Origin: Trachythela sp. YZ-2020
Taxonomy: Eukaryota > Cnidaria > Anthozoa > Malacalcyonacea > Clavulariidae
Assembly (NCBI GenBank): GCA_016169945.1
Contig: JADLSH010000373.1
Coordinates: 1,116,001-1,180,000, forward strand
Reading direction: 5' to 3'
Length of the DNA stretch: 64,000 nucleotides
Below the pieces are notes generated by a model that ran no database searches, had not been told where the DNA came from, and saw only the letters and a program-made list of their open reading frames with translations. Position numbers and translations under genes: made by a program. Below are positions 1 through 64,000 of the stretch, piece by piece. Position 1 is the stretch's first letter. The number at the start of each line of letters is the position of its first letter.

Positions 1-241
1 TTAAGCAAAGGCAATGCTGATAAAGACTATATATGTGAATTTGACAAAATATTGCTCGAGAGCGTCTTAGTGCAAGTACATGCATATGCATGCAGTACGT
101 AAACCTAAAGGTTAAAAATACTTTGTAAGAAATGTATCAGGAGAATTTAATATCTGTGTTTTGCCGTTAATTGGGATGCTTTGTAAATATAAAGTGGACA
201 TAAATCGCATTTTGGGGCGAATAAGACCTACTGGTATCCAG

Positions 242-252
242 TGGCGCCGAAC
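242..252 (+). other. tRNA-Lys-like primer-binding-site motif in satellite unit
   Basis: The segment TGGCGCCGAAC is preceded by TATCCAG, so it resembles the end of an LTR (..CA) plus a one-base spacer and a primer-binding site complementary to the 3' end of a tRNA-Lys, with one C missing from the usual run. It recurs in nearly every unit, for example near 1890, 3555, 5227 and 6897. It is altered near 23457 (GGCACC) and deleted in the unit starting at 16650. The match is only 11 bases, so chance is a real alternative. No LTR or retroviral gene is visible in the unit. Confidence 0.25.
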
Positions 253-2066
253 GGTTAACCACAGTTAACTCACGGTTAACCATGAACAATAATGAGAAAT
301 TGTGACTTTGTGGCGATAAATGTGCCTGCATTTTAGCATATTGTGCTGTTTCTAAACATAGTCTTAGCCATCGAAAAGAATCAAGCGTTCACAACTATGA
401 ATTGTTCAAAACGACGACGGTTAACCACGGTTAACCACTGTAATTTAGATATACTAAAGACTCAATTATATATACAAAATAGTGGTTAACCGTTGGAATA
501 CGCCAATGGTAACAGTAATTGCTCCTAAAACGTTTCTTAAGGGTTCCTTTATATCTAATAAAATAATCAAGTCCCAAAGGGATAAATTTATAACATTGCT
601 TTAAATATAATTAAGATTTAGCTATGATTAACCGTGCGGTTAACCGTCGAGTTATTATCCATTGAGTCTCAATCAAGTGCGCATCATATTACATTCGACT
701 TTTGCTACGGATATATGTTCGCACACACTCATATATCCTAAGTTATTCGAATTGATAATGCACTAGTACATAGCAAGTTCTGTTTTATATCCTATAAATG
801 CTTTTAAACTCTAGTTATATGCTTATTATAAACGCTGTATATAACGGTGTAAACTAAGACATGGTGATTTCGACCAAGATTTAACAGGCCTGTAATGCAA
901 ATTACTTCAGTTTCCCGTCAGTAATGTCGGTAAAAATGCTTAAAATTGACTTTAAATTAGAGTGGCTTACACTGCAAGATGATAATTGTCAAATAAGGAC
1001 AGATCATACATTCTATGTACGATATTGGCAATAGTTATCCTGCACGCTCATTACCTTGACAGTAGAATTGTTACGCGCGCTATTAATTGCAACAGTCAAT
1101 TTCGCGTATTATATGTTTATGCAACACTTAAGAGATAAATAATCGCACAATTCCTTTTAAATCTTTAAAACACGGTCTGTTTTATAACAATCTAATGCTT
1201 AGCAGAGTAATTCAGACGTTAAATCGTCAATATAACCCAACATATTCTCGCTATTTCAAGGTCCGTTCTCAGACAATCCTGGACACAACTTGTTAATAAA
1301 ATTCCAAGTACGTCTGTCGAAGTATAAATTGTACTATAATTTCTGTATTTGACCTTGGATATCCCCTAGACAATGTTGTTATGTTGCGTTTTAAGTCTGG
1401 GGATAATAATAGCAACATTGGTTGGGGAAAGGGGCGAAAGCCTAATGAAATTAGTCGAATGTGTGTTCCGGAAAATTTAAGCAATTTTATCAACTGTTAT
1501 GTCCACGATTGTCTGTGATACATTGCAGTTTTCGAAGTGACACGCAATCAGTTACCGATAATCGTAAGGTCCATTTTAGACATTTGTTTAAGGACAGACC
1601 ACTAAGCTTTCAAATGATGCTAACCTTTCAGTTTTTGAACCATTTTTAATGGTTAAGCAAAGGCAATGCTGATAAAGACTATATATGTGAATTTGACAAA
1701 ATATTGCTCAAGAGCGTCTTAGTGCAAGTACATGCATATGCAGTACGTAAACCTAAAGGTTAAAAATACTTTGTAAGAAATGTATCAGGAGAATTTAATA
1801 TCTGTGTTTTGCCGTTAATTGGGATGCTTTGTAAATATAAAGTGGACATAAATCGCATTTTGGGGCGAATAAGACCTACTGGTATCCAGTGGCGCCGAAC
1901 GGTTAACCACAGTTAACTCACGGTTAACCATGAACAATAATGAGAAATTGTGACTTTGTGGCGATAAATGTGCCTGCATTTTAGCATATTGTGCTGTTTC
2001 TAAACATAGTCTTAGCCATCGAAAAGAATCAAGCGTTCACAACTATGAATTGTTCAAAACGACGAC

Positions 2067-2149
2067 GGTTAACCACGGTTAACCACTGTAATTTAGATAT
2101 ACTAAAGACTCAATTATATATACAAAATAGTGGTTAACCGTGGTTAACC
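2067..2149. repeat. Perfect inverted repeat of GGTTAACC pairs (representative unit)
   Basis: Positions 2067-2087 and 2129-2149 are exact reverse complements (21 bp arms), each with two GGTTAACC palindromes, separated by a 41-base AT-rich spacer. The structure recurs in most units. One arm has lost a GGTTAACC in the units at 1, 9999 and 19952 (right arm, near 482, 10477 and 20436) and in the last unit (left arm, near 23632). It could extrude as a cruciform or hold paired protein-binding sites; which one cannot be told from sequence. Confidence 0.85.
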
Positions 2150-3020
2150 GTTGGAATACGCCAATGGTAACAGTAATTGCTCCTAAAACGTTTCTTAAGG
2201 GTTCCTTTATATCTAATAAAATAATCAAGTCCCAAAGGGATAAATTTATAACATTGCTTTAAATATAATTAAGATTTAGCTATTGGTTAACCGTGCGGTT
2301 AACCGTCGAGTTATTATCCATTGAGTCTCAATCAAGTGCGCATCATATTACATTCGACTTTTGCTACGGATATATGTTCGCACACACTCATATATCCTAA
2401 GTTATTCGAATTGATAATGCACTAGTACATAGCAAGTTCTGTTTTATATCCTATAAATGCTTTTAAACTCTAGTTATATGCTTATTATAAACGCTGTATA
2501 TAACGGTGTAAACTAAGACATGGTGATTTCGACCAAGATTTAACAGGCCTGTAATGCAAATTACTTCAGTTTCCCGTCAGTAATGTCGGTAAAAATGCTT
2601 AAAATTGACTTTAAATTAGAGTGGCTTACACTGCAAGATGATAATTGTCAAATAAGGACAGATCATACATTCTATGTACGATATTGGCAATAGTTATCCT
2701 GCACGCTCATTACCTTGACAGTAGACGTGTTACGCGCTATTAATTGCAACAGTCAATTTCGCGTATTATATGTTTATGCAACACTTAAGAGATAAATAAT
2801 CGTACAATTCCTTTTAAATCTTTACAACACGGTCTGTTTTATAACAATCTAATGCTTAGCAGAGTAATTCAGACGTTAAATCGTCAATATAACCCAACAT
2901 ATTCTCGCTATTTCAAGGTCCGTTCTCAGACAATCCTGGACACAACTTGTTAATAAAATTCCAAGGTACGTCTGTCGAAGTATAAATTGTACTATAATTT
3001 CTGTATTTGACCTTGGATAT

Positions 3021-3101
3021 CCCCCCTTCCCCCTAGACAATGTTGTTATGTTGCGTTTTAAGTCTGGGGATAATAATAGCAACATTGGTTGGGGGAAAGG
3101 G
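3021..3101. repeat. C-tract/G-tract inverted repeat, length-variable (representative unit)
   Basis: A pyrimidine arm (3021-3045, C6 TT C5 then TAGACAATGTTG) is complementary, with few mismatches, to a purine arm (3080-3101, CAACATTGGTT then G5 AAA GGG). A 34-base loop separates them. Across the array this is the most variable segment. C-tracts range from four Cs to C6-TT-C5, G-tracts from GGGG to seven Gs, and the unit starting at 21618 has lost about 70 bp here, including the whole right arm. Confidence 0.8.
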
Positions 3102-6100
3102 AGCGAAAGCCTAATGAAATTAGTCGAATGTGTGTTCCGGAAAATTTAAGCAATTTTATCAACTGTTATGTCCACGATTGTCTGTGATACATTGCAGTTT
3201 TCGAAGTGACACGCAATCAGTTACCGATAATCGTAAGGTCCATTTTAGACATTTGTTTAAGGACATACCACTAAGCTTTCAAATGATGCTAACCTTTCAG
3301 TTTTTGAACCATTTTTAATGGTTAAGCAAAACAATGCTGATAAAGACTATATATGAATTTGACAAAATATTGCTCGAGCGTCTTAGTGCAAGTACATGCA
3401 TATGCAGTACGTAAACCTAAAGGTTAAAAATACTTTGTAAGAAATGTATCAGGAGAATTTAATATCTGTGTTTTGCCGTTAATTGGGATGCTTTGTAAAT
3501 ATAAAGTGGACATAAATCGCATTTTGGGGCGAATAAGACCTACTGGTATCCAGTGGCGCCGAACGGTTAACCACAGTTAACTCACGGTTAACCATGAACA
3601 ATAATGAGAAATTGTGACTTTGTGGCGATAAATGTGCCTGCATTTTAGCATATTGTGCTGTTTCTAAACATAGTCTTAGCCATCGAAAAGAATCAAGCGT
3701 TCACAACTATGAATTGTTCAAAACGACGACGGTTAACCACGGTTAACCACTGTAATTTAGATATACTAAAGACTCAATTATATATACAAAATAGTGGTTA
3801 ACCGTGGTTAACCGTTGGAATACGCCAATGGTAACAGTAATTGCTCCTAAAACGTTTCTTAAGGGTTCCTTTATATCTAATAAAATAATCAAGTCCCAAA
3901 AGGGATAAATTTATAACATTGCTTTAAATATAATTAAGATTTAGCTATGGTTAACCGTGCGGTTAACCGTCGAGTTATTATCCATTGAGTCTCAATCAAG
4001 TGCGCATCATATTACATTCGACTTTTGCTACGGATATATGTTCGCACACACTCATATATGCTAAGTTATTCGAATTGATAATGCACTAGTACATAGCAAG
4101 TTCTGTTTTATATCCTATAAATGCTTTTAAACTCTAGTTATATGCTTATTATAAACGCTGTATATAACGGTGTAAACTAAGACATGGTGATTTCGACCAA
4201 GATTTAGCAGGCCTGTAATGCAAATTACTTCAGTTTCCCGTCAGTAATGTCGGTAAAAATGCTTAAAATTGACTTTAAATTAGAGTGGCTTACACTGCAA
4301 GATGATAATTGTCAAATAAGGACAGATCATACATTCTATGTACGATATTGGCAATAGTTATCCTGCACGCTCATTACCTTGACAGTAGAATTGTTACGCG
4401 CGCTATTAATTGCAACAGTCAATTTCGCGTATTATATGTTTATGCAACACTTAAGAGATAAATAATCGCACAATTCCTTTTAAATCTTTAAAACACGGTC
4501 TGTTTTATAACAATCTAATGCTTAGCAGAGTAATTCAGACGTTAAATCGTCAATATAACCCAACATATTCTCGCTATTTCAAGGTCCGTTCTCAGACAAT
4601 CCTGGACACAACTTGTTAATAAAATTCCAAGGTACGTCTGTCGAAGTATAAATTGTACTATAATTTCTGTATTTGACCTTGGATATCCCCCCTTCCCCCT
4701 AGACAATGTTGTTATGTTGCGTTTTAAGTCTGGGGATAATAATAGCAACATTGGTTGGGAAAGGGGGAAAGCCTAATGAAATTAGTCGAATGTGTGTTCC
4801 GGAAAATTTAAGCAATTTTATCAACTGTTATGTCCACGATTGTCTGTGATACATTGCAGTTTTCGAAGTGACACGCAATCAGTTACCGATAATCGTAAGG
4901 TCCATTTTAGACATTTGTTTAAGGACATACCACTAAGCTTTCAAATGATGCTAACCTTTCAGTTTTTGAACCATTTTTAATGGTTAAGCAAAGGCAATGC
5001 TGATAAAGACTATATATGTGAATTTGACAAAATATTGCTCGAGAGCGTCTTAGTGCAAGTACATGCATATGCATGCAGTACGTAAACCTAAAGGTTAAAA
5101 ATACTTTGTAAGAAATGTATCAGGAGAATTTAATATCTGTGTTTTGCCGTTAATTGGGATGCTTTGTAAATATAAAGTGGACATAAATCGCATTTTGGGG
5201 CGAATAAGACCTACTGGTATCCAGTGGCGCCGAACGGTTAACCACAGTTAACTCACGGTTAACCATGAACAATAATGAGAAATTGTGACTTTGTGGCGAT
5301 AAATGTGCCTGCATTTTAGCATATTGTGCTGTTTCTAAACATAGTCTTAGCCATCGAAAAGAATCAAGCGTTCACAACTATGAATTGTTCAAAACGACGA
5401 CGGTTAACCACGGTTAACCACTGTAATTTAGATATACTAAAGACTCAATTATATATACAAAATAGTGGTTAACCGTGGTTAACCGTTGGAATACGCCAAT
5501 GGTAACAGTAATTGCTCCTAAAACGTTTCTTAAGGGTTCCTTTATATCTAATAAAATAATCAAGTCCCAAAAGGGATAAATTTATAACATTGCTTTAAAT
5601 ATAATTAAGATTTAGCTATGGTTAACCGTGCGGTTAACCGTCGAGTTATTATCCATTGAGTCTCAATCAAGTGCGCATCATATTACATTCGACTTTTGCT
5701 ACGGATATATGTTCACACACTCATATATCCTAAGTTATTCGAATTGATAATGCACTAGTACATAGCAAGTTCTGTTTTATATCCTATAAATGCTTTTAAA
5801 CTCTAGTTATATGCTTATTATAAACGCTGTATATAACGGTGTAAACTAAGACATGGTGATTTCGACCAAGATTTAGCAGGCCTGTAATGCAAATTACTTC
5901 AGTTTCCCGTCAGTAATGTCGGTAAAAATGCTTAAAATTGACTTTAAATTAGAGTGGCTTACACTGCAAGATGATAATTGTCAAATAAGGACAGATCATA
6001 CATTCTATGTACGATATTGGCAATAGTTATCCTGCACGCTCATTACCTTGACAGTAGAATTGTTACGCGCGCTATTAATTGCAACAGTCAATTTCGCGTA

Positions 6101-9100
6101 TTATATGTTTATGCAACACTTAAGAGATAAATAATCGCACAATTCCTTTTAAATCTTTACAACACGGTCTGTTTTATAACAATCTAATGCTTAGCAGAGT
6201 AATTCAGACGTTAAATCGTCAATATAACCCAACATATTCTCGCTATTTCAAGGTCCGTTCTCAGACAATCCTGGACACAACTTGTTAATAAAATTCCAAG
6301 GTACGTCTGTCGAAGTATAAATTGTACTATAATTTCTGTATTTGACCTTGGATATCCCCCCTTCCCCCTAGACAATGTTGTTATGTTGCGTTTTAAGTCT
6401 GGGGATAATAATAGCAACATTGGTTGGGGGAAAGGGGGGCGAAAGCCTAATGAAATTAGTCGAATGTGTGTTCCGGAAAATTTAAGCAATTTTATCAACT
6501 GTTATGTCCACGATTGTCTGTGATACATTGCAGTTTTCGAAGTGACACGCAATCAGTTACCGATAATCGTAAGGTCCATTTTAGACATTTGTTTAAGGAC
6601 ATACCACTAAGCTTTCAAATGATGCTAACCTTTCAGTTTTTGAACCATTTTTAATGGTTAAGCAAAGGCAATGCTGATAAAGACTATATATGTGAATTTG
6701 ACAAAATATTGCTCGAGAGCGTCTTAGTGCAAGTACATGCATATGCAGTACGTAAACCTAAAGGTTAAAAATACTTTGTAAGAAATGTATCAGGAGAATT
6801 TAATATCTGTGTTTTGCCGTTAATTGGGATGCTTTGTAAATATAAAGTGGACATAAATCGCATTTTGGGGCGAATAAGACCTACTGGTATCCAGTGGCGC
6901 CGAACGGTTAACCACAGTTAACTCACGGTTAACCATGAACAATAATGAGAAATTGTGACTTTGTGGCGATAAATGTGCCTGCATTTTAGCATATTGTGCT
7001 GTTTCTAAACATAGTCTTAGCCATCGAAAAGAATCAAGCGTTCACAACTATGAATTGTTCAAAACGACGACGGTTAACCACGGTTAACCACTGTAATTTA
7101 GATATACTAAAGACTCAATTATATATACAAAATAGTGGTTAACCGTGGTTAACCGTTGGAATACGCCAATGGTAACAGTAATTGCTCCTAAAACGTTTCT
7201 TAAGGGTTCCTTTATATCTAATAAAATAATCAAGTCCCAAAAGGGATAAATTTATAACATTGCTTTAAATATAATTAAGATTTAGCTATGGTTAACCGTG
7301 CGGTTAACCGTCGAGTTATTATCCATTGAGTCTCAATCAAGTGCGCATCATATTACATTCGACTTTTGCTACGGATATATGTTCGCACACACTCATATAT
7401 CCTAAGTTATTCGAATTGATAATGCACTAGTACATAGCAAGTTCTGTTTTATATCCTATAAATGCTTTTAAACTCTAGTTATATGCTTATTATAAACGCT
7501 GTATATAACGGTGTAAACTAAGACATGGTGATTTCGACCAAGATTTAACAGGCCTGTAATGCAATTACTTCAGTTTCCCGTCAGTAATGTCGGTAAAAAT
7601 GCTTAAAATTGACTTTAAATTAGAGTGGCTTACACTGCAAGATGATAATTGTCAAATAAGGACAGATCATACATTCTATGTACGATATTGGCAATAGTTA
7701 TCCTGCACGCTCATTACCTTGACAGTAGAATTGTTACGCGCGCTATTAATTGCAACAGTCAATTTCGCGTATTATATGTTTATGCAACACTTAAGAGATA
7801 AATAATCGCACAATTCCTTTTAAATCTTTAAAACACGGTCTGTTTTATAACAATCTAATGCTTAGCAGAGTAATTCAGACGTTAAATCGTCAATATAACC
7901 CAACATATTCTCGCTATTTCAAGTTCCGTTCTCAGACAATCCTGGACACAACTTGTTAATAAAATTCCAAGGTACGTCTGTCGAAGTATTAATTGTACTA
8001 TAATTTCTGTATTTGACCTTGGATATCCCCCCTTCCCCCTAGACAATGTTGTTATGTTGCGTTTTAAGTCTGGGGATAATAATAGCAACATTGGTTTGGG
8101 GAAAGGGGCGAAAGCCTAATGAAATTAGTCGAATGTGTGTTCCGGAAAATTTAAGCAATTTTATCAACTGTTATGTCCACGATTGTCTGTGATACATTGC
8201 AGTTTTCGAAGTGACACGCAATCAGTTACCGATAATCGTAAGGTCCATTTTAGACATTTGTTTAAGGACAGACCACTAAGCTTTCAAATGATGCTAACCT
8301 TTCAGTTTTGAACCATTTTTAATGGTTAAGCAAAAGGCAATGCTGATAAAGACTATATATGTGAATTTGACAAAATATTGCTCAAGAGCGTCTTAGTGCA
8401 AGTACATGCATGCATGCAGTACGTAAACCTAAAGGTTAAAAATACTTTGTAAGAAATGTATCAGGAGAATTTAATATCTGTGTTTTGCCGTTAATTGGGA
8501 TGCTTTGTAAATATAAAGTGGACATAAATCGCATTTTGGGGCGAATAAGACCTACTGGTATCCAGTGGCGCCGAACGGTTAACCACAGTTAACTCACGGT
8601 TAACCATGAACAATAATGAGAAATTGTGACTTTGTGGCGATAAATGTGCCTGCATTTTAGCATATTGTGCTGTTTCTAAACATAGTCTTAGCCATCGAAA
8701 AGAATCAAGCGTTCACAACTATGAATTGTTCAAACGACGACGGTTAACCACGGTTAACCACTGTAATTTAGATATACTAAAGACTCAATTATATATACAA
8801 AATAGTGGTTAACCGTGGTTAACCGTTGGAATACGCCAATGGTAACAGTAATTGCTCCTAAAACGTTTCTTAAGGGTTCCTTTATATCTAATAAAATAAT
8901 CAAGTCCCAAAAGGGATAAATTTATAACATTGCTTTAAATATAATTAAGATTTAGCTATGGTTAACCGTGCGGTTAACCGTCGAGTTATTATCCATTGAG
9001 TCTCAATCAAGTGCGCATCATATTACATTCGACTTTTGCTACGGATATATGTTCGCACACACTCATATATCCTAAGTTATTCGAATTGATAATGCACTAG

Positions 9101-12100
9101 TACATAGCAAGTTCTGTTTTATATCCTATAAATGCTTTTAAACTCTAGTTATATGCTTATTATAAACGCTGTATATAACGGTGTAAACTAAGACATGGTG
9201 ATTTCGACCAAGATTTAACAGGCCTGTAATGCAAATTACTTCAGTTTCCGTCAGTAATGTCGGTAAAAATGCTTAAAATTGACTTTAAATTAGAGTGGCT
9301 TACACTGCAAGATGATAATTGTCAAATAAGGACAGATCATACATTCTATGTACGATATTGGCAATAGTTATCCTGCACGCTCATTACCTTGACAGTAGAA
9401 TTGTTACGCGCGCTATTAATTGCAACAGTCAATTTCGCGTATTATATGTTTATGCAACACTTAAGAGATAAATAATCGCACAATTCCTTTTAAATCTTTA
9501 AAACACGGTCTGTTTTATAACAATCTAATGCTTAGCAGAGTAATTCAGACGTTAAATCGTCAATATAACCCAACATATTCTCGCTATTTCAAGGTCCGTT
9601 CTCAGACAATCCTGGACACAACTTGTTAATAAAATTCCAAGGTACGTCTGTCGAAGTATAAATTGTACTATAATTTCTGTATTTGACCTTGGATATCCCC
9701 CCTTCCCCCTAGACAATGTTGTTATGTTGCGTTTTAAGTCTGGGGATAATAATAGCAACATTGGTTGGGGGAAAGGGGGGCGAAAGCCTAATGAAATTAG
9801 TCGAATGTGTGTTCCGGAAAATTTAAGCAATTTTATCAACTGTTATGTCCACGATTGTCTGTGATACATTGCAGTTTTCGAAGTGACACGCAATCAGTTA
9901 CCGATAATCGTAAGGTCCATTTTAGACATTTGTTTAAGGACAGACCACTAAGCTTTCAAATGATGCTAACCTTTCAGTTTTTGAACCATTTTTAATGGTT
10001 AAGCAAAGGCAATGCTGATAAAGACTATATATGTGAATTTGACAAAATATTGCTCGAGAGCGTCTTAGTGCAAGTACATGCATATGCAGTACGTAAACCT
10101 AAAGGTTAAAAATACTTTGTAAGAAATGTATCAGGAGAATTTAATATCTGTGTTTTGCCGTTAATTGGGATGCTTTGTAAATATAAAGTGGACATAAATC
10201 GCATTTTGGGGCGAATAAGACCTACTGGTATCCAGTGGCGCCGAACGGTTAACCACAGTTAACTCACGGTTAACCATGAACAATAATGAGAAATTGTGAC
10301 TTTGTGGCGATAAATGTGCCTGCATTTTAGCATATTGTGCTGTTTCTAAACATAGTCTTAGCCATCGAAAAGAATCAAGCGTTCACAACTATGAATTGTT
10401 CAAAACGACGACGGTTAACCACGGTTAACCACTGTAATTTAGATATACTAAAGACTCAATTATATATACAAAATAGTGGTTAACCGTTGGAATACGCCAA
10501 TGGTAACAGTAATTGCTCCTAAAACGTTTCTTAAGGGTTCCTTTATATCTAATAAAAGAATCAAGTCCCAAAAGGGATAAATTTATAACATTGCTTTAAA
10601 TATAATTAAGATTTAGCTATGATTAACCGTGCGGTTAACCGTCGAGTTATTATCCATTGAGTCTCAATCAAGCGCATCATATTACATTCGACTTTGCTAC
10701 GGATATATGTTCGCACACACTCATATATCCTAAGTTATTCGAATTGATAATGCACTAGTACATAGCAAGTTCTGTTTTATATCCTATAAATGCTTTTAAA
10801 CTCTAGTTATATGCTTATTATAAACGCTGTATATAACGGTGTAAACTAAGACATGGTGATTTCGACCAAGATTTAACAGGCCTGTAATGCAAATTACTTC
10901 AGTTTCCCGTCAGTAATGTCGGTAAAAATGCTTAAAATTGACTTTAAATTAGAGTGGCTTACACTGCAAGATGATAATTGTCAAATAAGGACAGATCATA
11001 CATTCTATGTACGATATTGGCAATAGTTATCCTGCACGCTCATTACCTTGACAGTAGAATTGTTACGCGCGCTATTAATTGCAACAGTCAATTTCGCGTA
11101 TTATATGTTTATGCAACACTTAAGAGATAAATAATCGCACAATTCCTTTTAAATCTTTAAAACACGGTCTGTTTTATAACAATCTAATGCTTAGCAGAGT
11201 AATTCAGACGTTAAATCGTCAATATAACCCAACATATTCTCGCTATTTCAAGGTCCGTTCTCAGACAATCCTGGACACAACTTGTTAATAAAATTCCAAG
11301 GTACGTCTGTCGAAGTATAAATTGTACTATAATTTCTGTATTTGACTTGATATCCCCTTCCCCCTAGACAATGTTGTTATGTTGCGTTTTAAGTCTGGGG
11401 ATAATAATAGCAACATTGGTTGGGGGAAAGGGGGGGCGAAAGCCTAATGAAATTAGTCGAATGTGTGTTCCGGAAAATTTAAGCAATTTTATCAACTGTT
11501 ATGTCCACGATTGTCTGTGATACATTGCAGTTTTCGAAGTGACACGCAATCAGTTACCGATAATCGTAAGGTCCATTTTAGACATTTGTTTAAGGACAGA
11601 CCACTAAGCTTTCAAATGATGCTAACCTTTCAGTTTTTGAACCATTTTTAATGGTTAAGCAAAGGCAATGCTGATAAAGACTATATATGTGAATTTGACA
11701 AAATATTGCTCAAGAGCGTCTTAGTGCAAGTACATGCATATGCAGTACGTAAACCTAAAGGTTAAAAATACTTTGTAAGAAATGTATCAGGAGAATTTAA
11801 TATCTGTGTTTTGCCGTTAATTGGGATGCTTTGTAAATATAAAGTGGACATAAATCGCATTTTGGGGCGAATAAGACCTACTGGTATCCAGTGGCGCCGA
11901 ACGGTTAACCACAGTTAACTCACGGTTAACCATGAACAATAATGAGAAATTGTGACTTTGTGGCGATAAATGTGCCTGCATTTTAGCATATTGTGCTGTT
12001 TCTAAACATAGTGTTAGCCATCGAAAAGAATCAAGTGTTCACAACTATGAATTGTTCAAAACGACGACGGTTAACCACGGTTAACCACTGTAATTTAGAT

Positions 12101-15100
12101 ATACTAAAGACTCAATTATATATACAAAATAGTGGTTAACCGTGGTTAACCGTTGGAATACGCCAATGGTAACAGTAATTGCTCCTAAAACGTTTCTTAA
12201 GGGTTCCTTTATATCTAATAAAAGAATCAAGTCCCAAAAGGGATAAATTTATAACATTGCTTTAAATATAATTAAGATTTAGCTATGGTTAACCGTGCGG
12301 TTAACCGTCGAGTTATTATCCATTGAGTCTCAATCAAGTGCGCATCATATTACATTCGACTTTGCTACGGATATATGTTCGCACACACTCATATATCCTA
12401 AGTTATTCGAATTGATAATGCACTAGTACATAGCAAGTTCTGTTTTATATCCTATAAATGCTTTTAAACTCTAGTTATATGCTTATTATAAACGCTGTAT
12501 ATAACGGTGTAAACTAAGACATGGTGATTTCGACCAAGATTTAACAGGCCTGTAATGCAATTACTTCAGTTTCCGTCAGTAATGTCGGTAAAAATGCTTA
12601 AAATTGACTTTAAATTAGAGTGGCTTACACTGCAAGATGATAATTGTCAAATAAGGACAGATCATACATTCTATGTACGATATTGGCAATAGTTATCCTG
12701 CACGCTCATTACCTTGACAGTAGAATTGTTACGCGCGCTATTAATTGCAACAGTCAATTTCGCGTATTATATGTTTATGCAACACTTAAGAGATAAATAA
12801 TCGCACAATTCCTTTTAAATCTTTAAAACACGGTCTGTTTTATAACAATCTAATGCTTAGCAGAGTAATTCAGACGTTAAATCGTCAATATAACCCAACA
12901 TATTCTCGCTATTTCAAGGTCCGTTCTCAGACAATCCTGGACACAACTTGTTAATAAAATTCCAAGGTACGTCTGTCGAAGTATAAATTGTACTATAATT
13001 TCTGTATTTGACCTTGATATCCCCTTCCCCTAGACAATGTTGTTATGTTGCGTTTTAAGTCTGGGGATAATAGCAACATTGGTTGGGGAAAGGGGGGGCG
13101 AAAGCCTAATGAAATTAGTCGAATGTGTGTTCCGGAAAATTTAAGCAATTTTATCAACTGTTATGTCCACGATTGTCTGTGATACATTGCAGTTTTCGAA
13201 GTGACACGCAATCAGTTACCGATAATCGTAAGGTCCATTTTAGACATTTGTTTAAGGACAGACCACTAAGCTTTCAAATGATGCTAACCTTTCAGTTTTT
13301 GAACCATTTTTAATGGTTAAGCAAAGGCAATGCTGATAAAGACTATATATGTGAATTTGACAAAATATTGCTCGAGAGCGTCTTAGTGCAAGTACATGCA
13401 TATGCAGTACGTAAACCTAAAGGTTAAAAATACTTTGTAAGAAATGTATCAGGAGAATTTAATATCTGTGTTTTGCCGTTAATTGGGATGCTTTGTAAAT
13501 ATAAAGTGGACATAAATCGCATTTTGGGGCGAATAAGACCTACTGGTATCCAGTGGCGCCGAACGGTTAACCACAGTTAACTCACGGTTAACCATGAACA
13601 ATAATGAGAAATTGTGACTTTGTGGCGATAAATGTGCCTGCATTTTAGCATATTGTGCTGTTTCTAAACATAGTGTTAGCCATCGAAAAGAATCAAGTGT
13701 TCACAACTATGAATTGTTCAACGACGACGGTTAACCACGGTTAACCACTGTAATTTAGATATACTAAAGACTCAATTATATATACAAAATAGTGGTTAAC
13801 CGTGGTTAACCGTTGGAATACGCCAATGGTAACAGTAATTGCTCCTAAAACGTTTCTTAAGGGTTCCTTTATATCTAATAAAAGAATCAAGTCCCAAAAG
13901 GGATAAATTTATAACATTGCTTTAAATATAATTAAGATTTAGCTATGGTTAACCGTGCGGTTAACCGTCGAGTTATTATCCATTGAGTCTCAATCAAGTG
14001 CGCATCATATTACATTCGACTTTTGCTACGGATATATGTTCGCACACACTCATATATCCTAAGTTATTCGAATTGATAATGCACTAGTACATAGCAAGTT
14101 CTGTTTTATATCCTATAAATGCTTTTAAACTCTAGTTATATGCTTATTATAAACGCTGTATATAACGGTGTAAACTAAGACATGGTGATTTCGACCAAGA
14201 TTTAACAGGCCTGTAATGCAAATTACTTCAGTTTCCCGTCAGTAATGTCGGTAAAAATGCTTAAAATTGACTTTAAATTAGAGTGGCTTACACTACAAGA
14301 TGATAATTGTCAAATAAGGACAGATCATACATTCTATGTACGATATTGGCAATAGTTATCCTGCACGCTCATTACCTTGACAGTAGAATTGTTACGCGCG
14401 CTATTAATTGCAACAGTCAATTTCGCGTATTATATGTTTATGCAACACTTAAGAGATAAATAATCGTACAATTCCTTTTAAATCTTTAAAACACGGTCTG
14501 TTTTATAACAATCTAATGCTTAGCAGAGTAATTCAGACATTAAATCGTCAATATAACCCAACATATTCTCGCTATTTCAAGTTCCGTTCTCAGACAATCC
14601 TGGACACAACTTGTTAATAAAATTCCAAGGTACGTCTGTCGAAGTATTAATTGTACTATAATTTCTGTATTTGACCTTGGATATCCCCCCTTCCCCCTAG
14701 ACAATGTTGTTATGTTGCGTTTTAAGTCTGGGGATAATAATAGCAACATTGGTTGGGGGAAAGGGGGGGCGAAAGCCTAATGAAATTAGTCGAATGTGTT
14801 CCGGAAAATTTAAGCAATTTTATCAACTGTTATGTCCACGATTGTCTGTGATACATTGCAGTTTTCGAAGTGACACGCAATCAGTTACCGATAATCGTAA
14901 GGTCCATTTTAGACATTTGTTTAAGGACAGACCACTAAGCTTTCAAATGATGCTAACCTTTCAGTTTTTGAACCATTTTTAATGGTTAAGCAAAGGCAAT
15001 GCTGATAAAGACTATATATGTGAATTTGACAAAATATTGCTCGAGAGCGTCTTAGTGCAAGTACATGCATATGCAGTACGTAAACCTAAAGGTTAAAAAT

Positions 15101-18100
15101 ACTTTGTAAGAAATGTATCAGGAGAATTTAATATCTGTGTTTTGCCGTTAATTGGGATGCTTTGTAAATATAAAGTGGACATAAATCGCATTTTGGGGCG
15201 AATAAGACCTACTGGTATCCAGTGGCGCCGAACGGTTAACCACAGTTAACTCACGGTTAACCATGAACAATAATGAGAAATTGTGACTTTGTGGCGATAA
15301 ATGTGCCTGCATTTTAGCATATTGTGCTGTTTCTAAACATAGTGTTAGCCATCGAAAAGAATCAAGTGTTCACAACTATGAATTGTTCAAAACGACGACG
15401 GTTAACCACGGTTAACCACTGTAATTTAGATATACTAAAGACTCAATTATATATACAAAATAGTGGTTAACCGTGGTTAACCGTTGGAATACGCCAATGG
15501 TAACAGTAATTGCTCCTAAAACGTTTCTTAAGGGTTCCTTTATATCTAATAAAAGAATCAAGTCCCAAAAGGGATAAATTTATAACATTGCTTTAAATAT
15601 AATTAAGATTTAGCTATGGTTAACCGTGCGGTTAACCGTCGAGTTATTATCCATTGAGTCTCAATCAAGTGCGCATCATATTACATTCGACTTTTGCTAC
15701 GGATATATGTTCGCACACACTCATATATCCTAAGTTATTCGAATTGATAATGCACTAGTACATAGCAAGTTCTGTTTTATATCCTATAAATGCTTTTAAA
15801 CTCTAGTTATATGCTTATTATAAACGCTGTATATAACGGTGTAAACTAAGACATGGTGATTTCGACCAAGATTTAACAGGCCTGTAATGCAAATTACTTC
15901 AGTTTCCCGTCAGTAATGTCGGTAAAAATGCTTAAAATTGACTTTAAATTAGAGTGGCTTACACTACAAGATGATAATTGTCAAATAAGGACAGATCATA
16001 CATTCTATGTACGATATTGGCAATAGTTATCCTGCACGCTCATTACCTTGACAGTAGAATTGTTACGCGCTATTAATTGCAACAGTCAATTTCGCGTATT
16101 ATATGTTTATGCAACACTTAAGAGATAAATAATCGTACAATTCCTTTTAAATCTTTAAAACACGGTCTGTTTTATAACAATCTAATGCTTAGCAGAGTAA
16201 TTCAGACATTAAATCGTCAATATAACCCAACATATTCTCGCTATTTCAAGTTCCGTTCTCAGACAATCCTGGACACAACTTGTTAATAAAATTCCAAGGT
16301 ACGTCTGTCGAAGTATTAATTGTACTATAATTTCTGTATTTGACCTTGGATATCCCCCCTAGACAATGTTGTTATGTTGCGTTTTAAGTCTGGGGATAAT
16401 AATAGCAACATTGGTTGGGGGAAAGGGGGGGCGAAAGCCTAATGAAATTAGTCGAATGTGTGTTCCGGAAAATTTAAGCAATTTTATCAACTGTTATGTC
16501 CACGATTGTCTGTGATACATTGCAGTTTTCGAAGTGACACGCAATCAGTTACCGATAATCGTAAGGTCCATTTTAGACATTTGTTTAAGGACAGACCACT
16601 AAGCTTTCAAATGATGCTAACCTTTCAGTTTTTGAACCATTTTTAATGGTTAAGCAAAGGCAATGCTGATAAAGACTATATATGTGAATTTGACAAAATA
16701 TTGCTCGAGAGCGTCTTAGTGCAAGTACATGCATATGCAGTACGTAAACCTAAAGGTTAAAAATACTTTGTAAGAAATGTATCAGGAGAATTTAATATCT
16801 GTGTTTTGCCGTTAATTGGGATGCTTTGTAAATATAAAGTGGACATAAATCGCATTTTGGGGCGAATAAGACCGGTTAACCACAGTTAACTCGCGGTTAA
16901 CCATGAGCAATAATGAGAAATTGTGACTTTGTGGCGATAAATGTGCCTGCATATTAGCATATTGTGCTGTTTCTAAACATAGTGTTAGCCATCGAAAAGA
17001 ATCAAGTGTTCACAACTATGAATTGTTCAAATGACGACGGTTAACCACGGTTAACCACTGTAATTTAGATATACTAAAGACTCAATTATATATACAAAAT
17101 AGTGGTTAACCGTGGTTAACCGTTGGAATACGCCAATGGTAACAGTAATTGCTCCTAAAACGTTTCTTAAGGGTTCCTTTATATCTAATAAAAGAATCAA
17201 GTCCCAAAAGGGATAAATTTATAACATTGCTTTAAATATAATTAAGATTTAGCTATGGTTAACCGTGCGTTAACCGTCGAGTTATTATCCATTGAGTCTC
17301 AATCAAGTGCGCATCATATTACATTCGACTTTTGCTACGGATATATGTTCGCACACACTCATATATCCTAAGTTATTCGAATTGATAATGCACTAGTACA
17401 TAGCAAGTTCTGTTTTATATCCTATAAATGCTTTTAAACTCTAGTTATATGCTTATTATAAACGCTGTATATAACGGTGTAAACTAAGACATGGTGATTT
17501 CGACCAAGATTTAACAGGCCTGTAATGCAAATTACTTCAGTTTCCCGTCAGTAATGTCGGTAAAAATGCTTAAAATTGACTTTAAATTAGAGTGGCTTAC
17601 ACTACAAGATGATAATTGTCAAATAAGGACAGATCATACATTCTATGTACGATATTGGCAATAGTTATCCTGCACGCTCATTACCTTGACAGTAGAATTG
17701 TTACGCGCGCTATTAATTGCAACAGTCAATTTCGCGTATTATATGTTTATGCAACACTTAAGAGATAAATAATCGCACAATTCCTTTTAAATCTTTAAAA
17801 CACGGTCTGTTTTATAACAATCTAATGCTTAGCAGAGTAATTCAGACATTAAATCGTCAATATAACCCAACATATTCTCGCTATTTCAAGGTCCGTTCTC
17901 AGACAATCCTGGACACAACTTGTTAATAAAATTCCAAGGTACGTCTGTCGAAGTATAAATTGTACTATAATTTCTGTATTTGACCTTGGATATCCCCCCT
18001 TCCCCCTAGACAATGTTGTTATGTTGCGTTTTAAGTCTGGGGATAATAATAGCAACATTGGTTGGGGGAAAGGGGGGGCGAAAGCCTAATGAAATTAGTC

Positions 18101-21100
18101 GAATGTGTGTTCCGGAAAATTTAAGCAATTTTATCAACTGTTATGTCCACGATTGTCTGTGATACATTGCAGTTTTCGAAGTGACACGCAATCAGTTACC
18201 GATAATCGTAAGGTCCATTTTAGACATTTGTTTAAGGACAGACCACTAAGCTTTCAAATGATGCTAACCTTTCAGTTTTTGAACCATTTTTAATGGTTAA
18301 GCAAAGGCAATGCTGATAAAGACTATATATGTGAATTTGACAAAATATTGCTCAAGAGCGTCTTAGTGCAAGTACATGCATATGCAGTACGTAAACCTAA
18401 AGGTTAAAAATACTTTGTAAGAAATGTATCAGGAGAATTTAATATCTGTGTTTTGCCGTTAATTGGGATGCTTTGTAAATATAAAGTGGACATAAATCGC
18501 ATTTTGGGGCGAATAAGACCTACTGGTATCCAGTGGCGCCGAACGGTTAACCACAGTTAACTCACGGTTAACCATGAACAATAATGAGAAATTGTGACTT
18601 TGTGGCGATAAATGTGCCTGCATTTTAGCATATTGTGCTGTTTCTAAACATAGTGTTAGCCATCGAAAAGAATCAAGTGTTCACAACTATGAATTGTTCA
18701 AACGACGGTTAACCACGGTTAACCAATGTAATTTATATATAATAAATAATCAATTATATATACAAAATAGTGGTTAACCGTGGTTAACCGTTGAATACGC
18801 CAATGGTAACAGTAATTGCTCCTAAAACGTTTCTTAAGGGTTCCTTTATATCTAATAAAAGAATCAAGTCCCAAAAGGGATAAATTTATAACATTGCTTT
18901 AAATATAATTAAGATTTAGCTATGGTTAACCGTGCGGTTAACCGTCGAGTTATTATCCATTGAGTCTCAATCAAGTGCGCATCATATTACATTCGACTTT
19001 TGCTACGGATATATGTTCGCACACACTCATATATCCTAAGTTATTCGAATTGATAATGCACTAGTACATAGCAAGTTCTGTTTTATATCCTATAAATGCT
19101 TTTAAACTCTAGTTATATGCTTATTATAAACGCTGTATATAACGGTGTAAACTAAGACATGGTGATTTCGACCAAGATTTAACAGGCCTGTAATGCAAAT
19201 TACTTCAGTTTCCCGTCAGTAATGTCGGTAAAAATGCTTAAAATTGACTTTAAATTAGAGTGGCTTACACTACAAGATGATAATTGTCAAATAAGGACAG
19301 ATCATACATTCTATGTACGATATTGGCAATAGTTATCCTGCACGCTCATTACCTTGACAGTAGAATTGTTACGCGCGCTATTAATTGCAACAGTCAATTT
19401 CGCGTATTATATGTTTATGCAACACTTAAGAGATAAATAATCGCACAATTCCTTTTAAATCTTTAAAACAAGGTCTGTTTTATAACAATCTAATGCTTAG
19501 CAGAGTAATTCAGACGTTAAATCGTCAATATAACCCAACATATTCTCGCTATTTCAAGGTCCGTTCTCAGACAATCCTGGACACAACTTGTTAATAAAAT
19601 TCCAAGGTACGTCTGTCGAAGTATAAATTGTACTATAATTTCTGTATTTGACCTTGGATATCCCCCCTAGACAATGTTGTTATGTTGCGTTTTAAGTCTG
19701 GGGATAATAATAGCAACATTGGTTGGGAAAGGGGCGAAAGCCCTAATGAAATTAGTCGAATGTGTGTTCCGGAAAATTTAAGCAATTTTATCAACTGTTA
19801 TGTCCACGATTGTCTGTGATACATTGCAGTTTTCAGTGACACGCAATCAGTTACCGATAATCGTAAGGTCCATTTTAGACATTTGTTTAAGGACAGACCA
19901 CTAAGCTTTCAAATGATGCTAACCTTTCAGTTTTTGAACCATTTTTAATGGTTAAGCAAAGGCAATGCTGATAAAGACTATATATGTGAATTTGACAAAA
20001 TATTGCTCGAGAGCGTCTTAGTGCAAGTACATGCATATGCATGCAGTACGTAAACCTAAAGGTTAAAAATACTTTGTAAGAAATGCATCAGGAGAATTTA
20101 ATATCTGTGTTTTGCCGTTAATTGGGATGCTTTGTAAATATAAAGTGGACATAAATCGCATTTTGGGGCGAATAAGACCTACTGGTATCCAGTGGCGCCG
20201 AACGGTTAACCACAGTTAACTCACGGTTAACCATGAACAATAATGAGAAATTGTGACTTTGTGGCGATAAATGTGCCTGCATTTTAGCATATTGTGCTGT
20301 TTCTAAACATAGTGTTAGCCATCGAAAAGAATCAAGTGTTCACAACTATGAATTGTTCAAAACGACGACGGTTAACCACGGTTAACCACTGTAATTTAGA
20401 TATACTAAAGACTCAATTATATATACAAAATAGTGGTTAACCGTTGGAATACGCCAATGGTAACAGTAATTGCTCCTAAAACGTTTCTTAAGGGTTCCTT
20501 TATATCTAATAAAAGAATCAAGTCCCAAAAGGGATAAATTTATAACATTGCTTTAAATATAATTAAGATTTAGCTATGGTTAACCGTGCGGTTAACCGTC
20601 GAGTTATTATCCATTGAGTCTCAATCAAGTGCGCATCATATTACATTCGACTTTTGCTACGGATATATGTTCGCACACACTCATATATCCTAAGTTATTC
20701 GAATTGATAATGCACTAGTACATAGCAAGTTCTGTTTTATATCCTATAAATGCTTTTAAACTCTAGTTATATGCTTATTATAAACGCTGTATATAACGGT
20801 GTAAACTAAGACATGGTGATTTCGACCAAGATTTAACAGGCCTGTAATGCAAATTACTTCAGTTTCCCGTCAGTAATGTCGGTAAAAATGCTTAAAATTG
20901 ACTTTAAATTAGAGTGGCTTACACTACAAGATGATAATTGTCAAATAAGGACAGATCATACATTCTATGTACGATATTGGCAATAGTTATCCTGCACGCT
21001 CATTACCTTGACAGTAGAATTGTTACGTGCGCTATTAATTGCAACAGTCAATTTCGCGTATTATATGTTTATGCAACACTTAAGAGATAAATAATCGCAC

Positions 21101-24100
21101 AATTCCTTTTAAATCTTTAAAACACGGTCTGTTTTATAACAATCTAATGCTTAGCAGAGTAATTCAGACGTTAAATCGTCAATATAACCCAACATATTCT
21201 CGCTATTTCAAGGTCCGTTCTCAGACAATCCTGGACACAACTTGTTAATAAAATTCCAAGGTACGTCTGTCGAAGTATAAATTGTACTATAATTTCTGTA
21301 TTTGACCTTGGATATCCCCCCTTCCCCCTAGACAATGTTGTTATGTTGCGTTTTAAGTCTGGGGATAATAATAGCAACATTGGTTGGGGGAAAGGGGGGC
21401 GAAAGCCTAATGAAATTAGTCGAATGTGTGTTCCGGAAAATTTAAGCAATTTTATCAACTGTTATGTCCACGATTGTCTGTGATACATTGCAGTTTTCGA
21501 AGTGACACGCAATCAGTTACCGATAATCGTAAGGTCCATTTTAGACATTTGTTTAAGGACAGACCACTAAGCTTTCAAATGATGCTAACCTTTCAGTTTT
21601 TGAACCATTTTTAATGGTTAAGCAAAGGCAATGCTGATAAAGACTATATATGTGAATTTGACAAAATATTGCTCGAGAGCGTCTTAGTGCAAGTACATGC
21701 ATATGCATGCAGTACGTAAACCTAAAGGTTAAAAATACTTTGTAAGAAATGTATCAGGAGAATTTAATATCTGTGTTTTGCCGTTAATTGGGATGCTTTG
21801 TAAATATAAAGTGGACATAAATCGCATTTTGGGGCGAATAAGACCTACTGGTATCCAGTGGCGCCGAACGGTTAACCACAGTTAACTCACGGTTAACCAT
21901 GAACAATAATGAGAAATTGTGACTTTGTGGCGATAAATGTGCCTGCATTTTAGCATATTGTGCTGTTTCTAAACATAGTGTTAGCCATCGAAAAGAATCA
22001 AGTGTTCACAGCTATGAATTGTTCAAAACGACGACGGTTAACCACGGTTAACCACTGTAATTTAGATATACTAAAGACTCAATTATATATACAAAATAGT
22101 GGTTAACCATGGTTAACCGTTGGAATACGCCAATGGTAACAGTAATTGCTCCTAAAACGTTTCTTAAGGGTTCCTTTATATCTAATAAAAGAATCAAGTC
22201 CCAAAAGGGATAAATTTATAACATTGCTTTAAATATAATTAAGATTTAGCTATGGTTAACCGTGCGGTTAACCGTCGAGTTATTATCCATTGAGTCTCAA
22301 TCAAGTGCGCATCATATTACATTCGACTTTTGCTACGGATATATGTTCGCACACACTCATATATCCTAAGTTATTCGAATTGATAATGCACTAGTACATA
22401 GCAAGTTCTGTTTTATATCCTATAAATGCTTTTAAACTCTAGTTATATGCTTATTATAAACGCTGTATATAACGGTGTAAACTAAGACATGGTGATTTCG
22501 ACCAAGATTTAACAGGCCTGTAATGCAAATTACTTCAGTTTCCCGTCAGTAATGTCGGTAAAAATGCTTAAAATTGACTTTAAATTAGAGTGGCTTACAC
22601 TACAAGATGATAATTGTCAAATAAGGACAGATCATACATTCTATGTACGATATTGGCAATAGTTATCCTGCACGCTCATTACCTTGACAGTAGAATTGTT
22701 ACGCGCGCTATTAATTGCAACAGTCAATTTCGCGTATTATATGTTTATGCAACACTTAAGAGATAAATAATCGCACAATTCCTTTTAAATCTTTAAAACA
22801 CGGTCTGTTTTATAACAATCTAATGCTTACCAGAGTAATTCAGACGTTAAATCGTCAATATAACCCAACATATTCTCGCTATTTCAAGGTCCGTTCTCAG
22901 ACAATCCTGGACACAACTTGTTAATAAAATCCCAAGGTACGTCTGTCGAAGTATAAATTGTACTATAATTTCTGTATTTGACCTTGGATATCCCCCCTTC
23001 CCCCTAGACAATGTTATTAGTCGAATGTGTGTTCCGGAAAATTTAAGCAATTTTATCAACTGTTATGTCCACGATTGTCTGTGATACATTGCAGTTTTCG
23101 AAGTGACACGCAATCAGTTACCGATAATCGTAAGGTCCATTTTAGACATTTGTTTAAGGACAGACCACTAAGCTTTCAAATGATGCTAACCTTTCAGTTT
23201 TTGAACCATTTTTAATGGTTAAGCAAAGGCAATGCTGATAAAGACTATATATGTGAATTTGACAAAATATTGCTCGAGAGCGTCTTAGTGCAAGTACATG
23301 CATATGCAGTACGTAAACCTAAAGGTTAAAAATACTTTGTAAGAAATGTATCAGGAGAATTTAATATCTGTGTTTTGCCGTTAATTGGGATGCTTTGTAA
23401 ATATAAAGTGGACATAAATCGCATTTTGGGGCGAATAAGACCTACTGGTATCCAGTGGCACCGAACGGTTAACCACAGTTAACTCACGGTTAACCATGAA
23501 CAATAATGAGAAATTGTGACTTTGTGGCGATAAATGTGCCTGCATTTTAGCATATTGTGCTGTTTCTAAACATAGTGTTAGCCATCGAAAAGAATCAAGT
23601 GTTCACAACTATGAATTGTTCAAAACGACGACGGTTAACCACTGTAATTTAGATATACTAAAGACTCAATTATATATACAAAATAGTGGTTAACCGTGGT
23701 TAACCGTTGGAATACGCCAATGGTAACAGTAATTGCTCCTAAAACGTTTCTTAAGGGTTCCTTTATATCTAATAAAAGAATCAAGTCCCAAAAGGGATAA
23801 ATTTATAACATTGCTTTAAATATAATTAAGATTGAGCTATGGTTAACCGTGCGGTTAACCGTCGAGTTATTATCCATTGAGTCTCAATCAAGTGCGCATC
23901 ATATTACATTCGACTTTTGCTACGGATATATGTTCGCACACACTCATATATCCTAAGTTATTCGAATTGATAATGCACTAGTACATAGCAAGTTCTGTTT
24001 TATATCCTATAAATGCTTTTAAACTCTAGTTATATGCTTATTATAAACGCTGTATATAACGGTGTAAACTAAGACATGGTGATTTCGACCAAGATTTAAC

Positions 24101-24725
24101 AGGCCTGTAATGCAAATTACTTCAGTTTCCCGTCAGTAATGTCGGTAAAAATGCTTAAAATTGACTTTAAATTAGAGTGGCTTACACTACAAGATGATAA
24201 TTGTCAAATAAGGACAGATCATACATTCTATGTACGATATTGGCAATAGTTATCCTGCACGCTCATTACCTTGACAGTAGAATTGTTACGCGCTATTAAT
24301 TGCAACAGTCAATTTCGCGTATTATATGTTTATGCAACACTTAAGAGATAAATAATCGCACAATTCCTTTTAAATCTTTAAAACACGGTCTGTTTTATAA
24401 CAATCTAATGCTTAGCAGAGTAATTCAGACGTTAAATCGTCAATATAACCCAACATATTCTCGCTATTTCAAGGTCCGTTCTCAGACAATCCTGGACACA
24501 ACTTGTTAATAAAATTCCAAGGTACGTCTGTCGAAGTATAAATTGTACTATAATTTCTGTATTTGACCTTGGATATCCCCCCTTCCCCCTAGACAATGTT
24601 GTTATGTTGCGTTTTAAGTCTGGGGATAATAATAGCAACATTGGTTGGGGGAAAGGGGGGGCGAAAGCCTAATGAAATTAGTCGAATGTGTGTTCCGGAA
24701 AATTTAAGCAATTTTATCAACTGTT

Positions 24726-25295
24726 ATGTCCACGATTGTAGACCCTCCACGTAATTCTCCGGTTCGAACGGGAAACTGGCCTAATAATAATAACATTCCT
24801 CAACTACCAACACGAAAAAGTAATATTCCGTGCCCTTTTATTTCGCGACGCGGTTGGTGTTTAAAAGGTGATACGTGTGACTTTTCCCATTCAAATAAAA
24901 TTAATAACTATGAAGATTGTCAACTCCCCAATATACCAAAAGATGCGGTGTTTTGCCCGTTCTTGCGTAAAAAGGGGTTTTGCAATAAAGGAACTTCATG
25001 CGATTTTTCCCATAACCGTCAATTTCCCTCCATGTCTGGTGATCAACCCTCAGCCAACACCCAATACAATGATAGGCACCCTTTTTTAGAAAGCACGCAG
25101 CCTTTTTTATTTCGAGAGAATGCGTTAATGCCACCAAGTACTTATATGAATCTACCACCGAGATGTCTGGGCAACCATCCGTACCCATGGGGACCTATGT
25201 TCTTTCCAAGACCACTAATGGGTATATCAGTTCCTCCCCTCCGATCATACTCCGCGATAGGAATTCCAGCTCAGCCACCACCTCAACTTCGCTAA
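24726..25295 (+). CDS. LINE ORF1-like protein with two CCCH zinc fingers
   Basis: This is a 189-residue reading frame. Two fingers of spacing C-x8-C-x5-C-x3-H are visible: one starting CPFISRRGWC (about residue 37) and one starting CPFLRKKGFC (about residue 76). CCCH fingers commonly bind RNA, which fits a LINE ORF1 (RNA-binding) role. The second half is rich in Pro, Phe and Tyr. It stops three bases before the ORF2 methionine at 25298, the compact arrangement expected of LINE ORF1/ORF2. The first five codons (ATG at 24726 to 24739) lie in the last satellite unit, so the start is supplied by the satellite and the native N-terminus is probably missing. The open frame itself is intact. Confidence 0.75.
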   Translation: MSTIVDPPRNSPVRTGNWPNNNNIPQLPTRKSNIPCPFISRRGWCLKGDTCDFSHSNKINNYEDCQLPNIPKDAVFCPFLRKKGFCNKGTSCDFSHNRQFPSMSGDQPSANTQYNDRHPFLESTQPFLFRENALMPPSTYMNLPPRCLGNHPYPWGPMFFPRPLMGISVPPLRSYSAIGIPAQPPPQLR

Positions 25296-25297
25296 AC

Positions 25298-26408
25298 ATG
25301 GTCTCCCTACAACAGATAGATTCACATGAAATAAGACTTCCTCTCCATGGTAATAGATTTCCTATCTCTGATTATTGCACAATAAATACACTTGAAGTCT
25401 CTGACACAACTAAGGATACCCCAAAGGAAATCCCAGTTAGAATTACAAGCCGCCCAACAACTCTGAGAGGTAATGCTCTGAAATACCGCTGCAACCTAAT
25501 ACCAATTTCCGTAAAGGAAAGTAATATAACTATGCCACCTAGCGGCTACTCAGTTCCATCTGTACTCTTAACCAATGCATGTCATGTGACAAATAAAATT
25601 ACAGAACTTTCTGGAATCGTTGCTGTTAATAACCCGACACTAGTCATAATTACAGAATCTTGGCTGAACTCAAACTTCCCGGATGCTGCTATAGAAATTA
25701 GTAAGAAATTTAATGCATTCCGTCGAGACCGCCTTACCCCTGGTGGCGGTGTCTTAGCCTATGTGCACCACCAAATACCTACTACCCGTTTGACAAATCT
25801 TGAAGTGGACGATAAAGCCCTCAGCAGGTATAATAATTGCCGGAGATTTCAATAAAATGAAACTGAATTTACTGTGCAGACGCTTCAACCTTTGCAAAGT
25901 TGTACGGGCTCCCACTAGAGGTAGAAACGTTTTAGACCAAATCCTTACTAACATGTCAGAGCTATACAATGACATTAAACATCTCCCGCCGATTGGCCAT
26001 TCTGACCATCAGTGTCTGTTACTCACTCCAAAGCTGAAAGAAAAGGTGAAGGCGATTTCTCGAAAAGTGCGCCTGACGAAATGTAGTAACTTAGTTGAAC
26101 TGAGTATCCATCTGAATAGGCAGAACTGGGAATTGGTTTATGCTACTAATGAGATTGACGATAAAGTTAGTGCTTTCACAAGTACTATCATGTGCATTCT
26201 CAATAAAACGGTGCCCAAACGTATTATACGTTTCCACCCCTCAGATAAACCCTGGATCACCCCGCGTATTAAGCATGAAATAAAAGCCAGACAAAAAGCC
26301 TTTACATCAGGAAACAAATCAAGGTATAAAGTATTATGCGACAAAGTTTCTTCACCAGTGCAAAGAAAACGTACTACCAATCGAAAGCGGAAAATACACG
26401 TGAAATGA
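25298..26408 (+). pseudogene. LINE ORF2, apurinic-type endonuclease domain (broken)
   Basis: ORF2 starts with ATG at 25298 and runs to a stop at 25855, then continues in another frame (about 25800-26408). Endonuclease/exonuclease/phosphatase-family landmarks are VIITESWL (Glu of the active site), the GGGVLAYVH segment, AGIIIAGDFN (Asp/Asn) and GHSDHQC (catalytic Asp-His). Compared with the sister copy at 46,846-47,705, roughly 55 codons between the GGGVLAYV region and GDFN are missing, and the deletion coincides with the frameshift near 25,820-25,850. The domain nicks target DNA during LINE integration; this copy should be inactive. Confidence 0.85.
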
Positions 26409-28017
26409 ACCCGGCAAAGTGGCATAAAACTATATACGAACTTGCTGCCGTTAACGAATGTAATCGTCAATTCTCAGCTGCCTCCACAGATGACCTAGTT
26501 GAACGCTTACAACAAAGTTTCACTAAGCCTTGGCAGACTACCATACCAAATGAAATTCCGAAACTAGGGGAAGTCGAACACCTACTCAAGAACATCGCGC
26601 CCGCACTACCTTCGATCGGTCAAATGAAGGCAATTCTTAAGCACCTAAACCCTAGGAAAGCTAGTGGTTCGGACGATATTCCTGCATGGTTACTGAGTCG
26701 TTATAGCGAAGAGCTTGCTCCTGTTATCCATAACATCATCTGCTGTAGCATCTCCCAGTCTAAATACCCGACCTTATATAAACATGCTTTAGTCACCCCT
26801 GTGCCCAAAGTGAACCCCCCGAATGATATAGATAATGACTTCCGGCAGATTTCTGTGCTATCGCAAATGGCAAAAATCCTAGAAACCATACAACTCAAAT
26901 TGAATAAAAGCGACCTTAAGATCAAAGATAATCAACATGCATTTACACATGGTAGATCAACAGTATCTGCATTAGCGAGTATTACCCAAAATTGGTACAA
27001 TAAGACTGAAAATTCACGTGATGGAAGAATGGGGATCCACGCTTTATTTATCGATTTTCGTAAAGCGTTCGATTTGGTCGACCATGGTCTGCTTCTAAGA
27101 AAACTCGCGGAATTGAATGTATCAAAGTCTTTTTGGTTATGGACGCGGAGTTTTTAAAAGGAAGGAGCCAGCAAGTAAAACTTGGTGAGAGCTTATCATC
27201 TTCTAGGCCTTGTCCTCCGGAGTCCCCAGGGTTCTGTTATCTCACCAACACTGTTTAATGTTCATGTTAACGACCTTGAAGACTGTATTCCTAACTATTT
27301 TCAGATTAATACGCATAAATACGCTGATGATTGCACTCAGGATGAGGCAATCTCATATTGCTCTACTAGTAACATGCAAATGGTGCTTGATTTAATGAAT
27401 GACTGGGCCTTCAGAAATAAGATGGAACTTAACGCAAAAAAGACTAAAGATATGTGGATCTGTTTTAAAGAAGGTATTCCCGAACCACCTTTACTTACGA
27501 TTGGTAATGATGTGATTGAAAGAGTTAAATCGTTTAAGCTGCTGGGCCTTTGGTGTAATAATACCCTTAAATGGAACACACATGTCGAAGAAATTACAAG
27601 AAAGGCAAGCAAACGTTTATTCCACCTTCGGGAATGTCGTCGAGCTAATCTACCGACAGAAGTAGGTCTAACCTGTTACCTCTCCAAAATCAGACCGGTA
27701 TTGGAATACGCGTCCCCAATATGGAGTGGATTACCACAATACTTAATAGATGAGGTGGAGAATATCCAAACTACAAGTCAAAAATACTTGCCCTGCCGTC
27801 CGACCTACTTCAGTCTCTTGAAGAACGTCGTAATATGCTCGCCATTCGTGAATATAAGAAAATTATTGATGATGAAACGCATCCATGCAGAAAATATATA
27901 CCAGATATCGTGACGAAAAAATATGATCTAAGAACAGTAAATACTCTCCCACAATTTTTCTCACATACTAAAAGGCACAAACTCTCGTTTATCCCAAGAA
28001 CAAATGCGTTATTATAA
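26336..28017 (+). pseudogene. LINE ORF2, reverse transcriptase and C-terminal part (broken)
   Basis: The reverse transcriptase is spread over three frames: 26336-27157, 27182-27913 and 27835-28017. Visible landmarks are NPRKASGSDDIPAWLL, the FRQISVL box, FIDFRKAFDLVDH (first catalytic Asp), a degraded PQGSVISPTLFN and HKYADDCTQ (YADD catalytic pair), then a thumb-like KSFKLLGL and KIRPVLEYASPIW. The C-terminal piece ends RHKLSFIPRTNALL and aligns by eye with the end of the second copy (RHKQSFIPRAIRLL), confirming the reading. Frameshifts lie near 27,150-27,185 and 27,835. The 3' UTR runs to the (ATT)n tail. The clade (CR1/L2/jockey-like) cannot be settled here. Confidence 0.88.
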
Positions 28018-28230
28018 TCTAAATTTTATACTCTTTTTGCTCTTAACATTTTTACTATATTTGTCATAATAAATTTTACTCAACTGCCAAATTTAACTTG
28101 TGGCAATTTTGGCAGTATATATATACACTGTATATAACATATACTATACTTAACACAATGTACATATACTCGTATTAACTTTATAAACTGTAAATCCATT
28201 GTAATTTTATACTAAAGATGGATATCAATA

Positions 28231-28262
28231 AATTATTATTATTATTATTATTATTATTATTT
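28231..28262 (+). repeat. (ATT)n tail of the LINE
   Basis: About ten copies of ATT follow ATCAATAA. Simple-repeat 3' ends of this kind are typical of CR1/L2/RTE-like LINEs and mark the 3' boundary of the element. Confidence 0.9.
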
Positions 28263-28742
28263 ACCATTGGAAAGATTCTGCACAACTGTATCTGTGTAAT
28301 CGTAGCAATCGATTTCGCGAAGATGCTGTCTTAATGCTGTATGTGGGAAGGCGCATATTCGGTAAGTCTCCTATATTATGATAATTTCGTTTTTATAGTG
28401 GGTGCAATTATATTGTTACAAATTATTGAATATGACATTAAATATCTACAATATATTGGAATTTCAAAACAATACTATGTGCTTGTTTCTTGGAGGTGCA
28501 AATGCTTTTCTAAGTATAAAAGTTCAATATTCTGTGGCATATGGAATCGCACACTATGCACAGCGTCTTAAACTTTAAATTTCTCCTACAAAAAGGATGG
28601 TTTTCATCGTTTACTCCAAGCAATGGATAGATACGTTATACTGCTCAAGTTACTGCTTGGTTTTAACAAGAAGTACCGTAAAATTAGCTAGAAATTAAGT
28701 TTCGTAAAATCTACTTTTCAGTGATTGAATGCAGTTGAATGT
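28263..28742. other. Gene-free stretch after the LINE
   Basis: AT-rich sequence with only short uninformative open frames. No RNA gene, inverted repeat or element end was recognised. Confidence 0.5.
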
Positions 28743-28844
28743 GCGGCCCAATATGAGGCTCAATCCGAGGCCGAATCTGAGGCTCAATCCGAGGCCGAAT
28801 CTGAGGCCCAATCCGAGGCCGAATCTGAGGCCCAATCCGAGGCT
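28743..28844 (+). repeat. 12-bp minisatellite (8 copies, 24-bp dimers)
   Basis: About eight copies of a GAGGCCCAATCC / GAGGCCGAATCT dimer. Because 12 is a multiple of three, a short open frame reading Asn-Pro-Arg-Pro-Asn-Leu-Arg crosses it; there is no other sign that this is translated. Confidence 0.9.
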
Positions 28845-30153
28845 ACCTTCACAGTGGTGGTTAAATCTCGTTCAAGATTGTAAAATATCCCGCCTTGGCA
28901 TCGCTAAACGCGACGATCAAGAAGTATGTCGAAGTATAACTTTATGTTACCAAACTTACGGTAAAATTATCCGATAAAGGCAAATTCAACGACTCTTCCG
29001 TGCGTGCGGTACAACTTGAATATTTACGATAAAACATATGTAATTATACTTCATATGTGTTAGTATACACGTCCACACTTTAAATCCTAAATAGTTTTCT
29101 TCGTCTTTCTAGCTTGATCTAATATAATATACAAAAGGGATTTAGAATACAGTTATTTAGTATCTGCTGGAAGTATCCATATCACTATGCTATTGTGTCT
29201 GTTCATATGGTCTGTGACTGTGAGACATCAGTGTCCAATAAGCCGACTTATTTTAAAGTCTTTGTCCTATAGTATAGACAAAATTTAGTGTACAACTATG
29301 TTTTTATTTTGCTGTACTATACACTCTACAGCTGATTCAATGGGACTAAATTAACTCTGAAGGACTAAATTTTACATATATATATATATTATATATCTGT
29401 GGAAAGGGTACGCATCAGTTTTTATGAATTATGTCTCGAATTATGTATGAAAAATATTTTGTAAACCTGATGCGCTATCATTTCTTTGCATATAGCCTAT
29501 ATTTACAATACAATACTATATCGTAATTTGTATTTTCCCCCAGCTGCGGACGAGGCTTTTGCCTTCACTCAGGCTTCAGACTTGAACATGTTTTATGTTT
29601 ATAGAATCGGCAACAAGAAGGAAGTTCTCGAATAACACAAATCATAATTTACCACATTTCCCTGAGAAGTTTTGTATCTTACTACCTTCTAAACTGTAAA
29701 ATGCTTCAACAGATTTTAGAGTGGACATCAATCTCCGGCTCTCCGCATGTTTATAGCTTGGCATATTACAAAAATATTATAAATATAGGTTTCTATATTT
29801 GTAGTGACGATTGATTTAATAATATAGACTAGATCCAGAGGCGTCTGATATGAAACCGTGCTCGAGAGAACATTGAACAACACCTCAAAAGCATACAATT
29901 TTGGTTGGTTACTTGACTTGTCTGTTGATAAAACTGTTTACTACGTTTTTAAAACTTAAAAGCAAACAAAAAACAAATTTTGCAAGTGTTTTGAACTATA
30001 TATGATTCTCGAGATATATTATACATAATAATATCCCACTCCTTGCAATTAAAGTGTATAATTTTCAAGTGGAAGCATGTAATATGATACTCCTCACCCC
30101 CTTAGGCAATAAAAATTTAAAGAGACACGTGACCAGCTCCATCCAGGGTTTTA
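28845..30153. other. Gene-free stretch
   Basis: AT-rich DNA with a TA-rich microsatellite at about 29375-29396. No coding, RNA or element signature was recognised. Confidence 0.5.
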
Positions 30154-30529
30154 CAGTGAGCTCCATATATATATCTGGAGTAAGAACTTCTAATGTTCGG
30201 CCAATAGGCCAAGTGAAGCCAAAGATGGCGGCAATTGACGTCCAAACTCATGAAGGTCATAAACAGTTTTCATACCATTTTTCTAGCTAATTCCAGTTTA
30301 TACTAACAGATCGCATCGCTAATCAAGTTATTAGTTCATAAAATCATGATGTTATTGTTTACATCGGAGTAAAAACACGAAATTTCGGCACACTCCTTGC
30401 CGGCTTGTGTAAACCGCGCGGTCGAAAACAATAGAAAGGGATTGGCACTGGACGTCAATTTCCGCCATCTTTGGCTTCACTTTTTGGACATAAGTTATCA
30501 CTCCAGATATATATATATAGAGCTCACTG
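30154..30529. repeat. Fold-back element with roughly 90-bp inverted arms
   Basis: Arm 1 (30154-30243, starting CAGTGAGCTC and ending GACGTCC) pairs with arm 2 (30450-30529, starting GGACGTCAATT and ending GAGCTCACTG). The best-conserved parts are GGACGTCAATT, CCGCCATCTTTGGCTTCACTT and CTCCAGATATATATAT; the middle of the arms is less similar. A 206-base spacer separates the arms. This is the architecture of a small non-autonomous fold-back or MITE-like element. No target-site duplication was convincing. Confidence 0.75.
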
Positions 30530-30578
30530 GGGTTTTATCTCCACAGAGGGAAAAGTCTGGGTACGAGGATGTTTTGCA

Positions 30579-30835
30579 GTGAGTTCGTTGTGTTGTGCCG
30601 TGAGTTCGTTGAGTTTTGCCGTGAGTTCGTTGAGTTTTGCCGTGAGTTCGTTGTGTTTTGCCGTGAGTTCGTTGTGTTGTGCCGTGAGTTCGTTGTGTTT
30701 TGCCGTGAGTTTGTTGAGTTTTGCCCTGAGTTCGTTGTGTTTTGCAGTGAGTTCGTTGAGTTGTGCCGTGAGTTCGTTGTGTTTTGCCGTGAGTTCGTTG
30801 AGTTTTGCCGTGAGTTCGTTGTGTTTTGCCCTGAG
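30579..30835 (+). repeat. 21-bp minisatellite, about 12 copies
   Basis: Unit GTGAGTTCGTTGTGTTTTGC plus C, with variants in which TGTG becomes TGAG and TTTT becomes TTGT. The period is divisible by three and the unit lacks stops in several frames, so long open frames appear on both strands (30471-30893 and 30569-30871 plus; 30498-30974 and 30535-30891 minus). These mutually overlapping low-complexity frames are a by-product of the repeat. Confidence 0.93.
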
Positions 30836-30848
30836 TCTTTATTTTGCG

Positions 30849-30942
30849 GTGACCCTTGTGGGCCACCGTAGTTCGTGCCGTAAAATAGCATAGTTGTGCC
30901 GTTAATTTAGTAAATTTGCCGTGACCCTTGTGGGCCACCGTA
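30849..30942 (+). repeat. Pair of 22-bp direct repeats beside the minisatellite
   Basis: GTGACCCTTGTGGGCCACCG plus TA occurs at 30849-30870 and again at 30921-30942, preceded by GCG or GCC. It flanks a remnant of minisatellite-like sequence and may be the ancestral border of the repeat. Confidence 0.8.
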
Positions 30943-31684
30943 TGATTCTGTATCAGATATACAAACTCCTTCACGCTAATGATTTCTTTTGTGTTTTCTT
31001 CATGAATTATTAATGAGTTTTACAATTCGAATTACACGCTGCATTGTCATTTTGGTCGGCTTTCAAAACAACAACAGGCCATTTCCGGGTAAGAGAGAGA
31101 ACGTTTGAGGAGTCAATCGCGAGGTGACCGGAGGGGTATTCGCCATACACGAAATATTTGCTCCAGACTCCATTGTATCGACTGTCGTTTTGTTTTCATA
31201 ATTATCATGAATTCCAAGTTGTCCGATTACACAGTAAACTTCATACAATGGAAAATGAGTATTTTAATAAAATACACAAGAACAGCAACTCCAGCACTCT
31301 TAATATTTACAGTTATTAAATGGAAATAAGTATTATGGTATACATGCAGACCGAACAGTATATTTACAATTTTGAAGTAAGAAGGCTAAATACTGTAGTG
31401 TTTATTATAAGTAAACGCACGCTTTGAGGGAAATTAGTGATTAAATGACCCGCAAACCGAGGGAGGTTTGCAGGGAAATTTAGTTGACACGAGAGTTCGA
31501 GACTAAATATTCTCAGTTTTTGAATGGCACAATTTCCCCTAGAGCAGTGCATACTTCATTTAAAAGTACATTTGTTAAAGATGTCCAATTAATTTTGTTG
31601 TGGTCCACTGATGGCATTACTCTCCTCCCTGGCTTGGATACTTCCTTTCAGCCAAATCATTTTGTTCCACTGGTTCAATTTCAA
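30943..31684. other. Stretch upstream of the hAT gene, no gene recognised
   Basis: No tRNA, repeat array or recognised protein. The open frame that enters the first hAT exon extends upstream to 31484, but the upstream residues do not resemble any family I know, and the methionine at 31685 is the better start. Confidence 0.45.
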
Positions 31685-32462
31685 ATGAATGAAGGAAATG
31701 GGAAATCGGGGGTTTCAAAACGGAAAAAGGTTGCCAAAGGGCAGCCTAAAATAACTGATGTGTTAAAGAGCACAAGGAGAGAGAATACAGTTTCTAAAGG
31801 TATGCCTTTCGAAATTCGCTTTACTTTGTGTTTGATATCAAGATATTGAAATTTGTAAACCTGCTATTTTGACATATTTAACACCATATAATAAACATTC
31901 CCACTAATCATGCCATCATGGCTGCAAAAGGTAGGGAGCCATGGAGCAACTGCAGCGACGCTACCTCCATAGTCTAAGAGGCTAACTCCAAATCTCCAAA
32001 TTCAAAATGTCAGGCCAGCTACAGTAGCTATTCAGTTTTGTCATTCTTTAATGTCAGTGATGAAATTCAACAGAATGAATAGTTTGTTAATAATTTATAC
32101 TGAATTATATTAAACTGCAACCACAATTTTAAAATGTTTGCTGGCATTACTTTACAGAGACTGTTAAGGTGCTGGTTGAAGTGGAAGATGATTCAATGGA
32201 TAAAAAGGAAGATGGATTGATAAATACAAGTAAGGAGTATTCCACATTCTATACAGTGCTTCTTAGAGAAACATACTGGTAACTGCAGTATATTTCAAAG
32301 ATATAGCGAACTAGAGAATTGTGGGGGGAATTAAATTATTAAAGGTGTTTTATTTTATTTTTAGACATTCCAAAGAATCAATACGAGGGAAACCCCCCTG
32401 AGAATCTTCCAACAGCAGCAGGGAAATTAGATTCGAATCCTCCAACAACAGCAGGAAAATAA
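31685..32462 (+). CDS. Putative 5' exons of the hAT-type transposase gene
   Basis: Three exons can be proposed from splice signals that keep frame: 31685-31799 (MNEGNGKSG.., basic, ending before a GTATGC donor), 32158-32229 (after TTTACAG; acidic; ending before GTAAGG) and 32365-32462 (after TTTTTAG). All junctions are phase 1. The first exon has a short basic segment, KRKKVAKGQPKITDVL, of the kind seen at the N-terminus of hAT/ZMYM-like transposases (nuclear localisation plus a short motif). The third exon meets an in-frame TAA at 32460, just before a possible donor at 32470. So either the gene is decayed or this is a separate short transcript. Assignment to the downstream transposase rests on order, spacing and composition only. 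Confidence 0.45.
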
Positions 32463-32755
32463 AATAATGGTATGTATCTGAAATGCAGATACTGTAGTAT
32501 AGCTTCTATTTTTTACAGGGAAATGTAGATGATACAGTAGATTCGAATTGATAGTGTGATTGCCTTTTCAAAAGACAACAATACGGTCATAACGCCATTT
32601 TTGCATTACATATACAGAATTAAATAATGTAGGAAAATTTTTCATCTTTCTATTTTCCCTAATAAATTCATTTCTTGGAGGTTTGTTACAGTAGATTAGA
32701 AGTGAAATCTTTGCCATAATTAACGTTCATTATTCCGGAACTTGCGACCGCTTCT

Positions 32756-35086
32756 ATGCCGTCTGAAACCGGTCCTGTCTTCGTCATTTTAGGGCAATTA
32801 AAACGCGTGCGTGACCATGCCAATGAAGGAATTCTGAAGAAAGTAAAGGTGGAAGTTTCTGATGTTGACCCGTTAGACATTGGTAACTTTGCTGGGGCTA
32901 CACATGAGATTGATGATGATACTAAATTTAATATAATAAAGAATCATTGGCGTCCACCTCCTACATATAATTTTCCTTTCCGTGAGTTTGGTTCTAACAC
33001 TAAGAAGCCAAATCGTCGCAAGTTTTCCATCCAGTGGTTCAATCGGTGGTCCTGGTTATGCTACTCTAAGCTCTATGATGGAGCATTTTGTTTATGCTGT
33101 GTGTTATTTGGTAAAGAAACAGGACATAATGGCACAAAACTAACCAATCTCTTTAAAGAGCCATTAACAAACTGGCAAAGTGCTGCAAAAAGGCTAGACG
33201 ACCACGAAAAAAATTCCTTGGTTCATCGTGATTCCATGCTACGGTTATCACACTTTGAGAGCGTAATGTCGGGGGCAACAAAAGGTATAGATGAGCAGGC
33301 TGATCATTTGAGAAGTGAGCGAATCAGTTACAATAGGAGCATCCTAGGCGCAATGGCCGGCAAACATTGCATTAAGAGGGCATCGTGATGATTCGCAGCA
33401 TTACTCTTCAACCAATCCAGGTAACTTTCAAGCGTTTTTGAATTACAGAATAAGTGGTGGTGACAAAAACCTTGCCGATCATTTTCAGAAAGCGAAGAAG
33501 AATGCTACCTACCGTTCCAAGACGATTCAAAATAAACTTGTCAAACAAATCAACTGTGGTAAACAAATCGAAGGGAAAATTATTTCTGAGATTAACGACA
33601 GCAATTGTCCAGTCTATTCTGTCTTTGCAGATGAGGCGGCTGACTGCGGAAATAAGGAGCAAATGCCAATTGTTCTGCGCTATGTTGATTCCAATAAAGA
33701 AATCAACGAAAGATTTATTAAGTATGTTGACTGCAAAGAAGGTATGACGGTCTCGCATTGGCAAAGAATATCGAAGACACACTGGAGGAAGTTGGGCTTC
33801 CGCTTCAAAATTGTCGAGGACAAGGATACGATGGGGCCAGTGCGATGTCCAGCCAAAGGAAAGGTGTTTCTGGGCGTATATTAGAGAAAAACCCTAAAGC
33901 GTTGTATGTTCATTGCTCCAGTCATCGTTTAAATCTTGTTGTTGCCAAAGCGTGTTCAATTCTTCCAATCAAAAATATGCTGAGTCAGGCACAAAAGATC
34001 GCCAGTTTTTTCAGCAGTTCTCCTATTCGCTCGCAGTATTTGAGTACAAAAATTAAAGAGTATGGTTTAACCTGCCAGAAGCTAGCAAAACCATCTACGA
34101 CACGTTGGGTAGAACGAATAACTTCACTTGACGGTTTCTTAGAGGCATTTGTAGTTATCTACGAAACACTTGATTACATGCAAGTTGGAGGATCCGAGAA
34201 CGAGTTTGCCAGATCAACTAGTGATGCGCAGTCACATTTCCGCAACGTCGAAAAGTTTGAATTCGTTGCCGCTCTCGTTATCACCCAGAATGTTTTAGAT
34301 CATACCCTGTCATTGACTGTCCAATTGCAGCAAAAAAGAATCGATATCGCTGAGTCGATCAAGCTGATTAATCTTTTGAGGGATGAAATGGTAAAGCTAC
34401 GTGCTTCTGTGGAAGTGTATCACAACGAGTACTACGACGAAGCATTGGAATTGGCTAAGAAGTTGAAATTACGCGTGTACATTCCCCGAGTATGCGAAGT
34501 TCAAAGAAACCGTGATAATTATCCTGCTACTACAGCACGTGATTACTACAGATTAAAACTAACCATTCCACTTATTGACCATGTCATCGCGGAGATCGAA
34601 TATCGTTTTCCCTCTGAAATGTGCAACCTTTACAATGGTTTTTATGTTATTCCTCACAATTTTCTTCATTGTGAGGGTGTGAATTGGAAGACAGAGTTCA
34701 TGAAATTCATGTTCGCTTACCAAGATGATATGCCCAACTTCCGAACAATTCATGCAGAGTTAGAGTTATGGGAAACCAGTTGGAAGAAAGGTTATGAGAA
34801 AGTTGAATTTGATAATATCGCTGATACTCTCAGAAACTGCAACGAACTTGCATATCCAAACATTTTTGTGGCACTTAAAATTCTAGCAGTCGTACCTGTC
34901 ACCACCTGTGAATGTGAACGTTCCGTCTCAACTTTGTGTCGCATGAAGACTTGGCTAAGGAGCACAATGACGAATGAGAGATTAAACGGGCTAGCTATGA
35001 TGCACATAAATGATGATCTTACTGTTAACGTTGAGGAAGTGATCAATACCTTTGCAAGACAACATCCGACTCGAATGCATTTCTAG
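32756..35086 (+). pseudogene. hAT-superfamily transposase (DUF4371/52-kDa-repressor-like), frameshifted
   Basis: The protein is split over three frames: 32756-33388, 33438-33884 and 33758-35086. The first part contains an INHW-like region and a TTF-type zinc finger (WSWLCYSKLYDGAFCLCCV). The middle has the DUF4371 start of the RNase H-like fold with VFADEAADCGNKEQ (first catalytic Asp) and CRGQGYDGASAMSS (second Asp). The end has the hAT dimerisation region with TTCECERSVSTL (Glu) and NERLNGLAMMHIN. Homology to both sides of each break shows that frameshifts lie near 33,385-33,440 and near 33,745-33,760. The three catalytic positions are otherwise retained. The family cuts and pastes DNA, normally with 8-bp target duplications; I could not find its terminal repeats. 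Confidence 0.92.
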
Positions 35087-35175
35087 ATATATTTGATGAC
35101 AAGGAAGAAAAACGTGATTAAGGAACTCGTTTTTGTTTTGGAACACGACTTACTATGAACTTGTCAACCAAATCA

Positions 35176-35225
35176 TGTCATTGCGTTGCCTTAATAAATA
35201 CATAAATTGGAACATTTTCCGTTGA
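35176..35225 (+). repeat. Solitary half-unit of the 83-bp satellite, in the hAT 3' flank
   Basis: About 90 bp after the hAT stop codon, the TTGCCTTAATAAATACATAA core of the 83-bp satellite occurs once, ending at CCGTTGA, before the array proper. It carries an AATAAA that could serve as polyadenylation signal. This places a progenitor-like half-unit next to the transposase gene. Confidence 0.85.
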
Positions 35226-35264
35226 TCCGGAGGTTGACTGTCGTGTAAAACTACCTGAAAATAC

Positions 35265-35312
35265 AATAAGAACTTCGACGTTTCGAGCAAAGACCCTTCG
35301 TCTGGAAGTTAG
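35265..35312 (-). ncRNA. Hammerhead-ribozyme-like relic
   Basis: On the minus strand the segment reads CAGACGA, then GGG-loop-CTC (short helix), then GAAAC followed by an AAC/GTT short helix. That is the order of a type I hammerhead core (CUGANGA, helix II, GAAA, helix III). One core base differs (A for U at the second position of CUGANGA), so self-cleavage is unlikely in this copy. Hammerheads of this layout are known in Penelope-like elements and retrozymes of animals. No Penelope reverse transcriptase is visible nearby. Confidence 0.35.
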
Positions 35313-35323
35313 TAGAAGCAAGT

Positions 35324-36762
35324 TATCCTGCTGCTGTTGGAGAATACTTCATCGCCTTGCCTTAATAAATACATAAATTGGAACATTTTCCGTTGAATAC
35401 TTAGTTTATCCTGCTGCTGTTGGAGAATACTTCATCGCCTTGCCTTAATAAATACATAAATTGGAACATTTTCCGTTGAATACTTAGTTTATCCTGCTGC
35501 TGTTGGAGAATACTTCATCGCCTTGCCTTAATAAATACATAAATTGGAACATTTTCCGTTGAATACTTAGTTTATCCTGCTGCTGTTGGAGAATACTTCA
35601 TCGCCTTGCCTTAATAAATACATAAATTGGAACATTTTCCGTTGAATACTTAGTTTATCCTGCTGCTGTTGGAGAATACTTCATCGCCTTGCCTTAATAA
35701 ATACATAAATTGGAACATTTTCCGTTGAATACTTAGTTTATCCTGCTGCTGTTGGAGAATACTTCATCGCCTTGCCTTAATAAATACATAAATTGGAACA
35801 TTTTCCGTTGAATACTTAGTTTATCCTGCTGCTGTTGGAGAATACTTCATCGCCTTGCCTTAATAAATACATAAATTGGAACATTTTCCGTTGAATACTT
35901 AGTTTATCCTGCGTATTTTGGAGAATACTTCATCGCCTTGCCTTAATAAATACATAAATTGGAACATTTTCCGTTGAATACTTAGTTTATCCTGCCGCTG
36001 TTGGAGAATACTTCATCGCCTTGCCTTAATAAATACATAAATTGGAACATTTTCCGTTGAATACTTAGTTTATCCTGCTGCTGTTGGAGAATACTTCATC
36101 GCCTTGCCTTAATAAATACATAAATTGGAACATTTTCCGTTGAATACTTAGTTTATCCTGCCGCTGTTGGAGAATACTTCATCGCCTTGCCTTAATAAAT
36201 ACATAAATTGGAACATTTTCCGTTGAATACTTAGTTTATCCTGCCGCTGTTGGAGAATACTTCATCGCCTTGCCTTAATAAATACATAAATTGGAACATT
36301 TTCCGTTGAATACTTAGTTTATCCTGCCGCTGTTGGAGAATACTTCATCGCCTTGCCTTAATAAATACATAAATTGGAACATTTTCCGTTGAATACTTAG
36401 TTTATCCTGCTGCTGTTGGAGAATACTTCATCGCCTTGCCTTAATAAATACATAAATTGGAACATTTTCCGTTGAATACTTAGTTTATCCTGCTGCCGCT
36501 GTTGGAGAATACTTCATCGCCTTGCCTTAATAAATACATAAATTGGAACATTTTCCGTTGAATACTTAGTTTATCCTGCCGCTGTTGGAGAATACTTCAT
36601 CGCCTTGCCTTAATAAATACATAAATTGGAACATTTTCCGTTGAATACTTAGTTTATCCTGCTGCTGTTGGAGAATACTTCATCGCCTTGCCTTAATAAA
36701 TACATAAATTGGAACATTTTCCGTTGAATACTTAGTTTATCCTGCCGCTGTTGGAGAATACT
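35324..36762 (+). repeat. 83-bp satellite, left block (about 17 units)
   Basis: Each unit contains TTCATCGCCTTGCCTTAATA, then ACATAAATTGGAACATTTTC, then CTTAGTTTATCCTGCTGCTG and TTGGAGAATA. The period is 83 bp (for example 35347, 35430, 35513). Main variants are TGCTGCTG against TGCCGCTG, one TGCGTATTTTGG unit near 35911 and one three-base insertion near 36490. The block stops at 36762, exactly where the 7.4-kb transposon begins, and the broken unit continues after the transposon. Confidence 0.98.
36755..36762 (+). repeat. 8-bp target-site duplication, left copy (AGAATACT)
   Basis: AGAATACT sits immediately left of the terminal inverted repeat and is repeated at 44161-44168 immediately right of it. 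In every uninterrupted 83-bp unit this sequence occurs once (TTGGAGAATACTTCATCG), so the empty site can be read directly from neighbouring units. Confidence 0.97.
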
Positions 36763-37385
36763 ACCGTGGCTCTGAGGGGCCATGCATGATCTTTTTTATT
36801 TTTAACAATTTAAAGAAAATCAAAAGTTTATTTATTGTGTGGAAATATTTTCCCACTTGATTGCGTTCTAAAAATTCAATTGTAATTTTTAATACTTAAA
36901 CATATAACTCGAAATTTGGACGAATAACACGAAATTTCGTTTTGTAACACGCAATTTTGAATTATAGCGCGAAAATCCCACTTGTAAGCGAAACTTCGAC
37001 TTATAATATGAAATTTCGACGTATAACTTGGAACTAACGGTTTATAACACGCAATTCCGACTTATAACACGAAACTTCGAATTATAACACGAAGTTTCGA
37101 CTTATAACACGAAATTTCGACTTATAACTTGAACTTACGGTTTATAACACGCAATTCCGACTTATAGCACGAAACTTCGAATTATAAAACGAGATTTCGA
37201 TTTCTAACACGAAATTTCGACTTATAACTTGAACTAACGGTTTATAACACGCAATTCCGACTTATAACACGAAACTTCGAATTATAACACGAAATTTCGA
37301 CTTATAACACGAAATTTCGACTTATAACTTGAACTTTTATGGTTTATAACACGCAATTCCGACTTATAGCACGAAATTTCCACTT
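36763..37385 (+). repeat. Left terminal inverted repeat with 20-bp subrepeats
   Basis: The outer roughly 260 bp match the right end almost base for base. The inner part is a tandem series of about 20-bp variants around AACACGAAATTTCGACTTAT and AACACGCAATTCCGACTTAT, interspersed with ACTTGAACT-AACGG segments. This arm (623 bp) is about 100 bp longer than the right arm because it holds extra subrepeats. Repeated subterminal motifs are usual transposase-binding sites; here that role is inferred. Confidence 0.95.
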
Positions 37386-37496
37386 GTAAACGAAACTTCG
37401 ACTTATAACACGAAATTTCGACTAAATCACGATACTAATTTCTTAATTGATTATCAAGTATTATTATCATTTTGATTTGGGAGCAACTGGTACTGG

Positions 37497-38941
37497 ATGC
37501 TGTTTATCTGTCTGGTCAAGCTGTTAACAGTGGAGCTATTCGACCCATATATTATGTTGCTTTTCCTTGCTATTTGTATGGTATCATTCTATCTACCAAT
37601 TTTGTCGTCAACCTACCAAGATCGTAACAGTTTGATTGTGAGATACTTTGAACTTGGATTCTCTCATAAAGAAATTTTAGCGTTTTTGTCAGTATATCAT
37701 GACATACAAATCTCGTTAAGACAACTCAAGCGCATCTTATCTTCCAATCGATGTTACAGAAGAAAGAATCATTCCGAAATAGCCGATGTTGTTGGTACAA
37801 TAGAACAGGAACTGAAAGGAAGTGCAAGTGATGTTGGATACAGACAGATGCACCAAAGGTTGAGAAGTCAGCACAACCTTGTGATTTCCAGAGAAGTAGT
37901 TCGTAAAACGATTTGTGCTTTAGATCCAGAAGGAGTTCGACAGCGATCACTAAAAAGGTTCCAACGTCGAGCGTACGCAGCCCGTGGTCCAAACGATACA
38001 TGGCACATCGATGGTTACGATAAACTGAAGCCTTTCGGTTTTGCGATACATGGAGCGATTGACGGGTATAGTAGGCGTATCCTGTGGTTGGAAGTTGGTC
38101 AATCGAACAACGATCCTAAGATAGTTGCACAATACTTCCTGGATTACTTAAAAAAGATTGGTGGCACCGCCTGTAGAATTCGTGGAGATTGCGGGACTGA
38201 AAATTGCATGGTAGCGAGAATTCAACGTTTTCTGCGACGAAATGATCCCGACTGCTTTGCAAATGAAAAAAGTTTTATGTATGGTAGATCAGTGGCTAAT
38301 CAAAGAATTGAAGCTTGGTGGTCGTTTCAACGGCGATGGGGGATCAATTGGTGGATAAATTATTTCAAGGACTTGCGTGATAGAGGTAATTATGCGTGAT
38401 TATGAATGATAATTAATGATTACAATACTTTATTGTAAATGACGGTTCATGTTCATATAAATGATATGTTAATAATAAAATGCTAACAACGTTTATTTTG
38501 TTGCCAAATAATTGCACGGATTTGCTTGTAGGTATTTTTCGCGATGATGATAATATACACAAAGAGTGCCTGCGTTTTTGTTTCATGCCAGTTTTACGGG
38601 ATGAATTATATTCGATTGCATTCCATTGGAATACACATAGCATACGTCCCGTGCACAATTCCGAAACTCCACATGGTAAACCTGATGTTTTATACTTTAC
38701 ACCGGAAACACAAGGACACGGGGACTTTAAATTTACACCAGATAACTTCATGTTAACCCTTGAAGCAGCAGAAGAAACATATTGCACTCGCGAATCTGTG
38801 TGGAGTTGCTCTCCCGAGTTCAAAGAACTGGCAAGCATGATAATGGAGGAAGACGAACTGGAGATTCCTAGAAACGCAGCAGACGCAGAAGATTTGTATA
38901 TTCGTATTGTATCCTCTATTGAATCAACTCGCACTGCTTGA
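37497..38941 (+). CDS. Integrase-fold (DDE) transposase, two exons
   Basis: Exon 1 is 37497-38385 and exon 2 is 38532-38941. The GT at 38386 and AG at 38530-38531 join RDR-G to IFRDDD in frame (phase 1). Around residues 48-90 (LGFSHKEILAFL.. to RRK) is a helix-turn-helix-like DNA-binding region. The catalytic core has WHIDGYDKLKPFGFAIHG (Asp172), RIRGDCGTEN (Asp231) and NQRIEAWW (Glu272), giving D-x58-D-x40-E. Exon 2 adds FCFMPVLRDELYSIAFHWNT and HSIRPVHN, the usual C-terminus of this family. The integrase fold is shared with retroviral integrases and IS3/IS481-type transposases. The first roughly 35 residues are hydrophobic and do not fit the family, so the true start may be a later Met or an upstream exon. 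All catalytic residues are present. Confidence 0.9.
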
Positions 38942-40060
38942 AAGAAAAACTGTCAATACAGTTTGGTACACAAGACAGCTTTACTGCGCTGCTTGTAGAA
39001 ACGGCCTTTTTAACAAACCAACTATACGCCATCTAGCCAGATACTCCTTAAAAAGTACATAACTAAAAGAACATATCTAAACGATATGTTCTTTTAAGCA
39101 ACGCCGCGGACAAACGTCTGCGCAGGCGCCAAATTGTGAAATTATGGCGGTATCAATTTTAAAACAAAACATGCTTATTAATTGATAAAAAATTGGTAAT
39201 ACAAAGGAAAACTATAGAGTAAATAAAATATACTGTAAAGTATAAGAAAATATAGAAAACGGGTAAGCGTCCTAGCACTTAGAGTATGGAATGAATTTGA
39301 ATTTGTACAAAAAGTTATTATTTTAACCGGAATATTTGGTCTAATATTATACAAAACAAAGTTCAAACCAAAAATTTAAGGAGATAAGCTTCTTAACCCG
39401 CTCAACTTGTAAATTAAATCCTAAAGTTTAATTATTGTGAACGCGAAATAAAACTTCGGAAAGTATCGCTGCACAATAGTTTTAGGTCATGTCCTGTACT
39501 TCCTGGCGCATTTTTCGCTGACCTAGTTTTTAGAATATAATAATAGCCTGTTAATATATTTAAAGGCAAGGACAAACGAGTGTATGCAACCATGCTCAGA
39601 CGTTTTCCGCGATGTTCTATGATATTAATAGGCACTTAAATGAAAAAGAACCTTAAAGGTGATGTAAAGTCCGTTCTGTATATAATATTCTTACTGTTCA
39701 CGTTCTATTTTGTAACACGATATAGTGAAATAATTAAATCAAAATTCCAACGGTCGAGTCCCGATGTTTGGAATCTCGAATGGACATGACATTACCTTTA
39801 ACAATCAGTGTTTGAAAGAATATTAATTTTCTTGTCAGTCAGAAAAAAGAAGTACACTATACTATATTTTGTGTACAAAGAAATTGCGCAATACACTATT
39901 GACACGTATATAGTAAAAGTAACTCAACAAAACTAGAATGTTTCTTTTTTCTGTTCGTTTATCCTTTAGTGTTTTTAATATTATAAACGTAAACATTTAA
40001 TGTCAATTGTATATAGTTTATATCATGACCAAATAAAACTCAAATGTTTCTTTCCTGTTG
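38942..40060. other. Intergenic region inside the transposon, with strong hairpin
   Basis: No gene recognised between the convergent 3' ends. At 39064-39096 there is a perfect 14-bp stem (TAAAAGAACATATC / GATATGTTCTTTTA) with a 5-base loop TAAAC. A GC-rich patch follows (about 39,105-39,135). Confidence 0.7.
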
Positions 40061-43000
40061 TTACTCGGACAATTTCCAAAGATGGATGTTTGTTAAATAG
40101 AATTCTAAATTTTCCTTTAGTTGCGAAAAGGACCCATACTGTCTGGGCAGTTTTAGAACCTTGAAACAGGTCGCTCCAATTGGTCGAAGATGATTCGGAG
40201 GTTGATCTATGAAGCTAACACTGATCATTCTCTGCGGCAAAAGCATTGGTAGAGACGTACAAAACTGAACTAGCCGCCTCAACAACATTTCGTTTGCATC
40301 ACGAATGAACCTGGTTAACCATCTTCCGACTTTGTTATCGGTCTCGCACGACTCCTGGAAGGCAAGAGCGTCAATCAGTTTATCTGCAGTGGGGACACAC
40401 GACCTGTAAAGACTTCGGATTTCGTTAGCGGTGACCGTATCCCAGAAGCGTCCCATTCCCTTCCTGAGATTGGTGATGAAAAAGAGGTTTGCTGACAAGA
40501 GACAACCGAGCAGCATTCAGAAGTATCGATGAAAGGTTTTCTTTCGTTGGCAACGTGGTAATGTTATAATCAGCTAATACATCAATGATTTCTTCGCGAT
40601 TGAACTGTGTAGACTCGTTATCCAAACTGATACGAAAAACATTGCGGTCGTTGGGAGAAAACGTGTTTAGAAACGATGATAGCAGGCATTCATTCGACAC
40701 GCGTTAAATAAACAATAGTGCAACAGAGCTTCACTTGCGAACTGGAAACATTTGACAGCTTATAAACATATGGGTAATAATCTTTCCAATTGCTTCATAA
40801 TCTAGCTCGTTAAGTTGAACCGTGAAGATAGGAACACACTCACCACATCCTTCACAGTACTTCAAGAAGAATTCGTCCCAAAACGACGAGAACACATCAA
40901 AGGTAACGCCATCACCGTTCCCATTCTCATCGCAAAATCTGAAACAGGCTTTCTGCGTGAGATCAACTATCCCATCTCTATAATATCGCAAGAGTTCGGT
41001 AAAAACGTTGTCTCGCTGAACTTTGTAATCGTGATCCACGTAACTATACGGTTGCAAAGATTTTTGCTAGGTTTTGCTTCAGGAAAAGTGTTTCGTACGA
41101 TGTTGAAAATTCTTCATCGTAGCTGTTTTCATCTGGTACTTTATGCGATGTCACTGGCTCACAAATACTCTCACGTAACGGTTGGTCTGTCACGCCACCA
41201 AAACCCTGAAAGAAAACCTCGCCACTTGGCGAGAGAGGTATAGGTCCCTCCGCTACCTCCATGAACAAGGTGCACTTGTGAACTGAGCTAATTGGTTCAC
41301 TTGGGGAAATTTCTTCTCCTGGAACTTTGCATAAACGAAAGTGCTCTGGCAAGTCATTCAAAGAACCTATCCAGTCGTAAACAAAACTTACAGTTCCGGT
41401 TGGAGGAAAACATCTTGATTGCAGTCCCATGTCAACATGTCTTACATTGACTGTAACTGCGTCTTCCAATATGCTTAGTTGTCTTGGCACTCGACTGGTG
41501 CGTTCAATTCTGAGATGGTGAATGCGCTGCATTTCCATGGATCTTCTATCTGCGTCTTCGTTGGCTTCTTGAATTTTGATAAGGTCAGCAGCTTGGGACA
41601 ACTGGAAGGCGTTGTCTTGTTCAGCAACGAGGTCTGCTCTTTCACTCGAAGATCCAATCAAGCTAGTGATTGACGGTTCAATGTCTGTAAACCAGTCATT
41701 CTCATAGTTAAACAGTGCTGGAGGAAGAGATTCAGTCTCACTTGATTCATCATCTTGGATAATAATTTGATAATTATCTGGTAATTCCTTTTTCTCTTCT
41801 GGCATTTTACTAACGGAAGTGGAAGATGCTGAACTACATGTAGGCACCGGTTTTGGCAGTTGCTTTAGACGACTCATAAGATATAGGCGAGCTCTGTTTG
41901 TTTTGCTTATTTCATAATATTTCTTTACTGAGAAATCATGAACTTTTCCATTTTCATCTGATAACGTTGATATGAGGTCTCCTTTATAGTTTCCAACATT
42001 ACAATCCATGTCATCCAAGTTACCAAAAGAACTTTTTCCACCAGGAAAAAAAATTGATGACGCTGTTTTCTCAACCATTTTGCTATTAGCTTCTACATGC
42101 AAGTCAATATCTCTTGTACCTCCACCTTTCGACATCCTAACAGATACATATCTTTGCTGCTGCTCATTGTAGTGCATCCATCCAATTTGAACTTTCTTTG
42201 AAAATTTCGACCTTTTAACACTTCTTGCCTCAGATGATTCCCCTTTTCGTTTTGTACCAGATGCTTTACTAGCTTTGTCAGACTGCAATTGTTCTATCAG
42301 TTTCAGTTTCCTCTTCTCCCTTTCTTCATGTTCCACTGAATCATTTTCTCGAGAGTCAGTGACAAATACTTTCAGACTAAGGATATCACCTGTTTTAAGA
42401 CCAAGACTTCGCAGTGTATAATCGGACGCATGACTAATCGCCACTGGATCCATCTAAAAATGTAAAATCGTAAATCTAAGTTAATCAAGACAACAGTCAT
42501 CCACAAATGCAACAATCCAAACAGATGCTTTATTGTTTATAAATTAATCCAATATCTTTGCAAACTGTGCGTAATATTTGTAATTAAAAATATGAAGATA
42601 ATAGCCTCCCATGTGCAGTATAAAGCGATTCTATATTTAGAAGATTAAATATATGATATCTTGTTGTTCAATTTTTCCCTCTTATATATTTGATGCCAAT
42701 TTTAATAAGGGACTGGTCATATTTATTGATTTAACCAAAATGCTTAACCTGCCTTTAGAATCTACAAACTTCTGGTAACTCACCAATTTAACCACTATTA
42801 GACTGTACAGAGGAGAAGTAGTCAATGAAAACCATATATCATATCAGTATAAGCAGAGGCATTCATCCCCCCTGGAAATATTAAAGCTTATAGCTAGCAG
42901 GAACATGATGGCGGCTATGCAGGGTATAATCAAGTGTGTTACTGCGGAGAATAAACTACTAATTATGTCGTGAATTAGGAACGTTGTTACATTGTTTATT

Positions 43001-43561
43001 ACACTAAGTACATAGTTTTAGGGTCAGCGGTCAAACAGTGGACTCGTATGAACGTTTAGACCACGTTTTAAGTTTATGTTTTGTATATAGTTAAAGATCG
43101 AGTGGTCAATAAAGATTAATACATAAAGGTTGTCTTTCTCGACAAATTAGTAGGACTTACGCTTTTTCTACTCTAGTGATACCTCTTGATGATACCTCTA
43201 CTTAATGGGTTAAACAGTGTGGTGTAGGTGTATGGCCTATATGCACTAGTTTACAAACGCAAACAAGTTTACAGTATAAGATAACATAACACTCACATTC
43301 TCTAACACGAATCTCTCCACAACCTCTTCTTTAACACCACGACCTCGTAAAAATGACCCAACCTGCACATGAATAATGTAAAGCATACAAAATATTAATA
43401 TATTTACATAATCGCAAAATAGATATTGCAAGTTTCATCGGATGAACCGAAGCCAATACACAATATTAAGTCAGTATAAACCGACTGAACTGGGTGTAAA
43501 GAACGACAGAAAGAAGCAAACCTACCTCAAACAACGACAAACACTTCTTCCCAGACGCCAT
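40061..43561 (-). CDS. SAM-like / ubiquitin-like / HECT E3 ubiquitin ligase of the transposon (HECT part frameshifted)
   Basis: Exon 1 is 43561-43526 (MASGKKCLSLFE), exon 2 is 43362-43297 (VGSFLRGRGVKEEVVERF..) and exon 3 starts at 42453 after TTTTTAG. Both introns are GT-AG and phase 0. Exons 1-3 together form a SAM-like helical domain ending DYTLRSLGLKTGDILSLKV. A basic linker (KRKGES..KRSKFSKK) follows, then a beta-grasp/UBX-like domain (VTVNVRHVDMGL..FVYDWIGSL). A HECT N-lobe (RDNVFTELLRYY..GDGVTFDVFSSFW..FPVR) and C-lobe follow, with ISVSFI and PIGATCFKVLKLP; the Cys codon at 40166-40168 fits the catalytic thiol. The family charges itself with ubiquitin and passes it to substrates. Frame breaks lie near 41,055 (possibly a small intron), 40,730, 40,700 and 40,470, so this copy is probably inactive unless these are assembly indels. 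Confidence 0.85.
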
Positions 43562-43639
43562 CTTTGAAAATGCAATAAACTTGCAAATTTGCAATGGTTT
43601 GACTTATTGACTCAGTAAAATGTCCAGATTTCGTGTTAT

Positions 43640-44160
43640 AAGTGGAAATTTCGTGCTATAAGTCGGAATTGCGTGTTATAAACCGTAAGTTCAAGTTATA
43701 AGTCGAAATTTCGTGTTATAAGTCGAAATTTCGTGTTATAATTCGAAGTTTCGTGTTATAAGTCGGAATTGCGTGTTATAAACCGTTAGTTCAAGTTATA
43801 AGTCGAAATTTCGTGTTAGAAATCGAAATTTCGTGTTATAATTCGAAGTTTCGTGTTATAAGTCGGAATTGCGTGTTATAAACCGTTAGTTCCAAGTTAT
43901 ACGTCGAAATTTCATATTATAAGTCGAAGTTTCGCTTACAAGTGGGATTTTCGCGCTATAATTCAAAATTGCGTGTTACAAAACGAAATTTCGTGTTATT
44001 CGTCCAAATTTCGAGTTATATGTTTAAGTATTAAAAATTACAATTGAATTTTTAGAACGCAATCAAGTGGGAAAATATTTCCACACAATAAATAAACTTT
44101 TGATTTTCTTTAAATTGTTAAAAATAAAAAAGATCATGCATGGCCCCTCAGAGCCACGGT
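43640..44160 (-). repeat. Right terminal inverted repeat with 20-bp subrepeats
   Basis: Inverted counterpart of 36763-37385, 521 bp, ending CAGAGCCACGGT. The first exon of the HECT-type gene (start codon at 43561) lies only about 80 bp inside this arm, so the arm or its inner edge probably contains the promoter of that gene. Confidence 0.95.
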
Positions 44161-45492
44161 AGAATACTTCATCGCCTTGCCTTAATAAATACATAAATTG
44201 GAACATTTTCCGTTGAATACTTAGTTTATCCTGCTGCTGTTGGAGAATACTTCATCGCCTTGCCTTAATAAATACATAAATTGGAACATTTTCCGTTGAA
44301 TACTTAGTTTATCCTGCCGCTGTTGGAGAATACTTCATCGCCTTGCCTTAATAAATACATAAATTGGAACATTTTCCGTTGAATACTTAGTTTATCCTGC
44401 CGCTGTTGGAGAATACTTCATCGCCTTGCCTTAATAAATACATAAATTGGAACATTTTCCGTTGAATACTTAGTTTATCCTGCCGCTGTTGGAGAATACT
44501 TCATCGCCTTGCCTTAATAAATACATAAATTGGAACATTTTCCGTTGAATACTTAGTTTATCCTGCTGCTGTTGGAGAATACTTCATCGCCTTGCCTTAA
44601 TAAATACATAAATTGGAACATTTTCCGTTGAATACTTAGTTTATCCTGCCGCTGTTGGAGAATACTTCATCGCCTTGCCTTAATAAATACATAAATTGGA
44701 ACATTTTCCGTTGAATACTTAGTTTATCCTGCTGCTGTTGGAGAATACTTCATCGCCTTGCCTTAATAAATACATAAATTGGAACATTTTCCGTTGAATA
44801 CTTAGTTTATCCTGCCGCTGTTGGAGAATACTTCATCGCCTTGCCTTAATAAATACATAAATTGGAACATTTTCCGTTGAATACTTAGTTTATCCTGCTG
44901 CTGTTGGAGAATACTTCATCGCCTTGCCTTAATAAATACATAAATTGGAACATTTTCCGTTGAATACTTAGTTTATCCTGCTGCTGTTGGAGAATACTTC
45001 ATCGCCTTGCCTTAATAAATACATAAATTGGAACATTTTCCGTTGAATACTTAGTTTATCCTGCCGCTGTTGGAGAATACTTCATCGCCTTGCCTTAATA
45101 AATACATAAATTGGAACATTTTCCGTTGAATACTTAGTTTATCCTGCTGCTGTTGGAGAATACTTCATCGCCTTGCCTTAATAAATACATAAATTGGAAC
45201 ATTTTCCGTTGAATACTTAGTTTATCCTGCCGCTGTTGGAGAATACTTCATCGCCTTGCCTTAATAAATACATAAATTGGAACATTTTCCGTTGAATACT
45301 TAGTTTATCCTGCCGCTGTTGGAGAATACTTCATCGCCTTGCCTTAATAAATACATAAATTGGAACATTTTCCGTTGAATACTTAGTTTATCCTGCCGCT
45401 GTTGGAGAATACTTCATCGCCTTGCCTTAATACATTAATTGGAACATTTTCCGTTGAATACTTAGTTTATCCTGCTGTTGTTGGAGAATACT
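44161..45492 (+). repeat. 83-bp satellite, right block (about 16 units) with target-site duplication
   Basis: Begins with the second AGAATACT copy (44161-44168) and continues the unit interrupted at 36762. The last units are slightly diverged (TACATTAATT near 45430, TGCTGTTG near 45473), and the array ends in unrelated DNA after 45492. Confidence 0.97.
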
Positions 45493-46289
45493 TACCATTG
45501 AAAATTTAACTTGATGATCCGCGTGGTCGTGTATTGCTTTTGGAGGATGCTTTACTGAAAATATTCTTATACTGGTTGGTTAATGGTTATACAATAACTG
45601 GACTGGTCGTGTTATTTGTGCCCAGCAGGTGTCAAGATTCCTATTTGTTTTACGTTGGAAAGGCGGCGTATGATCAGCTTTTTACCGTCTTTGCACAGTA
45701 AAAATTTGGTTATGCCTCTACTTTCCATTATTCTTTATTGCTTTGAGAGTACTGAAGAAAACCGGTGTGTAAGTATGTACTGTGAAAGGTGAATCTATAT
45801 ATAAACTAGCTGCGGTATGGTCGTCGCTGAAATGAGGTAAGCTTATCAAGTTTTGTTCAGATATTGTAGATCGTGAATAGAAATTCAATATGCAAAACGT
45901 AACAAAAATGTAAAGTTTTGCTGTAGAAATGAATATTTCGCTTGTAATGTGTGCATAAATTTTAATGAAAAAGTTCGCTCAGAACGCAGGAAATTGCATT
46001 TCCGAGGTCCTAGATTTCAAGTCCCCCCGGACCCCCCTACAGTTACGAGTGCATGTTCAGTATAGTGCATCAGTCAGTATAACTCCCTGGATCCGCCCCT
46101 GTCTGCGCGTGCGTATATATGAAAAGTGTTCATCCCACAATCAAACGACAATCAAACAGCATTCAAAACAGACCAACACACCACGCGCGATACCCTCAGC
46201 TACCATGTAATTACAATATTAAGATAAAGAGATATATTAACTAGATTTTTATATGGTATTACTTTCTATAAAATGACAATGTATGGACA
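45493..46289. other. Gene-free stretch
   Basis: No coding signature. The stretch near 46,018-46,100 (CCCCCCGGACCCCCC and CCTGGATCCGCCCCTG) looks like the end of an interspersed repeat, but no boundary can be fixed. Confidence 0.45.
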
Positions 46290-46358
46290 TTTCCTGCATT
46301 CCCTACCGATAAGACCCCCACCACTTATGTCTATACTGACAAGACCTCCGCCCGTCCA

Positions 46359-47705
46359 TTGAATGGTGAAACCTTTTCTCCATATACCCCTGTTAGATCA
46401 AGTTCCCCCGTATGTAACGCCCAAACCATTCTACCTTTTGAACTGTGTCAGCAGATTAACCCAACAAATGTTTTTCATATAGAGCCTCTTTTATCTAGAC
46501 GAAAGAGGGTAATTGCGCCTACGATTAGAGGTCATGAACGGTCTAACTGTATCTATCCTCCCACAAGTACTAAGATATTACCCCAATTACCTATGTTCCT
46601 GGTCTCAAATGTATTTATAAAATAACTGAAGTAAATAGAGCGCGCTGATTGGTCAATACCCATGCAGGATGAGAGAATCATGCATGGGAAATTTTCCCGC
46701 GCCTGAAATTTTAAAAATGTCGGGCGATAATTTTTTTTTACGCTTTTCGAAAGTCTCGCTACAACCCGCGTGTAAGAAACAGAGAATCATGCACGGAAAT
46801 CAATGCGGTATTCCTTTAGTCATGTTACTAACAAAATACACGTAGTTATGGAGATGAATAACATTGATGTCGCTATTATCACTGAATCATGACTAAATGA
46901 CACTATTCCGTCATCCGCTGTCAGTATTGGGCAATGTTTCAACATCTATCGAAATGACAGATCCACGATGGGCGGTGGAGTTCTGGCTTACGTGCGTGAT
47001 ACTATTCCAACAAAAAGGCTGCAACACCTTGAGGATTCTGATAAAGAGGTATTGTGGTTACTGTATACTCCAGCTAGAACTCCAAGACCGTTTAGCTGCA
47101 TAATTACTGCAGGATTATATTTCCCTCCTGGTAAATCTGTGGATGAAGTAGAAAGTATGAAAAATTATATTACAGCTTGTCTTGATAACTTGCTTAAGGA
47201 GAGACCTTCAGCAGGTATTATTATAACTGGGGATTTCAATCATCTTAACGCTCATGAAATTTGTCAAAGATTCAATCTTCGTAAGATGGTTAGGGCTCCT
47301 ACTCGTGGTAGTAACATACTAGATCAAATCCTTACTAATTTGTCTCAAAATTATGACAAAGTACAACATCTTCCCCCATTGGGACGTTCTGACCACCAGT
47401 GCTTATTACTAACACCACCGAAGGCAAAAAAACATACCAAAGCGTTTACAAGACAAGTTAGAGATTTCAACCCAGAAAATTTGAGAACTCGTGGACTAAA
47501 ATTAAACTTGGTAAATTGGGACTTGGTTTTTAATCTGCATGATGTTGACGCAAAAGTGTTGGGTTTTAACAATATAATTACGAATCTACTTGATACTTAC
47601 ACTCCGTTGAGATCAGTGCGCATGCACCCGAATGATAAAGAATGGATGACTCCATATATCAAAAAGCAAATACGAGTACCAAAAGCTACACACCAAAGTA
47701 GTTGA
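46359..47705 (+). pseudogene. LINE copy 2, ORF2 N-terminus and endonuclease
   Basis: 46359-46625 encodes the linker before the endonuclease (ending LPMFLVSNV). Unrelated DNA (46,625-46,845) follows, then the endonuclease resumes with MNNIDVAIITES, a stop codon, and GGGVLAYVRD, SAGIIITGDFN and GRSDHQC. This copy keeps the roughly 55 codons lost from copy 1 (from EVLWLLYTPA to NLLKERPSAG), so it shows that copy 1 is the deleted one. It ends with a frameshift near 47,690. Active-site motifs TES, GDFN and SDH are preserved. Confidence 0.87.
46625..46845. other. Insertion within LINE copy 2
   Basis: About 220 bp with no counterpart in copy 1. It contains two related segments (AGAGAATCATGCATGGGAAA near 46,673 and AGAGAATCATGCACGGAAAT near 46,781) and an oligo-T run at about 46,731-46,739. 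It may be a small non-autonomous element or a partial duplication; no duplication of target sequence was recognised. Confidence 0.6.
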
Positions 47706-47820
47706 TTTGATTGCTAAAGCCAAACATAAATTTTATAAAGATAAAGCACAGAAACTACACAAATTCGAGTAAATGGTATAAGCAACTCCCACGGCGCCAA
47801 ATAAAACTGAATTAATAAGA

Positions 47821-49347
47821 GTGGCCAACGAGCTTCTTGAGGCTTTTACTGCCCCTTGGGAGAATCGTGAGTCAAATTCATTGTTAGTAAGTGATTTAGC
47901 AGATGATCTGGAGGATCACCCACCACCTACTCCGAAAATTGGACAGGTAAAAGCTGCGTTAAAACACCTTAATACAAAAAAAGCTACTGGGTCAGATGGT
48001 GTGCCGGCGTGGCTCTTACATCGTTTCTGTGAAGAACTGGCACCTGTAATCCATGATATTATCTGTGCCAGTATTCTACAATGCAAGTATCCGACAGAAT
48101 ACAAACACGCCTTAAGTCCAGTCCCGAAAGTGAAAAACCCCGAAGATGTGAAGAATGATTTTAGACAAATGTCTGTGTTACCACAAATCGCGAAAGTGCT
48201 AGAGAAAATTCAACTCGGTCTTAACAAGGTAGATTTAAAGATAAATAATACGCAATATGCCTTTACCCAAGGTAAATCAACGGTCACAGCACTTGCCAAT
48301 TTCACCCAATATCTTTACGACGCCACCGATTCTAATACATTAAATGACGGAGTTCACGTTGTTTTTGTGGATTTACGCAAAGCATTCGATCTCGTTGACC
48401 ATGCTATATTACTGGCTAAACTTGCTGCTATGGGGGTTCGTAAAAATTTTTTTGGTTGTGGATACAAAGTTACCTTACAAATAGACCTCTGCAAGTGAAG
48501 CTTCCTGGAGTACTATCTACAATAAGCCATATTCCTGCTGGGGTGCCCCAAGGCGGCATAGTTTCTCCAACATTGTTTAACGTGTATGTAAATGACATAG
48601 AAGACTATGCTGATCAGAATGTAATTCCTGAAACGTGTAAGTACGCTGATGATTGTACATGTTATCAGTCGGTTCCTACAGGGTCTAGTAGCTCTATCCA
48701 GAGTGCTATAAATGCAATGGAAATCTGGGCACAGAGGAATAAAATGGAAATTAATGGGAAAAAAACTAAGGATATGTGGATAACTTTTAAGAAATCGGGT
48801 CCAATTCCACCCCCGCTGTGTGTGGGTGATACTGAAATAGAAAGGGTAAAAACTCCTGGGTACCTATTTGCAGAACGATCTAAAATGGAATACCCATGTA
48901 TCAAGTATTATTGGCAAGGCAACCAAGAGGATTTACCAATTAAGAACGTGTAGAAAGGCTAACCTGCCGTCCGAGATTGGTCTCTGCATCTATACAACAA
49001 ATATCCGACCTTTGCTTGAATATGCAAGTCCAATTTGGGGTGGATTACCTCGGTATCTTGAAGATGAACTCCAACGAGTACAGGATCGTTGTATGAGCGT
49101 AATTGGTCTTCCTAAACACACCTTGGAATCACTTGCACAGAGACGTGATAAGCAAACTCAGAAAGAATTTATGAGAATTCAGGATAATGGTGACCTCAAC
49201 CAACTTATTACTGATAATATACTGGTTCATAATCATAATCTTAGATCGAAAATAAATTGCAGGAATTTTAGAATTCCTCTGTCACAAACTGAGAGGCACA
49301 AACAGTCTTTTATACCGAGAGCCATTCGACTTTTGCATAAGAAATAG
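47821..49347 (+). pseudogene. LINE copy 2, reverse transcriptase and C-terminus
   Basis: Frames 47821-48498, 48456-48953 and 48868-49347 carry NTKKATGSDGVPAWLL, FRQMSVLPQ, FVDLRKAFDLVDH, GVPQGGIVSPTLFN, CKYADDCTCYQ (YADD retained) and NIRPLLEYASPIWGG, ending RHKQSFIPRAIRLLHKK. Breaks lie near 48,455-48,500 and 48,870-48,950. Part of the region between endonuclease and reverse transcriptase, present in copy 1 (26,336-26,500), is reduced here. The 3' UTR runs to 49493. Confidence 0.87.
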
Positions 49348-49539
49348 GCGATGTTAATCTTACATATTTAATATTTATATATGGAAACGATTGTAATTCT
49401 TATTGTACATAAGCTTAATTCATATATTGTAATACCATGTAATATTGTAATATTGTTTCACCAAGGATGGTAAATAAAGACTATTACTATAAAGACAGTG
49501 TGTTTTCTGTATCTACGTATTCGTAACTGGAATTAGTAT

Positions 49540-50948
49540 AAGAAACTTATGTCTTTCAGATTTGTTTCTAATTCATTCCACACATCAACTCCTTTGTTTA
49601 AAAGATGCAATTCTTTGAATATAGCCTCAGTATGTTCCAAATACCACTTAAAAGTCATTAGACGTACAATTTTTTCTGGATATTCATTATTTTATTAATA
49701 CGGGTTTTGTATGTGCTACCCCAAATTAAATTGCCATAAATCAGATATGGATAGACTAATGCATAATAAATTAGTTTGATAGCATTTCGATTTAAGAAAT
49801 GTCTAATATTAGCTATTATTCCGGACTTGTTCTATATTTACATCGTTCATAATAATTTTAATTTCATGCTTTGGTCTTTTGTTAGAGGATCCGAATAAAA
49901 CGAATTTTGTCTTTTGGATATTTAGAGATAATTTATTGACATTTAACCATTGGGTAACTTTGTTAATTTCTGTTTGTAAAATTACATTAATCGATTTAAG
50001 ACAGCTGTTGCTATAAAATATATTAGTGTCATCAGCAAATAATATGAATGAAAGTAATTTTCTGCATTGTTCAATATCATTTATGTAAAGTAAAAATATA
50101 ATTGGTCCAAGAATTGATCCCTGAGGGACACCACTTCCAATCACCATTTCACTTGACCTAACTTGTTCGTATTTCACAATTTTGTTTTCTATTTTTTAAA
50201 TAATCTTTAAACCATTGTTGTGTTATTCCCCGTATACCATAGTGTTCCAGTTTTTGAATCAGAATCTTGTGATTAATAGTGTCAAAGGCTTTTGACAAGT
50301 CAAGAAAGATCCCTATAGTGTATTCGTCTTTATCGATTGCTTTACTAACTCTGTCAACAAGTTCAATGACTGCATGCTCAGTGGATCTATTTTCTCTAAA
50401 ACCATACTGACTATGTGTTAACAATTTATTTTTTTCAATGAACTTAATTAATCTCTTATACATTAGCCTTTCTAGTAATTTAGAAAAACAAGTGAGAACA
50501 GAAATTGGTCGATAATTCTTAAACTCATTTTTTTTATTTGTTTTGTAAATTGGGGTTACTAGGGCTATTTTTAGGCCATCAGGAATAGTTCCACTGTGGA
50601 AAGTCAAGTTGAATATATGTGACAGGGGTTCAGAAATGTCCTTAGCAATTGCCTTAATAACTTTTGAACTTATACCATCACCACGTTTTGGTTATGTAAT
50701 GAATTTAATAAGTGTTTAAATGAGTCGAATTTATTACGTATACTTCTAGTATTTAGGTGTATCATCGAAAAACTATTCGTATTATCTAAATTTTCTGTAT
50801 TTGTTTGTCTATTCAAGTCACTAGGAAAATAATATTCACAGTTTATTCACATATAATATTCACATATTACAGGATCGAATTTTAAATATCTTAGTCTATC
50901 CATATCGTCTTCACTGATATTACTTCCGTTCATAGTAAATTCATATTC
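49540..50948 (-). pseudogene. LINE of a second family, internally deleted
   Basis: Reading from 50948 downward: an ORF2 N-terminal stretch (EYEFTMNGSN..DRLRYLKFDP), then the endonuclease start (FSMIHLNTRSIRNKFDSF, about 50,775-50,715). An abrupt jump near 50,690 leads to the reverse transcriptase (KNYRPISVL, FLDLSKAFDTINH, GVPQGSILGP, LFADDTNIFYS). It ends with a C-terminal region (NIQKKIVRLMTFKWYLEH, about 49,690-49,550). Almost the whole endonuclease is missing. There are frame breaks near 50,160-50,180 and near 49,810. Motifs place it in the CR1/jockey group, distinct from the CCCH-finger family. Confidence 0.88.
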
Positions 50949-51628
50949 TAATTCATCAAGTGTTTGAAATGGTAAAGTCGGTCATCTAAAATGACATTCA
51001 GACGTCATTCAGCGACATTCTATCTTAAAAATAATACAAATACTTGTCTGTCGGTTGAATATACATGTCCACCTTAACCTTAGTAATCTGGTATATTTTT
51101 TATATCGGTAAACTAATTATATATTAGCGTGCGGCTAAACTGGACTTTCGGACAAAAACAACGGGAAGAGGCCCAAAGACCATGTTGCTATGGTTTTGTA
51201 AGTGGCTGGGATGAATTCCCCAGGGTAAAATACCCTATATAAGATAATTTATATAGTAACGTAACTGTGTAGCAAGCCAAAGCGCCTGGGTACGAGGCTG
51301 GGCAAACCATATATAGTCAAACTACGGCAAGCACATGCGTGCTGGAAAATACCCGATAAATAAAAAAATATTCAAAATAAATACGTCTACTCGTCGTATC
51401 GAAGCAAAACTTTCTACAAGAAATAAACACATAAAAAGCTAAATTTTCGAATGGAGAAGTTTATTGTCAAATCCAAGAAATAAAGAAGATATTAAAGATT
51501 GTTTGAGTTGAACTGGAGGTATGTTTGGGATTAAAGTTTTAGTATTTTTTATTCTGTAATGTTTAGTCGGCAACATAACCCACTGTTAAAAAGCTTATTA
51601 TTCGCTGGGGCACCACAGCGACAGCCAA
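50949..51628. other. Gene-free stretch
   Basis: No protein family recognised. At 51279-51299 lies AAAGCGCCTGGGTACGAGGC plus T, which recurs in reverse orientation at 63494-63514 and is partly echoed near 30,556 (CTGGGTACGAGGAT). This suggests the edge of a dispersed repeat family. Confidence 0.5.
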
Positions 51629-51791
51629 TTGTTACCCGAATTATCTAAAATTATCTATAAATTACCACACGAACTTTACAGAATCTACATGGACTCTCGC
51701 CAACGTACTCAGGTTTGCTCAGGTCGTAATTCTAAATTATCTTTACGTGAAAGAAAAAGTATACTTCAGCGCGAAGATGTCTACGGTAAGT
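51629..51791 (+). pseudogene. Helitron N-terminal fragment
   Basis: A short frame (LSKIIYKLPHELYRIYMDSR..LRERKSILQREDVYG) resembling the N-terminal part of animal Helitron proteins. It is followed by a good splice donor (GTAAGT at 51786-51791), so it may have been an exon. Further downstream the frame is broken and no zinc-finger continuation was found. Assignment rests on resemblance and position. Confidence 0.5.
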
Positions 51792-51972
51792 ACAAAATGT
51801 GTTTCATTTGAAAATACGCTCACCTCGCATGAACCTATGCATATTCGTGGCGAGGCCTACACTAAAGATGCTGAGCGATTTCGAACGGAGTCAATGATCC
51901 ACGATTCGAAAAGTATCTAGCCAAAAATGTTGCACAAAACGTTATCAGGAATTTGATACAAGTATCACTGAA

Positions 51973-52944
51973 ATGACAACTGATACACAGACAAACTTAA
52001 TACAAAAAACAAACTGTACTGAGCACAAGGCCAGCAGAAATGATGTGGTCTGTGTTGTGATATTTTCTGAAGAAGTGCCACTGAATAAGATCTCGATATT
52101 TGTGAAGAAGAACGACGTGCAAAGTAATGTGCCAAATGATGAACATACTGCAGGTAACATTTTTTACAACAATATTTCTAAATGTAATATGAATAAAGTC
52201 TGTAAAGAAACACCTCAGTCAAAGATCAAGGCAATGTCTGTAAAGAAGCTCTCTGTGCGATCACAACATGTATTGTTTAATATAGCCTGCTCTCAAAAAC
52301 ATGTAAATGACACAACAGAACTCAACACTGGTTGTCGATTGCATCAACAGGCATACAAAAATGTCAACCATATGAAGAATGTGTGTCAGTCAGCATTATG
52401 TACTGATATTGAGACAAATCCAGGACTTGTGTTCTATATTGATCATAACAAGACAATCAGTGCACCATATAGTCAAGGGAATCAGATTATACTTGGAGAA
52501 ACAGCGGGACAGCAGTGTTTAGCAATATGCTTATGTGCTCTTATATACAACAAAAGACACAACATTGCCTCACATTCGAAGGATATCTATGGCTGAAGTC
52601 ATCCACAAGGTACTTGTGTGTTGTTAGAAGCAACAACTACATTGTATGATAATACTGGTATAAATACTTGGTCTTCAAGTGATCTACCACAAAAAGTTAA
52701 AATTTGTGGAACTGACGTTCACATACAATTGCAAGCTAATTACCAAGGAGTAGTTAATGACAATGCAGAAAGCAAATTGAACATTGCAAGTGTTATATGT
52801 CATTGTGATGAAAACACGGGTTTTTTAATTCGGCTTGGAGGTTATTGTATTTCTTGTATCTTCCATCGAACATTGAAGAAAAAGTCATACTCAATATTAG
52901 CACATGATGAAGATCATAGCCCACCTAGTCGAGGCTATCTTTAA
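51973..52944 (+). pseudogene. Helitron spacer, 2A-like motif and OTU-like domain
   Basis: The first frame (51973-52596) has a polar, low-complexity leader. It then carries TDIETNPGL (about 52,408-52,434), which matches the 2A ribosome-skipping consensus DxExNPGP except for Leu in place of the last Pro. Immediately after come VFYIDHNKTISAPYSQGNQI and AGQQCLAICLCALIYNK, the start of the OTU-like (ovarian-tumour protease-like) module of animal Helitrons, with QQC at the position of the OTU cysteine. The module continues in another frame at 52618-52944 and is truncated, so it is not functional here. OTU proteases remove ubiquitin; the role in Helitrons is not known to me. Confidence 0.65.
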
Positions 52945-53079
52945 CTTAGCAAACACCAAACTGAAGGAGGAAATTATAAATTATGAAATTCAATTTCTGT
53001 CTTGTTCTTCTGAATCGAGTAACTGTGAAAGAAAAAGGATTATGAGAAAACGCAGACACCATTGAATCAGCTTTGAATA

Positions 53080-53490
53080 AACAAAAGCTAGAAAAAAGAC
53101 AAATGAAATACAAAGCTTCAGATCAGGCAAAGAAAGGGTAAGTGCTAAATAAAAACTTGAATTATAAAAGGACAATGGGAGAAGAACTAAAACAGAAACT
53201 ATTAGAGAATAAGAGAGAAAAATACAAAGCTTTAGATCAGAGAAAGAAAGAGGAAGTGCTTAATAATCATTTGAATTATAGAAAGACCATGGGAGAAGAA
53301 CAAAAAAAGAACTTTTAGAGAATAAGAAAATGAGATATCAAGCAATGGATATATCAAAGAAGAGGGAGTTGATTGCTACAAGTTCTAGTAAAATCATGGA
53401 AAATCGCATTTCGTTGGAACCAAAACAAAAGAAATACTTGCTGAATATAGAGAAGGAAAAACGAGTGGAAAAGAAATCCAAATTTAACAA
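53080..53490 (+). pseudogene. Helitron Lys-rich coiled-coil-like repeat region
   Basis: Related segments of about 39 residues recur (for example TMGEELKQKLLENKREKYKA, then TMGEEQ..LLENKKMRYQA), rich in Lys, Glu and Gln. Repeats of this kind (KYK..D..KKEEVL) sit between the OTU-like and Rep parts of animal Helitron proteins. There are stops and a frameshift (near 53,135-53,165 and 53,310). A basic spacer or coiled coil is likely. Confidence 0.6.
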
Positions 53491-53510
53491 CATTTAACGT
53501 CCTTGATAAT

Positions 53511-54862
53511 ATGGACAATGGCTATTTCACCGGGGCTCTGTTTTTAGACCTGTCAAAAGCTTTTGACACCATCGACCACTCACTCTTATTAAAGAAATTG
53601 GACGCTATTGGTCTAAAAGGTAATACTGCAGATTGGTTTCGATCCTATTTGGGCAGTAGAACCCAAGTTACTAGTATCAATTCAGAAATTTCTCAAGTTG
53701 CTTCTATTGAAGTCGGGGTGCCGCAGGGAAGTATATTAGGACCATTACTTTTTTTTATTTATGTGAATGATCTTTCATTATGTCAACTTTCAAGCAAGAT
53801 TATTTTCTATGCGAACGATACTGTGATCTACCATTCGGCTAGAACGCTAGACGATATTAGCGACATCTTAAATTCAGACCTGGATATTGTAACCAATTGG
53901 TTTAATCAACATTTATTATCTTTGAACACCTCTAAGAGAAAATTTTTACTATTTGGGAGTCCGCAAAAATTGAAAAAGATTGATGTTTCCAGTTTCAAAA
54001 TTAGGACAGGAAATGATGAAATTGAAAAAGTGGGATCTGTCAAATACCTTGGTTTAACCCTACATCAGTATATGACGTGGGATGAGCATATTGACAATGT
54101 TATTAAGAAGATAATCCAAAGACTTGGTGTTGTCTATAGGATCAAACATTTAATACCTCTCACTACAAGACTAGTCCTATATAACTCCTTGGTCTTACCT
54201 CTGTTTGAATATGGAGATACTATATGGGGTGACAAGAACAATTCTACCTTGATGGAACGTTTGCAAATTTTACAAAATAAATCGGCCAGAATTATTCTGG
54301 ATTTACCCCCCGGGAGTTCAGCTACTGAAGCACTCAAATGTCTAAACCTGAAACCATTAAGTGAAAGACGTTTTTTTCACCGCTGCTGCTTGGCGTATAG
54401 GGGAATAAATCAAGTAATTGATTACGATTTCAATTTTACGTCCAATGTTATGTTTCACTCCTATGATACCCGGACAAAAAACAATCTTCATCTGCTTCGT
54501 GTTCGGACTAATTGGGGGAAACAGAGGCTTGCTTACCATGCTGCTAGTGATTGGAACTCATTGAACACAGATATAAGAAATAGTAACTCCTTTTCTGTAT
54601 TTAAATCACATTTTAGTGTTTCTAGTTACTATTGACATAGTTTTGAACTTTCGTATGTAGTTCAGGTTTTTGAAGTTTTAATCAATTTGTAATATACTTA
54701 CCATATTTTGTGTGCTAACTCTTAACTTATAATCTTAATTTAGACATTTTATATATTTTATTGTATAATATTGTATGATATTGTGCAGGTCCCTACTGAA
54801 AATCGCGTTTCGCGAGTAGGTTACCTGTTGAAATATTTATTAAACAAACAAAACAAACAAGT
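53511..54862 (+). pseudogene. 5'-truncated LINE inserted in the Helitron
   Basis: A 374-residue open frame encodes the palm, thumb and C-terminus of a CR1/jockey-like reverse transcriptase: ALFLDLSKAFDTIDH, GVPQGSILGPLLF, IIFYANDTVIYHS, VKYLGLTLHQYMTWDEH and a C-terminal NSFSVFKSHF. The catalytic FADD/YADD box reads YAND (Asn codon at 53814-53816), so one metal-binding Asp is lost. Otherwise the frame is intact to its stop at 54635. A 3' UTR and A-rich tail (AAACAAACAAAACAAACAA, about 54,843-54,861) follow, then Helitron sequence resumes. Endonuclease and the first half of the reverse transcriptase are absent, as expected from incomplete reverse transcription. Confidence 0.9.
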
Positions 54863-54867
54863 CAATT

Positions 54868-55964
54868 TTGCCAAATTATCCTGTTAATATGGAGAATACG
54901 GACTGTAATAATTTAACTGGAAGAGAAGTTTTCAACATTGCACCTGGTGAAGGTAAACACCCTGTATCATTAATGACTGATAAACTTTATGAGGAACTTT
55001 CATTTCCAGTTCTCTTTCCCAAGGGGAGATTTGGATACACTGCTGAACGAGACATAAAATTATCTCCAATAAAATATTTCAATGCTAGGCTATTGCATCA
55101 TAGTGGAAAATTTGCAACCAATCCAGAGTATCTCTTTTTTGCACAATTTATCATGGAGCAGAAAAAGATCTCTAATAGTATTAATATAGCTCTGAAAAAA
55201 GTACATGGTCAGTCAGTCACAGCATCACAAGTAAAATCAAATACACTATCAAATTCAAAATCTTCTTTTGCAAGATCAAGCAAATTCCTGGCTCACCTCC
55301 TTATTGGCAAAAATTCATGTATGAAGTGGTAGCAATGGTTAAACAGCTGGGAATACCAACATGGTTTATGACATTATCGTGTGCTGATTTAAGACGGCCT
55401 GAGCTTTTTCAAATTATTGGTAAAACAAAAGGCAACAACATGACAGATGAAGAAGTAGAAGCTCTGTCCTATCATGAGCGATGCTCAATGTTAAATTTAA
55501 ATCCTGTTATTGTAGCTAAACATTTTCAATACCGAGTTGAAAGTAACTGTAGATTTAACTTCGGACAGTTTTTTGCAGACAGAACAATTATTGCTGAACC
55601 TTTAGCTGAAGACATGGATGATGATATTAAGTCTGATGTTCTGACCAGAAGAAAGGAAATTTTGTCTAAAGTTAAACAGAAAATTGATGATGTGCTAAAC
55701 CCAAGAAAATCTACTTATGAACCAGATGCTACTCCAAATAGCATTTTAAACGATATAGGCATTACAGAACAAGACTACAAATGGGCTATATCAATATCTC
55801 CAGAGCTGTTATTCGATATCACACTCCAAACAAAAGAAAATAACCTGGAATATATTTTCACCACCTTCTTATGTTGTATTTTCCATGGCGTAATGAAGAG
55901 GAACTCCTGGGTCAAGACCAGACATATATTTCTACGTTTTACGAACCAAGTGTTCAAACAATAA
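54868..55964 (+). pseudogene. Helitron Rep region, catalytic HUH segment deleted
   Basis: The frame 54868-55332 carries FNIAPGEGKHPVSLMTDKLY, LSFPVLFPKGRFGYT, ERDIKLSPIKYFNARLL and YLFFAQFIMEQKKIS, hallmarks of the Helitron Rep N-terminal region. The next frame (55317-55964) has TWFMTLSCADLRRPEL and NPVIVAKHFQYRVE, then jumps directly to CRFNFGQFFADRTI. In Helitrons the intervening stretch holds the His-hydrophobic-His (HUH) nuclease motif and the start of the zinc-binding part, so the nicking centre is missing. A second jump occurs after FDITLQTK. Rep nicks and rejoins single-stranded DNA in rolling-circle transposition; this copy cannot do so. Confidence 0.88.
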
Positions 55965-56068
55965 TACAACGCAACAAAGAAATATTTGAGCCAGATGGCA
56001 ATGCTATTAATGAAGCGCTAGAAAGTTTATGAAACTTTGATGGTGTACCAACTAACTCCTATGATACA

Positions 56069-57565
56069 ATGAATGACCAGGAAAATGAAGATTTGCGACA
56101 AAGATTACCTGACGATTCTGATGAAACAGAGTCTTTTAATGAATCGTTGCCACAACATCTTGCACCAAATCCTGAATCAGTTCCACCATCCTCAGGAATA
56201 TGGTCTTACAATCAACCTTCAGACATAAGTGATGATGATTTACGAAAAACTGTAAGATCATTGAACAACGAACAACGATATGCATATGATTTGGTTCTTT
56301 CCTGGTGTAGAAATAAAATGGCAAACCTAAACACTCTTAAACCTTCTCAAGTAGATCCGATACAAGTGTTTGTTACAGGAGGTGGAGGTGCAGGTAAATC
56401 ACACTTAATTCGAGCTATATATCATACAGTTACAAAAACATTTAGACATGCTCCTATGAATCCTGAGTTACCTTCTGTGTTGTTAATGGCTCCAACTGGT
56501 GTAGCTACCATAAATATTAGTGGAACAACCATACATACTGCCCTAGAAATTCCAAGGGAATGCAATGTACCTGCAGGGTACCTGCAATGTCTGATCAGAG
56601 AAAAACACAAATGAGACTATCCTTGGCTGAATTGAGAGTAATCATAATTGATGAAATATCAATGGTCTCAAACATAGGTCTGCTGCATATTCACCAGAGA
56701 TTGAAAGAGATATTTGTTACACCTAATAACTAACTTTTTGCAGGAATCAGCATACTTGCTGTGGGTGACTTTCTTTCAGCTACCATCAATTCGAAGCGAA
56801 ATTGTATTTTCGAATTATAAGAATGATGCATTAAATCTGTACCATCCATGGCATGTCTTCAGAATGACAGAATTAACACAGATCATGAGACAAAAAGATG
56901 ACCTCACCTTCACTCAACTATTAAGTAGAGTGCGCACTGCTTCACATACAGATGATGATATCAGGTGTATTCAAGCTAGAGTAATAACTGCAGATGATAA
57001 AAATTATCCATTAGATGCATTACACGTCTTTGCAGAAAACGCACCCGTGGATGAGTACAATATTGATCGCCTAGAACAAATTCCATCACTACAATACGTA
57101 TTAAAAGCTTCAGATCAATTTCCACCCCATGTTACAAAACAGGATATCGAAAGAGTGTTGTCTAAAGGACGATACGAAACTGGAGGACTTGACACTAAAA
57201 TCGTGATCAAAGAAAATGCAAGAGTTATGCTCACAACCAATGTGGATATCAGTGATCGATTAATTAATGGCCAGTTAGGTACAGTAATAAAAGTTTCCAT
57301 TGACAGTGTTAGTAATAAACCCTCCACAATTTTTGTTAAATTTGATAACAGTAATGCTGGATCATCTGCTATACGAAATTCATCCAGCAGTTTTGCGAGA
57401 GAAAACAACCTTGTTCCTATTCAACCTATACTAGCGATTACAATTTCCATTAACTCTAGCATGGGCTTGTACTATACATAAAGTACAATGATTAACTCTA
57501 GATAACATTGTCGTCAGTTTTGATTTAAAAAAGCAAAGGTATTTTAATTATGGTCAGGTATATGT
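56069..57565 (+). pseudogene. Helitron PIF1-type helicase, broken
   Basis: Frame 56069-56614 has an acidic leader, then NEQRYAYDLVLSW, GGGGAGKSHLIRAIY (Walker A) and MAPTGVATINISGTTIHTAL (motif Ia). Walker B-like IIIDEISMVS follows at about 56,638-56,670 in a shifted frame. A third frame (56714-57481) continues with LTQIMRQKDD, NYPLDALHVFAEN, TTNVDISDRLINGQLGTVIK and FARENNLVPIQPI. A final shift reads LAWACTIHKVQ and NYGQVYV, where the sequence is cut by the BEL LTR. There are frameshifts and at least two stops. The family is a 5'-3' superfamily 1 helicase that unwinds DNA for rolling-circle transfer. Confidence 0.9.
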
Positions 57566-57797
57566 TGTCCCGTCCGGACGCGTATATATTCATATTATAT
57601 TTATGTTAATTTATGACATCGACATTGATGACGTAGACGGCATGGTTGAGCTAATTTATGCAGATCGAAAAGCGCTTAGCTTGTATGTTTTCATAAGTGT
57701 TCGTGTATGGCAGAAATATCGCAATAAAATATTAAAAACTTCGACGATTTATACGTGTTCGCTCGGAATATTTCGTAGTAATATTCGCCCGTAAACA
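57566..57797 (+). repeat. BEL/Pao 5' LTR (232 bp)
   Basis: Starts TGTCCCGTCCGG and ends GTAAACA (TG..CA). The first 68 bp recur at 63043-63110 with one visible substitution (GGACGCG against GGATGCG), which defines the LTR start. The end is placed by the primer-binding site one base downstream. The sequence to its left is Helitron helicase coding sequence. Confidence 0.88.
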
Positions 57798-57798
57798 T

Positions 57799-57816
57799 TG
57801 GTCCTTCGAGAGCCGA
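57799..57816 (+). other. Primer-binding site of the BEL/Pao element
   Basis: TGGTCCTTCGAGAGCCG lies one base after the LTR terminal CA, the position and TGG start expected for a tRNA primer site. Sites of this TGG-TCCTTCGAG-type are familiar from BEL/Pao elements; the exact tRNA was not determined. Confidence 0.8.
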
Positions 57817-57864
57817 ATATGAATCCGTGAAGAAATCTAACAGCCCCAAAAGAAGTGAAAAAGT

Positions 57865-59016
57865 ATGTCGAACGAGCAAGATAAACTCGACCAAGTAGAA
57901 TTAAATACTGTTAATAGCGTTAATGAAGCACGTTTTAGTGAAAATAAGACCGTGGACGAAGAGAAGGAACACGCTGCTAAGGTACGTTCACAAATTCAAA
58001 GTATAAAAGCCGAAAGATCTCAAGAAAAGTCTAGTGTAACTCGATTAATAACAAGACTGACAAAGCTTATTCATGACCAGGGGGGACGAACCCAAATTCG
58101 TGACATCGTTCGAAGAATCGAAAGCCAAGTCAGAAGCGCGGACATTTGTAATCGAAAACTTTACAAACTGGTTTCTAGTACTGAATTTGATGGCGTTGAA
58201 AGGTGGTTTATTGAAGTTGCTGAAAGGGCTGATGATGCAATCGCAAAGGCATTGGGACATTTGGAGGAGCGTGAGGACGAACCCCCTAGGATCCATGCCC
58301 CCAAGAACTCGGTCAGTGCTGTCGTCAGTTTCGGGTAAATCAGCGCAAACTTCAGAAGCACGTAGAAAAGCAAATGTTGCAAAATTAAAGGCAAAACAAA
58401 TCGAAGACAAAGCACATAGACGTAAGCAGCTTGAACTTATGGAGGACGAGCTTAGAAAGGAAATTGACAAAATCACGAATTAACAAAGACGGGTGTTAAA
58501 GGATGAAGTGGAGAGGCGCCGAATACAGGAAGCAAAGGATTCAGCTGCGCAAGCTGAATTGGAAGCCCACTTGATCGAAGCTGAATCTAATTTGGTAAAC
58601 CCTGAAGACTTAAGCCAACGCCTCCGAGACTTTGTCGAAGAACCCCGACAAACTGCAAATGTCGCTGACGAAACTTTGCAAGGTAAGACTACAAATTTCC
58701 TTAGTGAAACCCGTAATGAAAACATTCCACCAAAAACTAATGAAAACATTGATAAAGCTAGACAACGCACCACCTCTTGGATCGCAGACCTCCCTTCTCT
58801 TCCTGAACCCCCTGGCCTCACAAGCCCACCATACTCGCCCCAGTCCCCTTTCCACCGTTCATCAGTCCCTAAGTTAACACTCACGAAGTTTGATGGTGAC
58901 CCCTTAAAGTGGACAGATTGGGTCGGGATGTTTTATGCCATTATTCATCATTCACAAATGACGTCATTCGAGAAAATGACACACCTCCAACGCTATCGCT
59001 GGATTTCGCTATAATG
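57865..59016 (+). pseudogene. BEL/Pao Gag, N-terminal and central part
   Basis: Starts MSNEQDKLDQVEL at 57865 and runs to 58338. It continues in a second frame (to 58483) and a third (58493-59014). Content: a helical, charged N-terminus (coiled-coil-like), long Lys/Glu/Arg stretches (KANVAKLKAKQIEDKAHRRK, EVERRRIQEAK), a Pro-rich linker (SLPEPPGLTSPPYSPQSPF), and the conserved start of the capsid-like domain, LTLTKFDGDPLKWTDWVGMF. Frame changes near 58,320, 58,483 and 58,990. Gag packages the RNA and forms the particle in this family. Confidence 0.85.
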
Positions 59017-59036
59017 GCAACCACTACAATAAGGCA

Positions 59037-60041
59037 TTGCAGTGTCTTGAAAATCGATTTGGCAAGCCCCATGTAGTCGTTCAAGCTCATTTGAACAACT
59101 TGAATAAAATGTACCCAGTTTCAGAGGATGATACAAACGCTATTGTGAACTATTCTCGAGTGATTAACACTATGGTTTGGACATTCCAAGATCTTGTCTA
59201 TGAGGATGACCTAAGAGCGGCAAGTAATGTCAATACGGCAGTCGAGAAATTGCCCACATCAATGATACTGAAGTGGAACGAATATTTACTTCGCAACAAA
59301 GTCTCTCGCCCAACACTTACCATTCTTGCTGAATGGTTGCAAGAACAAGCAGAAGCTCATGAGCTCTTGCCGATAAGAGCTAAACATAAACACAAGCCCT
59401 CCGGGAAAGAGGGTAGCATGCGACATGTTGGGTCTGGTCAGAGGTATGATAGGAATCAACAGATGAACACGTTCTCTATGCATCCGGATGCAAGCACGCC
59501 CTCAGCCTGCTCTTTGGGAGACGGAAACCACCGTACATCTGAATGTCCAACGTTTATTGCCTTAAATCCTGATGATCGGGCTGAGAAGGTAAAGGAGTCG
59601 AGACTCTGTTTTTGTTGCCTCAATCCTGGGCACTGCTCTCGAGACTGCCCCACCCCAAAGGAATGTGGTGTTGGTGACTGCAAGAAAAAACATCATCGCT
59701 TGATGCACCAGGCAAAACGTGTTTATGCCAGACGTGGTATCGAACAACATTCCGCAAGTACGTCACAGCAATCGTCTCAAGTCCTGCTGCAAGTTCTCCC
59801 TGTTACTATCCATGGGCCGGCGAGCTCTTTCGAAACTTATGCTATGCTGGACATGGGGAGTACATGTACGCTTATCCAAAGCAATGTTGCCGACAAAGTC
59901 AGACTGACTGGCCCTACTGAACAAATGATTTTGAACGGAGTCCAACAGCGTAGTTGCATTACGTCGAAGATTGTTAACTTTGATATTAGTGCCAATCACA
60001 ACCCGCCGAACGTTTCGCGGTTGAGCAAGCTAGGACCGTAG
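59037..60041 (+). pseudogene. BEL/Pao Gag C-terminus, zinc knuckle and A17-type protease
   Basis: Continues the capsid-like domain (LQCLENRFGKPHVVVQAHLN) and ends the Gag part with a CCHC knuckle, CFCCLNPGHCSRDC (C-x2-C-x4-H-x4-C). The Pao-type aspartic protease follows with AMLDMGSTCTLI at about residue 270; the active Asp is present, with Met where Ser or Gly is usual (DMGS). The frame ends at 60041, before the rest of the protease. Confidence 0.88.
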
Positions 60042-60058
60042 ATAAACTAAATCTTCCG

Positions 60059-60632
60059 ATGACGAGCGTTGATATGTCGAAAGAAAAGGGTCGTTGGCCC
60101 CATTTAGAAGATCTTCCATTGCCATCGGTAAATGGCAGTCAAGTTGAGGTCTTACTGGGGGCTGATGCCTTCGACTTGATCGTGCCCCTAGAGACAAGGA
60201 TCGGCCCGAAAGGCACCCCTCGAGCAGTCCGGACCGCTCTTGGTTGGACTGCCACCTCTCGCTTTCCCCGACGTGGCCACCTGGACACAACGTACGCAAT
60301 GAAAGTCCATGTCACAACTCCTGAAGAAGATCTTTCTCAACAGGTCCAGCAGTGGTGGAAGACAGAAACATTCGGATGTAAATACGCAGGAGAAACATCT
60401 CGATCTATCGAAGATAAGAAAGCCCTTGAAATCCGAAACTGGCCTATTATGGAAAGAGGGAAACGTTAGATTGCCCAACAATCGTGTTGTGGCCGAGAAA
60501 CAGCTTTTCTCTTTAGAACGGACACTGGATCGAAACGAACAGTTAGCAAATGCTTATAAGGACACTATAGAAAGTGATTTAAGAAATGGTTATGCAAGAA
60601 AGCTTACGCCGAAGAAGCTTCTGCTCCTGTGA
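60059..60632 (+). pseudogene. BEL/Pao pol, region between protease and reverse transcriptase
   Basis: Two frames, 60059-60469 and 60309-60632, carry VEVLLGADAFDLIVP, GPKGTPRAVRTALGW, then LLWKEGNVRLPNNRVVAEKQ and NGYARKLTP. These are the conserved approach to the Pao reverse transcriptase. The frame changes near 60,440-60,470, and about one residue is lost at 60,625-60,632 before the next part. Confidence 0.87.
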
Positions 60633-61228
60633 AACATCAATGGTTTCTCCCTCACCACCCAGTGACCAATCCGAACAAACCTGGAAAGGTACGAAGGGTC
60701 TTTAATGCTGCATCCACCTATCGATGCGTGTCCTTGAATGATTACCTAATGACTGGTCCTGGCCTTCTCAACTCGCTGACAGGAATTTTGATGCGCTTTC
60801 GCGAAGAAAGAGTGGCTATATCTGCCGACATCGAATCTATGTTCTCGCAAGTCCTCGTTCCTGAGGAGGATCGAACAGTCTTACGTTTTCTCTGGAGAGA
60901 AGATCGCACTTCACCCCCGGAAGTGTATCAGTATTGTCGACACATTTTCGGAGCCAAATCGTCACCTACCTCGGTCAATTATGCCCTTCATCAAACGGCA
61001 AAGGACAATGCCAGTGAATCCCCTTTGGCCGCCGAAGCTATCCTAAAAAACTTTTACATGGACGATCTATTTAAGTCTGAGAAGGCCGAGGAAACTGCGG
61101 TTGTCATGTGCCAAGCACTTACTAACTTGTTGTCAAGAGGTGGATTCCGATTGACCAAGTGGTGCAGCAACTCTCGAGAAGTTCTCGCGAATATAGAGTT
61201 GCAAGCATCGGTCTTGTGCGTACGATAA
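60629..61228 (+). pseudogene. BEL/Pao reverse transcriptase (fingers and palm)
   Basis: The frame starts at 60629 with HQWFLPHHPVTNPNKPGKVR, followed by VFNAASTYRCVSLND, ISADIESMFSQVLV (first catalytic Asp), FGAKSSPTSVNYAL and NFYMDDLFKS (YMDD catalytic pair at about 61,049-61,075), then GGFRLTKWCSNS. The sequence breaks after SREVLANI. The palm is complete, but the thumb and most of the RNase H domain are absent, apparently by deletion at about 61,195-61,250. Confidence 0.9.
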
Positions 61229-61246
61229 AGACAGAACATACTTACG

Positions 61247-63110
61247 ATGTCAATTCTCGATGTCACTGTCCTACAGTGGATCCGCAGTTACAGTCGCCGA
61301 CATCCTACGTTTATCGCAAATCGTATCGCGGAAATCCAAGATAGCAGCAATCCTTCCGAATGGCGACACGTCCCGGGGCGTCTGAACGTGGCGGACGACG
61401 GCAGTCGAGGTCTCCACGTCGCAGATCTTGGCCCAGAATGTCGTTGGCTAAACGGACCGGCCTTTCTGAGTCAACCGAAAGAATTCTGGCCTCAAGAGTC
61501 TGACGTACCTGAAGAAGTCTCCTTGCCGATAAAGGTGACCGATTGTCCCAGCCAAGGTGACGAGTCAACAAGTGGCCCCTTGGATCCGGCGCACTTCTCT
61601 TCTTGGCATAAGCTTTTACGTAGGACTTGTTGGATCTTAAGATTCGTTGGCAACTGTTCCAAAAGTTCTCAAGAACGGCAATTGGGTCCTCTCACTGTGG
61701 ACGAATATGAGAAAGCTAAGGAACTTTGGATAAAGCGAGCCCAAATGGATAGTTTTCCACTCGAAGTGCACGGTCTCAAATCCAAAGTATCAATCTCTAG
61801 TACGAGTTGTATCCTTACGTTGTCCCCATTCATGGATCCGAATGGTTTAATTCGTGCTAGTGGTCGCCTTTCGAAAGCGCCCGTTCCTTATTCTACACGA
61901 CACCCTATCATACTCCCACATGAGCGTCTGCAACACGAAGGCAACAAGCATGTTCGTAACGACATCCGGCAGAAATACTGGATTTTAAACTGTCGTTCAG
62001 CCATCCGAAAGGTATCGCACGATTGCTCTTATTGTACGAAAAGACACGCTCGACCCCATATCCCGTTTATGGATAACCTGCCAAAGGACAGGCTACAAGC
62101 TCATGCCCCTCCATTCTCGTATGTGGGAGTCGATTACTTTGGGCCGATGACAGTCAAGCGTTTCCGAAAGGCAGAAACCAGATATGGCTGCTTATTTACT
62201 TGCATGGTCACTCGTGCTGTGCATATAGAAGTGGCACATAGTTTGGAGGCCGACTCTTACATTATGGCTTTGAGACGAATGATCGCTAGAAGAGGGAAAC
62301 CCGTACGCATTAACTCCGATAACGGCACCAACTTTGTCGGCGCAGAACGAGAACTTCACGATTGTTTGGAGAATTGGAACAAATCCAAGATTAGCGACGA
62401 AATGATGCAACAAGGTATCAAATGGCATTTTAATCTGCCTGCTGCACCCCATTTCGGCGGAGTTTGGGAACGTTTGGTCCAGTCGTGCAAGAGAGCGATC
62501 AAGGCCGTCGTAGGAAATCAAACCTTAACTGATGAAGTCTTGCTAACGGTAATGGCTGAGGTAGAGAGCTTGTTAAACGGTCGCCCACTCACTCACGTCA
62601 GCACGCACCTTTCGGATCACGAGGCGTTGACACAGAATCACTTCCTCCTGGGCAGATCAAACCCAAACCTACCGCCAGACGTGTTTGTAGACAAGGAAAT
62701 CTCCAGTCGGAAACGGTGGCGTCAAGCGCAAGTTATCGCAGACCAAGTATGGAAACGTTGGCTAAAAGAGTATATCCCTAACCTTCTAGAATGCCGGAAG
62801 TGGAATACGAACGCTCAGAACTTGAAGATAGGAGATTTGGTCCTCGTAGTCGATCAGAATGCTGCGCGTGGAACGTGGTTATTGGGTCGTGTTACAAAGC
62901 CTATTATTGGAGAGCAGCCGAAATCAAAACAAAGAATGGATCGCTTGTCCGGCCGGTTGCAAAGCTTGCATTTCTCGAAGAAGCGGCCAACCTTTGAAGT
63001 GATATACGTCCTGGAAACCGAGGACGAATACGGGGCCGGCTATGTCCCGTCCGGATGCGTATATATTCATATTATATTTATGTTAATTTATGACATCGAC
63101 ATTGATGACG
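61247..63110 (+). CDS. BEL/Pao RNase H remnant and integrase
   Basis: The frame is open from 61247. It begins in the end of RNase H (VTVLQWIRS, FIANRIAEIQ, WRHVPGRLNVADDGSRG), then a linker and the integrase. The zinc-binding H-H-C-C set is visible in ..HVRNDIRQKYW..SHDCSYC. The core has YVGVDYFGPMTV (Asp), RINSDNGTNFVG (Asp) and FGGVWERLVQ (Glu), with 49 residues between the last two. A C-terminal region of the type following BEL integrases comes next (RKWNTNAQNLKIGDLVLVVD, ARGTWLLGRV). The integrase part has no frameshift and keeps all catalytic residues. The open frame then runs on through the partial 3' LTR and into LINE sequence up to 63358, which is not a native C-terminus. Confidence 0.9.
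63043..63110 (+). repeat. Partial 3' LTR of the BEL/Pao element
   Basis: 68 bp matching the beginning of the 5' LTR (57566 onward). It stops at GATGACG, where LINE endonuclease sequence begins; the remaining roughly 164 bp of the LTR and the right-hand Helitron flank are missing. The purine-rich CGGGGCCGGC just upstream is a candidate polypurine tract. Confidence 0.9.
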
Positions 63111-63490
63111 ATGAAATTTCGAGTCTCGACCAGCAAATCACAACAGATTTGTGTAACAAGGAAACTGTCTCAATTTGTGTTTTAAATATTAGATCATTTA
63201 AGAAGCACAGTCTTGACCTTAGTAATGACCAAACCTTGTCAAAATGCGATGTACTCGCCCTCACAGAAACTCAACTTTTAACTAGTGTACCAAATGATAA
63301 CATCAGCTCAATCCTTAATGATTTTTCTGTACACAGACAAGATCATAATTTTGACTAATTCTTAAGTTTAGCTGTTTGCTACAAAGACACTATTACACTA
63401 TGTGATACAAAATATTTCAGTTCAATAAATGGCTTAAGATTTTTACTGAACTCCAGTGGGAATACTTTATCCTGTCTATTATATACTTCA
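63111..63490 (+). pseudogene. LINE endonuclease N-terminal fragment
   Basis: Translated: ETVSICVLNIRSFKKHSLDL, then CDVLALTETQL (Asn and Glu positions of the endonuclease), FSVHRQDH, a stop at 63356, and FLSLAVCYKDTI in the same frame. It is an N-terminal piece of a LINE ORF2 without reverse transcriptase, so it is not the usual 5'-truncated form. The left edge coincides with the broken LTR. Confidence 0.8.
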
Positions 63491-63697
63491 TCTAGCCTCG
63501 TACCCAGGCGCTTTAACGTGCTATGCGGTTGCGTGACGCGCGCGTGGAAACTGTGGTGCGCAGCGACGACGGACGGGTTTAGCGCCTGGCAGAAAACGTG
63601 TCGAAAAGTGAGATTTTGGTCGAAAAGTGAGATTTGTAACCTTTTGTTGAACTTTGGGGATTTTTAGCGGTTTTAGCTTGCTTTTGTCGACGAACTG

Positions 63698-63923
63698 ATG
63701 GATGAGATCGATGAATCTTTTCAAAATATTACTTTTGAAGGTAAATTAGTATGAATTTTTCTCATTATATATTTATATATTCCAATATGATTACGTATAG
63801 GAAACTTAAAAGGCCTTCGCTACAGACTACAACTCATTAAAGGGTAAGATATTTTTCTTTTCACAGATTCACACGTGGAGGTCGATCTTGATAACGATAC
63901 GCCACCAGAGGAAGAGACTCGAG
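63698..63923 (+). CDS. Start of an unidentified spliced gene (two exons, runs off the window)
   Basis: Exon 1 is 63698-63740 (MDEIDESFQNITFE, donor GTAAAT). Exon 2 is 63867-63923 (preceded by TTTTCTTTTCACAG, encoding DSHVEVDLDNDTPPEEETR, donor GTAAAT). Both junctions are phase 1, the branch/polypyrimidine and splice signals are good, and the product is strongly acidic. Upstream (63,513-63,600) the sequence is unusually CpG-rich for this window, as at a promoter. It may be a host gene or the acidic N-terminus of another transposase gene, like the phase-1 acidic exons at 32158-32229. The rest lies beyond the window, so no function can be named. Confidence 0.5.
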
Positions 63924-64000
63924 GTAAATAAATATAAAGTTCCTACTGTATCATGTCTTGATGACCAGTATAATTCAATATTTATAAATGAACAATGTTG

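Follow-up and report, generated by a model that had tools for sequence, protein, structure and literature searches.

The window, by which we mean the whole 64,000-nucleotide stretch of contig JADLSH010000373.1 from the anthozoan Trachythela sp. YZ-2020 that was analysed, holds a DNA element of 7400 bp (36762..44161) with TA..TA termini, which was delimited from the boundaries of its terminal inverted repeats (TIRs) and by comparison with two further complete copies. Inside it lie two convergent spliced genes, as the initial annotation had proposed, one for a transposase and one for a HECT-type ubiquitin ligase, each starting near the inner edge of a TIR. Judged from its sequence, the element is a young, recently moved copy of an IS3EU-type DNA transposon.

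Termini and target site

The left TIR comprises about 547 bp (36762..37308, forward strand), its inner part belonging to a subterminal array, and is matched by the right TIR (43615..44161, reverse strand); the outermost 331 bp are identical and the 557-nt arms are 96% complementary, which bears out the inverted termini described earlier. TRF resolved the left array into about 26 units of 20 bp (36903..37423, forward strand), many of them with the 10-bp palindrome CGAAATTTCG, and the mirror array into about 20 units (43628..44020, reverse strand). The palindrome occurs 11 times in the element, six times at the left end, five times at the right end and never between; the array units are candidate binding sites for the transposase.

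The insertion interrupts an 83-bp satellite array (35323..36761 on the left, 44162..45493 on the right), the register of which is restored, with 98.8% over the junction, once the element and one duplication are removed, in agreement with the satellite target first reported. The target-site duplication itself, GAATAC (36756..36761 and 44162..44167), is 6 bp long and not 8 bp as annotated initially, and the element extends at either end by one base beyond the limits first given. Its length is fixed by copy L009, in which the duplication CTGAGG is perfect at 6 bp and a reading as 8 bp requires two mismatches; insertion at A-N6-T sites in two of the three family copies had made the duplication look 8 bp long. 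AC..GT ends with an 8-bp duplication were therefore rejected, as were hAT, MULE, P and Merlin (8-bp duplication), given the 6 bp of L009 and a Pfam scan of the transposase that returned rva_4, rve and HTH_21 only.

The transposase and ligase genes

On the forward strand, transposase exon 1 (37497..38385), encoding an IS3/IS481-like HTH and the integrase core, is followed by a GT..AG intron (38386..38531) and exon 2 (38532..38941). Exon 1 is supported by relatives: five of them are seen to stop where it stops, a further two are just as short, and these seven form a single clade with the window transposase (support 1.0). The integrase core (Pfam rva_4) is intact in the window copy, and its residues D172, D231 and E272, named exactly in the initial annotation, recur in the relatives: of 121 proteins compared (the window transposase plus the best 120 of 1187 relatives), 120 keep D172 and all 121 keep both D231 and E272. 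A secretion-signal-like start was seen in 86 of the 89 related transposases with a long N-terminus (121 examined).

Among members of the transposase family, NCBIfam profiles for IS481 matched 26 out of 26 and those for IS3 23 out of 26 (E up to 0.1), with scores in member P0003 of 37.5 of 224 bits and 34.9 of 160 bits, both below the curated cut-offs. Foldseek with the transposase model gave IstA, CAST TnsB, Tn7 TnsABCD and Mu complexes as its top 12 matches (E 2.9e-7 to 4.6e-5, rmsd 17.7-26.6, TMq 0.20-0.27); ranked by Z, foamy-virus integrases stand slightly above TnsABCD (12.0 vs 11.4). Although the predicted fold thus matches Mu, Tn7 TnsB and IS21 IstA first, we take the suggested kinship with IS21, Tn7 and Mu no further than a common fold.

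The ligase gene, on the reverse strand, begins with exon 1 (43526..43561, predicted start) and exon 2 (43297..43362), the latter carrying a weak SAM-like segment; both were read from splice signals. Exon 3 (40061..42453) encodes an unnamed conserved domain, a FAF1-type linker with UBX, and HECT. The HECT fold with its catalytic cysteine, as originally claimed, is well founded: Pfam HECT matched the window piece with E 4.8e-10 and the 71%-identical relative P0121 with E 9.2e-11, scored above the cut-off in all four relatives reaching the C-terminus, and the cysteine is present in five out of five aligned proteins. The UBX-like domain found support at family level, where the HECT family profile matched the EQD linker and UBX of FAF1 (E 3.7e-6) and the Actinostola relative matched FAF1 (E 8.8e-7), but not in Pfam, where UBX stayed below the cut-off in all four full-length HECT relatives scanned (E 0.0056-0.091); the UBX segment cut from P0122 and searched alone matched no UBX structure. 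The p97-contact loop of UBX is only partly kept, and FAF1-type UBX domains are the class that recruits p97/VCP. The same family profile also matched HECT C-lobes of the WWP1, ITCH and AREL1 type (best E 0.014), so that features found separately in FAF1 and in these HECT ligases are combined here in one transposon-encoded protein. For the SAM-like part, the 64-aa spliced segment gave no match to SAM in Pfam or the PDB. The A1 and A2 profiles matched none of the PDB sequences at E up to 1. An AlphaFold model of the HECT protein (pLDDT 38) was too poor for use.

Searching with a TIR probe brought up three complete family copies (the window copy, L008 and L009), none of which has both frames open: HECT is broken in the window copy, the transposase in L009, and both in L008. 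Copy L009, 99% identical to the window copy, retains an intact 799-aa HECT frame, and comparison with it places four frame breaks in exon 3 of the window copy (near 41061, 40736, 40701 and 40484, reverse strand), all small deletions and one of them common to L008. It is possible, though we lean against it, that the window-copy HECT is truly dead and that the element has become mobile in trans only; the four breaks, including the one found in L008, would fit this, as would the region between the genes, where substitutions outnumber indels (6 to 1 vs L008, 2 to 1 vs L009) as in ordinary decay. In exon 3, however, the window copy and L009 differ by two substitutions and four small indels, every indel a deletion in the window copy, and towards the 5' end of the gene four indels but no substitution separate them, an excess of indels that suggests assembly error. 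Amino-acid change in the window copy is likewise without excess (36 vs 47 unique changes, p 0.27), which speaks against a dead gene.

HECT copies of 63% identity show a dN of 0.26 with saturated dS, and since they have remained this similar while synonymous change is saturated, HECT is under selection. In 33 listed HECT pairs, which are not independent, dN/dS was 0-0.57 in 25 and dS was saturated in eight, and the domains are conserved more than the linkers; the near-identical copies offer too few changes for selection to be seen among them, and one pair, the window copy and L009, points in the opposite direction (no synonymous and two nonsynonymous changes).

Pairing of ligase and transposase across the host genome

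Pairing was counted in one genome, the 578-Mb assembly of the host, as an rva_4 transposase within 12 kb of a HECT locus. Among the matches listed, 25 out of 44 HECT loci were paired, vs 0.24 expected by chance, and in 25 out of 25 the transposase lies downstream of HECT and on the opposite strand, supporting the earlier proposal that HECT and integrase-type proteins are partly one transposon system. Where the HECT 3' half is in view, 17 of 19 loci show a convergent transposase within 1.5 kb, and adding this set brings the paired HECT loci to 28 of the 44 among the matches listed.

All three complete copies of the window family hold both genes, and none of the three lacked HECT, the observation that would have spoken against a joint system. 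Two further families, with a HECT about 30% identical, likewise have the gene pair enclosed by TA..TA ends and flanked by exact duplications of 6 bp, where the initial annotation had expected 8 bp. Such exact duplications were read in five of seven elements, GAATAC, AGTGAC and CTGAGG in the window family's three copies and GTATTG and GATCAG in the two other families; in L041 and L043 the second end was not found, while L009 and L044 each show a single mismatch between their ends in the outermost eight bases.

The recurring pairing makes the tagging enzyme look like a working transposon part and not a stray passenger. A reading of HECT as a nested insertion or a gene captured from the host, merely riding along, is very improbable and largely refuted by this recurrent convergent pairing: a HECT locus is absent within 12 kb in 107 of the 132 transposase loci among the matches listed, as a passenger would lead one to expect, yet order and orientation are identical in 25 out of 25 pairs with HECT proteins roughly 26-74% identical to P0121, dN/dS is below 1 or dS saturated in all 33 listed pairs, and both window genes begin close to the inner TIR edges. 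The 107 loci suggest instead that the ligase may be dispensable for some rva_4 transposases, unless it was missed or is supplied in trans. In viral contigs neither the four proteins used as queries nor a TIR pattern brought up a relative, and a genome-contig search gave one, on the sponge-associated contig L001.

Classification and possible role of the ligase

The IS3EU-type assignment rests on termini, duplication length, transposase profiles and DDE residues. IS3EU/GingerRoot, a Repbase superfamily with duplications of usually 6 bp (PMC10045372), shares with the element the TA..TA ends (five of the seven elements, read at both ends), the five 6-bp duplications and an IS3/IS481-like DDE transposase, and the TACSG..CSGTA at the element's ends is similar to the TAYGG..CCRTA described for fungal IS3EU (PMC12730594). 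It differs in its rva_4 transposase, long TIRs, subterminal arrays and recurrent convergent SAM-like/UBX/HECT ligase. IS481EU of parabasalids, which ends in TNT..AYA and duplicates about 4, 15 or 25 bp of its target (PMC10045372), has a similar IS481-like core, and membership was rejected on the TA..TA ends and 6 bp. Fungal IS3EU carry accessory TET and alpha-kinase genes adjoining the transposase, the kinase in opposite orientation (PMC12730594); there the enzymes are a TET dioxygenase and an alpha-kinase in a fungal host, here a ubiquitin ligase in an animal. The words HECT and ubiquitin are absent from the main text of PMC10045372 and PMC12730594, and no HECT-carrying transposon appeared by title or abstract among the open-licence literature matches listed. 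IS3EU-type identity with the ligase as an integral component is very probable.

For its function, remodelling of the transposase-DNA complex through p97, or clearing of host repressors, may be considered. We tentatively favour the former, by analogy with phage Mu, where the unfoldase ClpX dismantles the transposase complex; Mu is bacterial and works without ubiquitin, and the parallel with a p97-recruiting partner is one of mechanism only. In this lineage a gene runs inwards from near each inverted repeat towards the other gene; one encodes an IS3/IS481-like DDE transposase, the other a ligase composed of a weak SAM-like start, the unnamed conserved domain, a FAF1-type UBX and HECT. The transposase would bind the subterminal palindromes, cut at TA..TA and join the ends into a target staggered by 6 bp; the ligase would then ubiquitinate the transposase, or else proteins present at the complex, and through its UBX domain would recruit p97/VCP, which would dismantle the highly stable strand-transfer complex and let host repair finish, as with ClpX on Mu transposase.

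Somewhat less probable is that the ligase acts on the host, ubiquitinating silencing or repair factors (for example small-RNA or chromatin repressors) for removal by p97, an anti-silencing role like that considered for TET in fungal IS3EU. The accessory TET and alpha-kinase genes there (PMC12730594) and the selection on HECT would suit it, and the SAM-like and UBX parts could be substrate and p97 adaptors; sequence cannot separate host targeting from transposase remodelling, however, and a partnership with the transposase accounts equally well or better for the repeated association with a single transposase lineage. Quite unlikely, in our view, is a dose limiter that marks the element's own transposase with ubiquitin for degradation and holds the copy number at a tolerable level: the recurrent pairing and the three complete copies found with the TIR probe agree with it, but faster copies should shed a brake encoded in cis, and selection on HECT persists. 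Complex remodelling could be generalised, though this is unlikely, to a whole animal IS3EU-type lineage encoding its own ubiquitin-p97 machine that strips or licenses its transposase, a eukaryotic counterpart of ClpX acting on Mu, perhaps also extracting the transposase from the ER before nuclear entry; the secretion-signal-like start of many transposases is what suggests that the p97 module might pull them out of the ER.

A transposon with a dedicated p97-adaptor ligase would open an old question, the disassembly of stable transposase-DNA complexes in eukaryotic cells, to direct testing. It would also extend the idea, known from TET in fungal IS3EU, that this superfamily recruits host-modifying enzymes. 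Some members of the expanded HECT-ligase gene families in such genomes may belong to transposons, in which case gene-family counts would change.

Recurrent pairing of HECT and transposase genes

The element at window 36762-44161 carries an rva_4 transposase gene on the forward strand and a HECT gene on the reverse strand. Its host is probably a cnidarian or another kind of animal, given that named relatives come from corals (Montipora, Acropora) and a sea anemone (Actinostola). Searching the assembly holding the window (578 Mb, 396 contigs) with the HECT relative P0121 returned at least 68 matches (57 of 289 first-look candidates scored), merged into 44 loci, and the transposase relative P0001 gave at least 137 matches (133 of 1514 candidates scored), merged into 132 loci, both locus lists being lower bounds. 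A transposase lay within 12 kb of 25 of the 44 HECT loci, in 25 out of 25 cases downstream of HECT and on the opposite strand, against a computed expectation of 0.24 pairs under random placement. Running tblastn with 121 transposases on 30 of the 68 HECT match regions added three loci (C128, C197 and C255), so that 28/44 loci are paired; flanks were read for a minority of the 16 loci left unpaired. Where the HECT 3' half was in view, 17 out of 19 distinct loci showed a transposase by tblastn, the exceptions being C320:610477 and C170:1622610. This recurrent convergent pairing upholds the main idea of the initial annotation, namely that at least some copies of HECT ligase and integrase-type transposase may form one transposon system. 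Since at least 25 out of 132 transposase loci had a HECT locus nearby, concentrated among the best matches (15 among the best 20, 21 among the best 38), HECT seems to be characteristic of a single lineage of rva_4 transposons and not of all of them.

Element ends, target site and surroundings

The terminal inverted repeat (TIR) arms are identical over their first 331 bp and 96% alike over 557 nt. With the element and one duplication removed, the 83-bp satellite is back in register at 98.8% identity across the junction, falling to only 21-33% when the junction is shifted by 1-2 bases. The element thus described lies at the position first assigned to it. In the assembly that holds the window, a 138-bp TIR probe (six matches) recovered two further complete copies, L008 and L009. 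The flanks of L008 taken alone are, as in the window, compatible with a duplication of 6 or 8 bp, because both targets read A-N6-T, while L009, located within the end of a related element, has CTGAGG on both sides only with TA..TA ends. The ends and the 8-bp duplication originally proposed are corrected accordingly, with GAATAC (window), AGTGAC (L008) and CTGAGG (L009) as the duplications under TA..TA ends. Two other families, represented by L040 (8145 bp, duplication GTATTG) and L044 (8520 bp, duplication GATCAG), likewise have TA..TA ends; among seven elements read, the second end was not found for L041 and L043. TA..TA ends and usually 6-bp duplications are described for IS3EU in PMC10045372.

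L009 is a transposon nested in the terminal repeat of a relative, with rva_4 fragments on both sides (C320:577534-578400 and C320:586826-587581). In the left and right TIR, L008 and L009 differ from the window copy by whole 100-bp, 200-bp or 220-bp subterminal-array blocks, outside of which the three elements are nearly identical. In window 1-23015, a 1671-bp unit is repeated in tandem about 13.8 times, with copies 98% alike, and at 24708-63358, 9/10 scanned ORFs outside the element matched domains of the kind found in mobile elements (reverse transcriptase, endonuclease, hAT dimerisation, Helitron and PIF1 helicase, DUF1759, DUF5641 with H2C2 and rve). L001, a sponge-associated contig in a bacterial symbiont bin, bears a degenerate rva_4 transposase along with tandem repeats of 17-18 bp that also occur inverted, and is probably host DNA within a bacterial assembly.

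Reading frames, domains and selection

The spliced frame of the window transposase is intact (432 aa) and includes the integrase-core residues D172, D231 and E272 noted initially; the protein matches Pfam rva_4 at 5.5e-34. For the modelled member P0003 (pLDDT 71.7), Foldseek ranks 1-12 were IstA, CAST TnsB, Tn7 TnsABCD and Mu complexes; by Z score the best match was foamy-virus integrase (12.0). At E up to 0.1, the NCBIfam profile IS481 was matched by 26/26 transposase members and IS3 by 23/26.

A secretion-signal-like hydrophobic N-terminal segment, often followed by a VLPxYxP-like motif and unexpected for a nuclear enzyme, was present in 86/89 transposases with a long N-terminus (121 proteins: window plus the 120 best of 1187 homologues; 30 too short, two without anchor) and in 28/30 after clustering at 70% identity; as a control, an equally hydrophobic stretch occurred elsewhere in these proteins in 24/121. 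In the window the segment was noted at 37497-37600, and within the clade of the window transposase (n=8) it is found in that protein and P0001, the other six being too short to judge.

The final piece of the convergent gene matches Pfam HECT at 4.8e-10, in agreement with the HECT fold recognized earlier. A correction concerns its frame, which has four breaks against P0121 in the window copy (no in-frame stop, 579/785 residues identical) and is open in L009 (799 aa); L008 differs from L009 by three indels. In exon 3, the window copy and L009 differ by two substitutions and four indels, all deletions in the window copy, and because indels outnumber substitutions, this suggests assembly error. 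Against it count one break common to the window copy and L008 and an intergenic region where substitutions exceed indels (6 to 1 with L008, 2 to 1 with L009), given which the window HECT may truly be decaying. In the assembled sequences no copy of the three keeps both frames open, because the transposase is broken in L009 and L008, and HECT in the window copy.

With the family profile, the linker and UBX of FAF1 were matched at 3.7e-6, while matches to HECT C-lobes reached 0.014 at best. The Actinostola relative P0127 matched FAF1 at 8.8e-7, and the segment of another relative, P0122, alone gave no UBX structure match. Upstream of the UBX part, a conserved stretch (exon 3 residues 86-195) is unnamed by Pfam at its cut-offs, and the proposed SAM-like start had no supporting match in Pfam or PDB.

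Among 18 open HECT frames from 30 regions (listed pairs with at least 45% identity and at least 120 codons; L022, with 59 codons, unusable), dN/dS was 0 to 0.57 in 25/33 non-independent pairs, many close ones resting on few substitutions, and dS was saturated in 8/33. Copies at 63% identity had dN 0.26 with saturated dS. Window, L008 and L009 differ by 0-1 synonymous and 0-2 nonsynonymous changes (one pair 0 and 2), and amino-acid changes in the window HECT were not in excess (36 vs 47, p 0.27). Linker 2 (26/57 identities with P0121, 15/51 with P0122) is far less conserved than the C-lobe (59/72 and 52/72). These results show a two-gene transposon with a ligase under selection.

Possible role and place among IS3EU elements

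DDE transposases carry out strand transfer, HECT ligases pass ubiquitin via their own cysteine, and UBX domains bind p97. We tentatively infer that ubiquitination by the ligase, together with p97, may dismantle the strand-transfer complex, in parallel to phage Mu, whose transposase complex is taken apart by the unfoldase ClpX. That the ligase serves to remove host repressors is only slightly less likely, and control of transposase dose is improbable.

IS3EU elements in fungi have accessory genes for TET and alpha-kinase (PMC12730594), whereas the lineage of the window element carries a HECT-UBX ligase. Judged by title and abstract, none of the open-licence papers listed deals with a HECT ligase encoded by a transposon. 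The superfamily itself is known; the new feature is that a HECT-UBX ligase recurs in convergent arrangement within a lineage of IS3EU type.
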